From an uncultured Bacteroidia bacterium (lineage in GTDB: Bacteria > Bacteroidota > Bacteroidia > Bacteroidales > UBA932): a stretch of 64,000 bases of DNA. The position numbers and the translations under genes were made by a program. Positions 1 through 64,000 of the stretch are shown one piece after another (position 1 is the first letter of the stretch; the number at the start of each line of letters is the position of its first letter). The notes beneath the pieces are model-generated. The model searched no databases. It saw only the letters and a list, made by a program, of their open reading frames with translations, and was not told the origin of the DNA. The stretch is taken from positions 1 through 64,000 of the forward strand of contig CACXPG010000001.1 of NCBI GenBank assembly GCA_902769525.1, written 5' to 3'.

Positions 1-15
1 TTTTTGAGCCTTGCA

Positions 16-660
16 ATGAAGAAACAACTCCATAAAGACACTGACCTGGTAAAGGATAATCCTGAACCTGCCGCTCCAGTAAAGGAGAGGAAGGTATCCC
101 TTTGGAGTCTGGCAACCACCTTCACTAAAATAGGTATGTTTACACTGGGAGGCGGATATGCCATGATTCCGCTCATAGACAGGGAGGTGGTGCAGAAGAG
201 AAAATGGCTGGAAACAGATGAGTTCTACGACATACTTTCCATTGCCCAGAGCTCGCCGGGACTGCTTGCAGTGAACATCTCCATTTTTGCAGGATACAGG
301 GTGAGGGGCAACAAGGGCAGCATAGCCGCAACCATAGGAACCTGTCTGCCGTCGTTTCTGATCATTCTTGCGATAGCCATATTCTTTGCCGGTTATCGCG
401 ATAATGTTTATGTGGACAAGATTTTCAAGGGCATAAGGCCCGTAGTGGTGGCCCTGATTGCGGTGCCGGTGGTGAACATGATCCAGAAATCCCGCCTGAA
501 CATCTGGAGGGCTCTGATTGCAGCGGGAACAGCAGCCGCCATCATCTTCCTGAAGGTATCGCCTGTGTACATACTGCTGGTGTTCTTCGCATGTTTTTTC
601 TGCGTAAGGTACATTAAGGCGTGCGGTAAGAAAGATTCAGAAAAGGAGGGCGGCGTATGA
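16..660 (+). CDS. chromate transporter family protein, first half-size subunit
   Basis: Integral membrane protein of the CHR family (ChrA-like), whose characterised members export chromate; the substrate here is unknown. The family signature is visible early (TLGGGYAMIPLIDREVV, then AQSSPGLLAVNISIFAGY), followed by hydrophobic segments over the rest of the 214 residues. This is about half a classical ChrA, and the second half is the next gene, which overlaps it by 4 bp (ATGA), so the two are translated together and probably form a heterodimer. I chose ATG at 16. The frame is open to base 1, so a start upstream of the window cannot be excluded. The N-terminus before the first membrane segment is a charged tail of about 30 residues. 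Confidence 0.85.
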   Translation: MKKQLHKDTDLVKDNPEPAAPVKERKVSLWSLATTFTKIGMFTLGGGYAMIPLIDREVVQKRKWLETDEFYDILSIAQSSPGLLAVNISIFAGYRVRGNKGSIAATIGTCLPSFLIILAIAIFFAGYRDNVYVDKIFKGIRPVVVALIAVPVVNMIQKSRLNIWRALIAAGTAAAIIFLKVSPVYILLVFFACFFCVRYIKACGKKDSEKEGGV

Positions 661-1205
661 TATTCCTGGAACTTTTCTGGACTTTTTTCGTCATCGGAAT
701 ATTCTCCTTCGGAGGCGGATATGCCATGCTTTCCCTTATTCAGAGCAAGGTCGTTACGGAACATGCATGGATAACTGCAGAGCAGTTTACGGACATAGTG
801 GCCATTTCCCAGGCCACCCCGGGACCGGTGGGTATCAACTCGGCAACCTATATAGGCTATACCATAACCCATAATATGGGATACAGCGAATGGGGCTGCA
901 TCGGGGGATCGGCACTGGCATCCCTTGCAGTCGTGCTGCCGTCGTTTATAATCGTGCTGACTATCTGCAGACTGTATCAGAAGGTCAAAAAGAGCAACTT
1001 GTTTGCATCGCTGATGAAAGAGCTAAGGCCTTTTGTAATAGGAATGATTGCAGCAGCGGCAGGAATACTGGTTACACCCCAGAACTTCTTCCACTGGAGC
1101 AGCTGGCTCCTTCTTGCCGGAGCCTTCATAAGCTGTAAATTCTTTAAGGCAAACCCTATCTGGGTAATACTGGCAGGCGGACTGATCGGCCTGCTGATAT
1201 ACTAG
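657..1205 (+). CDS. chromate transporter family protein, second half-size subunit
   Basis: Second CHR-family half, 182 residues, with its own copy of the signature (FGGGYAMLSLIQSKVV and ISQATPGPVGINSATYIGY). Short-chain CHR proteins usually occur as such gene pairs with both partners needed for transport; that part is family knowledge. Most of the protein is hydrophobic, with several predicted membrane helices. Translation is coupled to the preceding gene through an ATGA overlap. Its TAG stop shares a CTAG palindrome with the stop codon of the convergent DUF308 gene on the other strand, so there is no room for a terminator between them. Confidence 0.85.
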   Translation: MIFLELFWTFFVIGIFSFGGGYAMLSLIQSKVVTEHAWITAEQFTDIVAISQATPGPVGINSATYIGYTITHNMGYSEWGCIGGSALASLAVVLPSFIIVLTICRLYQKVKKSNLFASLMKELRPFVIGMIAAAAGILVTPQNFFHWSSWLLLAGAFISCKFFKANPIWVILAGGLIGLLIY

Positions 1206-1891
1206 ACGTCTTCCTCGGAATCACCCGTCATATCCTCTGTAAAAGGTTCCTCTGATGTGGTTTCTGGCTTAGGGTCTCCCTCAGGCTCATCCTCAGGCTC
1301 AATGGCCTCCACCACGATGTTCTGGTTCTCCCTCATACGGTCTGCATCCTCCTGGGCAGCGGCCTGGAGCCTTTTTGCCAGAGCCTTGACCTTGAAAGCC
1401 ATCCAGATTTCAGAAGCGCCCAGAAGCATAAGGCAGATTCCGAAAACAATGCACAGAACAGAGATGTTGTACCTTGGGAAGAAGCAGAACACAATGCCAG
1501 CGACAAAAATCAGAGCCGGAACCAGGAAGAACCAGAACCTGTCCTTGATGCCCTTGGAGTTGCGCACGGCAACCACAAGCTGCAGAAGGCCGTAAAGGGC
1601 CAGCAGGATTCCGAGCACGAAGCCTATGAACTCCATAAAGAAGCCCGTCTTCAGAAGCAGGAACAGGCCGACAACCAGAAACAGGACTGCACTGGCTATG
1701 GAAATCAGGCTCATTCCCTTCAGATCCATATAAGAATTGGTTGCCAGACCGTAAACCACGGTGATGACAGAAGAAAGAATCAGGAAAACTCCCAAAGCCT
1801 TGAGCAGAATCTCACCTGCCTGGCTGGACCATATTACAAGGCAAAGGCCCACGAGGAAAACAAAAACTCCTCTCAAAATACTCTTTATCAT
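1202..1891 (-). CDS. DUF308 (HdeD-like) membrane protein with acidic tail
   Basis: Membrane protein of 229 residues. About six hydrophobic helices fill residues 1-165 in the paired-helix pattern of the DUF308/HdeD family. Residues from about 170 form a cytoplasmic-type tail that ends in a strongly acidic stretch rich in Glu, Asp and Pro. In E. coli HdeD is linked to acid resistance, but that role should not be carried over here. It lies 44 bp downstream of metF on the same strand. A TATATTTG box at 1912-1919 suggests it may have its own promoter. Its stop codon overlaps that of the convergent chromate transporter gene. Confidence 0.7.
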   Translation of the reverse strand: MIKSILRGVFVFLVGLCLVIWSSQAGEILLKALGVFLILSSVITVVYGLATNSYMDLKGMSLISIASAVLFLVVGLFLLLKTGFFMEFIGFVLGILLALYGLLQLVVAVRNSKGIKDRFWFFLVPALIFVAGIVFCFFPRYNISVLCIVFGICLMLLGASEIWMAFKVKALAKRLQAAAQEDADRMRENQNIVVEAIEPEDEPEGDPKPETTSEEPFTEDMTGDSEEDV

Positions 1892-1911
1892 AACTGTCTT
1901 TTTTGTATCAG

Positions 1912-1919
1912 CAAATATA
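1912..1919 (-). promoter_or_regulatory. putative -7 box (TATATTTG) for the DUF308 gene
   Basis: On the minus strand this reads TATATTTG, matching the Bacteroidota -7 consensus TAnnTTTG, about 20 bp before the DUF308 start. I do not see a convincing -33 box, so the call rests on the -7 match and position. Confidence 0.4.
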
Positions 1920-1935
1920 GTAAGAATATGCGATG

Positions 1936-2919
1936 TCAGAAAACCTTGGAGGCTATGGCACGGATATTATCAGCCTTGCCCATAGTGTAGAAATGGATGG
2001 CAGGAACGCCGCCTTCGATGAGTTCTTTGCACTGGGCTATACTCCACTCGATTCCAAACGAATACAGCCTGGCTTCAAAGTCTTCATCCGAAGCGCTTGC
2101 TTTCCTGATGGAAGCTATCTCCGATGTGAAAGCCTTCGGAAAATCGAGGTTGAAAGCCTGGGGGAGAGTCTGGATCTGACGGATGGTGGAAACAGGCTTG
2201 ATTCCCGGGATGACAGGAATGGCAATGCCTGCCTGACGGCATTTTTCCCTGAAACTGAAGAACTTGGCATTATCGAAGAACATCTGTGTGATAATGTAGT
2301 CCGCCCCGGCGTCTACCTTCTTTTTTAGCATCGCGATGTCAGTCTCGAGATTTGGAGCTTCTATATGTTTTTCGGGATAAGCCCCCACTCCGATGCAGAA
2401 ATCGGTCGGGACCGGATTTTTCATGTTAAGGTCCAGATACTTGCCGGCGTTCATGTTCTTTATCTGGGCAACCAGGCTGCTGCTGTGGCTGTGGCCCCCC
2501 TCTGCCGGACGGAAGTATTTCTCGCCCTTGACGGGATCTCCCCTTAGAGCCATCACGTTCCTGATGCCGATAAAGTGCAGGTCCAGAAGCAGACGCTCGT
2601 TCTGGTCCTGGGAAGAACCGCTGCAAATCACGTGGGGAACAATCTCCAGGTCTCTGAACTCACGAGCCAGGACAGACACGATGGCAAGGGTGCCGGGCCT
2701 TTTGGAAACAACCACCTTCTTGAACGAGCCATCAGCATTGGGCACATACTCCACATCATCTGTATGGGCCGTAAAGTTCAGGATCGGTGGCCTGAACTCC
2801 ATAAGCGGACGAACCATGTTCACCAGCTTGGCTGCATCGCTGCCTTTGAGAGGAGGAACGATCTCAAAAGAAGCAAACGGACGGCCTTTCCTTTCTTGAA
2901 GAATCTGTGTAACTTTCAT
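1936..2919 (-). CDS. metF: 5,10-methylenetetrahydrofolate reductase
   Basis: Flavoprotein that reduces 5,10-methylene-THF to 5-methyl-THF, the methyl donor for MetH encoded just upstream. The TIM-barrel family landmarks are present: FASFEIVPPLKG near the N-terminus, VPHVICSGSSQD, NVMALRGDP, and ADYIITQMFFDNAKFF in the second half. The length of 327 residues is normal. I chose ATG at 2919, seven bases after the metH stop. An in-frame TTG at 2937 would overlap metH and adds only six residues that are not typical of the family. The metH-metF order on one strand implies co-transcription for methionine synthesis and methyl-folate supply. Confidence 0.95.
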   Translation of the reverse strand: MKVTQILQERKGRPFASFEIVPPLKGSDAAKLVNMVRPLMEFRPPILNFTAHTDDVEYVPNADGSFKKVVVSKRPGTLAIVSVLAREFRDLEIVPHVICSGSSQDQNERLLLDLHFIGIRNVMALRGDPVKGEKYFRPAEGGHSHSSSLVAQIKNMNAGKYLDLNMKNPVPTDFCIGVGAYPEKHIEAPNLETDIAMLKKKVDAGADYIITQMFFDNAKFFSFREKCRQAGIAIPVIPGIKPVSTIRQIQTLPQAFNLDFPKAFTSEIASIRKASASDEDFEARLYSFGIEWSIAQCKELIEGGVPAIHFYTMGKADNIRAIASKVF

Positions 2920-2926
2920 ATCGGGA

Positions 2927-5900
2927 TCAAATATCAAACAATTTGGCAGAAGGATGACTTATAAGTAGACCGCAAACAGACGTGGTAGGAACCAGGGCGT
3001 CTGTTTCGGTAAGATGAACACCCAAAACATTCTCCGCATCCAGAAGATCCAAAGCCACACGTTTGAGAGAATGGTCCGGGCAGACAGGATAGCCGAACGC
3101 CGGACGGATAACCTTGAGGGCGGAACCCAGCATTGCAACTTCCTGCATCCATTCTGCAAGAGCCTGGGCAAGACGGGCGCATAAACTGTACCTGAGCAGA
3201 TACTCATAGCTCTTGTGGTCCATTTTGGCGGAAAGTCTGTCTTCCACCCTTGCCACGAACACTCCCGCCCTGCTTGGGATGTCTCCGCCCCGGACATCTT
3301 CCCTGCGGCAGACAAAATCCGCAAGCGAAAGATGCTCCGAACCTTCACGGCACTGCCTCGGGACCTTGATTGTTGCAACCACCTTCCGCTCATCCAGCGG
3401 AACAGGCACGACATTTCCCAGGGCATCTTCCGCCAGGTTCCCGTACAGGCATATTGCATCTTTGCCATCCACTACTGCACTAACAGCGTCGTAGAAAGAA
3501 AGAACTACGCCTGCTGAGACAGAAGAAGACTCTATCATACCGGAAAGCACTCCAAGGGCCTCTTCATACAGAGACTCCGCCTCAGGGTTAGAGTAAACCA
3601 CTGCGGGATACTTGCCCTTGAACCCCCAGAAATTCAGCAGCGCGGTCCAGTCTATCCTGCCCGCCAGCATTGAGAGGTCTATATTGTCCGCCTCCAGATT
3701 TGCCTTCCAGAGACTGTCCGGCAGCACAAAAGATTCCGGGCTGAACCTTGGAGCAAGTTCCCTCGCCTGAGCCAAAGAAAGGCAACGGCTGTCACGCTCA
3801 AGATATTGGCGCCTGATTTCTTCCTGGGAACGCTTTATAGCCTCAGCATCTTCATCGGCGATGATTTTCCTGTATGCCAATGAGGCGTTTGAAGCATCTC
3901 CCCCAAACAATACAACACCACTGTACAAAGGAGCTATACGCACTGCCGCATGGACAGAAGAAGCCGCAGCTCCGCCCACTGCCAGAGGAATCAGATAACC
4001 GAGTTCCTTAAGCATACGGGCCTTGTTGTCTTCCAGCATACAAGCCAGTTCTTCCATATATTTCAGAGACGGAGTGATCAGGCCGCTCACCCCTATCAGA
4101 GACGCTTTTCTTCTTATTGCCTCCTCAACGATTGTGCTGTTTTCCGTGGCCACGCCCAGGTCTACCACCTCCATTCCGTTGCAAGACAGCACTATGGAAA
4201 CGATGTTCTTTCCTATGTCGTGGATATCGCCTTTGGCCGTAGCCAGGATCACTACAGGTTTCTTCCGTTCTTTCCCTTGCGGCTCCCCGCTACGGATTTC
4301 ATTCTGCATATAAGGCTGGAGGATATCCACCGCCTCCTTCATCACCCTTGCGCTCTTGACAACCTGCGGCAGGAACATCTTCCCCTGCCCGAAAGCGTCC
4401 CCGACTTTCTCAAGACCGGCCATAAGCGGACCTTCGATTATCTCTACCGGCTTCTTTTCCCCAAGCAAGGTTTCCAGAAGTGATGCCAGCGGAAGGGAAT
4501 TGCCCTTAACCACAGCCTCGGACAACTCGGCAGAAGCGTCAAGTTCCTGGACGGAAACGTTCTGTACGGAAGCGCTGTTCACGCCGCCGGACTTGCGGCT
4601 CAGCTCCAGCACTCTTGCAGCCTCGGCAACAGAAGTTAGCACCTCCACGGCAGGAGATTCGCCCGAAGCTGATGCCATCGCTGAAGAAAAAGCATCTTTG
4701 TAAGGAGAGGATGAAATGTCCTGTTCGGACACTTTCTCCAGAATAGAGAAATCGTTGAGTATAACAGCTTCCGCACATACCCTCAAAACCGGGTCCAGAC
4801 TATCGTACAGGTCTGTCATGGAAGGGTTTACGATTGCCATATCCAATCCCGCGGAAATCGCGTGGTAGAGGAACACGGAGTGCATCGCCCGGCGGACAGG
4901 GTTGTTGCCCCTGAACGCGAACGAGAGGTTGGAGACTCCACCCGAAGTCTTGGCTCCGGGGAGGTTGCACTTGATCCATCTGACCGCCTCTATGAAATCC
5001 GAGGCATAGCTGTCGTGCTCCTTCATTCCGGTTGCCACAGTAAGGATGTTGCAGTCAAAAATGATGTCTGACGGAGCAAAACCGATGCCTGTCAGAATCT
5101 TGTATGCCCGGCTGCATATTTCCGTCTTCCGATGGAAAGTGGTGGCCTGCCCCTTCTCGTCAAACGCCATTACTATGACGGCAGCCCCTAGGTCGAACAG
5201 CTCTGTTGCCCGACGGACAAACTCCCCCTCCCCGTCTTTGAGGCTAATGGAATTGACCACCGGACGGCCCTGGGAATTTTTCACTCCGGCAAGAATCGTG
5301 TCCCAGTCGGAGGAGTCTGTCATAAACGGCACACGGGCTATTGCAGGCTCAGATGAAAGATAACGCAAGAAGCTCTCCATCAGCTGAGTGCCGTTGCTCA
5401 TAGGCTCGTCTGTGTTTATGTCTATGACTGTTGCCCCGTCCTGTATCTGCTTGAGGGCTATCTGGGAAGCCTCTGCAAAATCCTTCTCCCTCATCAAGGT
5501 GGCGAACTTTGCGCTTCCCGCCACGTTTGTGCGCTCGCCGATGTTCGTGAAATTAAACTTGCGGCGGTTTATGACAAGGTCTTCCAGACCACTAAGATGC
5601 AGGTCATCGATATCCGTCTCTGTCTCTGTCAGTGGCCTTGGCGCACATCCCTTCAGAGCAGACGATATTGCCGCAATGTGCTCGGGAGTCGTACCGCAGC
5701 ATCCGCCGGCGATGTTGATGGCAGGACTGCTGCCACTGACAGCCATCTCCCTTATGCAGGAAGCCGTATAATCCGGAGTCTCGGAATAACAGCCCATCTC
5801 GTCCGGAAGGCCGGCATTAGGATAAACGCTTACTGCACAGCCGGCTGCAAACTCTGCGATATCTTTAATGCATGAAGCCATGTCCTTTGCCCCGAAAGAG

Positions 5901-6685
5901 CAGTTCAGTCCGAAGCTCAAAGGATTGTAAACCCGAACCGATGTAAACAGGGAACGCACATCCTGCCCGGTCAGGATACGGCCATACTTGTCGTTGATTG
6001 TAGCAGAGACCATTACAGGAACTTCAAAGTCTTCCGGATATCCTGGCTGGTTTTTCAATTTCCTGAAAACCTTTCTGATGGCGTAAAGCGCAGCCTTTGC
6101 ATTCAGGCCGTCATAGATGCTTTCCACCAGAAGCACATCCACCCCTCCTTCTATCAAAGCCTCAGCCTGAACCATATAGGCCTGAGCCATCTCATCGAAC
6201 GATATGTTGCGGAACTCCGGCCTGGATACATCCGGAGACAAGGACAGAGACTTTACCGTAGGCCCCATACTCCCCGCAACCACAGCACGGGCAGGCCCCC
6301 ATTCCTCCTTCCAGCTGGCACTTGCAGAATCCTCATCGCCGAGGAAACTCAAACCCTCTTCTTCCGCGGCCTTTCTTGCTATCCTGGCCCCTTCAAAGTT
6401 TATCTGAAAGACTTTATCCTCACATCCGTACTCCTGCTGGGAAACGGAAGTTCCGCTGAAAGTGTTCGTCTCGATGATTTCCGCCCCGGATGCGATATAT
6501 GACCTGTGAATTTTTGAAATGCCCTCTGGATCAACAAGATTCAGCATATCAAGATTACCGCCCACGCCCCTTCCTTCAGACGGGTTGTCAAGGTGGAGCT
6601 TCTGGATCATGGTGCCCATTGCTCCATCCATCACAACTATCCTGTCTTTCAGACGAGCCAGTATTTCCTTCCTTGTTATCCTCAT
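2927..6685 (-). CDS. metH: cobalamin-dependent methionine synthase
   Basis: Transfers the methyl group of 5-methyl-THF to homocysteine through methylcobalamin. All modules are present in 1252 residues. The homocysteine domain carries its zinc cysteines (FGLNCS near 262, [10 protein letters not shown] near 327). The pterin domain has the [11 protein letters not shown] motif. The cobalamin cap is followed by the B12-binding domain with [10 protein letters not shown] at about 820, whose His is the lower axial cobalt ligand. The C-terminal AdoMet reactivation domain has [12 protein letters not shown] at about 1193. ATG at 6685 is preferred because an upstream GTG would add 23 non-homologous residues. 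A terminator of the previous gene lies just upstream. I could not recognise a cobalamin riboswitch in the roughly 45 bp between that terminator and the start. Confidence 0.97.
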
Positions 6686-6728
6686 GTCAAGATATGCAAA
6701 CCACTTGCAAAGATACTTCAAAAAGTAA

Positions 6729-6760
6729 CAGTCTGTAGCGGAAAACACCGCCACAGACTG
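6729..6760 (-). terminator. Rho-independent terminator after the glycosyltransferase gene
   Basis: A near-perfect hairpin: cagtctgt pairs with acagactg, with an inner gcgg/ccgc pair and one internal mismatch. On the minus strand it is followed by a T-rich run (ttactttttg). It separates the glycosyltransferase operon from metH. Confidence 0.75.
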
Positions 6761-6786
6761 TCCTCATAAGTTTGACTGAAGCCCAA

Positions 6787-7704
6787 TCACTTGTTTATCT
6801 TAAATTTAGCCCCAGATTTAACTTTGTGCCGATTTATAAGATAAAGCCCCCATCCAAACGGCAGGGCCAGAACGGTAAGCAGCTTATTCGGCGATTCCCT
6901 TAAAAACCTCCTGTTACGGCTGCGGATGGAGTGGTTCACATAGTGGACATTCAGCTGGAATCTGCGCTTGAGGCTCTTGGCGTGCTGCATGTCAAATTTC
7001 CGGACATAAGCCATACCTTTTGGATTGTTCCAGTACTGTTTCCACATGCTGAAGGAAGACCCGTCCGGCTGGTAGTCCACATTCACCATCACCTTGTTGC
7101 ACACCAGCAGCTTATAGTCTTCGTCTATCATGTTGTACAGAAGAGCCAGACCCACATACCTCTCACCTTCAAACAGCGGATAAGGCGGATACTTCTTCAC
7201 CACTTCCGTCCTGTAAACCAGCTTCTTGTCTCCAAGACCCCCAAGCACCTCGTAATAATCGCGTAGGGTAGTCTCCTTCAAGCCGGCAGGAAACTCCTTC
7301 CCTATCACCTTGCCGGAAAGGTCCGCGTCAAGCCCTATGATTCCAGCAATGCGGTCCTTGTCTTCATCGCGATAATTGTTCTTCCAGAAAGACACAATCT
7401 TCTCCACAGCATCATCCGGCATATAGTCGTCGGAATCTATGCAGACGTTAAGCTCCGTGGTAATGTTGGCGTATGCGGTATTGTGCGCCCCGTGCATGCC
7501 CTGGTTCTTCTGATATATGTAGTGGATGGAAATCTTTCCCTCTGAAGCCCAGCCTTCTACAAGCTCACGGGTATTGTCAGACGACCCGTCGTCCACCACC
7601 AGCCACTCAAAATCCTTGCAAGTCTGCCGAAGCAGGCTCTCGTACGTACGTCCGATGGTGTGAGCCCTATTGTATGCGGGAGTAAAAACCGTTAAAGTCT
7701 TCAT
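6787..7704 (-). CDS. family 2 glycosyltransferase
   Basis: Inverting nucleotide-sugar transferase with a GT-A fold, 305 residues. Visible landmarks are TVFTPAYNRAHTIGRTYESL at the N-terminus, LVVDDGSSDNT for nucleotide binding, and the DxD-type metal site CIDSDDYMPDDAVE. The C-terminal third is basic and has no membrane span, so this is probably a soluble or peripheral enzyme of surface glycan assembly; donor and acceptor cannot be read from sequence. ATG at 7704 is preferred over a TTG six codons earlier. Two tiny genes lie immediately upstream on the same strand, 26 bp away. A strong terminator follows it. Confidence 0.88.
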   Translation of the reverse strand: MKTLTVFTPAYNRAHTIGRTYESLLRQTCKDFEWLVVDDGSSDNTRELVEGWASEGKISIHYIYQKNQGMHGAHNTAYANITTELNVCIDSDDYMPDDAVEKIVSFWKNNYRDEDKDRIAGIIGLDADLSGKVIGKEFPAGLKETTLRDYYEVLGGLGDKKLVYRTEVVKKYPPYPLFEGERYVGLALLYNMIDEDYKLLVCNKVMVNVDYQPDGSSFSMWKQYWNNPKGMAYVRKFDMQHAKSLKRRFQLNVHYVNHSIRSRNRRFLRESPNKLLTVLALPFGWGLYLINRHKVKSGAKFKINK

Positions 7705-7730
7705 ACCTGACAAATATACCAAAAAGATTT

Positions 7731-7910
7731 CTACCGCCCCTCCAGAATCTTCTTCAGCTGGCGCTTGGCGGTCTTGCGGTCATACTTCTTCTTGCTTTTG
7801 GCTATGCGCGTAGGACGGGTGGAGATCAGTTTTCCGAACTTCTCTATCTCCAGCTGACGGTCCACCGTCTTGACTGCATCAATCACCGTTTTCCGCTTAA
7901 CCTTTTTCAT
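7731..7910 (-). CDS. small basic protein, unknown function (59 aa)
   Basis: Open frame of 59 codons, starting MKKVKRKTVIDAVKTVDRQL and ending QLKKILEGR. It is extremely rich in Lys and Arg, predicted helical, with no signal peptide or membrane segment. I do not recognise a named family. Support for its being real comes from arrangement: its ATG overlaps the stop of the upstream small gene by ATGA, and it stops 26 bp before the glycosyltransferase. The basic character suggests binding to nucleic acid or ribosomes, but this is inference only. Confidence 0.55.
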   Translation of the reverse strand: MKKVKRKTVIDAVKTVDRQLEIEKFGKLISTRPTRIAKSKKKYDRKTAKRQLKKILEGR

Positions 7911-8068
7911 TGATTCATAACCTTCCGGAAACGGAACATCCCGTCTCTCATGCCACCGAACTCTTCCAGCGCCCCATACCTGAACGCCTCCTGATTGTCC
8001 AGGATGAACTGCTCCCGGCCCTTGTCTGTCAGCCTCACCAGCTTTACATTTGCTTTCTTCCTGCTCAT
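7907..8068 (-). CDS. small protein, unknown function (53 aa)
   Basis: Begins MSRKKANVKLVRLTDKGREQ and ends RDGMFRFRKVMNQ; 53 residues from ATG at 8068 (a longer frame from 8098 adds ten residues). It is soluble and has a basic N-terminus and an acidic centre. No family is recognised. It overlaps the following 59-residue gene by 4 bp, which supports translational coupling. A TATATTTG box at 8087-8094 lies upstream. The two small genes and the glycosyltransferase form a plausible three-gene operon. Confidence 0.5.
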   Translation of the reverse strand: MSRKKANVKLVRLTDKGREQFILDNQEAFRYGALEEFGGMRDGMFRFRKVMNQ

Positions 8069-8086
8069 AGACTCATTTCTTTTCTG

Positions 8087-8094
8087 CAAATATA
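8087..8094 (-). promoter_or_regulatory. putative -7 box (TATATTTG) for the small-protein operon
   Basis: Minus-strand TATATTTG, 18 bp before the 53-residue gene. The upstream region is very AT-rich and I cannot fix a -33 box. Confidence 0.4.
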
Positions 8095-8189
8095 GCAATT
8101 AGCAAAATCTTTTATAACAACATATTTATTCCCAACAAAATGCAATAAATATCTTTTTGTATATTATTAACATCTTTTAACATCTTTTC

Positions 8190-8221
8190 TTTGGCGCTGC
8201 TCTAAAGGTGTACTAAATTTG
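8190..8221 (+). promoter_or_regulatory. Bacteroidota-type promoter for the 8244 gene
   Basis: TTTG at 8190-8193 and TAAATTTG at 8214-8221 are separated by 20 bp, an ideal fit to the primary sigma factor consensus of this phylum. The start codon lies 22 bp beyond the -7 box. Directly upstream is a short direct repeat (ttaacatctttt twice, around 8166-8188) in an AT-rich tract. Confidence 0.7.
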
Positions 8222-8243
8222 CTTTAGAAAAACATCAACGATC

Positions 8244-9137
8244 ATGAAGAATTTTGAAAACCTAAAAAACATCCTTGAATTATTCGACAAAAATCGCGAG
8301 AATGAAAAGAAGTATGAAAACAGCAAACTCTCTGACCCTAACAACAGAGAAGAATATGCTCAAGCGATTGCCGAATGTTTTAAGCCTTGCTCTGCAAAGA
8401 TTCTTGCCGGACATTTTGAAGTGACTGATCTGGAAGGCAACAAGAGATGCATTTACCCTACAGCCATTGAGTTATACTATCACGAAGAAGATAACGGCAC
8501 AGATGAAGTCCGTTTCAAAGATCCGATAATGTACCACACCAACGACAGGAAAATCTACGATTTCTATAAGAACAAAGAGTACTTTGACAAACATTTCAAT
8601 AATGATAATTTTGATCATAAAGACAACTTGAAAAAAATAAAGTACTATTCAAAACGAAATCTTCCACTTCCTGAAAAACCATTCGAAATACCTTACTTCC
8701 CCATAGGCAGTCTCAATCCGCACACATCTGGAATAGATATCACTTTCGAGAATCCCAATGAGAAATATCGTGCCTCGTGCCTCATTCGTAAATACAAAAT
8801 TCAATTTGGCGCCAACGAACCACATCCAATTGAGAATTCCACTGACATATATGAAGATATGCTCATTAATGGTATTCCTCTAGACAATAATGTAGAATGG
8901 ATTGAATGGGTTCCCGGTAATGAAAAAAAGATAAAAATAGAAAGAGGCTGGAGACAAAATGTTCCTAATTATAGACAATACAAAGACTCGCCTGAACTCT
9001 GGGAAAAAGTCGAAGTTAAGGAAGAACCAAAGAAAGATCCAGATACAGAGAACACATTTTCTATTAATAAAATTAGATATGTCAAATGTCCTTTCAACTG
9101 GCAGTTCCGCATAAAGAATCCCCAAAATAATAATTAG
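8244..9137 (+). CDS. orphan AT-rich protein, possible MPG-like fold
   Basis: A 297-residue soluble protein with no signal peptide or membrane span, rich in Asn, Lys, Asp and Glu and visibly more AT-rich than its neighbours, which suggests different ancestry. The N-terminal 35 residues look helical and charged. Residues 58-110 (HFEV, then IYPTAIELYYHEED) and 152-185 (FPIGSLNPHTSGIDITFEN, then ASCLIRKYKI) look like conserved cores. I recall uncharacterised Bacteroides proteins of this layout loosely compared with 3-methyladenine (methylpurine) DNA glycosylases, but I cannot confirm this. It has its own promoter and is followed after 5 bp by the deiminase-family gene, so the two are co-transcribed. 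Confidence 0.6.
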   Translation: MKNFENLKNILELFDKNRENEKKYENSKLSDPNNREEYAQAIAECFKPCSAKILAGHFEVTDLEGNKRCIYPTAIELYYHEEDNGTDEVRFKDPIMYHTNDRKIYDFYKNKEYFDKHFNNDNFDHKDNLKKIKYYSKRNLPLPEKPFEIPYFPIGSLNPHTSGIDITFENPNEKYRASCLIRKYKIQFGANEPHPIENSTDIYEDMLINGIPLDNNVEWIEWVPGNEKKIKIERGWRQNVPNYRQYKDSPELWEKVEVKEEPKKDPDTENTFSINKIRYVKCPFNWQFRIKNPQNNN

Positions 9138-9142
9138 CACCT

Positions 9143-9994
9143 ATGATATCAGATATTGATTGCAACAGGGTTTATTACTCTGCCAAGTTACCGGAGGTTT
9201 GCCCAAAAACATTCCGGAGCGTAACGGCAATCCTGGACAAATATGGAGTGCCGCATTCGGGGCTTGTGGGCACTAAGGACATCTGGGTCAGGGACTTTAT
9301 GCCGATTCAGACCATTGGAGGCGCGTTTCTGAACTATACCTATATGCCGGATTATCTCCGCTATGACGAACAATACAAGAAAACAATCAGTGACCCCGTG
9401 GAAGTCTGTAAGGCGAATAACATCCCCACAGAAGGCTATTTTGACTGGATCCGTCTTGACGGAGGAAATGTGGTGCATTTTGGGCGAACGGCCATTATGA
9501 CATCAAAGGTATTGGAAGAGAATCCCGGCACCTCGCCTTCCGTTCTGCTGGAGTGTCTGGAGAAAATGCTGCAAGCTGAGATTATTCTGCTTCCGTGGGA
9601 TGTCAACGAAGAATTCGGCCACGCAGACGGAATAGTTCGATTCGTAGACTCAGACACTGTTATCATGACCAACTACAGCCAGTTCGACAGGAAGATGGCA
9701 GACAGGTTCCGCAACATTCTCAAGGCCAAATTCAAGAATGTTCACGAACTCCACTTCAACGTCAAACACCTCAACAAAAACAGCTGGGCGTACATCAACT
9801 GGCTCCAGACGGACAAGGTGCTCATCCTGCCGGCATTCGGTATCGCTGAGGATGAACAGGCCTTCCAGCAGATTGAAAGCTGGATGCCTGAATACAAAGG
9901 ACGAATAGAAATGGCAGACGCCACAGACCTTATCAAGCACAAAGGCTGCCTGAACTGCGCCACATGGACAATAAACAGTAATCCTTGTGCATAA
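9143..9994 (+). CDS. agmatine deiminase / peptidylarginine deiminase family protein
   Basis: Member of the PAD_porph family of guanidino-group hydrolases, which release ammonia or citrulline-type products from agmatine or peptidyl-arginine. Catalytic landmarks are in order: WVRDFMPI near residue 48, DGGNVV near 105, the E-x-x-G-H-x-D-G site (EEFGHADG) near 155, and the C-terminal nucleophile in GCLNCATW (Cys272). At 283 residues it is shorter than typical agmatine deiminases (about 340-370) and lacks a signal peptide, so a cytosolic enzyme of uncertain substrate is the best statement. The nucleophile context CLNC differs from the GGIHC-type context of classical agmatine deiminases. It sits 5 bp after the AT-rich orphan gene. 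Confidence 0.75.
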   Translation: MISDIDCNRVYYSAKLPEVCPKTFRSVTAILDKYGVPHSGLVGTKDIWVRDFMPIQTIGGAFLNYTYMPDYLRYDEQYKKTISDPVEVCKANNIPTEGYFDWIRLDGGNVVHFGRTAIMTSKVLEENPGTSPSVLLECLEKMLQAEIILLPWDVNEEFGHADGIVRFVDSDTVIMTNYSQFDRKMADRFRNILKAKFKNVHELHFNVKHLNKNSWAYINWLQTDKVLILPAFGIAEDEQAFQQIESWMPEYKGRIEMADATDLIKHKGCLNCATWTINSNPCA

Positions 9995-10112
9995 GAAGTA
10001 CCAAAGAAAAAGCAGGCATCTCTACACTTTTCAATGTTTCGATACCTGCTACTTGCTCTTTAACTAACGTCACTCACATGACACTGCAAATATAGATAAA
10101 TTTCGATGAAAA

Positions 10113-10138
10113 AAACGCTCCGGAAATCCGAAGCGTTT
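10113..10138 (-). terminator. terminator after the glycine-rich lipoprotein gene
   Basis: Hairpin with aaacgct/agcgttt arms plus an inner cgg/ccg pair and an A-rich flank that becomes a U-run on the minus strand. It lies just beyond the stop at 10144. Another weak stem (gcaggcatc, then gatacctgc) at about 10012-10050 may end the plus-strand operon. Confidence 0.65.
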
Positions 10139-10143
10139 GTCTG

Positions 10144-11799
10144 TTATTGCCCGATAATCTGACCGCATTCCCCGTCGAGGCCTGCACCGATGTTAGGGAT
10201 TCCTTCGCCTCCGCTTTGGGCATTGAGCGAGATGATGATGTTAATTAGGCCGCAGACTCCGGATTGGCCGCTGCCGATACCGGCTGCGTTGGTTCCGCCG
10301 ATGGCCGTTACCTCTCCGTTCCAAAAATACATGTTGCCGCAGGTGCCATTATAGCCTGAGCCGATGCCCGCTGCGCCCTTACCGCCATAGGCTGTAATAC
10401 TTCCGCCGTCTATGCTGATGTATCCGCATTTATTCTTCTCGCTGCTGCCTAGGCCCGCCGCATGTTCACCGCCATAGGCCGTAATGGTGCCGCCTTTAAT
10501 AGAAATGCTTCCGCTTTCGTTGTCTGCTGCAGTTTCGACATCCTCACCGTATGTCCCGCCGATGCCGGCAGCCCAGCCGCCGCTGAGTACCTCGAGCGAT
10601 CCTTCACCATCGATGGTAAGTACCTGGCCCGCCGGGATGAAGATTCCGGGATAACTTTTATGGAATCCGCTGACCGTGCTTGTCCCCTCCAGCATAATTG
10701 TAGCTGAACCTTCGAGGGTAAGGCCTGCATATCGGCACCTCTCTTCCTCCGACCATCCGGGATATTCGAAATGGCTGATGTCCGCGTCTCGAAGGGTTAC
10801 CTTCGCTCCGTCTGCAATCGTGATCTTGTACATTCCGAGCTTTCCCGTCAGGACATCGCCGTCCACGGCAGTGAAATTAGCATCGACCTGGCCCAGGTCT
10901 ATCGGTCGCTTTTTCATCTTCACGGTAATCTCATAGTAGCATCCATTCTCGAACAGAACCCCGGTCTTGTCATACGTGTAGGTGTATCTGTAAGGATCGC
11001 TTTCCGTTTTGGCAGTGGAGGCTGTCAGATGAAGTTTGCTGCTGGTTCTAACGTGGCTAAGGGCGACATAGATGGAGGAATTCCTGTAGCAGTCGACGGT
11101 CACCTTGCCATCGAATACGTGCTCCTCCTGGTCTGTCTTTCCGTCCTTTGGACCGATCTTCACCCACATGCACTTGTTATTCCCCTCGGCCTGGTCTTCG
11201 ATTTCAAGTGTCCCGAGATTCTCAATCGGCCTGCCCTGTTCATCGAGAAGATTGAACTTGACAATCGCCTGCTGGGGGGTGAATCCGCTAGTCTCGGCGG
11301 TAATGGTCTTAGTATTCTCGTCATACTGGTATTTGATCACATTGGCGATCGCATAGTCGAAGTTGTCTTCGATCGAATACGGCACGCTCCCGTTCAAGAG
11401 GCCATATTGCATTCTGTAGTCCACGGTAGGAACGTGGAGATACAGTTTGAAACCGCTCTCGTTCGGCAACTTTTTCAATTTGCCACGAAGCGTAGTAGAT
11501 CCATTGTCGCTTGCGTCTGAGGTTAATACTCCAAGTTCTTCCCATTTAGAGGCACTGTAATCATACTGATAGACGTAGACCTTTTCGCCGGATTTCCAAT
11601 AGGTTTTGATATTGGGGCCGACGGGATCTTGGAGACCCTTGGTTCCAGGAACCTTTACGGTTTTGACTACGAGTGTATATCCCTGCTGGTCAAGCTGCTG
11701 GTCAGGCTGCTGATCTAAGGCAGTGTCGATAAGCCCTCCTTCGTGAGTGCAGGCGAGGAAAAGGACCGTGATAATACCGAGAGTGAAAATCTTCTTCAT
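10144..11799 (-). CDS. fimbrillin-like surface lipoprotein with glycine-rich repeats
   Basis: 551 residues. The N-terminus (MKKIFTLGIITVLFLACTHEGG) is a lipoprotein signal with a Cys in the lipobox, followed by a Gln/Asp-rich linker (QQPDQQLDQQ) and a fimbrillin-like beta domain over about residues 45-290. From about residue 360 the chain holds five degenerate repeats of roughly 30 residues built on the pattern GGxITAYGGxxAAGIGSG followed by CG, which suggests a right-handed beta-helix or similar fold. The likely location is the outer-membrane surface. ATG at 11799 has an AAGGAGG eight bases upstream, an unusually good Shine-Dalgarno for this phylum; an ATG two codons earlier is too close to it. 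A 53-codon micro-ORF ends 18 bp upstream. The ligand is unknown. Confidence 0.75.
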   Translation of the reverse strand: MKKIFTLGIITVLFLACTHEGGLIDTALDQQPDQQLDQQGYTLVVKTVKVPGTKGLQDPVGPNIKTYWKSGEKVYVYQYDYSASKWEELGVLTSDASDNGSTTLRGKLKKLPNESGFKLYLHVPTVDYRMQYGLLNGSVPYSIEDNFDYAIANVIKYQYDENTKTITAETSGFTPQQAIVKFNLLDEQGRPIENLGTLEIEDQAEGNNKCMWVKIGPKDGKTDQEEHVFDGKVTVDCYRNSSIYVALSHVRTSSKLHLTASTAKTESDPYRYTYTYDKTGVLFENGCYYEITVKMKKRPIDLGQVDANFTAVDGDVLTGKLGMYKITIADGAKVTLRDADISHFEYPGWSEEERCRYAGLTLEGSATIMLEGTSTVSGFHKSYPGIFIPAGQVLTIDGEGSLEVLSGGWAAGIGGTYGEDVETAADNESGSISIKGGTITAYGGEHAAGLGSSEKNKCGYISIDGGSITAYGGKGAAGIGSGYNGTCGNMYFWNGEVTAIGGTNAAGIGSGQSGVCGLINIIISLNAQSGGEGIPNIGAGLDGECGQIIGQ

Positions 11800-11817
11800 A
11801 ATCATATCCTCCTTATT

Positions 11818-11979
11818 TTATTCCCAGTTTCCATCATAACCTCCGGGCACTTCACCGTAGCCATCATCTTCGAGGGAAACGTCAATGCTGACATCCTTGT
11901 CGCTGACTGTAAGAATAGGGTATTCTAAATTCATCTCATAGACTTCCGCTTTAGGAGCGGAATAAGCGTATTTGTTCAT
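11818..11979 (-). CDS. micro-ORF upstream of lipoprotein gene (YxxP / NLE family, 53 aa)
   Basis: 53 codons, starting MNKYAYSAPKAEVYEMNLE and ending in an acidic, Gly-rich tail with a terminal GNWE. It shares with two other micro-ORFs in this window (29693-29833 and 32214-32369) a Y-x-x-P motif, then an N-L-E, then a hydrophobic patch ending in Ser, then an acidic tail containing Trp. Like them it is placed directly before a large surface lipoprotein gene. It has no signal peptide. I cannot assign a function; a small structural partner, a translation-coupling leader or a modified-peptide precursor are all open. Confidence 0.6.
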   Translation of the reverse strand: MNKYAYSAPKAEVYEMNLEYPILTVSDKDVSIDVSLEDDGYGEVPGGYDGNWE

Positions 11980-12006
11980 AATTCGGTTGTATTAGTAAGA
12001 GTGGGG

Positions 12007-12014
12007 CAAAGATA
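12007..12014 (-). promoter_or_regulatory. putative -7 box (TATCTTTG) for the micro-ORF/lipoprotein operon
   Basis: Minus-strand TATCTTTG 27 bp before the micro-ORF start. No clear -33 element at the expected distance. Confidence 0.45.
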
Positions 12015-12069
12015 TAAAAAATAAACTCGTCTCTCTAATTGTGGGAAATACAGACATCTGCAAGGGGGC

Positions 12070-12106
12070 AAAAAAAAGAGGAGCCCTCTGATTTTGCAGA
12101 GAGCCC
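12070..12106 (-). terminator. terminator after tRNA-His
   Basis: On the minus strand a GC-rich stem (gggctctctg paired with cagagggctc, with a wobble or mismatch) is followed by cctctttttttt, immediately after the tRNA 3' end. Confidence 0.7.
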
Positions 12107-12113
12107 CGTCAAG

Positions 12114-12188
12114 GGTGGCTGGTGGGTCTCGAACCCACGACCTCCAGAGCCACAATCTGGCGCTCTAGCCAACTGAGCTACAGCCACC
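12114..12188 (-). tRNA. tRNA-His (anticodon GTG)
   Basis: Full cloverleaf on the minus strand: acceptor GGTGGCTG pairs with CAGCCACC, D arm AGCTCAGTTGGCTAGAGC, anticodon loop TTGTGGC giving anticodon GTG, and T arm GTGGGTTCGAGACCCAC. The extra 5' G opposite C73 is the tRNA-His identity element. CCA is not encoded. This is a single gene with its own promoter and terminator. Confidence 0.95.
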
Positions 12189-12205
12189 ATATATGTTTGG
12201 GGTTG

Positions 12206-12235
12206 CAAAGATATAATCTTTTTGCCAATCTCCAA
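12206..12235 (-). promoter_or_regulatory. promoter of tRNA-His
   Basis: On the minus strand TTGG (12232-12235) and TATCTTTG (12206-12213) are separated by 18 bp, with the tRNA 5' end 17 bp further on. Confidence 0.6.
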
Positions 12236-12265
12236 TCGCTTTTTTTCTAAAGTCAGAACAATTCT

Positions 12266-12295
12266 TTTGTTATCGGCAATCTTTTGCTAACTTTG
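12266..12295 (+). promoter_or_regulatory. promoter of the carboxyltransferase gene
   Basis: TTTG at 12266-12269 and TAACTTTG at 12288-12295, 18 bp apart, followed by a 42-bp leader to the ATG at 12338. Confidence 0.65.
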
Positions 12296-12337
12296 AAGTC
12301 TGCAAATTAACTGAATACTAATTCACTTTAAAACTAT

Positions 12338-14119
12338 ATGGCAAGAGAAATAAAATTCTCCCTTCTGTACAGGGACATGTGGCAGTCTTCAGGCAAATAT
12401 GTGCCTAAAGTAGCTATGCTTAAGGAGATTGCACCGGTTATCATCGACATGGGATGCTTCGACAGAGTTGAATCCAACGGTGGTGCCTTCGAGCAGGTGA
12501 ACCTCCTTTTCGGAGAGAATCCTAACAAGGCTGTCAGGGAATGGACCGCTCCTTTCAACAAGGCCGGTATCCAGACCCACATGCTTGAAAGAGGTCTGAA
12601 CGCACTGAGAATGTTCCCGGTGCCAGATGACGTGAGAGCACTGATGGCAAAGGTCAAGAAGGCTCAGGGAACCAACATTATGCGTTCCTTCTGCGGACTG
12701 AACGACCACCGCAACCTCAAGGGTTCCGTAATCCATGCCAAGGAAGCCGGAATGATTGCACAGGCAGCTCTTAGTATCACCTACTCCCCGATCCATACCG
12801 TAGAGTACTATATGGGCGTGGTTGACAAGGTTGTAGAGTATGGTGCAGACGAAATCTGCCTCAAGGATATGGCAGGTATTGGACGTCCTGCTTTCCTGGG
12901 AAGACTCGTAAAGGCTATCAAGGACAAGTATCCTCACATCAAGGTTCAGTACCACGGACACTCTGGCCCTGGATTCAGCGTAGCTTCCATGCTGGAAGTC
13001 GCAAGAGCCGGCGCCGAGTACATCGACGTGGCAATGGAGCCGCTGTCCTGGGGTAAGATCCATCCGGATGTCATCACCATCCAGGCAATGCTCAAGGATG
13101 CCGGATTCCTTGTAAAGGACATCAACATGAACGCCTATATGGAGGCCAGGGCACTGACCCAGAAGTTCATCGACGACTTCCTCGGATACTGGATTGCTCC
13201 GGGCAACCACCAGATGAGCTCCCTTCTCGTAGGATGCGGACTCCCTGGCGGAATGATGGGCTCAATGATGGCCGACCTGAAGGGATTCCAGGGCGCAATC
13301 AACGCATCGCTGAGAAACCAGGGAAAGAAGGAACTGGATATCAACGAGCTGGTTGTGATGCTGTTCCAGGAGGTAGAATATGTATGGCCAAGACTCGGTT
13401 ATCCACCATTGGTAACCCCGTTCAGCCAGTACGTGAAGAACACCGCCCTGATGAACCTTATGCATATGCTCAAGGGCGAGCCTAGATGGAAGACCATCGA
13501 CAAGGACACCATGAACATGATCCTCGGCAAGATGGGTAAGCTTCCTGGAGAACTTGCTCCTGAAATCAAGGAGATCGTAAAGCAGAAGGGTCTCGAGTTC
13601 TACACCGGCGTTCCGCAGGACGCATTCCCGGACGATCTGCCTCGCTTCATCAAGATGATGGAAGAGGAAGGCTGGGACAGAGGCCAGGACGACGAGGAAC
13701 TCTTCGAGTTCGCTATGCACGAGACTCAGTATCGCGATTACAAGAGCGGCATTGCAAAGCAGAGGTTCGAGAAAGAACTAGAAGCCAACCGCGCAAAGGC
13801 AGGCGCTCCTATCGTCATCACCCGTCCGGTTGTTGAAGTTCCGGCATTTGACGTGGAGAAGATCATGGCCAAGTATCCTGATGCAAAACCTGTACACGCT
13901 ACCGTCAAGGGAGAAGTTGTATGGCAGTACGATGTTGACGACAAGTCAAGCGCACCTGCAGAAGGAAGCGACGTCAAGATGGGCCAGACCCTGTGCTATG
14001 TACAGGCCTTCTACGGAATGGAAGAGATCATCAGCCCGGCAGACGGCAAGCTTGTAGCCATCACCGCAAAGCAGGGCCAGAAGGTCGTAAAGGACGAGAT
14101 CATCGCCTTTGTTCAGTAA
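12338..14119 (+). CDS. oxaloacetate decarboxylase / pyruvate carboxylase-type carboxyltransferase subunit lacking the biotin lysine
   Basis: 593 residues. Residues 1 to about 280 form the HMGL-like TIM barrel of the carboxyltransferase (LLYRDMWQSSGKYVP, ADEICLKDMAGIGRP, and the metal-binding QYHGHSGPG). This is followed by the conserved carboxylase domain (GGMMGSMMADL, YPPLVTPFSQYVKN). The enzyme moves carboxyl groups between oxaloacetate/pyruvate and a biotin carrier. The C-terminal 75 residues have the biotinyl/lipoyl fold, but where EAMKM is expected the sequence is QAFYGMEE, with Tyr559 at the lysine position. The domain therefore cannot be biotinylated in the usual way, and a separate carrier is probably used; none is encoded in this window. 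It stands alone with its own promoter. The stop codon abuts a 119-bp palindromic element. Confidence 0.88.
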   Translation: MAREIKFSLLYRDMWQSSGKYVPKVAMLKEIAPVIIDMGCFDRVESNGGAFEQVNLLFGENPNKAVREWTAPFNKAGIQTHMLERGLNALRMFPVPDDVRALMAKVKKAQGTNIMRSFCGLNDHRNLKGSVIHAKEAGMIAQAALSITYSPIHTVEYYMGVVDKVVEYGADEICLKDMAGIGRPAFLGRLVKAIKDKYPHIKVQYHGHSGPGFSVASMLEVARAGAEYIDVAMEPLSWGKIHPDVITIQAMLKDAGFLVKDINMNAYMEARALTQKFIDDFLGYWIAPGNHQMSSLLVGCGLPGGMMGSMMADLKGFQGAINASLRNQGKKELDINELVVMLFQEVEYVWPRLGYPPLVTPFSQYVKNTALMNLMHMLKGEPRWKTIDKDTMNMILGKMGKLPGELAPEIKEIVKQKGLEFYTGVPQDAFPDDLPRFIKMMEEEGWDRGQDDEELFEFAMHETQYRDYKSGIAKQRFEKELEANRAKAGAPIVITRPVVEVPAFDVEKIMAKYPDAKPVHATVKGEVVWQYDVDDKSSAPAEGSDVKMGQTLCYVQAFYGMEEIISPADGKLVAITAKQGQKVVKDEIIAFVQ

Positions 14120-14238
14120 GGGCTATGGTGCCTTGTAAGGCGCTAATGTTCAACCACATGCCAAAAACACCCCTCGGAAAAAGAGGGGTGCTTTTTTGTA
14201 CTTGCTATAAATCAGCAGTTTATGGAGCACCATAGCCC
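14120..14238. repeat. 119-bp element with terminal inverted repeats and central hairpin, copy A
   Basis: Begins right after the TAA of the carboxyltransferase gene and ends three bases before the stop codon of the convergent hydrolase gene. The ends are inverted repeats (gggctatggtgc and gcaccatagccc, 12 bp). A terminator-like hairpin (cacccctc/gaggggtg with flanking A5 and T6 runs, 14163-14196) is centred on the midpoint of the element. A second copy of exactly the same length and architecture is at 63626-63744. The interior between hairpin and ends is diverged between copies. Confidence 0.75.
14168..14196. terminator. bidirectional terminator hairpin inside element copy A
   Basis: Eight-base-pair stem cacccctc/gaggggtg with a 7-nt loop, A-run before and T-run after. 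It can serve both convergent genes. Confidence 0.8.
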
Positions 14239-14241
14239 CAT

Positions 14242-15105
14242 CTAAACCTGCTTTCCGTTAACATAAAGGCAGATGCCCGTATCCAGACGGCGGTTGAGAG
14301 CCTTTGCGTCCATCTCGAAATAATGGATCGGGAAGAGGTTCTTGGGCCTGATCAGATTGGCGGCCTTGATGAAGTCATCGTCGCTCATCGTGTAAGGCAG
14401 GTTCTTCGGCAGGAAAGCCACATCGATTTCTCCCTGAAGGAACTTGGACCAGGAATGTGCCCTTACGGCTCCAGGAGCAAGCTCGTTCATTTCAGGAATA
14501 GGCTCGGTGTCTCCCGCAAAGTAGATGTCGAATCCCTGCATGGAAATCAGATAGCCGTTGCCTTCTCCCTTGATGTGGAACGGATGTCCGTTGTCTCTCT
14601 TGTAGTTGATGTTGTATGCAGGAATAGCCGTTATCGTAAGGCCGATGGAAGATACGCTGTCTCCGTTTTCCAGAGTAATCACCTTGCAGTGGCGTAGCTT
14701 TGGAATGTTCAGCATGCTCACAAGGTTGGTGGAAGGATCCACGTTCAGAGGATTGTTGTCCAGATCCAGCTTAGGAAGAGGCTTTCCGTCCGCGTCCTTG
14801 GCAGTTCCGGCACGCATTGCCAGAAGGTCGTTCTCCAGGACGGTGCGTACGCTGCGGCTAACTATGAAAGTAGTGTTCGGCATCGCGATCTCTTCAATGG
14901 CCTTGGTGTCGTAATGGTCTGTATGAGCGTGGGTCAGGAAGATCAGGTCGGCCTTCTTGCAGCCCGCAAAGTCAAAGAAGTCTGAGCAAGGATCCACGTA
15001 GATGTGCATTCCCTCCCACTCCATATGCACGCATCCGTGAGCCAGATGCTCGAAATTGACTAGCCCCATCGGGGTGTAGAACGAATTGTAAACTCCGGTT
15101 TTCAT
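14242..15105 (-). CDS. UlaG-like metallo-beta-lactamase-fold hydrolase
   Basis: Cytosolic metal-dependent hydrolase of 287 residues. The beta-lactamase-fold metal motif is THAHTDHYD near residue 80. Downstream landmarks are FAGDTEPIPEM, the Asp metal ligand strand, and FPIHYFEMDA with the last His ligand. The closest family I can name is the UlaG/UPF0173 group, which includes lactonases and phosphodiesterases; the substrate is not predictable. No signal peptide is present. It is convergent with the carboxyltransferase gene and shares the terminator in the 119-bp element. Confidence 0.75.
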   Translation of the reverse strand: MKTGVYNSFYTPMGLVNFEHLAHGCVHMEWEGMHIYVDPCSDFFDFAGCKKADLIFLTHAHTDHYDTKAIEEIAMPNTTFIVSRSVRTVLENDLLAMRAGTAKDADGKPLPKLDLDNNPLNVDPSTNLVSMLNIPKLRHCKVITLENGDSVSSIGLTITAIPAYNINYKRDNGHPFHIKGEGNGYLISMQGFDIYFAGDTEPIPEMNELAPGAVRAHSWSKFLQGEIDVAFLPKNLPYTMSDDDFIKAANLIRPKNLFPIHYFEMDAKALNRRLDTGICLYVNGKQV

Positions 15106-15176
15106 ATCACATTTTTGTTTTTTGATTCTTTTCAGCGATTATAAAGTTACGCTTTTTTTCCAAGAATCCAAAAACG

Positions 15177-17168
15177 CTACAGACTGAATTTGACTCCGGC
15201 CATGAACCAGAAGCCAGGCTGAGGGATTGCTCCGTGGTCGAAGTATGTGATATCGGTGAGGTTGTTGCCTTCTACATAGAATGTATAGTCTTTCCACCTG
15301 TAGGCAAGGCGGGCATCTACTATGCCATACGGCTTGTAGCCTTTGACTTCTCCAGACGTGCTGGTAAATGTTCCTACACGGTCCTGAAACCTGTAGAAGA
15401 GGCTGAGGGTAAGGTCCGGAACGATATCGACATCCGCGCTGGCCACAAACTTGTGCCTCAGATACTCCAGGGTGTACATGCTCTGAATGCCGGACGTCTC
15501 GCGGGTTTTCTGGTCGATGTAGCTGTAGGCCAGATTCACTCTCTTGAGATTGAAGACGCTGGAGTGGAACTGTGGAGTCCAGGATGTCTGGAGCAGGATT
15601 CCGGTGGACTTTATCTTTCCGAAATTCACGGACTTCCAGATGGCTTCTTCGCCGTCTTCGGTGCTGCGGATCCAGTCTATGAGGTTGGTCATACGGTTGC
15701 GGAAAACGCTGGCGGAAGATGTAACCGTCGCTGAGGAGAAACGGAGTCCCCCTTCCAGAGCCTTTACCTCTTCAGGCTTGAGATGCTTGTCCGCCTTGTG
15801 TCCGCCTACGGAGTAGTACAGCTCTGTTACTGACGGCATCCTCAGCGATGAGTTATAGGAAGCGAACAGGCGCAGACGATTGTCTCCCCGGTTCAGAAGG
15901 GCCAGTGAAAGGTCTGCGGAAGGATAGACTTTCATATCCATCTCCGCCCAGCTGTTCTTTATGGCAAGCAGGGCGGCGGACACGGTGAACCTTTCGGTTA
16001 TCACATTATGTTCCAGGAAGAAGCTCGTGTTGGTTCGGTTGAGGCCGAACTCGTAGTTGCGGTCCGTTCCCTTGATATGTTTCGGATTGTCCAGAGGCTC
16101 GCCGAGGTTTCCGCTGACAAGGTCCTCGTTGCGGATTTCTCCGCCGAAGGCCGTGGTTCCTCCCGCCCATTTGAAGTAGTTGTTGAGGTTTGCGCCGTAG
16201 ACATTGGTCTTGTGATAGTTGAACGGATAGGCTTCCGGATTGTCGCGGAAGAGTTCAAAACGGTCATTGGTATGGTTCCAGTACAGGGACGGGCTTATCG
16301 TGAGCCTTCCCTTGACGTTATGGGCCTTTACGGCGGTGAAACTCTTGAAGGTGTGCTCGAACTGCTCGTCATAAGCGGCCGCGTAGAAGCGGTTGGAACC
16401 CCAGTCCTTGTTGCTCACTCCGGCATACCAGTTCACCTGGACGTCATCATCCCTGAACTCTCCCTCGTAGAAAGCCTTCAAGGCCTTGTAGTCGCTGTTA
16501 AGATGCCCTTCCCCGCTTCTGGAATAACCGTCGCTACGGGTATAGGACGCGGAAAGAGAGTTCTTGAAGGAATTGCTCCCTGGAGTTTTCCTAAAGCCGG
16601 CAAAGTCATATTTCGCTCCCACGCTCAGATAGCCGTACGATCCGGTTTCAGCATTTACAAGAAGGCGGTTGACGTCTGAAATACGGGTCCTCACGTTTAC
16701 CGCTCCAAGCAAGGACGAACTGCCGGTAATCTTCCCAGACGGGCCTTCCAGGATGTCTATTCCATCCACCTGAAGCACTATGAACGGAAGGTCGAAGGAA
16801 TTGTGCGCTGTCTGCGGATCGGATATGTTGATGCCGTTGAGAAGGATTGCCGCCTGCTCGCTGTTTCCGCCCCGGATGCCCACATCGGTCTGTGCCCCTA
16901 TCGGCCCTCTCTGCCTGACATCGATGCTGGCTGAATACTTCAGCAAATCGTTTATGCTCTGCGATGGAGAATTGCCTATTGCGGCAGCGTTCAAGGAAGA
17001 AACCATCCTCGCCTGCTTATGCCAGACTATCGGCACCCTGGAAGCCAGGACGCTGATTTCGTTCAGAGAAATCGTTGTCGTATCCTGAGCCGCCGCGCCT
17101 GACATCGAAGTCAAGCTCATCGCGGAGGATAATAAGCTTATTACAAATGCTTTATATAAAGTGTTCAT
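15177..17168 (-). CDS. TonB-dependent outer-membrane receptor (BtuB-like)
   Basis: 663 residues. ATG at 17168 gives a good signal peptide (MNTLYKAFVISLLSSAMSL, cleaved after GAAAQ). A TonB-box-like region is followed by the plug domain (SINDLLKYSASIDVRQRG, LLNGINISDPQT, GIDILEGPSGKITG) and a beta-barrel ending in the terminal aromatic signature FMAGVKFSL. The compact size, without a carboxypeptidase-like N-terminal domain and without a SusD partner, resembles cobalamin or iron-chelate receptors rather than glycan SusC proteins. Cobalamin is attractive because MetH is in this genome, but the neighbours give no direct support. A TATCTTTG box lies at 17194-17201. Confidence 0.85.
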   Translation of the reverse strand: MNTLYKAFVISLLSSAMSLTSMSGAAAQDTTTISLNEISVLASRVPIVWHKQARMVSSLNAAAIGNSPSQSINDLLKYSASIDVRQRGPIGAQTDVGIRGGNSEQAAILLNGINISDPQTAHNSFDLPFIVLQVDGIDILEGPSGKITGSSSLLGAVNVRTRISDVNRLLVNAETGSYGYLSVGAKYDFAGFRKTPGSNSFKNSLSASYTRSDGYSRSGEGHLNSDYKALKAFYEGEFRDDDVQVNWYAGVSNKDWGSNRFYAAAYDEQFEHTFKSFTAVKAHNVKGRLTISPSLYWNHTNDRFELFRDNPEAYPFNYHKTNVYGANLNNYFKWAGGTTAFGGEIRNEDLVSGNLGEPLDNPKHIKGTDRNYEFGLNRTNTSFFLEHNVITERFTVSAALLAIKNSWAEMDMKVYPSADLSLALLNRGDNRLRLFASYNSSLRMPSVTELYYSVGGHKADKHLKPEEVKALEGGLRFSSATVTSSASVFRNRMTNLIDWIRSTEDGEEAIWKSVNFGKIKSTGILLQTSWTPQFHSSVFNLKRVNLAYSYIDQKTRETSGIQSMYTLEYLRHKFVASADVDIVPDLTLSLFYRFQDRVGTFTSTSGEVKGYKPYGIVDARLAYRWKDYTFYVEGNNLTDITYFDHGAIPQPGFWFMAGVKFSL

Positions 17169-17193
17169 AAATACTGCCGTAAAATTGAAGTCC

Positions 17194-17201
17194 CAAAGAT
17201 A
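17194..17201 (-). promoter_or_regulatory. putative -7 box (TATCTTTG) of the TonB receptor gene
   Basis: Minus-strand TATCTTTG 25 bp before the start codon. The upstream -33 region would lie in the terminator of the neighbouring gene. Confidence 0.45.
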
Positions 17202-17211
17202 CAAAAAAAAG

Positions 17212-17231
17212 GGCTCCAAAAAATTGGAGCC
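17212..17231 (-). terminator. terminator of the pyruvate:ferredoxin oxidoreductase gene
   Basis: Stem ggctcc/ggagcc with an A/T loop, followed on the minus strand by a run of eight T. Confidence 0.85.
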
Positions 17232-17256
17232 TCTTCGGTTTAGCCATGCGGGCTGT

Positions 17257-20200
17257 TTACTTGCCTGCAAGTTTCTTGTAGCCCTCGTAGCGGAGTTTAG
17301 CATACTTCTCGGTGAGTGAGAAGAGCTCCTCTGCCTCCTGAGGGAAGGTCTTCAGCAGTGAGGCATATCTTACCTCGCCCTTGATGAAGTCCTGGAACTT
17401 GCTCCAGTCTGGCTCCTTGCTGTCCAGAGTAAACGGATTGGTTCCTTCCGGAACGTCCGGATTGAATCTGTACAGATGCCAGTATCCGCACTCAACCGCC
17501 TTCTTCTCCTCGAGCTGGGAGTGTCCCATTCCGGCCTTCAGACCGTGGTTGATACAAGGAGCGTAGGCAATGATAAGAGACGGGCCGTCGTGAGCCTCAG
17601 CCTCCTTCAGAGCGTTCAAGTACTGTGCCTGGCTTGCGCCTGTAGCTACCTGAGCCACATAAACATAGCCATAGCTCATAGCCATCATTCCGAGATCCTT
17701 CTTGCGGATCTTCTTGCCGCTGGTTGCAAACTTGGCAACTGCTCCGGCAGGAGTACTCTTGGATGACTGTCCGCCGGTGTTGGAGTAAACCTCGGTATCC
17801 ACAACCAAGACGTTCACGTTCTCGCCGGAAGCAAGCACGTGGTCGAGTCCGCCGTAGCCGATGTCATATCCCCAACCGTCACCGCCGATAATCCACTGTG
17901 AACGTGGGATGATGCAGTCAATGTACTCTGCGATGCCCTTGCAGTGAGCGCACTTGCAGTCCTTCAGGGCTGCAGGAAGAGCCGCTGCGATTTCCTTGCA
18001 GATTGCAACATCCTTCTTGTTCTCGAGCCAGCGGGTAAGAAGGTTACGAACCTCCTCAGAGCACTTGTCGTCTGCGATGGCAGCCTTTGCCCTGTCCTCG
18101 AGAGTTTCGCGGAGTCTTGCGAATCCGAGCCTCTGGCCCAGACCGAACTCTGCGTTGTCCTCGAACAGGGAGTTAGCCCAAGCCGGACCTCTTCCGTTCT
18201 TGTCCTTGCAGTAAGGTGATGCAGGGAAGCTTCCGCTGTAGATGGATGTACATCCTGTAGCGTTGGCAACCATCATCCTGTCTCCGAACAGCTGGGAAAT
18301 CAGCTTGATGTAAGGAGTCTCGCCGCAGCCTGCGCATGCGCCTGAGAACTCGAACAGAGGCTGTGAGAACTGGGAAGCCTTGATGTTGCTGTCCTTCTTC
18401 ATAACCTCGTCCTTGTAGCCGACCTTGCTGTGCAGCCAGTCGAATGCCTTCTGCTGAGCGGCCTGAGTGTCTGCTGGTTTCATAACCAGAGCCTTCTCCT
18501 TTGCCGGGCAGATGTCTGCGCAGTTAGCGCATCCTGTACAGTCTGCAGGGTCAACCTGCATCACAAACTTGTAATCCTTGAGGTTAGCCTTTCCGTCTGC
18601 GGTCTTGAGACCCTTGAGAACGGCCTTAGGAGCCTTCTCGATTTCTGCATCGGTGAGCAGGAACGGACGGATTGCAGCGTGCGGACAGATAGTGGCGCAC
18701 TGGTTGCACTGGATACAGTTTGCAGGATTCCACTCAGGAACGTGAGTAGCTATTCCTCTCTTCTCGTAAGCGGCTGTTCCGGCAGGAATGGTGCCGTCAG
18801 GGAAGTTCTGGAATGCGCTTACAGGCAGGTCGTTTCCGCACTGTGCGTTCACAGGGTCAGCTATCTGCCTTACCCAATCCGGAGCAAGACGGTTGTAGCT
18901 GTCAGGAACAAACTTGCTTGCTCCAAGGTTCTTCCACTCGAACGGAATATCCACCTTGATATACTCGCCGCCACGGTCAACTGCAGCGTAGTTCATCTTA
19001 ACGATGTTCTCGCCCTTCTTTCCGTAGCTCTTGTCGATCATCTTCTTCATCTCCTTGACAGCATCCTCGTAAGGAATGATGCCGGTGATCTTGAAGAATG
19101 CGCTCTGGAGAATGGTGTTGGTACGGTTGCCCAGTCCGATTTCCTCGGCGATCTTGGTGGCGTTGATGATGTAGAAGTTAAGCTTCTTGCTTACAATCTG
19201 GTACTTGATGAAGTCCGGAAGTCTCTTCAGAGTCTCCTCGGTATCCCACAGACTGTTCAGCAGGAAGGTACCGCCCTTCTTGATTCCCCTCAGGACATCA
19301 TACTTGGTAAGGTATGAAGGCACGTGGCAAGCCACGAAGTCAGGAGTGGAAACAAGGTAAGGAGAGGTGATAGGATTGTCACCGAATCTCAGGTGAGAGC
19401 AGGTGAAACCGCCGGATTTCTTTGAATCGTAGTCAAAGTAAGCCTGGCAGTATTTGTCTGTTGTTCCGCCGATTATCTTGATGGTGTTCTTGTTTGCGCC
19501 AACGGTTCCGTCTGAACCAAGTCCGAAGAACTTGAGCTCGTAAGTACCAGGCTTTGCAAGAGAAATCTCCTCCTTCTGAGGAAGGGAGAGGAATGTAACG
19601 TCATCAACGATACCGATGGTGAAGGAGTTCTTAGGCTCTTTGGCCTTCAGGTTCTGGAATACGGCCAGAATCTGTGCAGGGGAAGTGTCCTTTGAAGACA
19701 AGCCGTAGCGTCCGCCGACGATCTTTACCTTTCCGGCAAACTCAGTGTCAGCCAGGGCGCTCTTTACGTCAACGTACAGAGGCTCTCCGACTGCTCCAGG
19801 CTCCTTGCAGCGGTCGAGGACAGCGATCCTCTTGACGCTCTTAGGCAGAGCCCTTAGGAAGTACTGGGTGCTGAAAGGCCTGTACAGCCTTACTACTACA
19901 ACGCCCACCTTCTCGCCCTTGGCAACAAGATAGTCAACAACTTCCTTTACGGTATCGGTGACAGAACCCATAGCGATAACCACTCTCTCGGCCTCCGGAT
20001 CTCCGAAGTAGTCGAAAGGCAGGTAGTGGCGGCCGCAGAGCTCTCCAAGCTCGCCCATATAACGGGCTACGATGTTAGGAACCTCAGCATAGTACTGGTT
20101 CCTGGACTCGGTCTCCTGGAAGTAAACGTCTGCGTTCTGGGCTGTGCCCTTGGTTACAGGAGCGTTAGGATTGAGGGCTCTCTTGCGGAAAGCAGCCAGA

Positions 20201-20802
20201 GCCTTGGTGCTTATCATCTTCTTCAGGCCTTCTTCCGGAAGAACCTCAATCTTCTGGATTTCGTGTGATGTACGGAATCCGTCGAAGAAATGAACGAACG
20301 GGATAGAAGACTTGATAGTTGAAAGATGAGCCACGGCAGCCATATCCATAGCTTCCTGAACACTTGCGGAAGCCAGCATTGCAAAGCCGGTCTGGCGGAC
20401 AGCCATAACGTCCTGCTGGTCTCCGAAAATACTCAGAGCGTGAGTTGCAAGGCTTCTTGCAGTCACGTGGAACACTGCAGGAAGCATCTCTCCCGCAATC
20501 TTGTACATGTTAGGGATCATTAGCAGCAATCCCTGTGATGCTGTAAATGTTGAAGTAAGTACACCTGCCTGAAGGGAACCGTGTACGGCTCCGGCGGCAC
20601 CAGCCTCGCTCTCCATCTCAACCACCTTAACGGTCTCTCCAAAGAGATTCTTGCGTCCGAATGCAGACCATTCGTCCACGTGCTCAGCCATTGGAGAAGA
20701 AGGAGTGATAGGATAGATTGCTGCAAGCTCACTGAAAAGATAAGCTACGTGAGCAGCTGCCTGGTTTCCGTCGCAGGTCAGAAACACCTTTTCTTTACTC
20801 AT
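17257..20802 (-). CDS. nifJ: pyruvate:ferredoxin (flavodoxin) oxidoreductase
   Basis: Single-chain PFOR, 1181 residues, the usual length. It oxidises pyruvate to acetyl-CoA and CO2 and passes electrons to ferredoxin, the main anaerobic route in Bacteroidales. In order it shows the N-terminal TPP pyrimidine-binding domain (AAIYPITPSSPMAEHVDEW), the gamma domain (GSDGTVGANKNTIKI), a two-cluster ferredoxin domain (CIQCNQCATICPH and CTGCANCADICP), and the TPP/proximal-cluster domain with CAGCGETPY, NATGCTSIYSGS, GDGWGYDIGYGGLDH and the last cluster cysteine in YAPCINHG. It has its own promoter and terminator and is monocistronic. High expression is suggested by consistently preferred codons. Confidence 0.97.
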   Translation of the reverse strand: MSKEKVFLTCDGNQAAAHVAYLFSELAAIYPITPSSPMAEHVDEWSAFGRKNLFGETVKVVEMESEAGAAGAVHGSLQAGVLTSTFTASQGLLLMIPNMYKIAGEMLPAVFHVTARSLATHALSIFGDQQDVMAVRQTGFAMLASASVQEAMDMAAVAHLSTIKSSIPFVHFFDGFRTSHEIQKIEVLPEEGLKKMISTKALAAFRKRALNPNAPVTKGTAQNADVYFQETESRNQYYAEVPNIVARYMGELGELCGRHYLPFDYFGDPEAERVVIAMGSVTDTVKEVVDYLVAKGEKVGVVVVRLYRPFSTQYFLRALPKSVKRIAVLDRCKEPGAVGEPLYVDVKSALADTEFAGKVKIVGGRYGLSSKDTSPAQILAVFQNLKAKEPKNSFTIGIVDDVTFLSLPQKEEISLAKPGTYELKFFGLGSDGTVGANKNTIKIIGGTTDKYCQAYFDYDSKKSGGFTCSHLRFGDNPITSPYLVSTPDFVACHVPSYLTKYDVLRGIKKGGTFLLNSLWDTEETLKRLPDFIKYQIVSKKLNFYIINATKIAEEIGLGNRTNTILQSAFFKITGIIPYEDAVKEMKKMIDKSYGKKGENIVKMNYAAVDRGGEYIKVDIPFEWKNLGASKFVPDSYNRLAPDWVRQIADPVNAQCGNDLPVSAFQNFPDGTIPAGTAAYEKRGIATHVPEWNPANCIQCNQCATICPHAAIRPFLLTDAEIEKAPKAVLKGLKTADGKANLKDYKFVMQVDPADCTGCANCADICPAKEKALVMKPADTQAAQQKAFDWLHSKVGYKDEVMKKDSNIKASQFSQPLFEFSGACAGCGETPYIKLISQLFGDRMMVANATGCTSIYSGSFPASPYCKDKNGRGPAWANSLFEDNAEFGLGQRLGFARLRETLEDRAKAAIADDKCSEEVRNLLTRWLENKKDVAICKEIAAALPAALKDCKCAHCKGIAEYIDCIIPRSQWIIGGDGWGYDIGYGGLDHVLASGENVNVLVVDTEVYSNTGGQSSKSTPAGAVAKFATSGKKIRKKDLGMMAMSYGYVYVAQVATGASQAQYLNALKEAEAHDGPSLIIAYAPCINHGLKAGMGHSQLEEKKAVECGYWHLYRFNPDVPEGTNPFTLDSKEPDWSKFQDFIKGEVRYASLLKTFPQEAEELFSLTEKYAKLRYEGYKKLAGK

Positions 20803-20846
20803 GATATTAATAAGTTGTATGCTTTGTTATTGTTCTTTCAAGCGCT

Positions 20847-20878
20847 CAAAGATAGCAAATTAAAAGGGCTTAAGCAAA
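20847..20878 (-). promoter_or_regulatory. promoter of the PFOR gene
   Basis: Minus-strand TTTG (20875-20878) and TATCTTTG (20847-20854) with a 20-bp spacer, a textbook phylum promoter. The leader to the start codon is about 40 nt. Confidence 0.75.
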
Positions 20879-20883
20879 GATAT

Positions 20884-21828
20884 TTACTGAATACCGGTAA
20901 TCTTTGTCTCAGCCGGAGCAAGTTTCTTTGCAAGGCCCTGCAGTACAGCTCCGGGACCGAGCTCGATAAACTCGTCTGCACCGTCTGCAACCATCTTTTC
21001 TACGATATATGACCACTTGACCGGATTGGTCAGCTGGATAAGAAGATTCTTCTTGATTTCCTCAGGATCTGTGTGTGGCAGGGCGTCCACATTCTGGTAA
21101 ACCGGGCAGACCGGCTTCACGATCACTGCCTTCTCGATAGCCTCGGCCAGCTCTACCCTTGCCGGATCCATCAGAGGGGAGTGGAAAGCTCCACCCACCT
21201 GCAGGGGAACCACCCTTCCGCCTTTTTCCTTCAGAAGCGCACCCGCAGCCGCAACAGCGTCAATGTCTCCGCTGATCACCACCTGACCGTGGGAGTTGTA
21301 ATTGGCCGCAACAACCACTCCGGCATCACCCTTAGAGGAAATCTCTGCACAGGCATCTTCAATGACCTTGTCCTCGAGCTTCAGTACAGCAGCCATAGTG
21401 GACGGCTTGATCTCGCAGGCCTTCTGCATGGCAAAAGCACGCTTTGCCACCAGCTTCAGACCTTCCTCAAAGCTTAGCGCTCCGGCAGCGGTCAATGCGG
21501 AAAACTCTCCCAGAGAGTGTCCTGCCACCATATCGGGATTAAAGCCGGAGATTCCAGCCTCAGCCGCCTTCTTCCTGAACTCGCTCTCTGGAGAGCACTC
21601 GGAAAGGCACTTTGCCAAAACTACTGAGTGTATAAAAATAGCGGGCTGGGTAACCTTTGTCTGCTTGAGATCCTCTGCGCTGCCCTCAAACATAACGTCT
21701 GAGATCCTCCATCCCAAAATCTCGTTGGCTCTTTCAAACAAATCATGGGCAAGAGCCTCGTTTTCATAGAGTTCCTTACCCATTCCGGTAAACTGGGCAC
21801 CCTGGCCCGGAAAAACAAATGCTTTCAT
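20884..21828 (-). CDS. fabD: malonyl-CoA:ACP transacylase
   Basis: Loads malonyl groups onto acyl carrier protein for fatty-acid synthesis; cytosolic. The 314 residues show the N-terminal FVFPGQGAQFTGMGKEL, the nucleophile elbow GHSLGEFSA with Ser105, and the catalytic-His region VGGAFHSPLMDPA. The C-terminal GPGAVLQGLAKK is also typical. It is a stand-alone gene rather than in a fab operon. Its promoter region is shared back-to-back with tRNA-Arg. Confidence 0.96.
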   Translation of the reverse strand: MKAFVFPGQGAQFTGMGKELYENEALAHDLFERANEILGWRISDVMFEGSAEDLKQTKVTQPAIFIHSVVLAKCLSECSPESEFRKKAAEAGISGFNPDMVAGHSLGEFSALTAAGALSFEEGLKLVAKRAFAMQKACEIKPSTMAAVLKLEDKVIEDACAEISSKGDAGVVVAANYNSHGQVVISGDIDAVAAAGALLKEKGGRVVPLQVGGAFHSPLMDPARVELAEAIEKAVIVKPVCPVYQNVDALPHTDPEEIKKNLLIQLTNPVKWSYIVEKMVADGADEFIELGPGAVLQGLAKKLAPAETKITGIQ

Positions 21829-21847
21829 TCTGTATAAGGTATTAGTA

Positions 21848-21878
21848 TTGGGGCAAAGATAAGAATTTTATACCTTTG
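21848..21878 (+). promoter_or_regulatory. promoter of tRNA-Arg, overlapping the divergent fabD promoter
   Basis: TTGG at 21848-21851 and TACCTTTG at 21871-21878, spacer 19 bp, with the tRNA 5' end 10 bp further on. Confidence 0.7.
21854..21861 (-). promoter_or_regulatory. putative -7 box (TATCTTTG) of fabD
   Basis: Minus-strand TATCTTTG lies inside the spacer of the plus-strand tRNA-Arg promoter, 26 bp before fabD. The two polymerases could not bind at the same time. Confidence 0.5.
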
Positions 21879-21887
21879 CACCACATC

Positions 21888-21959
21888 GCCCCCGTAGTTT
21901 AACGGATAAAACGATGGATTCCGGTTCCATTGATAGGCGTTCGATTCGCCTCGGGGGTA
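21888..21959 (+). tRNA. tRNA-Arg (anticodon CCG)
   Basis: Cloverleaf: acceptor GCCCCCG/CGGGGGT, short D arm GTTTAACGGATAAAAC, anticodon stem ATGGA/TCCAT with loop TTCCGGT (anticodon CCG), T arm GGCGTTCGATTCGCC. CCA is not encoded. Confidence 0.93.
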
Positions 21960-21960
21960 C

Positions 21961-21998
21961 AAAAAAAGGCTGTTGAACACAGCCTTTTTTCTTTTCGT
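21961..21998. terminator. bidirectional terminator between tRNA-Arg and the DUF362 gene
   Basis: Hairpin aaaggctgt/acagccttt with an A-run before and a T-run after, directly behind the tRNA and just before the convergent stop codon at 22010. Confidence 0.85.
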
Positions 21999-22009
21999 CT
22001 CCCCAAAAC

Positions 22010-23101
22010 CTACTGGACAAACGGCTTGAGGTCCTTGGCGGCCTCGGCGGCGGTGATTTCCTTTCCGCCGTTGTCAAGGTCGATGAGCTTATAGCGGGTA
22101 TTGCCCATTCCAAGCTCTTTCATATAGGAGAGCTGCCTCAGTCCGTGGCGGGTTTCCATACGCTCCACCATTGCCGCATGCTCTTCCGCTGTCATGGCGT
22201 AGATGATGTCCACGCAAGCCTGGTCAACTGCCAGGATGTCCCTGGATGAAAGGATTCCCACGTTTGGAGTAACCACAGGCTCTGCCGCAACGCCCTCGCA
22301 GTCGCAGGAAACGGACATGTTGCGCATCACGTTAACGTATGTAACGTGCTTGCCGAAATGGTCTATCGTAGCCTTGGTGGACTCTGTCATCCTTTCCATA
22401 AACTCTTCCTCAGCGATGCTCCACTGGTCGTCTGACCCCTTTACGGTATGTATCCAGGCCTTTCCGACCCTGCCGTCCGCGCAACCGATTCCGATGTTCT
22501 TGTTGCTGCCACCGAAGCCTCCCATCGTGTGACCCTTGAAGTGAGTCAGCGCTACCAGAGACTCATAGTTCAGCATATTCTTTCCTACGGACATCTTGTC
22601 AAACCACTTTCCTCCTTTAACCGGAATGGTAACGGTATCCTCGGCATCCATAATGTCCACCGGACAGAAAGTCCATCCGTTCACCTCCAGAGTCTTGCGG
22701 TGCTGCTCGGTGGTGTAGCGGTCCCCCTCATAGTAAGTGTTTGTCTCCACGATTGTGGCATCCTTGAGATCCTTCTCCAGAAGAGCCTTCACCCACTCTC
22801 TCGGGATGATGTTCGGTCCATTCTGCTCTCCGGTATGCAGCTTAACGGCCACCTTTCCCGTGATATCCTCACATACCTGTTCGTATGCCTTGATCAGCCC
22901 TGCTGCGGACAAATCGCGAGTAAAATACACTACAGACTCTTCTCCTGTCCTCTCTTCATACGGCACATACTTTTCGCCGCCGGTTCCTGCCACGGGAGCC
23001 TTAGGCTCGGTATTCTCAGCCTCTTTGGCTCCTCCGCCGCCGCAACCTGCTGCAACAGCGGCACAGAGCATCATTGCTCCAAAAAAATTCCTTGTGTTCA
23101 T
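22010..23101 (-). CDS. DUF362-domain lipoprotein
   Basis: 363 residues from ATG at 23101. The leader MNTRNFFGAMMLCAAVAAGC has a lipobox Cys, then a Gly/Ala/Pro linker to about residue 50. The remainder matches the DUF362 family: VAVKLHTGEQNGPNIIPREWV, THFKGHTMGGFGGSNKNIGIGCA, and a C-terminal GILSSRDILAVDQACVDIIYA. DUF362 proteins are often fused to ferredoxin domains or sit near redox genes, but no such domain is present here and the biochemical role is unknown. The lipoprotein signal places it in the periplasm or at the surface. The 3' neighbour is tRNA-Arg (convergent); the nuclease gene upstream ends 25 bp before it. Confidence 0.75.
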   Translation of the reverse strand: MNTRNFFGAMMLCAAVAAGCGGGGAKEAENTEPKAPVAGTGGEKYVPYEERTGEESVVYFTRDLSAAGLIKAYEQVCEDITGKVAVKLHTGEQNGPNIIPREWVKALLEKDLKDATIVETNTYYEGDRYTTEQHRKTLEVNGWTFCPVDIMDAEDTVTIPVKGGKWFDKMSVGKNMLNYESLVALTHFKGHTMGGFGGSNKNIGIGCADGRVGKAWIHTVKGSDDQWSIAEEEFMERMTESTKATIDHFGKHVTYVNVMRNMSVSCDCEGVAAEPVVTPNVGILSSRDILAVDQACVDIIYAMTAEEHAAMVERMETRHGLRQLSYMKELGMGNTRYKLIDLDNGGKEITAAEAAKDLKPFVQ

Positions 23102-23126
23102 ATCTTCTATATTGTTCATTTGCCAA

Positions 23127-25619
23127 CTAGTAATTTTTGAAAGATGTCCAGTTTGTATTGGCCTCGGCACTGGACTGAAGGTCCAATGGCAGGTTGACGA
23201 AGAAGTCAAAGCCGGTCCAGGCCTCGATCTGGTCAACGCTCTTCACGTAATTTGCATTGTCGAAGTCCTGGCTCGAGTACTGCTTGTGCTCATACCAGAA
23301 TCCAATCGCAGAGGCGGAAGTGATGGTGCTGCCGCTTCTCTTTACCTTGAGCAGAACTTTCCAGTAATAGTTTGGAACAGGGCATCTCTTTGTATCGTGA
23401 GCTGGCTGAATGTAGTTGATGGTCTCGCTTCCGCCAGTTTTGCGGAAAGCGGCGCCTGTAACCACGTAAACAGTATCCTTCACGCAATCCCTTACGGCAT
23501 CCTCCAGCCTGTTCCAGATATATCCGTTGAAGCGGTTCTGGATCTGAGGGGTGGAGTTGGTGGCGTAATATGTCTGTGTCTGCATTAAATCGTTGGCGGA
23601 GCGGTCTGAGTTAGGAATCTGGTGGCCTCTTGCATAGATGTCCGCAGGGTTGGAGTCAGGGACATCCACTCCGTAGCTGCCGCTCCATACGTTGATCTGC
23701 TTGTTCTTGTCTGAAATCTGAGGATTTGCCGCCCAGCTCTGGCCTCTGGTCTCGCCGCTGTAAATCATAGGAGGGTAGAACTCGCCGGAAGAAACGGTTC
23801 CGCTTCCCATTGTAGCGTTATAGAGAGGATATGCAGTCCACAAAGATGTAAATGTGCTGAATTGGTACATATAACTGTAGTTGCGAGCTCCGCCGGCAAA
23901 GAATGTGCTGGTGAAGAAATCTGAGCCAGTCTGTTTTGCAGGAAGCTCGAGCCATCCGTTAATGGCCTGGCTTCCGCCTTCGCCCGCCTCCTGGCTTACA
24001 TTCAAGTCTACAGAAGAGGCGCCAGTGTAGCTGAGGGTGATCTTGCCCGTCCTGGAGTTTGCTCCAGATGCCTGAGCGGCAACATCGAATGTAATGCTGG
24101 TACCGCTAACCGTCACGTTGGAAATCCAGCTGTCTGCAGTAGACGCTGTCAAAGACACTCCGGAAACAGGGTTGACAATGGAAAATGCAGCTGTCTGTGA
24201 ACCGCCCTCCCTGCCTACAACCAACGGGTTGGCAGAAGTTATGCTGATTATAGGATAGGTAGAGCCTCCTTCAGCGATGTAGAGGGCTACAGGCTTCTGG
24301 GCAGAAGTGTAGCAGCAGAATCTAGGACTGCTCTGGTTGTACTGCAGAGACCTTGCAGAAGTGTTGGCAGAAGTAATCACTGCCACTCCGCCGCTGACTG
24401 AAATGTTCCAGTTATAAGAATCTGCCTGTTCTATGCTCGTGTTTCCGGAAACCCAAGCCAGATATTTGCCGTAGTTGGCATCACCGTCCTTGTTGTTCTG
24501 GATGGTCCAGTAGCTGCCGTTCTTTCTGATCTTGACAGGAAGAACAGAACTGGTGTTGTCCAGCTCGATCTTGGTTCCGCTGTCTGTCTTGGTGACATTC
24601 TCGCTGGTATGGATGGTGCCGCTGAGGCCGCCCATAGCCTTGTCATAACCAGCTGCCGCAATGATGTAAACTCCATCCAGAAGACCGGACTGAGACTCGA
24701 CAAGAGTGTATGTCACGGTCTGGCCTGGCGGCAGAGTCGGCGTCACTTTCATCACGCCCATGCTTTCAATCTTGTTGCGCGTGATAGCAAGACTTCTGGT
24801 GGATGATTTCTCGAAAACCCGGCCTATTTCATCGGTGACAGTAACCTTAAAGCCGTTTTCAAAAGTTGTAGGCGGGACGACAAAGATAAACTCTGTGTAA
24901 TCAGTACTGCTCGAGCCGAGGGTTACCGGTACTGGACAGTTGATGGCTATGCTGCCGGTGGCGGTCTCGTCCATCGCAACGGCCGGGGCACTGCCGGCAG
25001 AAGGTGTTATGACGGCCTTGCCGGCAATCTTTTCTCCGTTGTTGCCTTCAAGGGTTACACTTCTTACAGTCACATCGTCTCCATAGAAGCGGAACCTCAG
25101 ATAGCCGCACACATTCTTGAAACCGAGGAAATTGTTGTCTGAGACAGCGACCATTGTGTTTGCCCCCAGTCCAAACGAATGCTCTCTGTAAAGCTGAGCT
25201 GCAGGAAGGTCAACAGTGACTGAAACCTGGCTGCCATCGGCAGAAGCCTGGGTGCTGGCGGAATATGGATACACCGCATAAATATGATCCAAATCTGCAG
25301 GATCAGAAGGCTGCGCTCCCTCTTCCTCAAGAGTAAAACCGCCGCTGTTGTCTCCGTCTTCGCCGTCAAACATATACTTGTCGTTGACATTGGCATAGTT
25401 GAAGATGGAAATGCAGTCATTCTCGTTCCAGAGAACTTTCAGGTCCTCGTCTGCATAAATTTTAGTTTCAGGCGATGCCGTTGATTCTGTGGTTGCGAAG
25501 AATACTCTTTTCTCCTTGTCGGCATTGCCAAGTCCAGAGCGTCCTGTCACTTCATCTTCCATGCTGCAGGAAACAGCAAGAAGCGTGGCCATGGCTGCGA
25601 ATAGCAGTGTTTTTTTCAT
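23127..25619 (-). CDS. surface lipoprotein: fimbrillin-like + BACON-type + DNA/RNA non-specific endonuclease
   Basis: 830 residues. The lipoprotein signal is MKKTLLFAAMATLLAVSC. Residues of about 35-300 form a fimbrillin-like domain nearly identical to that of the next gene (25689-27497). About 305-450 is a module shared with both upstream lipoproteins, followed by a BACON-like Ig domain (about 455-540). The C-terminal 270 residues are a NUC1-type endonuclease: YARGHQIPNSDR carries the catalytic His (the usual DRGH is ARGH here), and ATNSTPQIQNRFN and WNRLED supply the Asn and Glu of the metal site. This is a predicted surface-anchored nuclease that could degrade extracellular nucleic acid. 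It is the last of a four-gene lipoprotein run. Confidence 0.82.
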   Translation of the reverse strand: MKKTLLFAAMATLLAVSCSMEDEVTGRSGLGNADKEKRVFFATTESTASPETKIYADEDLKVLWNENDCISIFNYANVNDKYMFDGEDGDNSGGFTLEEEGAQPSDPADLDHIYAVYPYSASTQASADGSQVSVTVDLPAAQLYREHSFGLGANTMVAVSDNNFLGFKNVCGYLRFRFYGDDVTVRSVTLEGNNGEKIAGKAVITPSAGSAPAVAMDETATGSIAINCPVPVTLGSSSTDYTEFIFVVPPTTFENGFKVTVTDEIGRVFEKSSTRSLAITRNKIESMGVMKVTPTLPPGQTVTYTLVESQSGLLDGVYIIAAAGYDKAMGGLSGTIHTSENVTKTDSGTKIELDNTSSVLPVKIRKNGSYWTIQNNKDGDANYGKYLAWVSGNTSIEQADSYNWNISVSGGVAVITSANTSARSLQYNQSSPRFCCYTSAQKPVALYIAEGGSTYPIISITSANPLVVGREGGSQTAAFSIVNPVSGVSLTASTADSWISNVTVSGTSITFDVAAQASGANSRTGKITLSYTGASSVDLNVSQEAGEGGSQAINGWLELPAKQTGSDFFTSTFFAGGARNYSYMYQFSTFTSLWTAYPLYNATMGSGTVSSGEFYPPMIYSGETRGQSWAANPQISDKNKQINVWSGSYGVDVPDSNPADIYARGHQIPNSDRSANDLMQTQTYYATNSTPQIQNRFNGYIWNRLEDAVRDCVKDTVYVVTGAAFRKTGGSETINYIQPAHDTKRCPVPNYYWKVLLKVKRSGSTITSASAIGFWYEHKQYSSQDFDNANYVKSVDQIEAWTGFDFFVNLPLDLQSSAEANTNWTSFKNY

Positions 25620-25688
25620 CCTAATGTATTGTGTTAATAGATTCCCCGTTTAAATAACTCCCCGGCTTTAATCAAATTAAAGCGATGC

Positions 25689-27497
25689 TTACTTTATTAC
25701 ATGGCCGGTCTGGGCGATATACAGCCATTTTCTGATATTATGCCACTTGCCTTCTTCGTCTTTATAGCTGTACTCAACGATCATGTAAGCACTTCTTATA
25801 GAGCTGTCGGTATTTTCTGGAAGGGTTATCTCGATTTTATTCTCGGAAGCGTTCATTGTCGCAACAAGTCCAGGAATAGTATTATAGCCTCCTCCGTTGA
25901 TGTTGATGACATTCTGCATATAGCCGCCCTCAACAGGATATTTTACCTCGAACTCTACGGTGTAGGATCCGCCTGCTGCAGGAAGATACATGGTGTTGCC
26001 TACATAATCCATTCCGGCATAGCCTGAAGGAGTGTTGACTCCCGATGTGAACTGGATTTCCGGTTCATGGACAATCAGCGGGTCTCCTTCGCCGGTACCG
26101 TCGAGCTTATAGATCGCAACAGCATAATTTGAGATATATGCATCTTCCATACAGAACATTCTGTTGCTAAACTCATAGCTCATATACTTATAATTGTTCT
26201 GAGTATCGAATGGACCGATTAAGGCATCTCCATTGCGTTGCAAATCGACATTAAATGAAATTCCCCTTTCAGTTGTAGCTGAAGTGCAGTTGAAGAGATA
26301 TTTCCAGCTTAAATCAGTAGGATTGGCAGTGAGATTGGCGCCGATATACTGTCCTGCAAACTCTCCGTTCTTGCACTCGAACATTACAGTATTGTCTGCG
26401 CTGCCTTTCTTCAGGGTAAACAACTGAACATCACTCCCCGGATTCTGGACGATTGTCTTGTCTGAACTCTTTGTGATATCAGCTTCTTTTCTCAAAGGAG
26501 ATGACCACATTTCTGTTGCCATAGCCTTATCATAAGCTGTTGAAACGATGATTATCTCGGAACCCTCGGTAAGCTCGGAATAAGCGGTGACAAGATTGTA
26601 GAGGACAGGCTCCTGTACCGGAGCTGGCGTCACTTTCATTGCACCCATGCTTTCCATCTTGTTACGGGAGATGGCAAGGCTCCTTGATGAAGATTTCTCA
26701 AAGACATCACCTGCTTCATCGATGACAGTGACCTTAAAACCGTTCTCGAAGGTTGTAGGAGGAATGACAAAGACAAACTCAGTGCAATCCGTACTGCTTG
26801 TGCCCAGGGTTACAGGTTCTTCGCAGTTTATCGTGATGCTGGTTGTGGCGTCAGCATCAAGTGAAACAGCCGGGGCGCTGGTTAAAGAAGGTGTGATGCT
26901 GGCCTTGCCGGCAATCTTTTCGCCGTTGTTGCCTTCAAGGGTTATACTCTTTACTTGAACATCGTCTCCATAGAAGCGGAACTTCAGGTAGCCGCACACA
27001 TTCTTGAAGCCAAGGAAATTACCATCTGTCACGGCAATCATCGTGTTTGCCCCCAACCCGAAGGAACGCTCTCTGTAAAGCTGCTCTGCAGGAAGGTCAA
27101 AAGCAACTGTAACATTGCCTTCATCGACATAAACCTGTGTGCCTTCGGAATATGGATACACGGCATAAATGTGCTCCAGTTCAGCAGGAACGGCAGGTTC
27201 CTCGCCCTCTTGTTCAAAGGAAAAACCTCCGCTGTTATCTCCGTCTTCCCCGTCAAACATATACTTGTCGTTTACATTTGCATTGTTGAAAATTGAAATG
27301 CAGTCGTTCTCGTTCCACAGAACCCTCAGGTCCTCGTCCGCATAGATCTTGGTTGAAGGCAAAACCGCGCCTTCAGTGGTTGCATAAAATACAGTTTTCT
27401 CCTTGTCGGCATTGCCATTACGGCTTGCCAGTTCATCTCCCTTGTTGCAGGAAACAGCCAGCAGCAAACCTGCGGCTGCAAGCAGCATTCTTTTCAT
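25689..27497 (-). CDS. fimbrillin-like surface lipoprotein, paralogue of the nuclease lipoprotein
   Basis: 602 residues from ATG at 27497 (MKRMLLAAAGLLLAVSC lipobox). The first 300 residues are almost collinear with the nuclease lipoprotein downstream, with long identical runs such as LWNENDCISIFN and NVNDKYMFDGEDGDNSGGF. The middle module (about 300-470; YDKAM near its start) is shared but diverged. The C-terminal part (about 475-602) is different, beta-rich, with a VGNTMYLPAAGGSYTVEFEV segment resembling BACON-type Ig domains, and it lacks any nuclease motif. This is a recent duplication followed by C-terminal replacement. The surface role and ligand are unknown. It lies 69 bp upstream of the nuclease gene, on the same strand. 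Confidence 0.75.
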   Translation of the reverse strand: MKRMLLAAAGLLLAVSCNKGDELASRNGNADKEKTVFYATTEGAVLPSTKIYADEDLRVLWNENDCISIFNNANVNDKYMFDGEDGDNSGGFSFEQEGEEPAVPAELEHIYAVYPYSEGTQVYVDEGNVTVAFDLPAEQLYRERSFGLGANTMIAVTDGNFLGFKNVCGYLKFRFYGDDVQVKSITLEGNNGEKIAGKASITPSLTSAPAVSLDADATTSITINCEEPVTLGTSSTDCTEFVFVIPPTTFENGFKVTVIDEAGDVFEKSSSRSLAISRNKMESMGAMKVTPAPVQEPVLYNLVTAYSELTEGSEIIIVSTAYDKAMATEMWSSPLRKEADITKSSDKTIVQNPGSDVQLFTLKKGSADNTVMFECKNGEFAGQYIGANLTANPTDLSWKYLFNCTSATTERGISFNVDLQRNGDALIGPFDTQNNYKYMSYEFSNRMFCMEDAYISNYAVAIYKLDGTGEGDPLIVHEPEIQFTSGVNTPSGYAGMDYVGNTMYLPAAGGSYTVEFEVKYPVEGGYMQNVININGGGYNTIPGLVATMNASENKIEITLPENTDSSIRSAYMIVEYSYKDEEGKWHNIRKWLYIAQTGHVIK

Positions 27498-27560
27498 TTT
27501 AATCAATGTTTGTTAAAAAATAATCGCGAAAAAGCAGGGCAAAGTTAATAAAAAAACAAG

Positions 27561-27590
27561 AAAAGGCCCGGCTGCGGCCGGGCCTTTTAA
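27561..27590 (-). terminator. strong terminator after the 27613 lipoprotein gene
   Basis: Perfect GC-rich stem ggcccggc/gccgggcc flanked by A4 and T4, continuing into an A-rich tract on the plus strand (T-rich on minus). It separates the 27613 gene from the following pair. Confidence 0.85.
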
Positions 27591-27612
27591 TCAATAAGAC
27601 AAGTGCCTGATA

Positions 27613-29673
27613 CTAGTAGTAAACAACTATCTTGCTTGTTCTGAGCTGTCTATTGTCTGAACCGGCATTTGTAATGGTTACGGAAGTTGCGCTTCCGGTC
27701 CAAGTAATTGTGCCGCCAGATGTAGTTGTAGTATTCAAAGTTCCGGTATCAGCATCCAAACCGTCGCATCCATAATAGGATCCGTTAACGGTTATTTCTA
27801 TCTTCTTGATGGTCTTGCCTGAGAAAGAGAGGGTGTTGCCCTTGTAAACACGCATGGTGCTAGGGGTATTGTAAGATGCATTCGGGCCGCTAGAACCATC
27901 ACCCTTGCTCTGTACAACGGTAATACCGCTGGTAGTTGTAAGAACGAGGTCTCCGTCTGTCATTGTAAAGGTGCCTGAAAGCTCCTCAGCAGTATAGTCA
28001 CCAGGTGCAGAAACAACACATTCCTTCTCTGCAATGTCGCTCATCTCGTAGCCAGGAGCGCCGGCGAAAGCCTTGACTGTGCAGGTCTCGGAAATAACGA
28101 ATGGCTCGCTGTATTCCTGAGTTGTTCCTACAGGAGAGCCGGTATCGTCGATACCAGGCTCTGTGCCGTCAATTGTGTAGCCGATTCTTGCGCCCTCTTC
28201 TGAGCAAGATATGGAAACTGTCTTTGTAGAAGGGTCGTAAGAAATTTCCGGAGTCGGGCACTTAGGGTCAGTGATAAGGCTTGATCCCTCGCCGCTTCCC
28301 TCAAGAGCATACAGTACAACTTCTGCCTTTACAGAACTTGTCGGAGCATAGCAAGAGAACATTGTAGGCTTGTTGGTTGCATTGTACCTAACGGTGTTAC
28401 GAGTATAAGAACCGTTAGCGGTCAATACTGTGTAACCGTCTTTGATAACCACGCTGAATGAGGTGTTGTCGCCAGCGTCTGCAAAACTGCGCATATAATT
28501 GTTGCCTGAACTTGCAGAACCGATATATTTGCCAGCCTCGGCACCGTTCTCGCAGTTGAATGCAACCGTACCTTCTACAGTACCAGCCTCAAGAACAAAT
28601 ACCTGAACTGCTTCGCCAGGGTTGGTCACAGTTGTGCGGTCATCGCTCTTTACAACAGAGGCTGAAGCCCTGTTGTTAGTGTTCTGGGTAGTGCTCATGG
28701 CGAAAGCCTCGTCCTGGGCAACTATAATAACCTTTGTTCCGGCCAGCAGCTGGCTCTTGTCTGTAACGATTGTGTAAACCTGATCCTCACTAGGAGTGAT
28801 TCCTGACATGTTAACAGTGAAAGCTGCAACTTTTCCAGCCTGGAAATTACCCTTTCCGGTAGGGAAGGTAACGGTCCTAGAATAAACGCCCGCATCGGTG
28901 TTGACAGAAACCTTCAGAGTCTTGCCTTCCAGGTTAACTGGCTTGAAAGCAAACCAGAAATCGGTGGCGTTGTTGGTTTCGATTCCAAGTTCATCAACAT
29001 CCAGAGTGACAGTATTGCCTGCAGAATTTGCTGAAAGCTCGCCTGTCTCAGGATAGAAATAGAATCTTCCGGCAACCGGCTCCTCGGCGGTAAGCTCAAT
29101 GCTGTTGATAGTTACAGTCTCAGGAAGTTCTCTGAACTGGAACTTTCCGTAAGCTGCAATGTGTGAGAAAGCAAGAGAAACAGTCTCAGGGAACTCGGTG
29201 AAAGTCTCAGACTTGGCAGCCATAATGTGGGCAACCTCGTCAACTGACTTCATGGTAGGAACCTGAGAAGCAGGGAAGTCTACCTGAACGCTTTCATAAG
29301 TTGCGTTCCAGGAAATTACAGAAGCAGCCGGGCTGAGTGCATAGAATACATAGTTTCCGCTCTCGTCATCTGCGACGGTAGTGTCGAAAGTGGCGGTCTT
29401 GCCATCTGCGCTTGGAGTTACTTCTGCCTGCTTAGGAGAAGCGTAGTTAAGAGAGATACTAACCTGCTGGGCTGAAGTCCAGACAGTAGGATAACCGGCA
29501 TCGGTCTTGTCACCGAAAGCGGTCTTGGTAGAAGGATTGGAAGCCTTTGCGCTGAAAGTAATCTTCTTTGCAGATTTTTCAGGAAGGTTCTCAACAGTCT
29601 CGTTTTTGCTGCAGCTTGCCAGTGTGAGACCAGCGATAGCAGCAAGGCATAAGTAATTAAAGAACTTTTTCAT
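27613..29673 (-). CDS. fimbrillin-like surface lipoprotein with chitobiase-type C-terminal domain
   Basis: 686 residues from ATG at 29673 (MKKFFNYLCLAAIAGLTLASC lipobox; longer frames upstream overlap the micro-ORF). Residues of about 35-330 form a fimbrillin-like domain. About 335-500 is the module shared with the next two lipoproteins, containing AMSTTQNTNNRASAS and ending VVLYALEGSGEG. About 505-590 looks like a chitobiase/beta-hexosaminidase C-terminal domain (RIGYTIDGTEP). The last 90 residues form another beta domain (MRVYKGNTLSFSG, ending KIVVYY). Anchored by lipid and probably surface exposed; a carbohydrate or protein ligand is likely but unproven. It follows a 46-codon micro-ORF by 19 bp. 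Confidence 0.75.
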   Translation of the reverse strand: MKKFFNYLCLAAIAGLTLASCSKNETVENLPEKSAKKITFSAKASNPSTKTAFGDKTDAGYPTVWTSAQQVSISLNYASPKQAEVTPSADGKTATFDTTVADDESGNYVFYALSPAASVISWNATYESVQVDFPASQVPTMKSVDEVAHIMAAKSETFTEFPETVSLAFSHIAAYGKFQFRELPETVTINSIELTAEEPVAGRFYFYPETGELSANSAGNTVTLDVDELGIETNNATDFWFAFKPVNLEGKTLKVSVNTDAGVYSRTVTFPTGKGNFQAGKVAAFTVNMSGITPSEDQVYTIVTDKSQLLAGTKVIIVAQDEAFAMSTTQNTNNRASASVVKSDDRTTVTNPGEAVQVFVLEAGTVEGTVAFNCENGAEAGKYIGSASSGNNYMRSFADAGDNTSFSVVIKDGYTVLTANGSYTRNTVRYNATNKPTMFSCYAPTSSVKAEVVLYALEGSGEGSSLITDPKCPTPEISYDPSTKTVSISCSEEGARIGYTIDGTEPGIDDTGSPVGTTQEYSEPFVISETCTVKAFAGAPGYEMSDIAEKECVVSAPGDYTAEELSGTFTMTDGDLVLTTTSGITVVQSKGDGSSGPNASYNTPSTMRVYKGNTLSFSGKTIKKIEITVNGSYYGCDGLDADTGTLNTTTTSGGTITWTGSATSVTITNAGSDNRQLRTSKIVVYY

Positions 29674-29692
29674 TTTAAAACCTCCTGAAATT

Positions 29693-29833
29693 TTAAAGAT
29701 CACCCCAGTCTTCCTCTGGTGAAGGATCAACCTCTTCACCACTGAGAGTAGCAATGGTGCCTTCCAGGTTGATAGAGTATACCTTGCACACCGGTGCAAC
29801 ATACTCTTCTGAATTGATAAACTCGAGTTGCAT
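29693..29833 (-). CDS. micro-ORF upstream of lipoprotein gene (YxxP / NLE family, 46 aa)
   Basis: 46 codons starting MQLEFINSEEYVAPVCKVYS and ending EEDWGDL. It shows the same YxxP, N-L-E, hydrophobic patch ending in Ser, and acidic Trp-containing tail seen at 11818-11979 and 32214-32369. It has one Cys and no signal peptide. It ends 19 bp before the ATG of the 686-residue lipoprotein. Confidence 0.6.
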   Translation of the reverse strand: MQLEFINSEEYVAPVCKVYSINLEGTIATLSGEEVDPSPEEDWGDL

Positions 29834-29911
29834 TATAAAAATTTTAGCTAAAAATTAATGTTGTCTTTGTGTTTGCCGGCTTCTGCGATTCTCACAAAAG
29901 CCGATTTGTGC

Positions 29912-29919
29912 CAAAAGTA
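29912..29919 (-). promoter_or_regulatory. putative -7 box (TACTTTTG) for the second micro-ORF operon
   Basis: Minus-strand match to TAnnTTTG about 78 bp upstream of the micro-ORF, implying a long leader. The -33 match is weak. Confidence 0.35.
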
Positions 29920-29965
29920 CGAAATAAAACAATACACTCCGCCAAAAATCATAGTTTTTGATAAA

Positions 29966-29998
29966 AAAGAGCCCGGTTCCTAAGAATCGGGCCCTTAT
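29966..29998 (-). terminator. terminator after the 30021 lipoprotein gene
   Basis: Stem gcccggttc/gaatcgggc with an A-run on the plus strand that is a T6 run in the minus-strand transcript. Confidence 0.8.
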
Positions 29999-30020
29999 TG
30001 TCTCAGATATAAAATCCGGA

Positions 30021-32201
30021 TTATTCGGTATTAACTCCCCAAAGAATGAATCTCTTGGCGATAGAAGTGGTAAGAGTGATCTCTGTGTCTGTTACAATAT
30101 TGGAGAAGTTAATCACAAAGTAGTAGTCGGCCGGGTTGGTTATTGTCCAGGCGGTTGGCGTACCTGTAATTGCATCATTTGCAGTCAGGGCAATAGATGA
30201 TGGATTTGCAGTGGCGCCGGTAACGTTCAGGCTAAGCCCGGTGACTCCCTTCCATGCAACAGCGTGGAGATGGAGTTTTGTCGTGCCTGCAGGAAGGCTG
30301 ATCTTGTAGCTTCCGCCCAGACTTCCTGTTCCTATCTTTATAGCAGGCCTGAGGTTAACTGTATGCTCGTATGCATTGGTTCCATTCTCCTTCTTCATCA
30401 AGACATTGCTTGTCTCAACAAGTGACCAGTCGGTTGCACCTTCTTCCATGAAAGTTGCCGCAATTGTAACATCCTCCGAGCCCATCGTGAAAGTAGTGCT
30501 TGCGGCACTGTTATTCTCTGGCGTGGCGCCGGTTACACTCCATGAAGAGAACTTGAAGCCGGTGGCTGGAGTTGCCACGATGGTAACTGTGTTGCCCTCC
30601 ATGACCTCATCACCGGAGCTGATGGTTGTGCTTCCGTCTTTAACCACGAAGGAACCGCTTCCGTCAGTTGGCTGGGAGAAGGTTACCTTATGCTTAGTGG
30701 CGGTGTGGCTGGTAACGGTAATGTCTGCTGCCTTCCAGGCCTTGATCTCTTCTGTAGTGCCAAACTTGGTCACTGTACCTACAACTGAAATCTTGTCGCT
30801 GACAACACAAGGAGCAGTACCGCTGTTCAGGTAAACGATATATGAGTTGGTTCCGTCTGTTACGGAGATGTTCTTTCCGTCAATGGCAGTGACCTCAAGT
30901 TCATCAACCTTTACATAATCGTTCTGGTAAGTGGTGTAGTTGCCAATGAGATCTGCAATGGTAATTGAAGCAGGCTCTACAACAGCGCCCTCGCCCTCGA
31001 ATGCAGCGTCAATGGTTGTAATCTCTGAGTACAGGTCGTTGTAATTGAGTACTGTCACGTTCACGTCACCGGTAAAAGTCTGGCCCTGCTTCAGGCCGTG
31101 ACCGCTCTTGTAGTATGTTACAGAACCTGTTCCGTCTGTGATGATGCAGCTGTTTGTGGCAGGAACGAATGAAACGACAGCGTCTGTGAGTTTTCCGAAC
31201 TTGGAAGTAGGAGTGTTTCCGACCTCGGCGGCAATGGCGTTCAGCTCAGCGACTGTGGTGAAGTCGTATGAAGCTTCTGTCACGTCATAGACGAATTTGA
31301 TGTTCTTTATCTTGCCGGACTTGAACTCGTAATTCTTCTCTGCAGAAATAATCTTCTCTTCAGGGCCATTGCTTCCTGACACCATGAGAGTCAGCATATC
31401 ACCCTCGTTTACAACGAAAGGCTTTACTGCAAAATAGAATTTTGCGGATTCTTTTGGAGCGATTTCCTCTCCGTCGTTCACTACCAGAACGGCAGTGCTG
31501 CTGACATAGGTGTCACCACTTGGAGTGAATACTGCAGGATCCTGGGTGAAATCGATATAGTATGTACCGATAATGTCCACTCCGTCTGCGGTCATTGAAA
31601 TGCTGGAAACGGTAATAGGAGCGTCTGTCTGGTTCTCGACGGTAACGGCCACCAGTGATGAAAGATGCTTCATCTGAATAACAGGGTTCTCGGAACCAGG
31701 AATCTTTGACAGAACGCCGGCAACAGGATAGTTCTTGCCTGAGATATGGGCGGTGCTGTTGTTTCCGTTCTGTGTCTGGGTCAACTTGGCTCCGGATCCG
31801 ACTGTCACATAACCCTTGGATGTGTTGGCAGGAGTCTCGACCTGGCTTGTATAAGGATAGAAAGCATACCAGTTGTAAGCCTTGCTCTCGTCAATCTCCT
31901 CAGCGAGAGTGCCGCTGAAGGTAGCGGTAGCGCCTGCTGCAGAAGTGGTGAATTTACCGTCGTTCACATAAACAGGCTCGCTTTCGCCTGCCTGGTTGTG
32001 GAAAAGGTTGATAGCGTCATTGGCTGCCCACAGGGTTGCCAGTCCGTCATTAGTAGTCTTGGTGTTTGCACCTGTAAGAGTTACAGAGAAATCTTTGTTT
32101 CCGATTTCCTTCATTCCGGCATCGTTCTTTGAACAACCGGAAAGTGCTACGGCAGCTACTGCCAAAGCACCCAAAACGTAAGATTTGAAATTCTTTGCCA
32201 T
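30021..32201 (-). CDS. fimbrillin-like surface lipoprotein with OB-like and InlB-repeat-like modules
   Basis: 726 residues. The signal is MAKNFKSYVLGALAVAAVALSGC with lipobox LSGC. Residues of about 35-310 form a fimbrillin-like domain (NTKTTNDGLATLWAANDAIN; LSSLVAVTVENQT). About 320-505 holds two OB-fold-like segments (SCIITDGTGSVTYY; NISVTDGTNSYIVYL), as in DUF5689-type proteins. About 510-590 is a divergent InlB B-repeat-like unit (VTIVATPATGFKFSSWSVTG, TFTMGSEDVTIAATF). A C-terminal beta domain ends LWGVNTE. Such modular secreted lipoproteins often carry an enzyme at the end; none is seen here. It is preceded by a 51-codon micro-ORF 12 bp away and followed by a terminator. Confidence 0.75.
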   Translation of the reverse strand: MAKNFKSYVLGALAVAAVALSGCSKNDAGMKEIGNKDFSVTLTGANTKTTNDGLATLWAANDAINLFHNQAGESEPVYVNDGKFTTSAAGATATFSGTLAEEIDESKAYNWYAFYPYTSQVETPANTSKGYVTVGSGAKLTQTQNGNNSTAHISGKNYPVAGVLSKIPGSENPVIQMKHLSSLVAVTVENQTDAPITVSSISMTADGVDIIGTYYIDFTQDPAVFTPSGDTYVSSTAVLVVNDGEEIAPKESAKFYFAVKPFVVNEGDMLTLMVSGSNGPEEKIISAEKNYEFKSGKIKNIKFVYDVTEASYDFTTVAELNAIAAEVGNTPTSKFGKLTDAVVSFVPATNSCIITDGTGSVTYYKSGHGLKQGQTFTGDVNVTVLNYNDLYSEITTIDAAFEGEGAVVEPASITIADLIGNYTTYQNDYVKVDELEVTAIDGKNISVTDGTNSYIVYLNSGTAPCVVSDKISVVGTVTKFGTTEEIKAWKAADITVTSHTATKHKVTFSQPTDGSGSFVVKDGSTTISSGDEVMEGNTVTIVATPATGFKFSSWSVTGATPENNSAASTTFTMGSEDVTIAATFMEEGATDWSLVETSNVLMKKENGTNAYEHTVNLRPAIKIGTGSLGGSYKISLPAGTTKLHLHAVAWKGVTGLSLNVTGATANPSSIALTANDAITGTPTAWTITNPADYYFVINFSNIVTDTEITLTTSIAKRFILWGVNTE

Positions 32202-32213
32202 AACTGCTGATTT

Positions 32214-32369
32214 TTAGAATTCGATCGGATCTTCGTCATCTTCTTCCCAGTCATCTATATTGCCGTCTTTACTGGCACAGATGACACCCTCGGATTCAAG
32301 ATTGATGAACCCGATCTCGGGAGTTTGATATAACTCCTTGATTTCTTGGACTTTAATTAGTTGTTTCAT
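32214..32369 (-). CDS. micro-ORF upstream of lipoprotein gene (YxxP / NLE family, 51 aa)
   Basis: 51 codons, starting MKQLIKVQEIKELYQTPEIG, then FINLESEGVICAS, and ending with a very acidic tail (DDWEEDDEDPIEF). Third member of the family at 11818-11979 and 29693-29833; the YxxP, NLE, terminal-Ser patch and acidic Trp tail are all kept. It carries a single Cys. Its stop lies 12 bp before the lipoprotein start, so coupled expression is likely. Confidence 0.6.
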   Translation of the reverse strand: MKQLIKVQEIKELYQTPEIGFINLESEGVICASKDGNIDDWEEDDEDPIEF

Positions 32370-32429
32370 AATATGTGTGGTTTGTATAATATTCTGCCTA
32401 GCCCTGATGGCAACACCATACTAAGCTTT

Positions 32430-32437
32430 CAAATATA
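32430..32437 (-). promoter_or_regulatory. putative -7 box (TATATTTG) for the third micro-ORF operon
   Basis: Minus-strand TATATTTG about 60 bp upstream of the micro-ORF. The rest of the 180-bp intergenic region (32370-32551) shows no further feature I can support. Confidence 0.45.
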
Positions 32438-32551
32438 CGAAATAAAAGAACAATGTCCGAGTTTTTCCGAAAGAAAAAAGGAAATGTCCTTCCCGTACGG
32501 CAGAACCCGGGATAAAAGAAACAGCAATGAAACAAAACCGGAAAACGGAGA

Positions 32552-33049
32552 CTAGAAACAGTACACGACAATGTAGTACATCATGAAGCCGCAGGCTATG
32601 AGCTTAAGAAGAGTGCCGCAAACAAATCCGGCAAACGCTCCCAGGGCGGGAACTATGCTCTGGCCGGCCTTCTTGCCCGAAAATGCGGCCTCGCAGATAA
32701 AAGCTCCGAGCATAGGACCTATGACTATTCCTAGCGGGGCGAAGAATAATCCGACCAGCACACCCGCCAAAGCACCTCTGGAAGCGTATTTGCTCCCCCC
32801 GGTAGCCTTGGTCAGGTAAGAAGGGACAATGTAGTCCAGAACCGTAACAACAGCCATTATCACGAGCCAGATTACCAGAAGACGAGTGCTCATCGTATCG
32901 CCTGCCGAGTCTGTGCCCTTGCCCCAGAAGTAGAGCACCATCATTCCCAGCCAGGATATAGGAGGTCCGGGAATAACGGGGAGAACACATCCGATGATGC
33001 CGATCAGTCCCCAAAAAATCGCGAGCGCTATGATGAAGTATGACAGCAT
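32552..33049 (-). CDS. DUF456 family membrane protein
   Basis: 165 residues, about four membrane helices. The family pattern is clear: IIGCVLPVIPGPPISWLGMM, then YIVPSYLTKATGGSKYASRGALAG and a Gly-rich helix (PLGIVIGPMLGAFICE). Function unknown in the literature I know; inner membrane. It lies 16 bp downstream of the 33066 gene and is the last member of the long minus-strand run that begins at 41856. Confidence 0.85.
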   Translation of the reverse strand: MLSYFIIALAIFWGLIGIIGCVLPVIPGPPISWLGMMVLYFWGKGTDSAGDTMSTRLLVIWLVIMAVVTVLDYIVPSYLTKATGGSKYASRGALAGVLVGLFFAPLGIVIGPMLGAFICEAAFSGKKAGQSIVPALGAFAGFVCGTLLKLIACGFMMYYIVVYCF

Positions 33050-33065
33050 CTTTGTAAATATCGGT

Positions 33066-33956
33066 CTAGTCTCTGCCTTTGTAAGGATAGTCCTTGAGGT
33101 TTATGTTGCACCAGGCATCGATGAGTTCGTTGTCCTTGCTCTTTAGGGCCTTCTTGTAGAGGTCGCGGAGAACTTTCATGTAACTCAGGGAACGCCCTTC
33201 ACGGAACGAGCTGGTTCCGACATCTTCCTGCCCGCCCCATGCATAGTACATCTCGCGGGTGGTGGAGCATATTCTTGCAAATGTTCCGGTGTAGGACTTC
33301 AGGTCGGCGTCGGTCAGGTCTAGATAAAACTGGAGCTGCTCCTCAGTGCACTCGGCCAGCTGCTCGTCTCCGGCTTTCATCTTGGGATCTGCCACATATA
33401 CTGTTATGCCGTCCTTGAACACATACGGCTCGTAGTACCCGGCAGTGTACATATCCTCGTAGACCACTCCCCTGACGGCAAACTGGGCGCCGCTCTGCCA
33501 GCGTATGAAACGGGTCAGGGTGTTGGTGTAGACATAGTCGAGGCTGTGGACTGTCTTCCAGCAGGCGGAAATCACCCAATAGGCAAGCTGCTCGGCTGTA
33601 GGCATCAGAAGATATACCCTTCCCTTCTTTGGCTTGCCGGTCTTGATGTCCTTTCCGGTGTAGTAAATGTATTCCTCGACAGGGAATCCTTCCCAGCCAG
33701 GAACGTCATAGTGGGTGGCTACATACTCGCCTTTCATATAGGCGGCCTTGAGAACCTTCTCGCACCTGGACACAAGAGTCTGGAGGCTGTCCTTAACATA
33801 CTGCTTTACTGCCTTGTCCCTGAACGGGTTCATCTTGCGGAGTTTTTCAACCTTCTCCCCGTTTGTGGCAAGAAGGTCCTTGCTCTGGGCCTTTGCCGAG
33901 CCTGACAGGCCACAAAGCATAAACGCAAGAATGATGATGGCTGATATCCGTTTCAT
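33066..33956 (-). CDS. secreted hypothetical protein
   Basis: 296 residues with a signal peptide (MKRISAIIILAFMLCGLSGSAKAQ, cleaved after AKAQ). The mature part is mixed alpha/beta with many aromatic residues (YIYYTGKDI, YYEPYVFKDGITVYVADPK, TTREMYYAWGG). I do not recognise the family. Its start codon directly abuts the stop of the OstA-like gene, so it is translationally coupled to the outer-membrane assembly operon; a periplasmic role there is a reasonable guess only. Confidence 0.6.
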   Translation of the reverse strand: MKRISAIIILAFMLCGLSGSAKAQSKDLLATNGEKVEKLRKMNPFRDKAVKQYVKDSLQTLVSRCEKVLKAAYMKGEYVATHYDVPGWEGFPVEEYIYYTGKDIKTGKPKKGRVYLLMPTAEQLAYWVISACWKTVHSLDYVYTNTLTRFIRWQSGAQFAVRGVVYEDMYTAGYYEPYVFKDGITVYVADPKMKAGDEQLAECTEEQLQFYLDLTDADLKSYTGTFARICSTTREMYYAWGGQEDVGTSSFREGRSLSYMKVLRDLYKKALKSKDNELIDAWCNINLKDYPYKGRD

Positions 33957-36236
33957 TTATTTTTTCTCAATTTCTTTCTTGTTGTAGATCATCACAGGAC
34001 CGTCTTCCCTCTTTTCGGCTTCCTGCTGTATCCTCACCTCCTCATCCAGGTCGCTTAGACGCTTTGCCTCGGCGTCACGGGCCTGTTTCTGCCGCTGTCT
34101 TTCAAGTTCAGCCTGGTCTTCTTCCCTGATCTTGGCGGTGACGCTTCGGGCGATTTCCATAATCTGGTCATAAGACTTAGGGAAGAAATCCCTGGTCTGG
34201 AAATAGTGCGGGAAGGTTTTCTTGCGCAAGAATCCGCGGTTTGACGGCCTTACCTTCCTGGTGGTGAGCTCGTTCCTGGTATGAGGCATCTCGTCTCCCC
34301 TCCACTTGAAGTCCCTCAGGCGCATCTTGTCCACCGGAAGCCCGTAGGTCGGATGGACATCGCTCTTTATATCCTGGATGTACCTTACTCTCTCTATGGT
34401 CTGGTTCGCGATTTTGGCAGTCAGAAGCTTGCACTCCTTCTGGTTCATCAGGGTGACTGTGCTGTCTCTCTCTGCCAGGAATATCATAGCCTGCACCCCT
34501 CCCAAAGCGTCGAAACGGTAAACATCGTTGTCCTTGAAGTATGCCACCATCTCCGTGCTCTTGATCTGGTGGAAATGGAGGGAGTCCTCCCGGCTTATGA
34601 TGAAGGCGTTCTCTATGAGGTTAGCCTTGTAGATGGCGTTGTTGCGGACAGAAAGCTGGATGCTGTCGGCGGTGAACTGGTTTTTCTCCTCGTTCCACAG
34701 GGCCGGGTTCTTGTAGAAACGTGCAATGCTGTCCAGAGTGGTGTATATCAGAGAATCGCAAACGCCCCTGAGGTCGCTGCGGAAGAGTTTCACCTTATGG
34801 TAAACGCTCATGAAGGTCACGGCCGATGTATCCGGCGGAGCGGCGAGGGAGTCGGCACTCACAGAAAGAGAGTCGCGGAGAACAGAATCTCTGCTCACAA
34901 ATGCGCTGTCTGGAGTCTGCGCTTCCAGCTTATTCATGTCAGGCTTCTGGTTTCCGGAGATCTCCATGCGAGGCGGGCCGTCATTCACGGTCTGCTGATC
35001 TGGAATCTGCTCTTCAGATTTTTTGCTCTTTAGGGATGGAGGCGGAGGCGGCAGTTTTCCGGCATTTTCCTTGTTTCGGCGATAGGCTGCCAGAAATTCC
35101 CTGTTCTGGCGGTCTATCTCGACCATAGGGTCAAGGTCCGCCAGTTCCCTGCGTTTTTTGGCAGACAGGACCTCTGCGGAATCCACCTGGTTCATAGGAA
35201 CCTGCCACATCTTCAGGGTGTCTCCTCCAAGGAACAGGGTGTCCCGCTTGTAAATCGGGCGGTTGGTCAGGGAATCCACTCCGGTCTTCTCCTCGGAATA
35301 CATTCCAGCAACGGCGTTGTCCGTCATATAGACAAGCATCGGTCTCTGGACATAGACGCCCTTGTCGCCCATTATTATGGCGGACTGCGCCTGGTCTCTG
35401 ACCTGGACATTGTCGTAAAGCTCGGCATTGCCCGTCTCGCGGTGATAGTCTATCCATCCGGCCCAGAGTTCCTGGTCTTTGGTGGCTATGTAGTTGTCTG
35501 TCTTGAGCACAAGAATCTTCTTCCGGACCCCGTATTCCGCATTGTTGGAAAAGAGAGTGTCGCGCCCCTTCCAGGCGGTGGTGTTCTCGCCGAAAATCGC
35601 AACTTCCTGGTTGGAGTGGTATTCAGCCATCTCAGAAGCCACAAAGATGGAGTCTGAATACATGCAGACATCGTCGTTGAACATAAACATCTTCTCGGAC
35701 ACGTCGTAAATGCCCTCCAGGCCTTCCACAATGTCACCCTTGGCCGAGCGCATGGCGCCGCCGTTATAGAAGGTGGCTACGCTGTCCGCTGTGTTATAGT
35801 CCAGAAACTGGGTTTTCAGCTGGTCTCCTTTCTTGTTGTAGAGCTTGACTTCCGTGCCGCGGAACTGGACCAGGTTCTCGTCTGCCAGATATGTGGCAAA
35901 CTCGCTTTCCAGATGAGTGTCCTGCTGAATTATCTGAACGTGACCCATCGCGTCTATCACGTTGGAATTCACGTCCCAGGCTGCACTGTCGCACAGAAGA
36001 TAGGCATTGTTGTGCATAAAGCGGGCGGGACCGTGCACCACCCTGAAAGGAGCTCCGTTGATTTCCGTGAGCTGAATTGCCTTGGCCGAAATCAGTCTGA
36101 CCAGACTGTCCTTGTCCTGGGATAAATCCTGAGAATAGCCCTTGAAAGAAACCGCCGACAACACAAGCAGAGCCAGACAGAGGAGCGCTCCCCTGAATCT
36201 TACGCTCAGTTGCTGTATTGTTGTCCAGAAAGGCAT
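33957..36236 (-). CDS. OstA/LptA-like periplasmic protein (OstA_2 family)
   Basis: 759 residues. A basic N-terminus and hydrophobic segment (residues 16-35) form a signal peptide or anchor ending near GYSQ. Residues of about 45-300 are the OstA-like beta-jellyroll (ARFMHNNAYLLCDSAAWD, then repeated strands such as LVQFRGTEVKLYNKKGDQL), the fold used by LptA to carry lipopolysaccharide across the periplasm. A Pro-rich low-complexity linker (about 385-440, PPPPPSLKSKK) precedes a second jellyroll-like block (about 480-640). The C-terminus is a charged coiled-coil-like tail rich in Glu, Arg and Gln. It lies 18 bp downstream of the SurA-like gene; both serve outer-membrane assembly. Confidence 0.8.
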   Translation of the reverse strand: MPFWTTIQQLSVRFRGALLCLALLVLSAVSFKGYSQDLSQDKDSLVRLISAKAIQLTEINGAPFRVVHGPARFMHNNAYLLCDSAAWDVNSNVIDAMGHVQIIQQDTHLESEFATYLADENLVQFRGTEVKLYNKKGDQLKTQFLDYNTADSVATFYNGGAMRSAKGDIVEGLEGIYDVSEKMFMFNDDVCMYSDSIFVASEMAEYHSNQEVAIFGENTTAWKGRDTLFSNNAEYGVRKKILVLKTDNYIATKDQELWAGWIDYHRETGNAELYDNVQVRDQAQSAIIMGDKGVYVQRPMLVYMTDNAVAGMYSEEKTGVDSLTNRPIYKRDTLFLGGDTLKMWQVPMNQVDSAEVLSAKKRRELADLDPMVEIDRQNREFLAAYRRNKENAGKLPPPPPSLKSKKSEEQIPDQQTVNDGPPRMEISGNQKPDMNKLEAQTPDSAFVSRDSVLRDSLSVSADSLAAPPDTSAVTFMSVYHKVKLFRSDLRGVCDSLIYTTLDSIARFYKNPALWNEEKNQFTADSIQLSVRNNAIYKANLIENAFIISREDSLHFHQIKSTEMVAYFKDNDVYRFDALGGVQAMIFLAERDSTVTLMNQKECKLLTAKIANQTIERVRYIQDIKSDVHPTYGLPVDKMRLRDFKWRGDEMPHTRNELTTRKVRPSNRGFLRKKTFPHYFQTRDFFPKSYDQIMEIARSVTAKIREEDQAELERQRQKQARDAEAKRLSDLDEEVRIQQEAEKREDGPVMIYNKKEIEKK

Positions 36237-36254
36237 TGCTGCAGATTTTACCCG

Positions 36255-37646
36255 CTATTTCTTTTCCGCGTCTTTCTTCACCCAGCCGTCCATCTCGAAC
36301 TGGCAGTCTCTGAACATCTCGTCTATACGGATGAATGTCGTCTTCTGCTTTTCCTGGATGAACTTTTTAATAGCCTCCTGCTGCTTGAGGCTCTGGGCGA
36401 AATTCTGTATCGCGATAAAGTCGCGGTCGATATCCGCCGTATGGGACGGGATAATTTCCTCGAGCTTGAGTATCTTGAAGATGATCTGTCCGTGGCCCTC
36501 GTTGTCCTGGCTTTCGAACGGTACGGAGATTTCACCGACTTTCATGTCCTTGAGATAGGCATAGTCTGAAGGCTTGAGCATATCCTTCTCAAAGTATGTG
36601 CTGCCTGTGTTTTCATCCACCATTATTCCACCGTTCAGGTATGACTTAGGGTCCTGGGAATACATCAAGGCGGCCTTGTCAAAGGTCAGGCTGTCGGACA
36701 GGATGGCTGTACGGATGCTGTCAAGTCGAGTGATGCACTTCTGCTTGTCGTCATAGCTGTACTTTGGCTTGAGGAGCAGGTGGCGGGCGTTGAACATATC
36801 TCCTTTCTTCTCTATCATCTGGATCAGGTGGAAACCGTCCGGAGTCTCTACAATCTGCGATATCTGGCCCTCCTTAAGGCTGACTGCGGCATCGGAGAAG
36901 GCTGGCCAGAACATGGCTTTAGGAGCCATTCCAAGCTCGCCGCCTCTGATAGCAGACTCCTTGTCGTCGGAATAGAGGGCGGCCAGAGAAGAGAACCTCT
37001 CGCCGTTAATCACTCTCTGGCGGAATTCCAGAAGTTTCTCCTTCACCGCCATGACAGCGTCTTCCTTGTCAGGATAAAGCACGATGTGCCTCATCTTGTA
37101 CTGGGTGGAGATTGCAGGAAGCGAGTCCTTGTCAACCTTCTTGTAGAAGCGGCGCACCTCGCTTGGAGTGAGGTTAGGCACTTCGCTGACTATCTGCCTC
37201 TGTTCCTGCTGAATAAGATTCTGCTCGCCCAGTATGGCTCTCCAGTCTTCCTTCAGCCTGAAAAGCGGCTTGCGGAAATACTCCTCTACCTGAGCCTCTC
37301 CGCCCAGACGGTAAAGGATGTTGTCAACCCTTTCCTGAAGCTGGGCTTCTACCATATCAGAACTTATGACAAGGCTGTCCATCTTGGCCTGGTTCAGAAA
37401 CATCTTCTGCTGGAGAGTCTGCTCCAGAACCAGACAGCGCATCTTCTTGTCTTCAGCGGGAGCCGATCCGTTTGCAAGCATCAGCTGGACCTGCTCTTCT
37501 ATCTGAGAAAGCAGAATGGACTCGTTGCCTATAAGAGCCACTGTCTTGTCTATCAATCCGTTGTTATAAATCTGAGCCCTCGCCCCGGAGGCCGATGCCA
37601 GAATAATCAAAACTGCAATGACTGCAGAAATCTTTCTTAGGAACAT
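36255..37646 (-). CDS. SurA-like periplasmic peptidyl-prolyl isomerase / chaperone
   Basis: 463 residues with a signal peptide (MFLRKISAVIAVLIILASASGARAQ). A SurA-type N-terminal chaperone region (NNGLIDKTVALIGNESILLSQIEEQV) is followed by two parvulin (PpiC) domains, at about 175-280 (YKMRHIVLYP, GGELGMAPKAMF, ETPDGFHLIQM) and about 285-400 (NARHLLLKPKY, GGIMVDENTGSTYFEKDML, GHGQIIFKILKLEE). The protein escorts outer-membrane proteins through the periplasm. The downstream OstA-like gene supports an envelope-assembly operon. A surA symbol is avoided because Bacteroidales carry several such paralogues. Confidence 0.88.
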   Translation of the reverse strand: MFLRKISAVIAVLIILASASGARAQIYNNGLIDKTVALIGNESILLSQIEEQVQLMLANGSAPAEDKKMRCLVLEQTLQQKMFLNQAKMDSLVISSDMVEAQLQERVDNILYRLGGEAQVEEYFRKPLFRLKEDWRAILGEQNLIQQEQRQIVSEVPNLTPSEVRRFYKKVDKDSLPAISTQYKMRHIVLYPDKEDAVMAVKEKLLEFRQRVINGERFSSLAALYSDDKESAIRGGELGMAPKAMFWPAFSDAAVSLKEGQISQIVETPDGFHLIQMIEKKGDMFNARHLLLKPKYSYDDKQKCITRLDSIRTAILSDSLTFDKAALMYSQDPKSYLNGGIMVDENTGSTYFEKDMLKPSDYAYLKDMKVGEISVPFESQDNEGHGQIIFKILKLEEIIPSHTADIDRDFIAIQNFAQSLKQQEAIKKFIQEKQKTTFIRIDEMFRDCQFEMDGWVKKDAEKK

Positions 37647-37713
37647 CTATAATCTGTTTTTATCTTTCTAAAAAGCGTTATCCGCCTGTTTGTCTGTCTT
37701 TTCCTGGTCGCGA

Positions 37714-39204
37714 TTAAAGTCCGCGGCTGTAGTTAGGAGCCTCACGGGTGATGGTAACGTCGTGAGGATGGTTCTCTCTCACTCCGGCAGAGGTGATGCG
37801 CACGAACTTGGCGCCGCGCAGAGCCTCTATGTCCTTTGCTCCGCAGTAGCCCATTCCAGCTCTCAGTCCGCCTGCCAGCTGGTAGATTACCTCGTTGAGC
37901 TGACCCTTGAACGGAACCTGTGCCACAATACCTTCCGGAACAAGTTTCTTCACGTCGTCTTCCATATCCTGGAAGTAGCGGTCCTTGCTGCCCTGCTGCA
38001 TGGCTTCCAGAGAACCCATACCGCGGTAAGACTTGAACTTCCTTCCGTTGAGGATGATGGTCTCGCCTGGAGATTCCTCTACGCCTGCAAACAAAGACCC
38101 TGCCATTATTGTGCTCGCGCCGGCTGCAAGAGCCTTTACGATATCTCCAGAGTAACGGATTCCTCCGTCAGCGATTACAGGAATGCCTGTTCCCTTGAGA
38201 GCGTTGGCCGCCAGCATCACGGCTGTGAGCTGTGGCACGCCCACTCCGGCAACCACTCTGGTTGTGCAGATGGAACCTGGTCCTATACCCACCTTGACAG
38301 CGTCCACGCCACACTCGGCAAGTGCCAGCGCACCTTCTGCCGTTGCCACGTTTCCGGCTACTATCTGGAGTTTAGGGAATGCCTTGCGCACAATCTTGAT
38401 TGTCTTCAGGACTCCTTCAGAATGGCCGTGGGCGGTATCTATGACAACCGCATCCACTCCTGCATCGGTGAGCATCTCCACTCTGTCTGCCACGTCAGCC
38501 GTAACTCCCACTGCCGCAGCTGTCATAAGCCTTCCCATAGAGTCCTTGCTGGCGCTCGGGTTATCCTTGATCTGGGTGATGTCCTTGTAGGTGATCAGGC
38601 CTATGAGCTCGCCCTGCTTGTTTATCACCGGAAGCTTTTCGATCCTGTACTTTTGCAGCAGGCGTGTAGCCTCGGCAAGATCCGTGCGTGTTGTGGTTAT
38701 CAGGTTCTCGCTGGTCATCACCTTGCGGATAGGAGTCTTCTTGTTGGAAACAAATCTCAAGTCTCTGTTTGTCACGATTCCGATGAGCTTCTTGTCAGAG
38801 TCTACCACCGGTATGCCGCCGATATGGTTCTCGGCCATCAGCCTCAGCGCATCGGCTACCATAGCGTCCGGAGAAATGGTTATAGGGTCGAAGATCATTC
38901 CATTCTCGGCTCTCTTCACCCTGCGGACCTGGTCTGCCTGGACCTCGATAGGCATATTCTTGTGGATCACGCCAATACCGCCTTCCCTGGCAATGGCGAT
39001 TGCCATCCTGTAGTCGGTAACGGTATCCATCGCTGAAGAAACAATAGGAACCTGGAGAGTAATCTCGCGGGTGAACTTTGAAGCTATGTTCACTTCCCTC
39101 GGAAGAACATTGGAGCGGGCAGGAACAAGAAGTACATCATCAAATGTCAGACCTTCCATAATTATCTGGTCTGCAAAGTCGCATTTGTTTACTTTCTGTG
39201 GCAT
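37714..39204 (-). CDS. guaB: inosine-5'-monophosphate dehydrogenase
   Basis: Converts IMP to XMP with NAD, the committed step to GMP; cytosolic tetramer. The 496 residues show the barrel N-terminus ([17 protein letters not shown]), tandem CBS domains at about 100-215, the nucleophile loop [11 protein letters not shown] with Cys313, [17 protein letters not shown], and the flap [14 protein letters not shown]. It lies 67 bp upstream of the SurA-like gene on the same strand. Every expected landmark is present. Confidence 0.97.
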
Positions 39205-39311
39205 GACGAGAGTATTTTATTCCAACAAACAATAATTTGGCGAATATACTCATTTCTGCCCAAATGCCCAAATTCAACTTTCAGTTGAAACTTAAAACCC
39301 GAGGTAAAATG

Positions 39312-40208
39312 TCAGCCCATGCGTTTGCGGAGCATGGCCAGAAGTTCCTGGTAACGGACAAGGCCCCAGCTCTTCTGGAGCGGAGAAAGGAATCGCGGAG
39401 GAACCTCACCAGCAAAGCGGTCTATGTAAATGTCAGGCCTGAGACGGCCTATGAAATCTGCCATGAAATCCAGATACTCTTCCAGCGTGAACTCGTGGAA
39501 ATCTTCCCTGTGCTCGGCAAACTCCTTCTCCATCCTGGTGCCGCGGATGATCTGCAGCTGATGGAACTTGACTGCCGTCACGGGCAGGGTGTTGATAATC
39601 TGAGCCTCTTCTTTCATCATGCTCAGCGATTCTCCCGGGAGTCCGAATATGAAGTGAGCGCACTGCGTCAGCCCTCTTCTGGCCGTCTCCTCCACCGCCT
39701 TGACCGCGCACTCGAAGTCATGTCCGCGGCCTATTCTCTCCAGAGTCTTGTTGTAGCAGCTCTCGATCCCGTATTCAACAATCACGATTTTTCCCGAATC
39801 CTGGATGCCCTGCAGAAGATCCAGCTTTTCGGAATCCACGCAGTCCGGGCGGGTTCCTACAACTATCCCTTCGATCAGAGGATGAGAAAGCGCCGTGGCA
39901 TACAGCTCCCGAAGTTTTTCCACCGGAGCATAGGTGTTGCTATATGGCTGGAAATACGCAATGTACCTCTGAGCGTGCCTGTAACGCACCGTATGAAACT
40001 CAATGCCCTCGTCTATCTGCCGGTGGATGGGTTTATCCGGAGTGCAGTAGTTCGGATGAAAGGCATCGTTGAGGCAGAAAGAACATCCCCCCACTCCCTT
40101 TGTCCCGTCCCGGTTCGGGCAGGTAAAGCCCGCATCCACGACCACTTTCTGCAGCCGCGCCCCGTACTTCTTACGGAAATAGTCCACAAACGAATTCAAC
40201 TCTGCCAT
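39312..40208 (-). CDS. TIGR01212-type radical SAM protein (YhcC-like)
   Basis: 298 residues. The N-terminal cluster motif is CPNRDGTKGVGGCSFC (Cys, 11 residues, Cys, two residues, Cys), typical of the YhcC/TIGR01212 group and of the Elp3-like radical SAM family. Further motifs are GTRPDCVDSEKLDLL and FGLPGESLSMM. YhcC-group proteins have been linked to tRNA or redox functions without a settled reaction, so none is assigned. No signal peptide. Co-directional with the phosphoesterase 15 bp upstream. Confidence 0.85.
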   Translation of the reverse strand: MAELNSFVDYFRKKYGARLQKVVVDAGFTCPNRDGTKGVGGCSFCLNDAFHPNYCTPDKPIHRQIDEGIEFHTVRYRHAQRYIAYFQPYSNTYAPVEKLRELYATALSHPLIEGIVVGTRPDCVDSEKLDLLQGIQDSGKIVIVEYGIESCYNKTLERIGRGHDFECAVKAVEETARRGLTQCAHFIFGLPGESLSMMKEEAQIINTLPVTAVKFHQLQIIRGTRMEKEFAEHREDFHEFTLEEYLDFMADFIGRLRPDIYIDRFAGEVPPRFLSPLQKSWGLVRYQELLAMLRKRMG

Positions 40209-40223
40209 CGCTGATCAACAGAC

Positions 40224-41033
40224 TCAAGGAGTCGGAATAAAGCGGCAGTCTATGCCGTCTTTTGAAACCTTAATGACTTCATAGCCGGAATAACCGCGGT
40301 CCAGGGGCATTCCAACCGGTCCCGCAGTCACGAAGCGGATTCCTTCAACTGTCGTGTCATAGTCCATGTGAGTATGCCCGGCGAAGACCGCATCCACACC
40401 GTACTTCTTGAAAAGGGCTATATACTTTTCCCTGGAACCGGATGGCCCCTTGTGGAAGTTGAAGTAATCGTTTTCCTCATCGACGCTTTCCCGGATCACA
40501 GGGCAATGCAGGAAGACGAAGACATATTTGTAGCGGCGGGCTTTCCGGAGCTCCCATTCCAGCCACCTGAACTGTTCTTCCTCAGCCTTTTCCTGCCCGT
40601 CCTTGATGCAGTTGGAGTCAAATCCGATGAAAGCGCAGCCGCCCAGACGGAAGGAGAACCGTTCATAGCCCCTCTGCTGAAGGTAGCGGGAGTGGTTTTC
40701 CGGAGTCCACGGGCGGATGTCGTGATTGCCCGGAATCTCATACACCGGAACTTTTATCTTGGCACGGTTGGCTCTGTAGATTGAATCCTGGCACGTGTCA
40801 TAGGCATCATTGATGAGGTCTCCGGTAATGACCACGCACTTGGGATTCAAGATATTGACAGCCTCAGCCGCTCTGTTGAAAAGTGAGTCGGACTTCACAA
40901 AGCCGGGAGTGGTGTCCCTGAAGCCGATCTGCGGGTCGGTCATCTGGACGAAAGTGAACTCCGAGAACCTAGGGCTGCACGACGCCAGAAGGCAAAGTGC
41001 CATGAACAAGCTGAGGACTGTATGCTTTCTCAT
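40224..41033 (-). CDS. calcineurin-like metallophosphoesterase lipoprotein
   Basis: 269 residues. The leader MRKHTVLSLFMALCLLASCSP carries a lipobox Cys. Metallophosphoesterase motifs are all present: QMTDPQIG (first Asp ligand), VITGDLINDA (GD motif), IPGNHDIRP (GNHD), and the C-terminal FAGHTHMDY (GHxH). This resembles the CpdA/PhoD-like group acting on phosphodiesters or phosphomonoesters; the substrate is unknown. Exported and lipid-anchored. It lies 7 bp after the lipoprotein gene at 41041, in one operon. Confidence 0.85.
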   Translation of the reverse strand: MRKHTVLSLFMALCLLASCSPRFSEFTFVQMTDPQIGFRDTTPGFVKSDSLFNRAAEAVNILNPKCVVITGDLINDAYDTCQDSIYRANRAKIKVPVYEIPGNHDIRPWTPENHSRYLQQRGYERFSFRLGGCAFIGFDSNCIKDGQEKAEEEQFRWLEWELRKARRYKYVFVFLHCPVIRESVDEENDYFNFHKGPSGSREKYIALFKKYGVDAVFAGHTHMDYDTTVEGIRFVTAGPVGMPLDRGYSGYEVIKVSKDGIDCRFIPTP

Positions 41034-41040
41034 ACGAGAA

Positions 41041-41856
41041 TTATTTGACTCTATAGTAGAGAGTGCCGTTCACATAGAGGGCGTCCTTATCTCCGATGTA
41101 TGCAACGGAATAGCTCACAGGAATGTCCACAGTCCTTTCCAGCGGAACCAGAAGATTTCCGTTTTCGTCATAAGCGGATTTCTTGTAGTCCCAGTCGGCT
41201 TTTATATACCATCCGTTCTCAATGGTTCCGGAATATACAGGGTTTGCTGCATCCTCTTCATATTGGTAGAGCTTGATGATATCTCCCTTGGTTTCCAGCG
41301 GCTCTTCAAACAGCCCGTCAGTGAAATGGACACTGATTACATAGCAGCTGTCATACTTTTTCAGGAGCTCCTCGGGGGCTGGTTCAAATTCCCATTTCTC
41401 ATGATTCATTATGTATAAAGGCTGGCCGTTTCTGTTTGATTTGAATATGGTGGCCAAATTGCCGTCTTTGTCTTTGAAAATAATACGGTCCCCCACGAGT
41501 TCCGTTGTCAGCTGGTTCTGGTTGTAGACCACCTTTTCGGCCTTGGACTTAGGGAAGATGAATGCGCCATAAACGTTGCCGTCTTCGGCTTCTTCCGGCT
41601 CAAATTTGTAGTTGTCCGCATCGTAGTCAAGGATAGAGATGAATTCGTTATTGTCATCGCAGATAAGATCTCCTTTCTCAAAATGGTAGCTGCTGGTTAC
41701 ATCGCTGAAATCTTCAGTGGCATAGTAGGCGGTCAATGTTCCGGCTGAAGGAGTGTTTACCGAAGCCGGCTGTGCCTGATTCCGGGTGTTGGACTTGCAG
41801 CAAACGGACAATGCCGCAACCGCAAAAATCGCCGAGAGGGAAAGTATTCTTTTCAT
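41041..41856 (-). CDS. hypothetical lipoprotein
   Basis: 271 residues, with signal MKRILSLSAIFAVAALSVCC and a lipobox Cys, then a Ser/Thr/Gln/Pro linker. The mature part is an acidic beta-rich domain (YATEDFSDVTSSYHFEKGD; VPLERTVDIPVSYSVAYIGDKDALYV). I do not recognise a family. It leads the operon with the phosphoesterase and diverges from the NlpC/P60 gene, whose start is 65 bp away. The 65-bp gap also contains minus-strand TAACTTTG at 41875-41882, a likely -7 box for this gene. Confidence 0.6.
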   Translation of the reverse strand: MKRILSLSAIFAVAALSVCCKSNTRNQAQPASVNTPSAGTLTAYYATEDFSDVTSSYHFEKGDLICDDNNEFISILDYDADNYKFEPEEAEDGNVYGAFIFPKSKAEKVVYNQNQLTTELVGDRIIFKDKDGNLATIFKSNRNGQPLYIMNHEKWEFEPAPEELLKKYDSCYVISVHFTDGLFEEPLETKGDIIKLYQYEEDAANPVYSGTIENGWYIKADWDYKKSAYDENGNLLVPLERTVDIPVSYSVAYIGDKDALYVNGTLYYRVK

Positions 41857-41891
41857 AGTGTATATGTGTTTTTACAAAGTTATAAAATTTG

Positions 41892-41899
41892 TATATTTG
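41892..41899 (+). promoter_or_regulatory. putative -7 box (TATATTTG) of the murein-peptide gene set
   Basis: TATATTTG 22 bp before the NlpC/P60 start, in the divergent intergenic region. No firm -33 box. Confidence 0.5.
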
Positions 41900-41921
41900 T
41901 TATCTGTAAATATTCATCGCG

Positions 41922-43136
41922 ATGAAAAAAATCTTCCTGCTGCTTTCCGCAGCCCTTATGCTGAATGTTTCTGGTTTCTGCCAGAACGTTAACCAGCTGT
42001 TCAACAAGATCAACAACGAAGTGCGTGACACCTACGCCCCGGACGAGAGAGACAAGACCTACGAGGTTGCCCTGATAGACAACAAGGGAAAGCTGACTCT
42101 TGTAGGCTCAACGACTGAAAAAGAGGCTGTGGACGCCCTGCTTGCAAAGCTTTCCAAGGCCGGCATCAAGGCTGAGAACAAGATAGATGTGCTGCCGTCC
42201 AAAAAGCTCAACGGCAAGACCTACGGAATCGTCTGCATGTCAACCGCCAGCTTCAACTGCGGCGGAAGCTTCAGCGCCGAGAGCGGAACGCAGGCCCTGA
42301 TGGGTATGCCGGTCAGGATCCTGGAGGAGAACAATGACGACTGGTACCGCTGCATCAATATGGAGGGCTACACTGCCTGGGTGATCACCCGCAGCGTAAA
42401 GGCAATGACCGAGGAAGAATACAAGGCCTATCTGGCAAAGCCGAAGGTTTTCGTAAAGACCAAATACTCAACCCTGTATTCCGAGAAGAATGTCAACAGC
42501 CTGCCGGTGAGCGACCTTGTCTGGGGATGTATCCTCATCGACGAGGGAAAGAGTGGCGCCTGGAGGAAGGTTTCCGTGGCAGACGGAAGGACGGGATATG
42601 TTCCGGCATCTGACGTTATTGACCTCAAGGCCTGGATAGACAGCGCCGTTCCTACAGAGAAGAACATCGTGGAAACCGCCAAGCAGTTCTGCGGCTTCCC
42701 TTACGTTTGGGGCGGAACCAGCATCAAGGGCGTGGACTGCAGCGGACTCAGCAAGAGCGCATACTTCCTCAACGGATATGTCCTCCGCAGAGACGCGTCC
42801 CAGCAGTGCAAGACCGGAGACAGCGTGGATGTGCACCGCTTCGTGGAAGGAGACTACACCAAGGAGGCTCTTTCCAACCTCCGTCCAGGAGACCTGGTGT
42901 TCTTCGGACGCAAGGCCGAGAACGGAAGAAGGGAGAGGGTTACCCACGTGGCCATCTACATGGGTGACGGAATGATAATCCACTCATCCAACATCGTCAG
43001 GATCAACAGCCTGATCCCTGGAGAAAAAGACTACTACGCCGGATCCAGGAGAATGCTCAAGGCCCGCCGCATCATTGGAACCGCGGACCAAGGCAAGGGA
43101 GTGGTGAGCGTCAGGAACATCGGCCTGACCGAATAA
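41922..43136 (+). CDS. NlpC/P60 (C40) murein endopeptidase with SH3-type domains
   Basis: 404 residues with a signal peptide (MKKIFLLLSAALMLNVSGFCQ). Two SH3-like segments lie in the middle (about 105-240; VRILEENNDDWYRCINMEGYT and KTKYSTLYSEKNVN), then the C-terminal NlpC/P60 papain-like domain with Cys273 in DCSGLSKSA, His342 in THVAIYMGDG and His354 in IIHSS. The family hydrolyses D-gamma-Glu-diamino acid bonds of stem peptides. The next two genes epimerise L-Ala-D-Glu and remove terminal D-Ala, so the three form a murein-peptide processing set. I recall the same gene order in Bacteroides thetaiotaomicron. Confidence 0.9.
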   Translation: MKKIFLLLSAALMLNVSGFCQNVNQLFNKINNEVRDTYAPDERDKTYEVALIDNKGKLTLVGSTTEKEAVDALLAKLSKAGIKAENKIDVLPSKKLNGKTYGIVCMSTASFNCGGSFSAESGTQALMGMPVRILEENNDDWYRCINMEGYTAWVITRSVKAMTEEEYKAYLAKPKVFVKTKYSTLYSEKNVNSLPVSDLVWGCILIDEGKSGAWRKVSVADGRTGYVPASDVIDLKAWIDSAVPTEKNIVETAKQFCGFPYVWGGTSIKGVDCSGLSKSAYFLNGYVLRRDASQQCKTGDSVDVHRFVEGDYTKEALSNLRPGDLVFFGRKAENGRRERVTHVAIYMGDGMIIHSSNIVRINSLIPGEKDYYAGSRRMLKARRIIGTADQGKGVVSVRNIGLTE

Positions 43137-43177
43137 TCGCAGAGAAATAACTGATAAACATTTAAAACATACACAAG

Positions 43178-44362
43178 ATGACCGACAGAAGAACTTTCTT
43201 GAAGAGCGCAGGACTGCTCACAGCGGCAGCCGCTCTTCTGAGTCCATCACAGATTTTCGCCCGGGCAAAGGGTGTTTCCAAACCGAGCGGAAAGAAAGAA
43301 CTCGAACTGGAATGGTGCCCTTTCACCGCCAAGATGAAGCACGTGTTCACCATCTCCAACAGTTCCAGAACCACAACCCCTATCGTTCTGACAAGAATCA
43401 CCTACGACGGATATGTAGGATACGGTGAAGCCGCCATGCCGCCATATCTTGGAGAGACCACAAACTCCGCGATCGACTACCTGAAGAAGGCAAGGCCAGT
43501 TCTGAAGAAGTTCAAGGATCCGTTCATGATCGGAGCCATCATGGCCGAGATGGATGCCATCACCACATATAACTGTGCAGCAAAGGCTTCCATAGACATC
43601 GCCCTCCACGATCTGGTAGGAAACATCTTCGGACAGCCTTGGTGGAAGATATGGGGATTCGACCCTGCAAACTGCCCTTACAACTCCTTCACCGTAGGTC
43701 TGGCAGAAAGGGCTGAGGTTCTGGAAAAGGCAAAGGAAGCCGCTTCCGAAGGCCATCTTATCAAGGTTAAACTCGGAAGAAGCGAGGAGCAGGACAAGAT
43801 GATGATCAACACCATCCGCGAAGTCACCGACACCACTATCTGCATCGACGCCAACCAGGGATGGAAGGACAAGCACTATGCCCTTGACATGATCAACTGG
43901 CTCGCCACCAAGAACGTGAACATGATCGAGCAGCCTATGCCTAAGCTGATGCTCGAGGAAACCGGATGGCTGACAGAGAGAAGCCCGCTGCCAATCATGG
44001 CCGACGAGGCCTGCCAGAGGCTCACCGATGTCCGCAAGCTCTACGGCCACTACTCCGGAATCAACATCAAGCTGATGAAGTGTACCGGTCTCCACGAGGC
44101 AAGGGAGATGGTATCCCTGGCCCAGGCACTGGGAATGAAGCTGATGATCGGCTGCATGACAGAGACTTCAGTCGCCATCGCCGCCGGAGCACAGATCGCT
44201 CCTGTCTGCGAATGGACCGACCTGGACGGCAACTGGCTGATTGCAAACGACGTGTTCCACTCCTCTACCGTAGTTGACGGAAGAATCGTTCCTTCATCCA
44301 AGCCAGGTCTCGGACTCGAGATGAACAAGGGCGTAGACCTCAAATATGCCGCAGAGGAATAA
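43178..44362 (+). CDS. L-Ala-D/L-Glu (dipeptide) epimerase, enolase superfamily, Tat-type leader
   Basis: 394 residues. The leader TDRRTFLKSAGLLTAAAALL has the twin-arginine pattern, so export in folded form is likely. The enolase-superfamily catalytic set is intact: acid/base Lys in LIKVKLG, metal ligands in CIDANQGW, IEQPMP and MADEACQ, and the second Lys in NIKLMKCTG, followed by GCMTETS. Members with this set epimerise L-Ala-D-Glu to L-Ala-L-Glu in murein peptide recycling. Position between an NlpC/P60 endopeptidase and an LD-carboxypeptidase supports that activity. An exported epimerase, rather than cytosolic, is the unusual point. Confidence 0.88.
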   Translation: MTDRRTFLKSAGLLTAAAALLSPSQIFARAKGVSKPSGKKELELEWCPFTAKMKHVFTISNSSRTTTPIVLTRITYDGYVGYGEAAMPPYLGETTNSAIDYLKKARPVLKKFKDPFMIGAIMAEMDAITTYNCAAKASIDIALHDLVGNIFGQPWWKIWGFDPANCPYNSFTVGLAERAEVLEKAKEAASEGHLIKVKLGRSEEQDKMMINTIREVTDTTICIDANQGWKDKHYALDMINWLATKNVNMIEQPMPKLMLEETGWLTERSPLPIMADEACQRLTDVRKLYGHYSGINIKLMKCTGLHEAREMVSLAQALGMKLMIGCMTETSVAIAAGAQIAPVCEWTDLDGNWLIANDVFHSSTVVDGRIVPSSKPGLGLEMNKGVDLKYAAEE

Positions 44363-44386
44363 TCATTTATGCCCCAAGTAATAAAA

Positions 44387-45484
44387 ATGAAATTACGCCT
44401 TTTCATCTTAGCAGCCCTTTGCGGACTGCTGACAATGTCCTGCGAAAAGAATGACGATTGCTCCAGGCATAAGCACGTTACCCTTAACTGCAGGAAACCG
44501 GACTATCTGAAAAAGGGCGACAAGGTCGCGCTTATTTCCCCGTCCTTTTTCACGCCGATGGAGAATGTGGAGAAGACTGCCGAACTGCTTCGCACATGGG
44601 GCCTGGAACCAGTTATCGGGCCGAACGTGGGCAAGAAGTATGACGGCCAGTATGCAGGAACCGTCGAGGAGCGGGTAAGCGACATCCGCTGGGCCCTTAA
44701 CGATCCTTCCATCAAGGCCATCATCTGCAACCGCGGCGGATACGGAACCATCCAGCTCATCGACGAGCTTAAGCTCAAAGAACTTTCCGCCCATCCGAAA
44801 TGGCTCGTGGGCTTCAGCGACATCACCACCCTTCACGGCCTGCTGAACCGTGCCGGCGTGATGAGCATACAAGGTACGATGAGTTCATTCCTTGCCAAGG
44901 GCGGCCAGGATCTGACCAGCACGCTGATGCGCGATCTGCTTCTGGGCAATGTGCCGCTCTATGAAGTCCCGGCTCATCCCCAGAATATCGAGGGTTTTGC
45001 TCGCGGAGTCCTGGTAGGAGGAAATCTCTGCACCTTTGCCCCTAATCTGGGAACTCAGGCTGACGCCACCGCCGGAAGCGACCTGATCCTCTTCATCGAA
45101 GAGGTCGAAGAGTCTATGCACAACATCGACAGGCAGTTTACCATCCTTATGATGAACGGGGTACTGAATCGCTGCAAGGGCGTCATACTTGGCGAGTTCA
45201 CCGACTGCGGCAAGGAATTTACCGACGAGAGCGTGGAAGCAATGCTGCGTAAATACTTGAAGTCCTATAACATCCCTGTCATGTGCGGCTTTCCGGCCGG
45301 ACACGGAGACGTGAACCTGCCGCTGGTGATGGGCGCACCTGTAACCATGGAAGTCCGCAGTAACGGAGCATCGCTGCGCTTTGACATCAGCGGAGAACAG
45401 CACAATATACCTGCCGTGGGCATAGCAGCTCCAGTAACCCCGTTATCCGAGCGTCTCCGCCTTTCCGGCAAACGGCCGTGGTGA
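44387..45484 (+). CDS. LD-carboxypeptidase (S66 family) lipoprotein
   Basis: 365 residues from ATG at 44387 (MKLRLFILAALCGLLTMSC, lipobox); an upstream ATG at 44369 would spoil the signal. S66 landmarks are KKGDKVALISPS, ICNRGGYGTIQLID, the nucleophile GFSDITTLHG, GGNLCTFAPNLGT, and the Glu and His of the triad in FIEEVEE and FPAGHGD. The family removes the terminal D-amino acid from tetrapeptides. Lipid anchoring keeps it in the periplasm with the other two enzymes of this set. It starts 24 bp after the epimerase gene. Confidence 0.9.
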   Translation: MKLRLFILAALCGLLTMSCEKNDDCSRHKHVTLNCRKPDYLKKGDKVALISPSFFTPMENVEKTAELLRTWGLEPVIGPNVGKKYDGQYAGTVEERVSDIRWALNDPSIKAIICNRGGYGTIQLIDELKLKELSAHPKWLVGFSDITTLHGLLNRAGVMSIQGTMSSFLAKGGQDLTSTLMRDLLLGNVPLYEVPAHPQNIEGFARGVLVGGNLCTFAPNLGTQADATAGSDLILFIEEVEESMHNIDRQFTILMMNGVLNRCKGVILGEFTDCGKEFTDESVEAMLRKYLKSYNIPVMCGFPAGHGDVNLPLVMGAPVTMEVRSNGASLRFDISGEQHNIPAVGIAAPVTPLSERLRLSGKRPW

Positions 45485-45548
45485 TTCACTCAGGACTGAT
45501 TTTTCTTATTTTTACATAGAACAAACAATCAATTAAAACATTACAAAT

Positions 45549-45824
45549 ATGAATCTTCGTGATATAAAGAAAGACGTTGAATTCCTTGTTGCAGAGCTTG
45601 TAGACGACTGCTTCATCTATCTCGAACTCAACGGAGAAGAGAAAATGGACAAAGTTGGTGAAATCATCGGCGACGCCCTGGACCTCCAGGACGACACCAT
45701 GGACAAGATCAACCATCGTCCAGAAGGAGAGAAAGCCGACAAATACTACAAGGCAATAACCAAAGAGTTCTTTGCAGGCATCGACTCTCTCTACGAAAGG
45801 CTCAGCGACCTGAGCAAAAAATAA
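45549..45824 (+). CDS. small acidic helical protein, unknown function
   Basis: 91 residues, no signal or membrane span, rich in Asp, Glu and Lys and predicted fully helical (DIKKDVEFLVAELVDDCFIY; AITKEFFAGIDSLYERL). I recognise it only as a type of conserved hypothetical protein common in Bacteroidales. The stop is followed after 9 bp by the lipoprotein gene, so they are co-transcribed. Confidence 0.65.
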   Translation: MNLRDIKKDVEFLVAELVDDCFIYLELNGEEKMDKVGEIIGDALDLQDDTMDKINHRPEGEKADKYYKAITKEFFAGIDSLYERLSDLSKK

Positions 45825-45833
45825 GTGACGATT

Positions 45834-46568
45834 ATGAAAGCAAGATTCCTGATGGTTGCCGTTTGCCTTGCCGCAATGTTTGCAGGCTGCAAGGGCAAAC
45901 CGGGAGAGGCTTCCAATGCGGATGCCGATTCCACACAGATTTCCGCCGTCCCGACACTTGAGGCTGAAGCAGAGCCAGCCCAGACCTACACCGGTCCTGA
46001 CTATGCCCAGGAAGTTCTCTGCCTGATAGACCGCAGCCTGATTCCGGAAAGAATCAACGACTCGATCTACAAGGAAGCTACAGAGACAAAGCGTGTCTTC
46101 GACGAGTACACTTCTCCTAACAGAATCAGCTGCATGAACGGTGAAGGAGGCATTTACAACATTGCCTATGTCGACTGCTACCACATGCTCAACGATGACG
46201 GCCTCTTTGTGATGTACTACACTGAAGCCGGAGTGGACGGCGCTGTTCTGGACATAATGAAGACTTACACTTACAAGAACGGCCTTCTGACAGAGGTTGA
46301 AAACCCTATCAAGGCCCCTGACTTCGACGAGTTCTTCGAGGGAGTTGATGTTCCGGCAGACCTGAAGTCCGCTCTCAATGAAATGAAGCGTGAGTATAAC
46401 CGGGAAAAGAACTCTCTCCGCGGCATAGACCTCAGGCACGGAGAGCAAGATGACAATGTCCTGCTTCTAAGGCCTAGCTACATCGCCGATGAGATGCTTT
46501 GGGAACTGGCAAGACCTGTTGAGTACCAATTCAATGGCACCACGTTCGTAAAGACGCCACGCAATTAG
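45834..46568 (+). CDS. hypothetical lipoprotein
   Basis: 244 residues from ATG at 45834 (MKARFLMVAVCLAAMFAGC, lipobox), followed by a low-complexity Ala/Glu/Asp linker to about residue 55. The mature domain has no motif known to me (PDYAQEVLCLIDRSLIPERI; VAYVDCYHML-like segments). It is convergent with the YgjP-like gene, with only two bases between the stop codons. A periplasmic or surface location is inferred. Confidence 0.6.
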   Translation: MKARFLMVAVCLAAMFAGCKGKPGEASNADADSTQISAVPTLEAEAEPAQTYTGPDYAQEVLCLIDRSLIPERINDSIYKEATETKRVFDEYTSPNRISCMNGEGGIYNIAYVDCYHMLNDDGLFVMYYTEAGVDGAVLDIMKTYTYKNGLLTEVENPIKAPDFDEFFEGVDVPADLKSALNEMKREYNREKNSLRGIDLRHGEQDDNVLLLRPSYIADEMLWELARPVEYQFNGTTFVKTPRN

Positions 46569-46570
46569 TT

Positions 46571-47188
46571 TCAGAGTTTGATCTTTCTAAGACGGGCGGC
46601 AAGAATCTTTTCTTTGCCGTCCGTTATTGCATTCAAGAGGGCATGGAACCTCTCGCTGTGGTTCGGATAGACCAGATGGCAGAGCTCGTGGGCTATCACG
46701 TAGTCCATAAGCTCTTCCGGCAGTCTTACCAGGTTCATGTTCAGATTGATGTTACGCTTGGTGGAGCAGCTGCCCCAGTTGGATGAATTGTTCTTGATGG
46801 CAACTCTGTTGTAGCGGAACGGGTCTTCAACGATGTTGCCTCTGCTATCCCGGATCTTTACCTTGTTGGTCATAAGCTCGTACATCTGCCTTGTTCTCAG
46901 CGGCAGAATCTTGTGCGCAAGCTTGTTTATCTGGTAGTCAGACGGAGCGCCGCCTTCTGCCTGCTCCATCTTCCGATTGAGAATCTCCTGCCTCCTTGCA
47001 ACCATCTTCCCGTCTATAGAAAACAGGAACTGTTCCGCCTCCTTGTATGAGGTAAACGTAGGCAGAGTGACCTTGACCTCTCCCTTGGAGGTTACGAACA
47101 CCCTGATACACCGGCTCTGGGGATATTTGGTATAGGTTACCTCCCCGAGTCCGTTGTCATATTTGACCGTTCTGCTTTGTAAAGTCAT
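46571..47188 (-). CDS. YgjP-like metallopeptidase (M48-type, DUF45)
   Basis: 205 residues. The zinc motif is in YVIAHELCHLVYPNHSERFHALL (HExxH plus a downstream Glu/His), preceded by WGSCSTKRNINLNMNLVRLP, both typical of the YgjP/DUF45 family. No signal peptide, so cytosolic. Biological substrate unknown. It is divergent from blaI: the 122-bp region between them holds the operator-like inverted repeat. Confidence 0.85.
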   Translation of the reverse strand: MTLQSRTVKYDNGLGEVTYTKYPQSRCIRVFVTSKGEVKVTLPTFTSYKEAEQFLFSIDGKMVARRQEILNRKMEQAEGGAPSDYQINKLAHKILPLRTRQMYELMTNKVKIRDSRGNIVEDPFRYNRVAIKNNSSNWGSCSTKRNINLNMNLVRLPEELMDYVIAHELCHLVYPNHSERFHALLNAITDGKEKILAARLRKIKL

Positions 47189-47217
47189 AGTCTGTTCTGC
47201 AAAAGTATCAAGAATTT

Positions 47218-47259
47218 TCTCCTAAAAAATAAAGGATATCTACTAAAATTTTTAGGAGA
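47218..47259. promoter_or_regulatory. inverted repeat, candidate BlaI operator
   Basis: Two perfect 11-bp arms, tctcctaaaaa (47218-47228) and tttttaggaga (47249-47259), 20 bp apart. The right arm covers the place where the -33 box of the blaI promoter should be. BlaI/MecI repressors act as dimers on palindromes at their own promoter, so autoregulation is inferred. Confidence 0.5.
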
Positions 47260-47274
47260 TATGAAAATAATTGC

Positions 47275-47282
47275 TATATTTG
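47275..47282 (+). promoter_or_regulatory. -7 box (TATATTTG) of the blaI operon
   Basis: TATATTTG, 28 bp before the blaI ATG and 15 bp after the right arm of the inverted repeat. Confidence 0.6.
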
Positions 47283-47310
47283 CATTGTAAAACCAACTGT
47301 CCGATTGACG

Positions 47311-47676
47311 ATGAAACAGAAACTGACGGCAAAAGAAGAGATGCTGATGAACATATTCTGGGCTCATGAACCCTTGTTTATCAGAGATTTGATCAGTTAT
47401 ATCCCAGACCCGAAACCCCACTACAACACAGTGGCCACGCTCGTGAAGTTCCTGGAGGAAAAAGGATTTCTGGAAAGGGAACCGATGGCAAACTCCTTCC
47501 GCTATAAGGTAAAAATAAGTGAAAGCCAGTACCATGGGGATACCGTTTCCGAGGTGGTTGCCCGCTATTACGACAATTCTTATCTGCGTCTGGTTTCCCA
47601 GTTCGTTGAGGAAGACAAGATGAACCTGCAGGAGCTCAAAAACCTCATTGCCCAAATAGAAAACAACAAGAAATGA
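47311..47676 (+). CDS. BlaI/MecI/CopY-family transcriptional repressor
   Basis: 121 residues from ATG at 47311. It has a winged-helix DNA-binding domain (MNIFWAHEPLFIRDLISYIPDPKPHYNTVATLVKFLEEKGFL compared in parts with BlaI: helix-turn-helix then wing) and a C-terminal dimerisation helix (LRLVSQFVEEDKMNLQELKNL). The next gene, overlapping by ATGA, is a BlaR1-type sensor protease, the standard partner whose activation leads to repressor inactivation. No beta-lactamase is nearby, so the regulon is unknown. Confidence 0.9.
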   Translation: MKQKLTAKEEMLMNIFWAHEPLFIRDLISYIPDPKPHYNTVATLVKFLEEKGFLEREPMANSFRYKVKISESQYHGDTVSEVVARYYDNSYLRLVSQFVEEDKMNLQELKNLIAQIENNKK

Positions 47677-48950
47677 CACCATTCCTTCTATATATCGCGC
47701 GAGCCGGGCTATATCTTAGCCTGTTCTACGCCTTTTACCTGCTGGCAATGCGCCGGACCACGTTCTTCAGGCTGAACCGCGGGCTGCTGCTCTCATTAAG
47801 CTATCTCTGCCTTCTGCTGCCGCTTATAAAGGTCAGGACAGTCTCGGCTTTTGTCGGCGGTGCCACGGAACTGACTATGGTGAAAGTGGGAACGGAACCG
47901 GAGGCAACCCAGGCGCCTTTCCCTTGGAATGAGGTCCTACTGGCAGTATTTGCAATCGGAGCGGCCGTCACTCTTTCTATCTATCTGGTATCGGCCTTGA
48001 AGATGCGCCAGATAATCAGAAAAGGGAAATCCGCTAAACGGGAAGACTGCAGCCTGATAGTCCTGGAAGAGGATGTACCGTCCTTCAGCTGGGGCCGAAA
48101 GGTTGTCATAAGCCGGAAGGACCTGCAAGAAAACCCGGCAATCTTCACCCATGAGCTGATGCACGTGCAGTGCAGGCATTCTCTTGATCTGTTCCTCTTC
48201 CTGCCCCTCCAGATTATCTTCTGGTGGAATCCGCTGGTTTGGATAATCAACGAAGAACTCCGCCTGGTCCACGAATACGAGGCCGACGAGGGTGTTATTA
48301 AAAAAGGCATCGATGCAACTCAATATCAACTACTTCTTGTGCGAAAAGCCGTGGGGGAACATCGTTTCTCCCTGGCCAGCGGCTTCCAGCACACCAAACT
48401 CAAAAACCGAATTGAAATGATGCTCAAACATTCTTCTTCTACCTGGATGCGCTGGTCGTATCTTGTACTTATCCCTGTACTGGCTGCCTTCATGTTCGCC
48501 TGCAACCCTTCCAAGAACACTGCCGAGCCGACCCCGGCTGAAGGAAGTGAACCACAGGCTCAAGGGACATTTGAACCTCAGGCTCAAGGAAACTTTGAAG
48601 CCCAGGCTTCAGAAGATCCGGAACAAGATGCTCTTCCGTTTAACACCATCGAGATCAAGCCTTCATTTAACGGAGGTGATGACAGCGAGTTTGCCAAATG
48701 GTTCTACAGCCAGATAAAATATCCGGAACAGGCCATCAAAGACAAAGTTCAAGGACGCGTTCTGGTACAGTTTACCATTGGAACCGATGGTGCTGTCCGC
48801 AATGTGAAACTTCAGAAAGGAGTGCGTGATGACCTGGATGCAGAAGTCCTGAGAGTGGTTGAATCCTCTCCGAAATGGAAGCCAGGCTCTCAAGACGGAA
48901 AAGCCGTTCCTGTCACCTATTCCTTCCCGGTAGTCTTCAAGCTTCAATAA
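47673..48950 (+). CDS. BlaR1/MecR1-type M56 sensor protease with TonB C-terminal domain
   Basis: 425 residues. About four membrane helices (near 5-25, 35-52, 88-108 and 275-295) surround the zinc protease motif THELMHVQCRH (His160, Glu161, His164), with EYEADEG downstream. After the last helix comes a Gln/Ala-rich linker with an imperfect 8-residue repeat (EPQAQGTF, EPQAQGNF). A TonB C-terminal domain follows at about 340-425 (IKYPEQAIKDKVQGRVLVQF; SSPKWKPGSQDGKAVPV). Instead of a penicillin-binding sensor the periplasmic part is TonB-like, which is a Bacteroidota variant. It overlaps blaI by 4 bp, and its TAA overlaps the next ATG by one base. Confidence 0.9.
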   Translation: MTPFLLYIARAGLYLSLFYAFYLLAMRRTTFFRLNRGLLLSLSYLCLLLPLIKVRTVSAFVGGATELTMVKVGTEPEATQAPFPWNEVLLAVFAIGAAVTLSIYLVSALKMRQIIRKGKSAKREDCSLIVLEEDVPSFSWGRKVVISRKDLQENPAIFTHELMHVQCRHSLDLFLFLPLQIIFWWNPLVWIINEELRLVHEYEADEGVIKKGIDATQYQLLLVRKAVGEHRFSLASGFQHTKLKNRIEMMLKHSSSTWMRWSYLVLIPVLAAFMFACNPSKNTAEPTPAEGSEPQAQGTFEPQAQGNFEAQASEDPEQDALPFNTIEIKPSFNGGDDSEFAKWFYSQIKYPEQAIKDKVQGRVLVQFTIGTDGAVRNVKLQKGVRDDLDAEVLRVVESSPKWKPGSQDGKAVPVTYSFPVVFKLQ

Positions 48951-50128
48951 TGAGAAAATTCCTTCTTATCGCGATATGGATGATGGCCTGCGTTCCGCTG
49001 TGGGCGCAGACCACCCGTCGCGATTCCCTTCTGGCCGAAGCCCGATACCTGAAGAGCATATACCGCACGGACGACGCCATTGAAAAACTGTCTGGCCTGG
49101 TGCAGCCGGAGGCTATGGACGAGGTTGTGCTGGCCGAGCTGGCCGACTGCCATTTCCAGAGCGGGGACTTTGAAAATGCGTCGGGGACATATTTCCTGCT
49201 TTCGTCTCTTAAGCCGGACAATATCCTCTACAAGGTCAGGCTGATGCAAACCTTCTACCGGCTGAAGGCCTATCCACAGAGCATCCAGGCCGGAAAGGCT
49301 GTGCTGCAGCTGGATTCAATTCCCGCCGTGGTCAGCTATATCGGTGACGGCTACCGCCAGATAAAACAGACGGATTCAGCTCTCTGGTACTACCGCAGGG
49401 CCTTGGCTATGAAACCTATGAACGAGACTGTCCTGTCCAAGGCGATGGGCCTTCTTCTGGACGTCAAGGATTATGAAGGGGTAATAGCCATCAGCGAGCC
49501 TTTCCTTGCGGAAAATCCCGACAATCCAACCATTGCGCCCCTTCAAGGTGTAGCCCATTACAGGAAAGGAGATTACGATGCCGCAATCAGTGTTTTCCAG
49601 AGACAGGAGGATCTGGGAAACGACTCTTACCCCATCCACTTCTTCCTGGGGCAGAGCTATTGGCACACCCAGGCCAAGTACCGGGCCGAGCAGGAGCTAC
49701 ACGCAGCCTGGCAGATCGATTCCAGCGACGTGAACCTTGCTTATACGATAGCCTCGGTCAAATCAGAGTTCCTGTATCCATTCGAGGAAGTCGTGAAGCC
49801 TTGGCTGGACAAGGTAATGGATATGCTTCAGCCGGACCCGGCCATGATGTCCCGCGTGCATCAGCTCTACGGGCTGGGATATTACCGTAAACAGAACTCC
49901 TGGGACAAGGCTATCGAGCATTACAAGGAAGCCTACCGGTATAATCCGAAGTATTTACCAGCCCTGTCTACCATTGCCTATTGCTATCAGGTAAAGAAAG
50001 ACTACAAGCAGGCAATCGAATGGTATGAAAAATACCTGAAGCTTGTCCGCCCCGGAACCAAAGGCTATGAATTCGCCAAGGAGAACCTGGATTACATCAA
50101 AGGCGAATTGTTTATGGAAGAAAGGTGA
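48950..50128 (+). CDS. secreted TPR-repeat protein
   Basis: 392 residues from ATG at 48950, which overlaps the stop of the blaR1-like gene (TAATG). Signal peptide MRKFLLIAIWMMACVPLWAQ. The mature part is a string of about seven to nine TPR-like helix pairs (DSALWYYRRALAMKP; WDKAIEHYKEAYRYNPKYLP; YKQAIEWYEKYLKL). Periplasmic protein-protein scaffold. Co-expression with the BlaI/BlaR1 pair suggests a role in the response they control, perhaps with the TonB-like domain. The specific partner is unknown. Confidence 0.8.
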   Translation: MRKFLLIAIWMMACVPLWAQTTRRDSLLAEARYLKSIYRTDDAIEKLSGLVQPEAMDEVVLAELADCHFQSGDFENASGTYFLLSSLKPDNILYKVRLMQTFYRLKAYPQSIQAGKAVLQLDSIPAVVSYIGDGYRQIKQTDSALWYYRRALAMKPMNETVLSKAMGLLLDVKDYEGVIAISEPFLAENPDNPTIAPLQGVAHYRKGDYDAAISVFQRQEDLGNDSYPIHFFLGQSYWHTQAKYRAEQELHAAWQIDSSDVNLAYTIASVKSEFLYPFEEVVKPWLDKVMDMLQPDPAMMSRVHQLYGLGYYRKQNSWDKAIEHYKEAYRYNPKYLPALSTIAYCYQVKKDYKQAIEWYEKYLKLVRPGTKGYEFAKENLDYIKGELFMEER

Positions 50129-50135
50129 GCCATAG

Positions 50136-50165
50136 TTTGAAATAAAGAAAACTTTTATATCTTTG
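50136..50165 (+). promoter_or_regulatory. promoter of rpsO
   Basis: TTTG at 50136-50139 and TATCTTTG at 50158-50165, 18-bp spacer. Transcription would start near 50172, at the foot of the leader hairpin. Confidence 0.65.
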
Positions 50166-50170
50166 CAGCC

Positions 50171-50200
50171 CCGATGTCAGGAATTACAGTCCTGTATCGG
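50171..50200 (+). promoter_or_regulatory. 5' leader hairpin of rpsO, candidate S15 autoregulatory site
   Basis: Interrupted stem: ccgat/atcgg, then cagga/tcctg separated by a small internal loop, closing a 7-nt loop. It sits 38 nt before the start codon. S15 represses its own messenger in many bacteria through dissimilar leader structures; whether this hairpin does so is inference. Confidence 0.45.
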
Positions 50201-50238
50201 TGAGCTAAAACAATTATTAACCACAAAATCTTAAGCAA

Positions 50239-50514
50239 ATGGCTGAGTATTTGAATTCAGACAAGAAGCAAGAGATATTTGGCAAGTACGGAAAGTCTAA
50301 TAAAGACACTGGTTCTGCTGAAAGTCAGATTGCTTTATTTTCCTACCGTATCGCTCACCTTACCGAGCATATGAAGAGAAACAAGAAGGATCACGCAACA
50401 CAGCGCGCACTTCTGATGCTCGTAGGTAAGAGACGCCGCTTCCTTGATTATCTTAAGGAAGTTGACATCGAGAGATACAGGAACATCGTCAAGGAACTCA
50501 ATCTTCGTAAGTAA
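50239..50514 (+). CDS. rpsO: 30S ribosomal protein S15
   Basis: 91 residues (E. coli S15 has 89). Primary binder of the 16S rRNA central domain. Key family segments are TGSAESQIALFSYRIAHLTEHMK in shortened form (GSAESQIALFSYRI, LTEHMK), DHATQRALLMLVGKRRRFLDYL and the basic C-terminus. Monocistronic with its own promoter, leader hairpin and terminator; pnp is nearby but on the other strand, unlike the enterobacterial rpsO-pnp order. Confidence 0.98.
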   Translation: MAEYLNSDKKQEIFGKYGKSNKDTGSAESQIALFSYRIAHLTEHMKRNKKDHATQRALLMLVGKRRRFLDYLKEVDIERYRNIVKELNLRK

Positions 50515-50538
50515 TTGCGGGAGTTTCTTAAAAGATAA

Positions 50539-50570
50539 AGGGATGGCCGGTTGGCCATCCCTTTTTTCTT
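50539..50570 (+). terminator. terminator of rpsO (also usable by pnuC)
   Basis: Perfect stem ggatggcc/ggccatcc with a 4-nt loop followed by cttttttctt. The plus-strand T-run is the stronger. Confidence 0.88.
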
Positions 50571-51366
50571 ATGCCTGTTCAGGCTGCGGCCGGCTGAGCT
50601 TGAGCCAGATGCGCAGGCCGTTGATGGAGTTGAGCAGGTAGAACGAGTATTTGATCACCATCACGATGGTGTAGCTGTCGCTTCCCGCGCTCATCAGGCG
50701 GTTGGTCCACAGCAGGATCGAGAAGACGTTGACCAGGTTCCAAAGATACCACTGGTCCATATAGGCCCAGGACATCAGTATCTGGCCAATCAGGTTAAGC
50801 ACCAGGACAAAGGCGTCCAGGAAGAGCTTGGCCTTGTCTATCTCGGCGATCTTTCCGGCCTCGAGGAGCTTGAGGTCCACCCAGTAAAGTATGCCGTAGC
50901 AAATGGCAGTTCCGGCTATAATCGCGATGGCAACATATACCCACTGCTTTCCGGTAAGCCTCCTGGCCCTGACCTTGGAGGTCCCCCCCTCTTCTGTCTT
51001 CTTGCCGGCCCCGCGTTTTCTCCACTGCCAGTAGCCGATGAACTGCATCGGGAGAAAATAGAAGGCGTGCTGGGCGAACTGGCCCATATTGCCGCTGTCG
51101 TAGTTGGCGTATGCTCCAATGCTCACGTCCAGCACTCCGAAGAGGAAGGTCCAGATGTTGCCATTGGCACTCAGGACAGTGTTCACCACTCCCATTATGG
51201 CACCCACAGCCACAACGATCTGCTTAACGGTAATGGCGTCCTGGGCACGGATCTTCAGCACGTTCACCACTACAACGGCGGTTATCATACCCACCAGGAT
51301 GAACATGTTGAACCAGAGGTTGAACTTAAGGTCCCTTTCGCTGAGTAAAGATTTCTCCGATGACAT
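50569..51366 (-). CDS. pnuC: PnuC-family nicotinamide riboside transporter
   Basis: 265 residues, about seven membrane helices. PnuC landmarks: LSANGNIWTFLFGVLDVSIGAY and the Trp-rich HAFYFLPMQFIGYWQWRK. Members move ribosylated vitamin precursors (nicotinamide riboside; paralogues take riboflavin or thiamine). No riboswitch is recognisable upstream to narrow the substrate, so nicotinamide riboside is assumed from the main family. It follows pnp by 71 bp on the same strand. Confidence 0.85.
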   Translation of the reverse strand: MSSEKSLLSERDLKFNLWFNMFILVGMITAVVVVNVLKIRAQDAITVKQIVVAVGAIMGVVNTVLSANGNIWTFLFGVLDVSIGAYANYDSGNMGQFAQHAFYFLPMQFIGYWQWRKRGAGKKTEEGGTSKVRARRLTGKQWVYVAIAIIAGTAICYGILYWVDLKLLEAGKIAEIDKAKLFLDAFVLVLNLIGQILMSWAYMDQWYLWNLVNVFSILLWTNRLMSAGSDSYTIVMVIKYSFYLLNSINGLRIWLKLSRPQPEQA

Positions 51367-51437
51367 TTATATCGCTTTCAAAAAGTCGTGGGGCATGCTT
51401 TCACACACCCCACTAATCTTCATTTATCCACGCCGTG

Positions 51438-53714
51438 TTATTCCTGGCTGTCCTTATGGTTGTTGTGAGGACGGTCAGAGTGTGGACGGCTGCCGTTTGG
51501 ACGGTTGCCATTCGGGCGGTTTGAGCCTGGACGGTTTCCTGACGGACGGTCTCCGGTTGGACGAGGACGCCTTACAGGCTCAACATAGCCCTCTGGCTTA
51601 GGAAGAAGAGCCTTCATAGAAAGGCGCATCTTGCCGGTCTTCTCGTCAATCTCGAGGAGTTTGACGTCCACCTCGTCGCCCAGCTTGACAACATCCTCGA
51701 CCTTGTTGGTCTTCTGCCAAGCCATCTCGGAGATGTGCAGCAGACCTTCCTTGCCAGGAAGAATCTCCACGAATGCTCCGAAATCCTGGATGGAAACAAC
51801 CTTTCCGTGATAAACCTGCCCGGCTTCCGGAACGGTGGTGATGCCCTTAATCCAGTTGAGAGCCTTCTCCATAGACTCCTTGTCTGTTCCGAAGATGTCA
51901 ACAGCTCCGATGCTGGTTCCGTCGTCCTGCTTCTCCTCGGTGATGGTAACGGTAGTTCCAGTCTCCTTCTGGATCTTCTGGATAACCTCTCCGCCCTTGC
52001 CGATAACGGCTCCGATGAATTCGCCAGGGATTCTGATCTGGACGATCCTTGGAGCGTAAGGCTTGAGCTCAGGACGCGGTGCGTCGAGAGTCTTCATCAT
52101 CTCGCCCATAATGTGCTGGCGTGCCTGGTTGGCCTGTGCAAGAGCCTTGGCCATAATCTCTTCAGAAAGACCGTCGCACTTGATGTCCATCTGGGTGGCG
52201 GTGATACCGTCTTTGGTTCCTGCAACCTTGAAGTCCATATCGCCGAGGTGATCCTCGTCGCCGAGAATATCGGAAAGGATGGCGAACTTGCCGTCCTGCT
52301 CGATCAGTCCCATCGCAACACCTGCCACAGGCTTCTTGATCTGGATACCTGCATCCATAAGAGCAAGGCAGCCGGCGCAAACGCTTGCCATGGAAGAAGA
52401 TCCGTTGCTCTCCAAAATATCTGAAACAACTCTGATTGCATAAGGGTTGTCCTCTCCTGTAGGAATCATTGGCTTCAGGGCTCGCATAGCAAGATTACCA
52501 TGCCCGACTTCTCTTCTGGAAGTTCCTCTGGAAGCTCTTGCCTCTCCGGTTGCGAACGGAGGGAAGTTATAGTGAAGAACGAATGGTTCTGTCCTCTCGA
52601 TCAGAACCTCGTCCATCTCCTTCATGTCCAGTTTGGTACCCAGGGTTACGGTTGCAAGGCTCTGGGTCTCGCCGCGGGTGAAGATTGCGCTGCCGTGTGC
52701 GCAAGGCAGATAGTCCACCTCGCACCAGATAGGGCGCACGTCTGTGGTTGCACGACCGTCCAGACGGCGGCCTTCGTTGAGAATGAGGTCTCTCATTGCC
52801 TTCTTCTCGACGGCTGCATAGTAACGGTTGACCATTGCGGTCTTTTCCTCTCTCTCCTCTTCAGGGATGGTCTGCATGAACTCTTCCTTGAGGGCGTCGA
52901 AAGCCTCGGTCCTTTCCTGCTTAGGCAGAGCGCTCTTTGCAATCTGGTAGCAGCGGTCATAGCAGAACTTTGCACAAGCCTCGCGGATTGTCTCGTCATT
53001 GACCTCGTGGCAATACTCTCTCTTTACGCGCTTTCCTACAGCATCGGTGAGCTCCTCGAGAACAGCGCAGTGCTTCTTGATTTCCTGATGGGCGAACATG
53101 ATGGCTCCGAGCATAACTTCCTCGGAAACTTCCTTCATCTCTCCCTCGACCATCATTATGTTCTGGGCGGTTGCACCGACCATAAGTTCAAGGTCTGCTC
53201 TCTCCAGATCCTTGAATCCAGGATTGATGCAGTACTGGCCGTCTATGCGGGCAACTCTGACCTCGGAAATAGGTCCGTTGAAAGGTATATCGGAAACTGC
53301 CAGAGCGCTTGCTGCGGCAAGACCTGCCAAAGCGTCCGGCTGAGTGTCCTTGTCTGCTGAGATAAGGTTTACGGTAACGAATACGGCTGCGTGGAAATCT
53401 TCCGGGAACAGAGGTCTGAGAGCACGGTCTATAAGTCTGGCAATCAGAATCTCGTAATCACTTGCCTTTCCCTCTCTTTTCATAAATCCGCCAGGGAAAC
53501 GTCCTGCGGAATAAAACTTCTCCTTGTAATCTACCTGAAGAGGGAGGAAATCCACATCCTCTTCTGCTTCTTTGGCGCAAGTAACGGTAGCAAGAAGCAT
53601 TGTGCCACCCATCTTAACTACGGCCGAGCCATCTGCCTGCTTGGCCAGTTTTCCAGTCTCAATTTCAATTGTACGTCCGTCTGCGAGCTGGATTGTTTTC
53701 TTGATAATATTCAT
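51438..53714 (-). CDS. pnp: polyribonucleotide nucleotidyltransferase (PNPase)
   Basis: 3'-5' phosphorolytic RNase of the degradosome, trimeric, cytosolic. The 758 residues contain the two RNase PH domains ([56 protein letters not shown]), a KH domain ([23 protein letters not shown]) at about 555-615 and an S1 domain ([21 protein letters not shown]) at about 625-700. The tail (715-758) is a low-complexity extension with six perfect-length pentapeptide repeats ending in RP. It is the first gene of a pnp-pnuC run. Confidence 0.97.
51468..51557 (-). repeat. six tandem 15-bp repeats in the 3' end of pnp
   Basis: Encode [25 protein letters not shown] and HSDRP in the C-terminal tail. All units are 15 bp, with the codons for Arg-Pro conserved. 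Confidence 0.85.
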
Positions 53715-53745
53715 AATGTCGTCTAAATGTTCTCAGGTGAAGATG

Positions 53746-55026
53746 TTACCAGATGTTCAGAGGACGGCCTACCATAAGCTGCTCTACCTGGTGGCGCACA
53801 TCTGTCAGAACCTTCTCGTCTGTAAGGTTGTTCAGAACCTTGTCAATCAGCGATACCACATGCTTGATGTCGTTCTCCTTGAGGCCTCTGGTGGTAACGG
53901 CCGGGGTACCAACCCTTATACCGGAAGTCTGGAACGGAGAGCGGGTGTCGAACGGAACCATGTTCTTGTTCACGGTGATGTCTGCCTGAACCAGGGTGTT
54001 CTCCACTACCTTTCCGGTAAGGTCAGGGAACTTGGTTCTCAGGTCGATAAGCATCATGTGGTTGTCGGTTCCTCCGCTGACTACCTTGTATCCTCTTGCC
54101 ATGAACTCCTCAGCCATAACTACCGCGTTCTTGTGAACCTGCTCAACGTAGGTCTTGAACTCAGGCTGCAGAGCCTCGAAGAATGCAACGGCCTTAGCCG
54201 CGATGCAGTGCTCAAGAGGTCCGCCCTGGATGCCAGGGAATACGGAGGAGTTGAGGATGGCGCTCATCTTCTTGATTTCTCCCTTAGGAGTCTTCTGTCC
54301 CCAAGGATTCTCGAAGTCCTTGCCCACGAGGATGATACCTCCGCGAGGTCCACGAAGCGTCTTGTGAGTTGTGGAAGTAACGATGTGAGCGTACTTTACA
54401 GGGTTCTTCAGCAGACCTTTTGCAATAAGTCCTGCAGGATGGGCCATGTCAACCCAGAGGATTGCTCCAACCTTGTCCGCGATGGCTCTCATCCTCTCCC
54501 AGTCCCACTCTCTGGAATATGCGCTGGCGCCGCCGATTATGAGCTTTGGCTTGTTCTCAAGAGCCTTCTTCTCCATATCGTCGTAATCAATCAGCCCTGT
54601 CTCCTTATTCAAACCGTAAGCTACAGCGTGGTACATCTTACCTGACACATTTACCGGGGAACCATGAGTCAAATGTCCTCCCATATCCAGGTTCAGGCCC
54701 ATGAAGGTGTCACCAGGATTGATGCAGGCCATCATTACGGCCATGTTTGCCTGGGCGCCGGAGTGAGGCTGAACGTTTGCGTATTCAGCGTCAAAGAGCT
54801 TGCAGATACGGTCTATAGCCACCTGCTCTATCTTGTCCACTTCCTGGCATCCGCCATAATACCTGTGGCCAGGATATCCTTCGGCATACTTGTTTGTACA
54901 TACACTTCCCAGAGCAGCAAGCACCTGGTCGCTTACAAAGTTCTCAGAAGCAATCAATTCAACGCCTCTGGACTGACGATTTTCCTCTCTTTTGATGAGT
55001 TCGGATATTTCGAGATCTTGTTTCAT
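53746..55026 (-). CDS. glyA: serine hydroxymethyltransferase
   Basis: PLP enzyme converting serine and THF to glycine and methylene-THF, the substrate of MetF encoded earlier in the window. The 426 residues include [54 protein letters not shown] and the PLP lysine in [14 protein letters not shown]. Cytosolic dimer or tetramer. It lies 31 bp upstream of pnp on the same strand; a TATATTTG box upstream suggests its own promoter. Confidence 0.98.
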
Positions 55027-55073
55027 ATTTTTAAATCTGTATTAATATTCATTTTTCTGTCTGCACAGATGGG

Positions 55074-55081
55074 CAAATATA
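55074..55081 (-). promoter_or_regulatory. putative -7 box (TATATTTG) of glyA
   Basis: Minus-strand TATATTTG 47 bp before the glyA start; the -33 match is weak. Confidence 0.45.
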
Positions 55082-55123
55082 ACAAATTAATTACAAAATC
55101 GCTGAACAAAAGGCAATAAAAAA

Positions 55124-55151
55124 GGAGACGGCCAAATGTTTAGCCGCCTCC
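55124..55151 (-). terminator. terminator after the FGE-like gene
   Basis: Stem ggagacggc/gccgcctcc (one mismatch) with A-rich plus-strand flank, i.e. T-run on the minus strand. Confidence 0.75.
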
Positions 55152-55179
55152 AGTTCTTTTTTAGACTGCGAAAAGTCCG

Positions 55180-56013
55180 CTAGTCCTCGCTTGGAGCAGG
55201 GACATCGTGGCAAACAATACGGAATCCTCTGTAGCCAGCGCGTCTCTCAGGAGAGTTGTGTCCGCGATAAGAAACACGGCAGCGGGATGCAGGGTTGTGC
55301 CAGCTTCCGCCTCTGATTATCCTCTCTTCTCCGGTTGAAGGTCCTTCCGGGTTGAAAGTCTCGTTCCTGTTGTATGCTCCGTACCAGTCGTAGCACCACT
55401 CCCATACGTTTCCGCTCATATCGTAGATATCCAGCTCGTTTGGCTCCAGCTGTCCTACAGGATGGGTGGATCCGCGGTCATACCAGGCTACACGCTCAAC
55501 CAGATTGCTTCCGGCGTATTTAGTGCGAGACCTTGCATCGGTCTTGACACCGCCTCTTGCAGCAAACTCCCACTCGGCCTCAGTCGGCAGGGTATATTTC
55601 TTTCCTGTCTTCTTGCTGAGGATGCGGCAGAATTCCATAGCCTCCTCCCAGGTGACATAGTACATAGGATAGTCAGGGCCTACGCCGTTCAGCTTGTCAA
55701 GAGTCAGTTTGGCGTCAGCCTTTCTGCTCTGCTGTACAACGCTTGTCTCCATTACAGCCTCCCACTGAGACTGGGTGATTTCAAACTGGCCGATGAAGAA
55801 GTCACCGACAGTCACTCTGTGGATAACCTCGTCCTTGTCAGCTTCTTTCCCCTGCTCGGAAGTGCCGCCCATCATAAACTCACCGCCTTCTACATAGATC
55901 ATTGAAATTTCGATTCCGAAGACAGATTCCTTGAAGTTCTCCCTCAACTTGCCCTGGGAAAACATAGGCACAGAAATCAGGAGAGCCAGTGCAAAAGCTA
56001 GAATTTTTTTCAT
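55180..56013 (-). CDS. secreted formylglycine-generating-enzyme (SUMF1) family protein
   Basis: 277 residues, signal peptide MKKILAFALALLISVPMFSQ. The FGE-sulfatase domain fills the rest: MIYVEGGEFMMGGTSEQGKE, QFEITQSQWEAV, YPMYYVTWEEAMEFCRIL, LPTEAEWEFAARGG, GNVWEWCYDWYG, and the C-terminal RGGSWHNPASRCRVSYRG with GFRIVC. In this broad family some members oxidise sulfatase cysteines while many have other or only binding roles. The paired active-site cysteines of true FGE are not evident, and no sulfatase is in the window, so function stays open. Exported. Confidence 0.85.
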   Translation of the reverse strand: MKKILAFALALLISVPMFSQGKLRENFKESVFGIEISMIYVEGGEFMMGGTSEQGKEADKDEVIHRVTVGDFFIGQFEITQSQWEAVMETSVVQQSRKADAKLTLDKLNGVGPDYPMYYVTWEEAMEFCRILSKKTGKKYTLPTEAEWEFAARGGVKTDARSRTKYAGSNLVERVAWYDRGSTHPVGQLEPNELDIYDMSGNVWEWCYDWYGAYNRNETFNPEGPSTGEERIIRGGSWHNPASRCRVSYRGHNSPERRAGYRGFRIVCHDVPAPSED

Positions 56014-56106
56014 ATCGTTTGTTTTTGGGGTTAATATTCTTGACGTTTAGGTTTGTAAATATACTCATTCCCCGCCAAAATTCCAATTTAATTCAAAACA
56101 ACTTGC

Positions 56107-56114
56107 TATCTTTG
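56107..56114 (+). promoter_or_regulatory. putative -7 box (TATCTTTG) of the TrmH-type gene
   Basis: TATCTTTG 28 bp before the start codon at 56143. Confidence 0.5.
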
Positions 56115-56142
56115 ACAAGCGATAGAGCTTATTGTCATCACG

Positions 56143-56682
56143 ATGGTCAACAGGAAACTTCTCAACAGCGAACTAGGCAGAGACTCCATTGAAGAGTTCA
56201 GGCAAAGGCAAAAGCTGCCAATAGCAGTAGTTCTGGACAATGTCCGAAGCCAGTTCAATATCGGCTCCGTATTCCGTTCCAGCGACGCCTTCATCGCGGA
56301 GAAAATAATCCTCTGCGGAATCAGCGCCACTCCCCCATCCGCCGAAATCCACAAGTCCGCCCTTGGCGCGGAGTTTTCCGTAGACTGGGAATACTTTCAG
56401 AACACGGAAGATGCAGTGGCAAACCTGAAGTCCAAAGGATACAAAATAGTCAGCATAGAGCAGACCGAGAATTCAGTTTCACTCAACGATTTTAAAACTG
56501 CGCCCGGAGAAAAATACGCACTTGTATTCGGCAACGAAGTGCACGGCGTGCAGCAGGAAATAGTCGACCTCAGCGATGCCTCCATAGAAATTCCGCAGTT
56601 CGGCACCAAGCACTCACTCAACGTGTCTGTGTGCATCGGAGTTGTTCTTTGGGAGTTTTTGAAGAAGATGGGCAAGGTCTGA
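56143..56682 (+). CDS. TrmH (SpoU)-family RNA 2'-O-methyltransferase
   Basis: 179 residues with the SPOUT trefoil-knot motifs in order: LDNVRSQFNIGSVFRSSDAF (motif 1, NxGxxxR), LVFGNEVHGV (motif 2) and IPQFGTKHSLNVSVCIGVVLWEF (motif 3). The extra N-terminal RNA-binding domain of longer members is absent. It uses AdoMet to methylate ribose in tRNA or rRNA; the exact position cannot be read. Cytosolic. Monocistronic between two divergent or separate promoters. Confidence 0.9.
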   Translation: MVNRKLLNSELGRDSIEEFRQRQKLPIAVVLDNVRSQFNIGSVFRSSDAFIAEKIILCGISATPPSAEIHKSALGAEFSVDWEYFQNTEDAVANLKSKGYKIVSIEQTENSVSLNDFKTAPGEKYALVFGNEVHGVQQEIVDLSDASIEIPQFGTKHSLNVSVCIGVVLWEFLKKMGKV

Positions 56683-56767
56683 TTTATTTCCCGGTGAATT
56701 TCTAATTTGTTATATTTGTATTTGCGCAAGCTTCAAAAAGAGAATAACAACTTAAAATACTACCACT

Positions 56768-57634
56768 ATGAGAATGGAAGGAAGAAGGACAAGTTCCAAT
56801 GTAGATGACCGCAGGGGCATGTCCACAGGAAAAGCGGCAGGACTTGGAATCGGCGGTCTTTTGATTGCCGGACTCGTCATGTATTTGCTTAACGGAAAAA
56901 TCGATCTTGGAGGATTGCTTCAGCAGGCAGGCGGCATGGGTGGCACAGAAGTGGCCCAGGACTATCAGCCAACCGCACAGGAAGAGGCTCTTGCAGAGTT
57001 TTCAAAGCAGATTCTCGCATCTACAGAAGACGTATGGACCAAGGTTTTCAGAGAGCAGGTCGGCGCAAAATATGAACCGCCAAAGATGGTGCTCTTCACA
57101 AGTGCAGTCCAGACCGGCTGTGGCGGAGCGACAGCGTCCGTAGGCCCGTTCTACTGCTCTGCGGACAGATCGCTATACATAGACCTGTCCTTCTTCAGCC
57201 AGATGAAACAGCAGCTGGGAGCTGACGGCGAGTTTGCATACGCTTACGTTATAGCCCACGAGGTCGGCCATCACGTGGAGAACCTTCTGGGAACCCTCGG
57301 ACAGGTTCACCAGAAGATGCAGCAGTCAGACAAGACTACCGCCAACAACTGGAGCGTAAGGCTTGAACTCCAGGCAGACTTCCTGGCGGGAGTTTGGGGA
57401 TATCACGAAGACAAGATGTTCAACTCCATCGACGAGCAGGACATCGCCAACGCCATCAGATGCTCCAAGGTCATCGGCGACGACTATCTCCAGAAGAAGT
57501 CACAGGGCTACACCGTTCCTGACGCCTTCACCCACGGCACCAGCGCCCAGAGAGAGAAGTGGCTCAAGCGCGGCCTCCAGACAGGAGACCTCCGCTACGG
57601 AGACACTTACAACATCCCTTACAGCCAGCTCTAA
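56768..57634 (+). CDS. YpfJ-like neutral zinc metallopeptidase (KPN_02809 family)
   Basis: 288 residues. One membrane helix at about 24-45 (AGLGIGGLLIAGLVMYLL) anchors the protein. The large C-terminal domain has SAVQTGCGGATASVGPFYCSADRSLYIDL, the zinc motif IAHEVGHHVENLLG and ELQADFLAGVWG, and the terminal THGTSAQREKWLKRG, all hallmarks of this family. The physiological substrate is unknown. A Gly/Gln-rich linker follows the helix. It precedes the barrel-like gene by 39 bp on the same strand. Confidence 0.9.
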   Translation: MRMEGRRTSSNVDDRRGMSTGKAAGLGIGGLLIAGLVMYLLNGKIDLGGLLQQAGGMGGTEVAQDYQPTAQEEALAEFSKQILASTEDVWTKVFREQVGAKYEPPKMVLFTSAVQTGCGGATASVGPFYCSADRSLYIDLSFFSQMKQQLGADGEFAYAYVIAHEVGHHVENLLGTLGQVHQKMQQSDKTTANNWSVRLELQADFLAGVWGYHEDKMFNSIDEQDIANAIRCSKVIGDDYLQKKSQGYTVPDAFTHGTSAQREKWLKRGLQTGDLRYGDTYNIPYSQL

Positions 57635-57673
57635 AAGCAAGACCCGGCGATGGTCCCTTGCATCAGGATGATT

Positions 57674-58315
57674 ATGAAGAAAGTTATTACACTTGCCGCA
57701 ACGGCATTGGCATTGATGTTTGCCACAGATTCCTATGCGCAGGTAATCGGAAAAGACATCGTTACCAAGAATGAAATATCCGTTTCATACGGAACACTTT
57801 CCAACTCCGAGTGGATTGAAGTATTCGGGGAAGTCGTGACAGTAATGTTTGGAGGAGAGACCAAGACAAAGGGTGCGATAGGTCCTGTTTCCGCAGAATA
57901 CTTCCGCCGCGTCTCTCCTGTTGTGGCCGTAGGAGCCATCGGAAGTTTTTCTTCCTTCAAGGATGATATGATGAGAAAGACCGTCTTGCCGGGTTCAACT
58001 TCGGGAGAAACGACTTCTGAAAAGGTTGGAGACTATACACGTTCTTATATAACCTTTATGCCGGCCGCAAAGTTCAACTGGCTGAGGAAAAAGCATTTCG
58101 GAATGTATTCCAAGATTGCAGCAGGCATCAGCTTCTTGAATACAAACATGAAAGATGTTGATCCAACAGTTGCCACTGAGAAAAATAAGGACGTGGCCTT
58201 CAACTTCCAGGCATCGCTCCTCGGCATTGAGGCCGGGGGACAGCTCCGCGGTTTCGCCGAGTTCGGTATGGGAGAGCAGGGAGCTATACTTATCGGTATC
58301 CGCTACAACTTCTAA
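57674..58315 (+). CDS. secreted outer-membrane-barrel-like protein
   Basis: 213 residues from ATG at 57674. Signal peptide MKKVITLAATALALMFATDSYAQ. Alternating amphipathic strands with aromatic girdle residues (YTRSYITFMPAAKFNWL; FGMYSKIAAGISFL; RGFAEFGMGEQGAILIGIRYNF) and a C-terminal Phe suggest a small eight-stranded barrel of the outer membrane. No specific family recognised. Its TAA overlaps the convergent metalloprotease stop by three bases within CTAA. Confidence 0.65.
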   Translation: MKKVITLAATALALMFATDSYAQVIGKDIVTKNEISVSYGTLSNSEWIEVFGEVVTVMFGGETKTKGAIGPVSAEYFRRVSPVVAVGAIGSFSSFKDDMMRKTVLPGSTSGETTSEKVGDYTRSYITFMPAAKFNWLRKKHFGMYSKIAAGISFLNTNMKDVDPTVATEKNKDVAFNFQASLLGIEAGGQLRGFAEFGMGEQGAILIGIRYNF

Positions 58316-60825
58316 GGACGTGCAGAAGAGGTTGAAGACTTCTGCCGCTGGTCGGTGATGGCGCGCCTAACCCTCTCATAGAGGAAGCGGTTGTGCGCTC
58401 CATTGAGTGTGGTGGTATTGGCAGATGCTGCCTTGAACTTGTTCTGGAGCATCTCCAACTGGCCCAGTATCATTGAAGAAACATCTGAATTACCCCTTTC
58501 CCTAGGAGTGTAGACTGGGGTTGATCCGCGAGGGATGGCACTGCCGCCGGTGTACATGTCGCAGAGTTTCTGGACATATATCTTTTGCATCATTCGGCGG
58601 AAAGCTGCTTCCTGAGGATCTGCAGGAATTGGGGCAAACACTATGCTGTTAAGGTCAGCGAAATAGTTCTCGACGGTGTAGGCGCTCTTGCCAAGAGCTT
58701 CTTCTGCCAGGAAGAGGTTACCCAGCACACGGCTGTCCACCAGCTTAGTGAAGGTCCCGTTGTAGATGCCCTGCATTATGTTGAGCTTGTCCTTCTTGGT
58801 CTTGGTGAAGATCTCGTCCTTGAGCAGCCACTTAGGAGTGGTGAAGAAATGCCTCTTCAGGAAGGCAAGGGCTTCCTGCTGCTTTGCCTTGCTTACGAAG
58901 GTGCGGATGTCCCCAGGTTCCCCGGATAGTTTCTCTTCTGTCATCACTCCGCCGATGTACTTGGCAACGTGGTTGATGTACCTCTTGTACTGGCTTACTA
59001 CCTCGTCGTAGATGTCGCTGAGGTTGGTGTAAGGCTCGTTAGGAGTTGCGGTCCAGGTTTCGATGTTTTCCATTACAACCTTGAGGTTGCTCATTCCGAT
59101 CTCGTTGCTCTCCATATGGTTTACGCCGAGGTCTTCGCTCTGGTAGCGAGGGTCGGAAGGATCTATATCGGTTCCATATTTGTATATTCCGGTTGGGTCC
59201 TTGAGTTTTTCGGTCACGATCTTTTTCAGGTATTCGCTTTCCTCCTCAGGAGTCTTGAATTGAGGATAGTATCTGTAACCCCACTCTATCGCCCACTTGT
59301 CATAAGGGCCGATGCAAGGGAACAAAAGCTCCTGTGGGATGTTGTCCTTCTCCTGGGCAAGATACAGGAAGCGGGCATAGTCCATGATTGAGGATGCGTG
59401 GCCGTACTTCTTCAGGAACTCGACGTTCTTGAGGTTAGCCACGGTGTAGATCGGGCAGTTGCTGCCGGCAAAATTATGCATCAATCCAAGGGCATGGCCT
59501 ACCTCGTGGGATGAGACGAAACGTATAAGCTGTCCCATAAGCTCGTCAGGAAGCAGCATGTTCCTGGCCATAGGGTCAGATGGCGCACATTGTATAAAGT
59601 ACCATTTGCGAAGCAGGTCCATAACGTTATGATACCAGTTGATGTGGGTCTCGATGATCTCGCCGCTCCTCGGGTCGGATACGTGAGGACCACTGGCATT
59701 AGCCACGGTTGAAGGCTTATAGACTATAGCCGAGTGTGTGGCGTCGTCCAAGGACCAGGTAGGATCCTCCTCCGCAGACGGGGCTTCCTTTGCCATTATG
59801 GCATTCTTGAATCCTGCTGCTTCAAATGCTGCCTGCCAGTCGTTGACGCCGGCAATCAGATAAGGAACCCACTCCTTTGGAGTTGTCGGATCTATGTATA
59901 TCACGATTGGCTTCCGGGGTTCTACCAGTTCTCCGTTGAGGTATTTCTGGAGATCCTCCGGCTTGGGTTCCAGTCTCCAGCGGGCGGCAAAACTTACTTT
60001 CTCAACGCCTTGGGGATTCATGTCAAAGTCCGTGAAACTTTCTGTGAAATACCCTACCCGGGGGTCCATTATACGGCCCATCATCGGCTCCTTTGGCAGA
60101 AGAACCAGAGATGCGTTGTACTCGTAGGTTGCGCTCTGGCCGTTCTCCTTGCCATAGGTAATCACGCTGCGGAACTCAGTGTTGATGGGGTAAGTCTTGA
60201 TATCTGAAACATAGCTGCGCTCCTTCACCATGTTCTGCAGGGTGAATGTCCGCTTCATGGATTTGTCAAAGTGCAGCAACGGATTTTCCGTAATGAGGAA
60301 GTTGGTGACATCTATCACGCTCTCGGACTTGTCGCCGTTCCAGGCAGCTATGTCAAAAGATGCCTCTATGGCAGCTGTGTTGGAATTCTTCACGTTCTCC
60401 GCCATGCTGCCCGCGGCTCTTTCCTCAAGCATCACGTGATGGAGGAATATCTTGTTGCCGGGGCCTTTGGAGAATCTTACCATTTCGTGGCTTAGGATGT
60501 CACCGGCATAGCCTTCGGAACCTTTTCTTCCGCCTTCCGCACTCTTGCCGATTCTGGAAACCAGCGCGAGGTCTCTTCCGATTATGGAATCGTTGATAGT
60601 AATATACCATTTGTCTTCCTGATTGTAGACAGTGGTGAAACCTTTCATCACCTTGGCGTCTTTCTTAACGAATTTCTCGATAGACTCAGGAGCTTTTTTC
60701 TTTGGAGGCTGGCCAGGAGCCTGTCCGTCCCTAGGAGGAATCTGGGCAGAAGACGGCATTGCACTAAGGCACATTACAGCAGCGAAGCAGATGGCTGACA
60801 AAAGAATTGATAGACGTGGTTTCAT
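58312..60825 (-). CDS. secreted zinc-dependent metalloprotease (DUF5117/DUF4953 type), copy 1
   Basis: 837 residues, signal peptide near MKPRLSILLSAICFAAVMCLSAMPSSAQ (read in two parts). A Pro/Lys linker (QAPGQPPKKKAPES) is followed by DUF5118/DUF5117-like beta regions (YNQEDKWYITINDSIIGRDL; VGYFTESFTDFDMNPQG) and a metzincin domain with VSSHEVGHALGLMHNFAGSN (HExxHxxGxxH) and the Met-turn SSIMDYARFLY. The C-terminal DUF4953-type helical region ends with NGAHNRFLYERVRRAI. Surface or periplasmic protease of unknown substrate. It is a close paralogue of the next upstream gene (60908-63532), in tandem. Confidence 0.88.
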   Translation of the reverse strand: MKPRLSILLSAICFAAVMCLSAMPSSAQIPPRDGQAPGQPPKKKAPESIEKFVKKDAKVMKGFTTVYNQEDKWYITINDSIIGRDLALVSRIGKSAEGGRKGSEGYAGDILSHEMVRFSKGPGNKIFLHHVMLEERAAGSMAENVKNSNTAAIEASFDIAAWNGDKSESVIDVTNFLITENPLLHFDKSMKRTFTLQNMVKERSYVSDIKTYPINTEFRSVITYGKENGQSATYEYNASLVLLPKEPMMGRIMDPRVGYFTESFTDFDMNPQGVEKVSFAARWRLEPKPEDLQKYLNGELVEPRKPIVIYIDPTTPKEWVPYLIAGVNDWQAAFEAAGFKNAIMAKEAPSAEEDPTWSLDDATHSAIVYKPSTVANASGPHVSDPRSGEIIETHINWYHNVMDLLRKWYFIQCAPSDPMARNMLLPDELMGQLIRFVSSHEVGHALGLMHNFAGSNCPIYTVANLKNVEFLKKYGHASSIMDYARFLYLAQEKDNIPQELLFPCIGPYDKWAIEWGYRYYPQFKTPEEESEYLKKIVTEKLKDPTGIYKYGTDIDPSDPRYQSEDLGVNHMESNEIGMSNLKVVMENIETWTATPNEPYTNLSDIYDEVVSQYKRYINHVAKYIGGVMTEEKLSGEPGDIRTFVSKAKQQEALAFLKRHFFTTPKWLLKDEIFTKTKKDKLNIMQGIYNGTFTKLVDSRVLGNLFLAEEALGKSAYTVENYFADLNSIVFAPIPADPQEAAFRRMMQKIYVQKLCDMYTGGSAIPRGSTPVYTPRERGNSDVSSMILGQLEMLQNKFKAASANTTTLNGAHNRFLYERVRRAITDQRQKSSTSSARP

Positions 60826-60845
60826 AGTTAAACTGATATCTTGTT

Positions 60846-60853
60846 CAAATATA
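60846..60853 (-). promoter_or_regulatory. putative -7 box (TATATTTG) of metalloprotease copy 1
   Basis: Minus-strand TATATTTG 21 bp before the start codon. Its -33 region falls in the preceding terminator hairpin. Confidence 0.4.
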
Positions 60854-60854
60854 A

Positions 60855-60889
60855 AAAAAGGGTTTCGTTCTGGAAACCCTTTTTTTTTT
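60855..60889 (-). terminator. terminator between the two metalloprotease genes
   Basis: Stem gggtttc/ggaaaccc flanked by A7 and T9, so it can work in both directions. Confidence 0.85.
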
Positions 60890-60907
60890 AACTAGAATAT
60901 CATTCTG

Positions 60908-63532
60908 TTATTCTCCGAGGATGCAGGCGGTGCCGAATTCTTCCTCAGCGATGAAAGGTATGGCTCCTGCTGATGGAGATGAAGCCTTCTGCCTCTGGTC
61001 GGTGATGGCGCGCCTTACTCTCTCGTAGAGGAAGCGGTTGTGAGCTCCGTTGAGAGTGGTGGTGTTGGCGGATGCTGCCTTGAACTTGTTCTGGAGCATC
61101 TCCAGCTGGCCCAGTATCATTGAAGAAACATCGGAGTTGCCCTTCTCTTCCGGAGTGTAGATCACTATCATTCCGCCGGTTGAATTGCCGCTTCCGCTGC
61201 CGGTGTACATGTCGCAGAGCTTCTGTACATAGATCTTCTGCATCAGGCGGCGGTAAGCTGCCTCCTGAGGATCTGCAGGCATAGGAGCGAAGACTATGTT
61301 GTTCAGGTCTGTGAAGTAGTTCTCGATGGTGTAGGCATTCTTGCCCAGGGCAACTTCTGCCTTGCACATATTGTCAAGCACGCGGTTGTCCACCAGTTTG
61401 CCAAGGGTTCCGTTGTAGATGCCCTGCATTATGGAGAGCTTGTCCTTCTTCGTCTTCTTGAAAATCTCGTCCTTGAGCAGCCACTTAGGAGTGGTGAAGA
61501 AATGCTTCTTGAGGAAGGCAAGGGCTTCCTGCTGCTTTGCCTTGCTTACGAAGGTGCGGATGTCGCCAGGCTCCTCGGCAAGTTTCTCCTCGGTAGTGAT
61601 TCCGCCGATATACTTGGCAACGTGGTTGATGTATCTCTTGTACTGGCTTACAACCTGGTCGTAGATGTCGCTGAGGTTGGTGTAAGGCTCGTTAGGAGTT
61701 GCGGTCCACTTCTCGATGTTGTTCATGATGACCTTGAGGTTGTTCATTCCGATCTCGTTGCTTTCCATGTGGTTTACGCCGAGGTCTTCGCTCTGGTAGC
61801 GAGGGTCGGAAGGATCGCTCTCGGTTCCGAACTTGTAGATTCCGGTAGGATCCTTCAGCTTTTCAGTAACGATCTTCTTCAGGTATTCGCTTTCCTCCTT
61901 AGGGGTCTTGAACTGAGGATAATATCTGTAGCCCCACTCGATTGCCCACTTGTCATAAGGGCCGATGCAAGGGAAGAGAAGCTCCTGCGGGATGTTGTCC
62001 TTCTCCTCTGCAAGATACAGGAAGCGGGCATAGTCCATAATGGAGGATGCGTGGCCGTACTTCTTCAGGAACTCGACGTTCTTGAGGTTGTCAACTGTGT
62101 AGATCGGGCAGTTGCTGCCGGCAAAGTTATGCCTCAGGCCGAGGGTGTGGCCTACCTCGTGGGATGACACGAAGCGGATAAGTTCGCCCATAAGCTCGGT
62201 AGGAAGCTGCATGTTCCTGGCCATAGGATCGGATGGAGAGCACTGGACAAAGTACCAGTTCCTCAGAAGGTTCATAACGTTGTGGTACCAGTTGATGTGG
62301 GTCTCGATGATCTCACCGCTTCTAGGGTCGGATACGTGAGGGCCGCTGGCGTTTGCAACGTCGGACGGCTTGTAGACGATGGCTGAATGGGTGGCGTCAT
62401 CCAAAGACCAGGTAGGATCTTCTTCCTTGGTAGGAGCCACCTTTGCCATGATGGCGTTCTTGAAGCCTGCCTTCTCGAATGCAACCTGCCAGTCGTTTAC
62501 GCCGGCTATCAGATAAGGAACCCACTCCTTAGGAGTCGTAGGGTCTATGTAGATAACGATAGGTTTCTGAGGCTCTACCAGTTCTCCGTTTAGATATTTC
62601 TGAAGGTCTTCCGGTTTTGGTTCCAGTCTCCAGCGAGCTGCGAGGGCAACGCTCTTTACGCCCTGAGGGTTCATGTCGAAGTCTGTGTACCTTACGGTGA
62701 AGTATCCTACCCTAGGGTCAACGATACGGCCCATCATAGGCTCCTTAGGAAGAAGAACCATGGAAGCGTTGTACTCGTAGGTTGCGCTCTGGCCGTTCTC
62801 CTTTCCGTAGGTTATCACGCTGCGGAACTCGGTGTTGATAGGATAAGTCTGGATTCCAGAAACATAGCAGCGGTCTTTCATGAAGTTCTGAAGGGTGAAA
62901 GTCCTCTTCAGATATTTGTTGAAATGCAGAAGCGGATTTTCCGTCAGAAGGAAGTTGGAAACATCGATAACGCTCTCGGTCTTGTCCGCGTTCTGGGCAG
63001 CGATATCGAAGGAAGCCACGATAGCCGTGGTGTTGGAATTCTTCACGTTCTGGGCCATGCTTCCGGTTGCCCTTTCCCTGAGCATTACCTGATGCAGGAA
63101 TATCTTGTTGCCAGGGCCCTTGGAGAATCTTACCATAGCCTCGCCGACAATGTCACCGGCATAGCCGTTGAATCCCTTTCTTCCGCCCTCGGCGCTCTTG
63201 CCGATTCTGGAAACCAGCTCGATGTCCCTTCCGATTATGGAATCGTTGATAGTGATGTACCATTTGTCTTCCTGATTGTAGACAGTGGTGAAACCTTTCA
63301 TCACCTTGGCATCTTTCTTAACGAATTTCTCGAGAGACTCAGGACCTTTCTTCTTTGGAGGCTGGCCAGGGGTCTGTCCGTCCTTAGGAGGAGCCTGGGC
63401 AGTTGGAGCGTCCTTTTTGGCGTCCTTGTTCCTTCTCTGCGCTGAAGCCTGGGATACGCTCAGGCACATAACTGCAGCGATGCAGAGGGCTGACACAAGA
63501 GTTGTCAGACGTGCTTTAGTAGTTAATCTCAT
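60908..63532 (-). CDS. secreted zinc-dependent metalloprotease (DUF5117/DUF4953 type), copy 2
   Basis: 874 residues from ATG at 63532 (MRLTTKARLTTLVSALCIAA, signal ending SQASAQ). Same domain order as copy 1, with long stretches of identical residues, zinc motif VSSHEVGHTLGLRHNFAGSN and Met-turn SSIMDYARFLY. It differs by a longer linker after the signal (RRNKDAKKDAPTAQAPPKDG), an inserted GSGSGNSTGG stretch near the C-terminus and a C-terminal extension (IPFIAEEEFGTACILGE). The DNA also remains similar, which points to a fairly recent tandem duplication. Substrate unknown; likely exported and envelope-associated. Confidence 0.88.
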   Translation of the reverse strand: MRLTTKARLTTLVSALCIAAVMCLSVSQASAQRRNKDAKKDAPTAQAPPKDGQTPGQPPKKKGPESLEKFVKKDAKVMKGFTTVYNQEDKWYITINDSIIGRDIELVSRIGKSAEGGRKGFNGYAGDIVGEAMVRFSKGPGNKIFLHQVMLRERATGSMAQNVKNSNTTAIVASFDIAAQNADKTESVIDVSNFLLTENPLLHFNKYLKRTFTLQNFMKDRCYVSGIQTYPINTEFRSVITYGKENGQSATYEYNASMVLLPKEPMMGRIVDPRVGYFTVRYTDFDMNPQGVKSVALAARWRLEPKPEDLQKYLNGELVEPQKPIVIYIDPTTPKEWVPYLIAGVNDWQVAFEKAGFKNAIMAKVAPTKEEDPTWSLDDATHSAIVYKPSDVANASGPHVSDPRSGEIIETHINWYHNVMNLLRNWYFVQCSPSDPMARNMQLPTELMGELIRFVSSHEVGHTLGLRHNFAGSNCPIYTVDNLKNVEFLKKYGHASSIMDYARFLYLAEEKDNIPQELLFPCIGPYDKWAIEWGYRYYPQFKTPKEESEYLKKIVTEKLKDPTGIYKFGTESDPSDPRYQSEDLGVNHMESNEIGMNNLKVIMNNIEKWTATPNEPYTNLSDIYDQVVSQYKRYINHVAKYIGGITTEEKLAEEPGDIRTFVSKAKQQEALAFLKKHFFTTPKWLLKDEIFKKTKKDKLSIMQGIYNGTLGKLVDNRVLDNMCKAEVALGKNAYTIENYFTDLNNIVFAPMPADPQEAAYRRLMQKIYVQKLCDMYTGSGSGNSTGGMIVIYTPEEKGNSDVSSMILGQLEMLQNKFKAASANTTTLNGAHNRFLYERVRRAITDQRQKASSPSAGAIPFIAEEEFGTACILGE

Positions 63533-63580
63533 ATTTAACAGTTTTTTGTTGATTTGATTTTTGTCGCGATTAAGAGTATT

Positions 63581-63588
63581 CAAATATA
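63581..63588 (-). promoter_or_regulatory. putative -7 box (TATATTTG) of metalloprotease copy 2
   Basis: Minus-strand TATATTTG 48 bp before the start codon. The upstream sequence runs into the 119-bp element. Confidence 0.45.
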
Positions 63589-63625
63589 CACTTTTAGACT
63601 CAATTTTCAGCGAAAAGGAAACTGG

Positions 63626-63744
63626 GGGCTATGGTATTTTGTAAAGTTCCGAATCTCAGCGATATACAAAAAGCACCCCCTGAATTTCAGGGAGTGCTTT
63701 TTATAATGGGCTGCAACTTAACTGATTGCGAAGCACCATAGCCC
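63626..63744. repeat. 119-bp element with terminal inverted repeats and central hairpin, copy B
   Basis: Inverted ends gggctatggt (63626-63635) and accatagccc (63735-63744). The central hairpin, aaaaagcac paired with gtgcttttt plus an inner ccctga/tcaggg, spans 63668-63702 and is centred on the midpoint. It abuts the TAA stop codon of the minus-strand TPR gene. It has the same length, end sequence and design as copy A at 14120-14238. Confidence 0.75.
63668..63702. terminator. terminator hairpin inside element copy B
   Basis: Long stem (aaaaagcac, one mismatch, ccctga) with a 3-nt loop and T-runs on both strands. It would end the TPR gene's transcript. Confidence 0.75.
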
Positions 63745-64000
63745 TTACAGAGCCTCTCCGGACATCTGTTCCACCACCCAGTCTACGGCTGAGGCGGCCG
63801 GACCTTCCGGTTCCAGGAGCTTGGCGTTGTTGTAGGCTTCCAGAGCTTCTCTAAACAGTTGCTGCCGGCTGTAAAGGTTCCCAAGCAGATACCAGGCGTA
63901 GGAGTTGTTCGGCTCTTTTTTCAGAAGGGCGGAAAGGCTGGAGTGAGCCTCCTCGTTCCGTCCCTCTCTCATAAGAGCTTCTATCTCCACAGCGGTTATT
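63745..64000 (-). CDS. TPR-repeat protein, 5' end outside the window
   Basis: The frame is open to the last base of the window, so the gene is partial. At least 81 residues are seen, with TPR helix pairs (ALMREGRNEEAHSSLSALLKKEP; YAWYLLGNLYSRQQLFREALEAYNNAKLLEP). A GTG at 63990 exists but a start beyond the window is more likely. The C-terminus is WVVEQMSGEAL. Function beyond protein-protein interaction cannot be given. The stop codon is directly followed by element copy B. Confidence 0.7.
   Translation of the reverse strand, partial: ITAVEIEALMREGRNEEAHSSLSALLKKEPNNSYAWYLLGNLYSRQQLFREALEAYNNAKLLEPEGPAASAVDWVVEQMSGEAL

Follow-up and report, generated by a model that had tools for sequence, protein, structure and literature searches.

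A REPIN-like family of palindromic elements of about 119 bp in genomes of rumen Bacteroidales, with a single-strand transposase as its apparent means of spread

According to the portions of the cited papers on which we draw, REPs carry a GTAG foot and are cut nearby by the RAYT (PMC8266576), and REPINs are inverted pairs of REPs that are linked to RAYTs (PMC3116915). PMC3116915 also lists as an open question what saves the association of RAYT and REPIN from dying out. In the Bacteroidetes, the RAYT genes of TnpA_REP subclass 2.6 (Bertels group 5) are flanked by 'atypical secondary structures' without GT[AG]G, copies of which are found elsewhere in the genome (PMC6006769). In TIRYTs, a Y1 gene is found with inverted repeats; most of the TIRYT flanks share the consensus GGGG[AT][CG]A[CG], and 20 of 26 TIRYT proteins belong to subclass 2.1 (PMC3733652, PMC6006769).

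In this study, two elements (copies A and B) were analysed in a window of 64 kb, which is the whole stretch of DNA presented here, and were followed through the genome it comes from (G000, 2.23 Mb) and its relatives. Like the REPINs and BIMEs, as far as the cited portions of PMC3116915 and PMC8266576 describe them, these elements consist of two inverted units that are conserved and a spacer that is less so, and they have a near-constant size, an extragenic position and a predicted single-strand hairpin. A cognate RAYT gene beside the same units is a further likeness, seen here with subfamilies other than that of A and B. The differences from those descriptions are that GYAA boxes are present and no GTAG/GTGG foot, that the outer palindromic end measures about 10 bp, that a putative intrinsic terminator forms the centre in some subfamilies, and that only about 20 places are occupied per genome. 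Because GYAA stands in place of the GTAG/GTGG foot, we regard the elements as REPIN-like in their working and not as canonical REPINs.

The protein found beside them carries, by inspection, the motifs NHFH, YNANNP and WY, whereas NH[LIV]H, YIH[QN]NP and WQ are given for subclass 2.6, and the part of PMC6006769 on that subclass makes no mention of a terminator or a fixed length. Unlike the repeats of TIRYTs in the portions cited, the inverted repeats here bound separate 119-bp elements. The Y1 HUH transposase fold of IS200/IS605 was among the best matches of a structure model with a pLDDT of 55, but there is no multi-copy insertion sequence here, because one gene of the close clade was found per genome in eight genomes. 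In the portions of the literature searched, no RAYT-linked element is described as having an intrinsic terminator built in. We believe that A and B are probably REPIN/BIME-like, non-autonomous elements of about 119 bp, which are dispersed by a RAYT and belong to a subfamily with a built-in terminator; both the mobility and the termination are what we infer from sequence comparison. The known RAYT-element pairs thereby gain a case from rumen Bacteroidales, in which the protein is divergent and the recognition boxes are atypical.

A sequence-only reading of the window had described A and B as palindromes of identical length, and this geometry was right. Each copy is 119 bp long, the inverted ends extend over 12 bp in A but only 10 bp in B, the centre of the hairpin is the exact midpoint in both, and the 15-mer TAAGGGCTATGGTGC, with a stop codon at its start, is present at one edge of each copy (14117-14131, plus strand; 63733-63747, minus strand). 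The two copies fold far better than shuffled sequences on both strands (z from -5.5 to -7.7). A palindrome finder, set to 9-bp ends plus a central hairpin, picked out A and B alone in the window and nothing in three shuffled windows, and its negatives were set aside because it missed seven of eight tested RAYT loci. The Rfam search of the window returned two tRNAs and nothing else. The 12-mer GGGCTATGGTGC occurs at seven places in the genome, compared with none for the reversed control.

Table 1. Coordinates of copies A and B and of their neighbours in the window, and of Y1 transposase genes outside it
Feature	Position	Strand	Remarks
Copy A, whole element, 119 bp	14120..14238	.	Subfamily 1 (GGGCTATGGT ends, GCACCCC-type core); flanked by two convergent ORFs
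Copy A, left end GGGCTATGGTGC	14120..14131	+	Inverted counterpart at 14227-14238
Copy A, GTAA box	14135..14138	+	Last two A (columns 18, 19) invariant across 84 aligned elements
Copy A, central hairpin	14163..14195	.	Terminator call on both strands, + stronger
Copy B, whole element, 119 bp	63626..63744	.	Directly past the stop codon of a minus-strand ORF
Copy B, GTAA box, left arm	63641..63644	+	
Copy B, central hairpin	63669..63701	.	Terminator call on both strands, - stronger
593-aa ORF, carboxylase-like by inspection	12338..14119	+	Ends at copy A
287-aa ORF, metallo-hydrolase-like by inspection	14242..15105	-	Convergent on copy A
RAYT-like gene of this genome	C1:201297-201962		Between elements 201162-201279 and 202058-202175
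Other Y1 loci matched by model R1	L172 (subfamily 1, one decayed end), L120 (both sides), L133, L127 and L132 (weak)		

Further copies, for which a search had been proposed from the window, were found genome-wide, and they form a family of near-constant length for which orthologous sites without the element exist. Five copies of this genome, one of them with a decayed end, align gap-free over 119 columns, and the covariance model R1 was built from them. R1 matched at least 20 distinct places in the genome (E from 1e-22 to 0.1, with 150 of 361 candidates scored); copy B was the best match (E 1e-22), and copy A was matched on both strands with E about 1e-21. Subfamily 1 comprises nine copies with GGGCTATGGT ends and a AAAAAGCACCCC core, including A and B, and subfamily 2 comprises six copies with CGGCGATGGTG ends and a AAATAAGA core (ATAAGA core); five weaker places are of other types by their ends and core. 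At E <= 0.001, R1 matched 17 of 61 genomes, namely 16 of 37 of the genus (this genome included) and one elsewhere, the latter being a single weak match in another family of the same order. The counts for relatives were taken per strand and therefore amount to about two per place. The subfamilies are partly genome-specific: G028 has GGGCGATGG ends with an ATAACC core, and G027 has CGGCGATGG ends with a GCACCCC core. The elements are scattered through rumen Bacteroidales genomes as one family, apparently spread by a single-strand transposase.

For the anatomy of the family, 84 elements of 115-123 bp with paired ends were taken from fetched loci, after two 116-bp matches inside a coding ORF had been removed from 86 paired-end matches; orthologous copies were counted separately. 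Outside the set are G027:C21:56458, which is 124 bp long and has an insertion in an arm, copies whose ends have decayed (C1:234532), the five weaker places of this genome (C3:207752, C5:8874, C4:100782, C11:30089 and C8:105188) and, in G006 and G025, the elements of the ACGTCGTC type. The length was 119 bp in 43 elements, 118 bp in 37, 120 bp in three and 117 bp in one, and each element has palindromic ends, GYAA boxes, TGANNNTCA boxes and a central hairpin. The arms are gap-free in all 84 rows, and where lengths differ, the change falls in the central loop, except for one row in which it falls in the T-run next to the stem; gap-free arms hold for the 84 selected elements only, because the selection rule excluded the copy with the arm insertion.

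The mean pairwise identity was highest in the ends (0.88), fell to 0.73 in the GYAA segments, 0.72 in the TGANNNTCA boxes and 0.56 in the core stem, and was lowest in the spacers (0.35). The end stem was paired in 96% and the core stem in 90%. Double-changed cells numbered 301, where the shuffles gave 142 and the slid controls no more than 106, and the covariation score was 0.309, compared with at most 0.118 when slid; two of the five covariation measures were not above the shuffles (pairs with a double change, 18 versus 19.0; further pair types, 52 versus 49.8). When side hairpins (a cloverleaf) were compared with one long hairpin by the pairing of the boxes, the cloverleaf was better in seven of the 84 elements, the two were equal in 57, and the long hairpin was better in 20. 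The core stem had an identity of 0.71 within a genome versus 0.53 between genomes, reaching 91% in G027, and the spacers were near chance (0.36 within and 0.35 between genomes, chance being 0.25). Within one genome, copies from different loci have diverged from one another, and the seven same-genome half-pairs with at least 86% identity all lie within one locus. Lineage-specific cores together with near-chance spacers may mean either that old copies are held by selection and RAYT co-evolution, or that the ends and core are homogenised.

Some structures around the family were observed besides. In G031, a tandem 15-bp unit equal to the outer end CGGYGATGGTRTCTT lies between the RAYT gene and the right-hand element (L170:1737-1856, seven pattern matches), and extra partial ends with other spacings stand beside elements in G027 and G032. 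A further subfamily in G006:C28 and G025:C24 (L114, L115) has ACGTCGTC-type ends and long perfect side hairpins that give a clear cloverleaf, and in these two genomes the TGANNNTCA boxes are located in those long perfect hairpins; the close RAYT was absent from both in the profile search. Four weakly matching palindromes of this genome (C5:8874, C4:100782, C11:30089, C8:105188) have GTGCCCG-type ends and mostly a CTGTATG/CATACAG-like core, and they are probably another family sharing the same inner boxes.

The lead to the transposase came from like-oriented end pairs about 0.9-1.1 kb apart, which enclose a gene whose product of about 200-220 aa has the motif NHFH; the gene lies between two full elements. 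NHFH and YNANNPVKA (an HUH motif and a tyrosine with NP) are invariant in seven RAYT-like sequences, and the YNANNPVKA tyrosine is the putative catalytic one, going by the motif. The NCBIfam model REP_Tyr_transpos (NF047646) matched with E 2e-6 and 4e-7, at 27.7 and 29.9 bits under a cut-off of 80, and Pfam PF01797 (Y1_Tnp) gave 18.2 bits for one protein versus a cut-off of 23 and no match for the other. The AlphaFold model is of low confidence (pLDDT 55); Foldseek ranks 1-26 were all Y1-type transposases, only one of them with E <= 0.001, and the best PDB matches were ISDra2, TnpA_REP 4er8 (rank 4) and IS608 transposases. A profile search of PDB sequences with the RAYT-like protein returned nothing. 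The gene between the elements encodes a putative divergent Y1 (HUH) transposase resembling RAYTs.

Searched with a profile of six sequences, the close RAYT clade was found in eight of 39 genus genomes, with one gene per genome and an open reading frame. One full element stands on each side of the gene in all eight loci, compared with one of 32 other Y1 groups flanked on both sides (p = 1e-7), the 32 groups standing for 41 loci after overlaps and orthologues were merged. Five of 34 other Y1 loci were matched by R1 at E <= 0.01, mostly with other ends, one (in G004) on both sides and three by a single match, and intact GGCKATGGT-type ends were found beside none of 38 other Y1 loci, some places being counted twice. 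All eight RAYT genomes have at least 12 strand-wise R1 matches, and at least nine were found in five of 29 other genus genomes, searched both ways (p = 3e-5). In G027, which has many elements, the close RAYT was not found in an assembly that is 92% complete. In this genome the elements on either side of the RAYT are of subfamily 2, whereas A and B are of subfamily 1, and none of the close RAYTs found stands between subfamily-1 elements. When named genomes were scanned, seven close loci came up, all in Bacteroidales or Bacteroidia MAGs and four of them titled rumen or omasum, and 14 distant loci in other phyla. The locations of the RAYT recur: by inspection, a Clp-ATPase-like gene is its neighbour in G011, G032 and G004, and a phosphopantetheinyl-transferase-like gene adjoins it in G000 and G003.

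Another Y1 gene was considered as the partner of subfamily 1. The gene of 284-288 aa at C1:233633, near the decayed copy C1:234532, is the only Y1 gene found beside a subfamily-1 copy, and the element stands on one side only, with one end decayed. By eye it is like the 285-301-aa type (L174-L179, L182), where R1 finds no match, and it was not taken as the partner, similar-looking genes in other genomes carrying no element. Palindromes of similar build with GGCTGCCGC or GGTGGTGG ends were observed beside other Y1 genes in G004 (L120:1101-1204 and 2212-2323), G003 (L133:770-881) and G028 (L127:2019-2130), and these are probably further RAYT-element families. Because the GGCTGCCGC-type elements of G004 and G003 adjoin a 298-300-aa Y1 gene, another RAYT clade seems to own a family of similar build; element families of this kind appear to be paired with at least two RAYT clades of the genus, each with its own.

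The occupancy of orthologous sites varies among the relatives. Copy A is present in G004 and absent in G017 (flanks 97-98% identical), G032, G021 and G028, and site A holds another, longer hairpin-bearing sequence in G011, G031, G003 and G027, the site in G003 being occupied by a GGCTGCCGC-type element. Copy B is absent in G028, G021, G017, G003, G004 and G032, and an element of a different subfamily is found at site B in G011, G027 and G031, which makes four of ten genomes with an element at this site, from three subfamilies in all. The groEL copy is absent in G004 and G032, and G003 has a different element without a terminator call plus a plain terminator. The whole element-RAYT-element block is missing at the corresponding locus in G004 and G032, both of which have a related RAYT elsewhere. 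Copy C4:162257 is absent in G017 and G027; in this genome (L055:1250-1290), the left end of the element supplies the C-terminus and the TAA stop of the upstream ORF, and the orthologue in G017 and G027 ends with a similar GATGRTATCTAG and no element. Because this gene end resembles the outer end of the element, the unfilled site may be a target or a scar. Besides copy A, several element copies are common to different species. No base-exact insertion junction was found among the compared sites (A, B, groEL, the RAYT block and C4:162257), and no target-site duplications were seen in the copies and sites inspected by eye. Of the MITE or REP origin that had been suggested from the window, the REP/REPIN-like unit stands, with a Y1 transposase flanked by elements, and the classical MITE, which is moved by a DDE transposase, is less probable, no target duplication being visible by eye. 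These filled and unfilled orthologous sites are now available as an experimental set.

A GC-rich stem followed by a T-run was found in A, B and the groEL copy. A strict terminator test was passed by 34 of the 84 elements, 16 of them on both strands and the others on a single strand, and 68 passed a looser hairpin test. The strict test was passed by 21 of 27 elements with a GCAC core, 7 of 17 with ATAACC, 2 of 15 with ATAAG, 1 of 20 with ATTAC and 3 of 5 with other cores. Because 50 of the 84 have no strict call, including 13 of 15 with the ATAAG and 19 of 20 with the ATTAC core, the terminator is not a property of the whole family; ATAAG and ATTAC are the core types beside most RAYTs. The portable terminator that the sequence-only reading had considered was thus upheld for the core type of A and B (GCAC) and not for the family.

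At the sites A, B and groEL of this genome, the element's own terminator is the sole call. Of the 12 unfilled sites, 10 have a call for a plain terminator, namely all four at A, four of the six at B and both at groEL; the unfilled B sites of G004 and G032 have none. In a control, 11 of 400 random 90-bp pieces of the window were called terminators, the comparison being with random pieces, and gene ends commonly holding terminators. The exchange was not seen for elements without a call, namely C4:162257 and the groEL element of G003, where the plain terminator is kept. By sequence prediction, the terminator of A/B-type elements seems to replace the gene's own. A REPIN-like element that supplies a terminator where the native one is gone from the same site would be a concrete and testable host benefit.

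By heuristic ORF calls, 65 of the 84 elements lie cleanly between ORFs, eight overlap an ORF call, and 11 are at locus edges. The 65 inter-ORF elements are in 31 convergent, 26 co-directional and eight divergent gaps, and the background (the window plus eight long loci, gaps with elements included) has 21 convergent gaps among 110. The convergent excess was significant against all gaps (p = 1e-4) and against gaps of at least 50 bp (p = 0.006), and weak against gaps of at least 120 bp (p = 0.04). The copies had also been thought to be glued to TAA stop codons. A stop lies within 10 bp in 33 of 57 elements versus 25.5 expected from random placement within the same gaps, the observed count being reached or exceeded in 10 of 5000 simulations; the enrichment is modest, and the closeness to stops is mostly a product of short 3' intergenic gaps.

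The explanation that we consider probable is as follows. Each half of the element is one REP-like unit, consisting of an outer end, a GYAA box in the place of GTAG and a TGANNNTCA inverted box, and two such inverted units flank the central hairpin. On a single strand, the ends and the core of the element would pair, GYAA may serve as the guide box, and the divergent RAYT-type Y1 HUH transposase would cut and join the strand and so disperse the copies. Most copies are found in intergenic gaps on the 3' side of genes, with gaps between convergent genes as the commonest setting. In the subfamily with the terminator core, the hairpin would act as an intrinsic, often bidirectional terminator that takes the place of the gene's former one, as the orthologous sites suggest. 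A bolder reading, which we put forward only tentatively, is a mobile terminator system: the elements would depend on the RAYT, the payload in some subfamilies would be a bidirectional terminator, the native terminator would be displaced at gene ends and then lost, and the host would come to depend on the family. The geometry would be held ruler-like while each lineage alters the core sequence in concert. If this were true, host dependence could help to explain why a single-copy RAYT is kept.

It is rather unlikely, in our opinion, that the elements are old and immobile, having spread in the past and now being inherited, with some kept as terminators, while gene conversion or quasi-palindrome correction would keep their ends and core alike. 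Such a history would suit the sharing of copy A by G000 and G004 and of other copies by different species, the near-chance spacers within a genome (36%) and the lineage-specific core stems (71% versus 53%; 91% in G027), but the RAYT frame is open with elements on both sides in eight of eight loci, occupancy differs among relatives at the four sites compared in detail, and the ends and geometry are kept even where the core gives no terminator call. Still less probable is a binding platform with ruler-like spacing for a DNA-binding protein (nucleoid, gyrase or replication related), of which mobility and termination would be side effects. In its favour are the gap-free arms in 84 rows despite near-random spacers and the sequence conservation of the TGANNNTCA boxes, the pairing of which fails to separate side hairpins from the long hairpin. 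Against it, the tight link with one RAYT clade needs no additional protein, RAYT recognition could itself impose the spacing, and the same boxes form part of long perfect hairpins in G006 and G025. That A and B are two coincidental terminators is extremely improbable: terminators with TCAGCGA beside the stem also occur at the element-free site A of G017 and G032, but coincidence is excluded by the copies in the genome and in relatives, the 12-mer count against its control, the shuffled windows and the covariation.

Apart from the REPIN-like dispersal that we favour, two loci with several elements were observed. In G004 (L088:7000-10100), three elements separate short gene blocks, which by inspection hold a toxin-antitoxin-like pair and a nuclease-like gene. 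These blocks are absent or rearranged in G000 (L010, C8:48000-62000), where one solo element end remains beside hicAB-like genes. At L051:1459-2556, an ORF with many KAECDKA-type protein repeats lies between two elements.
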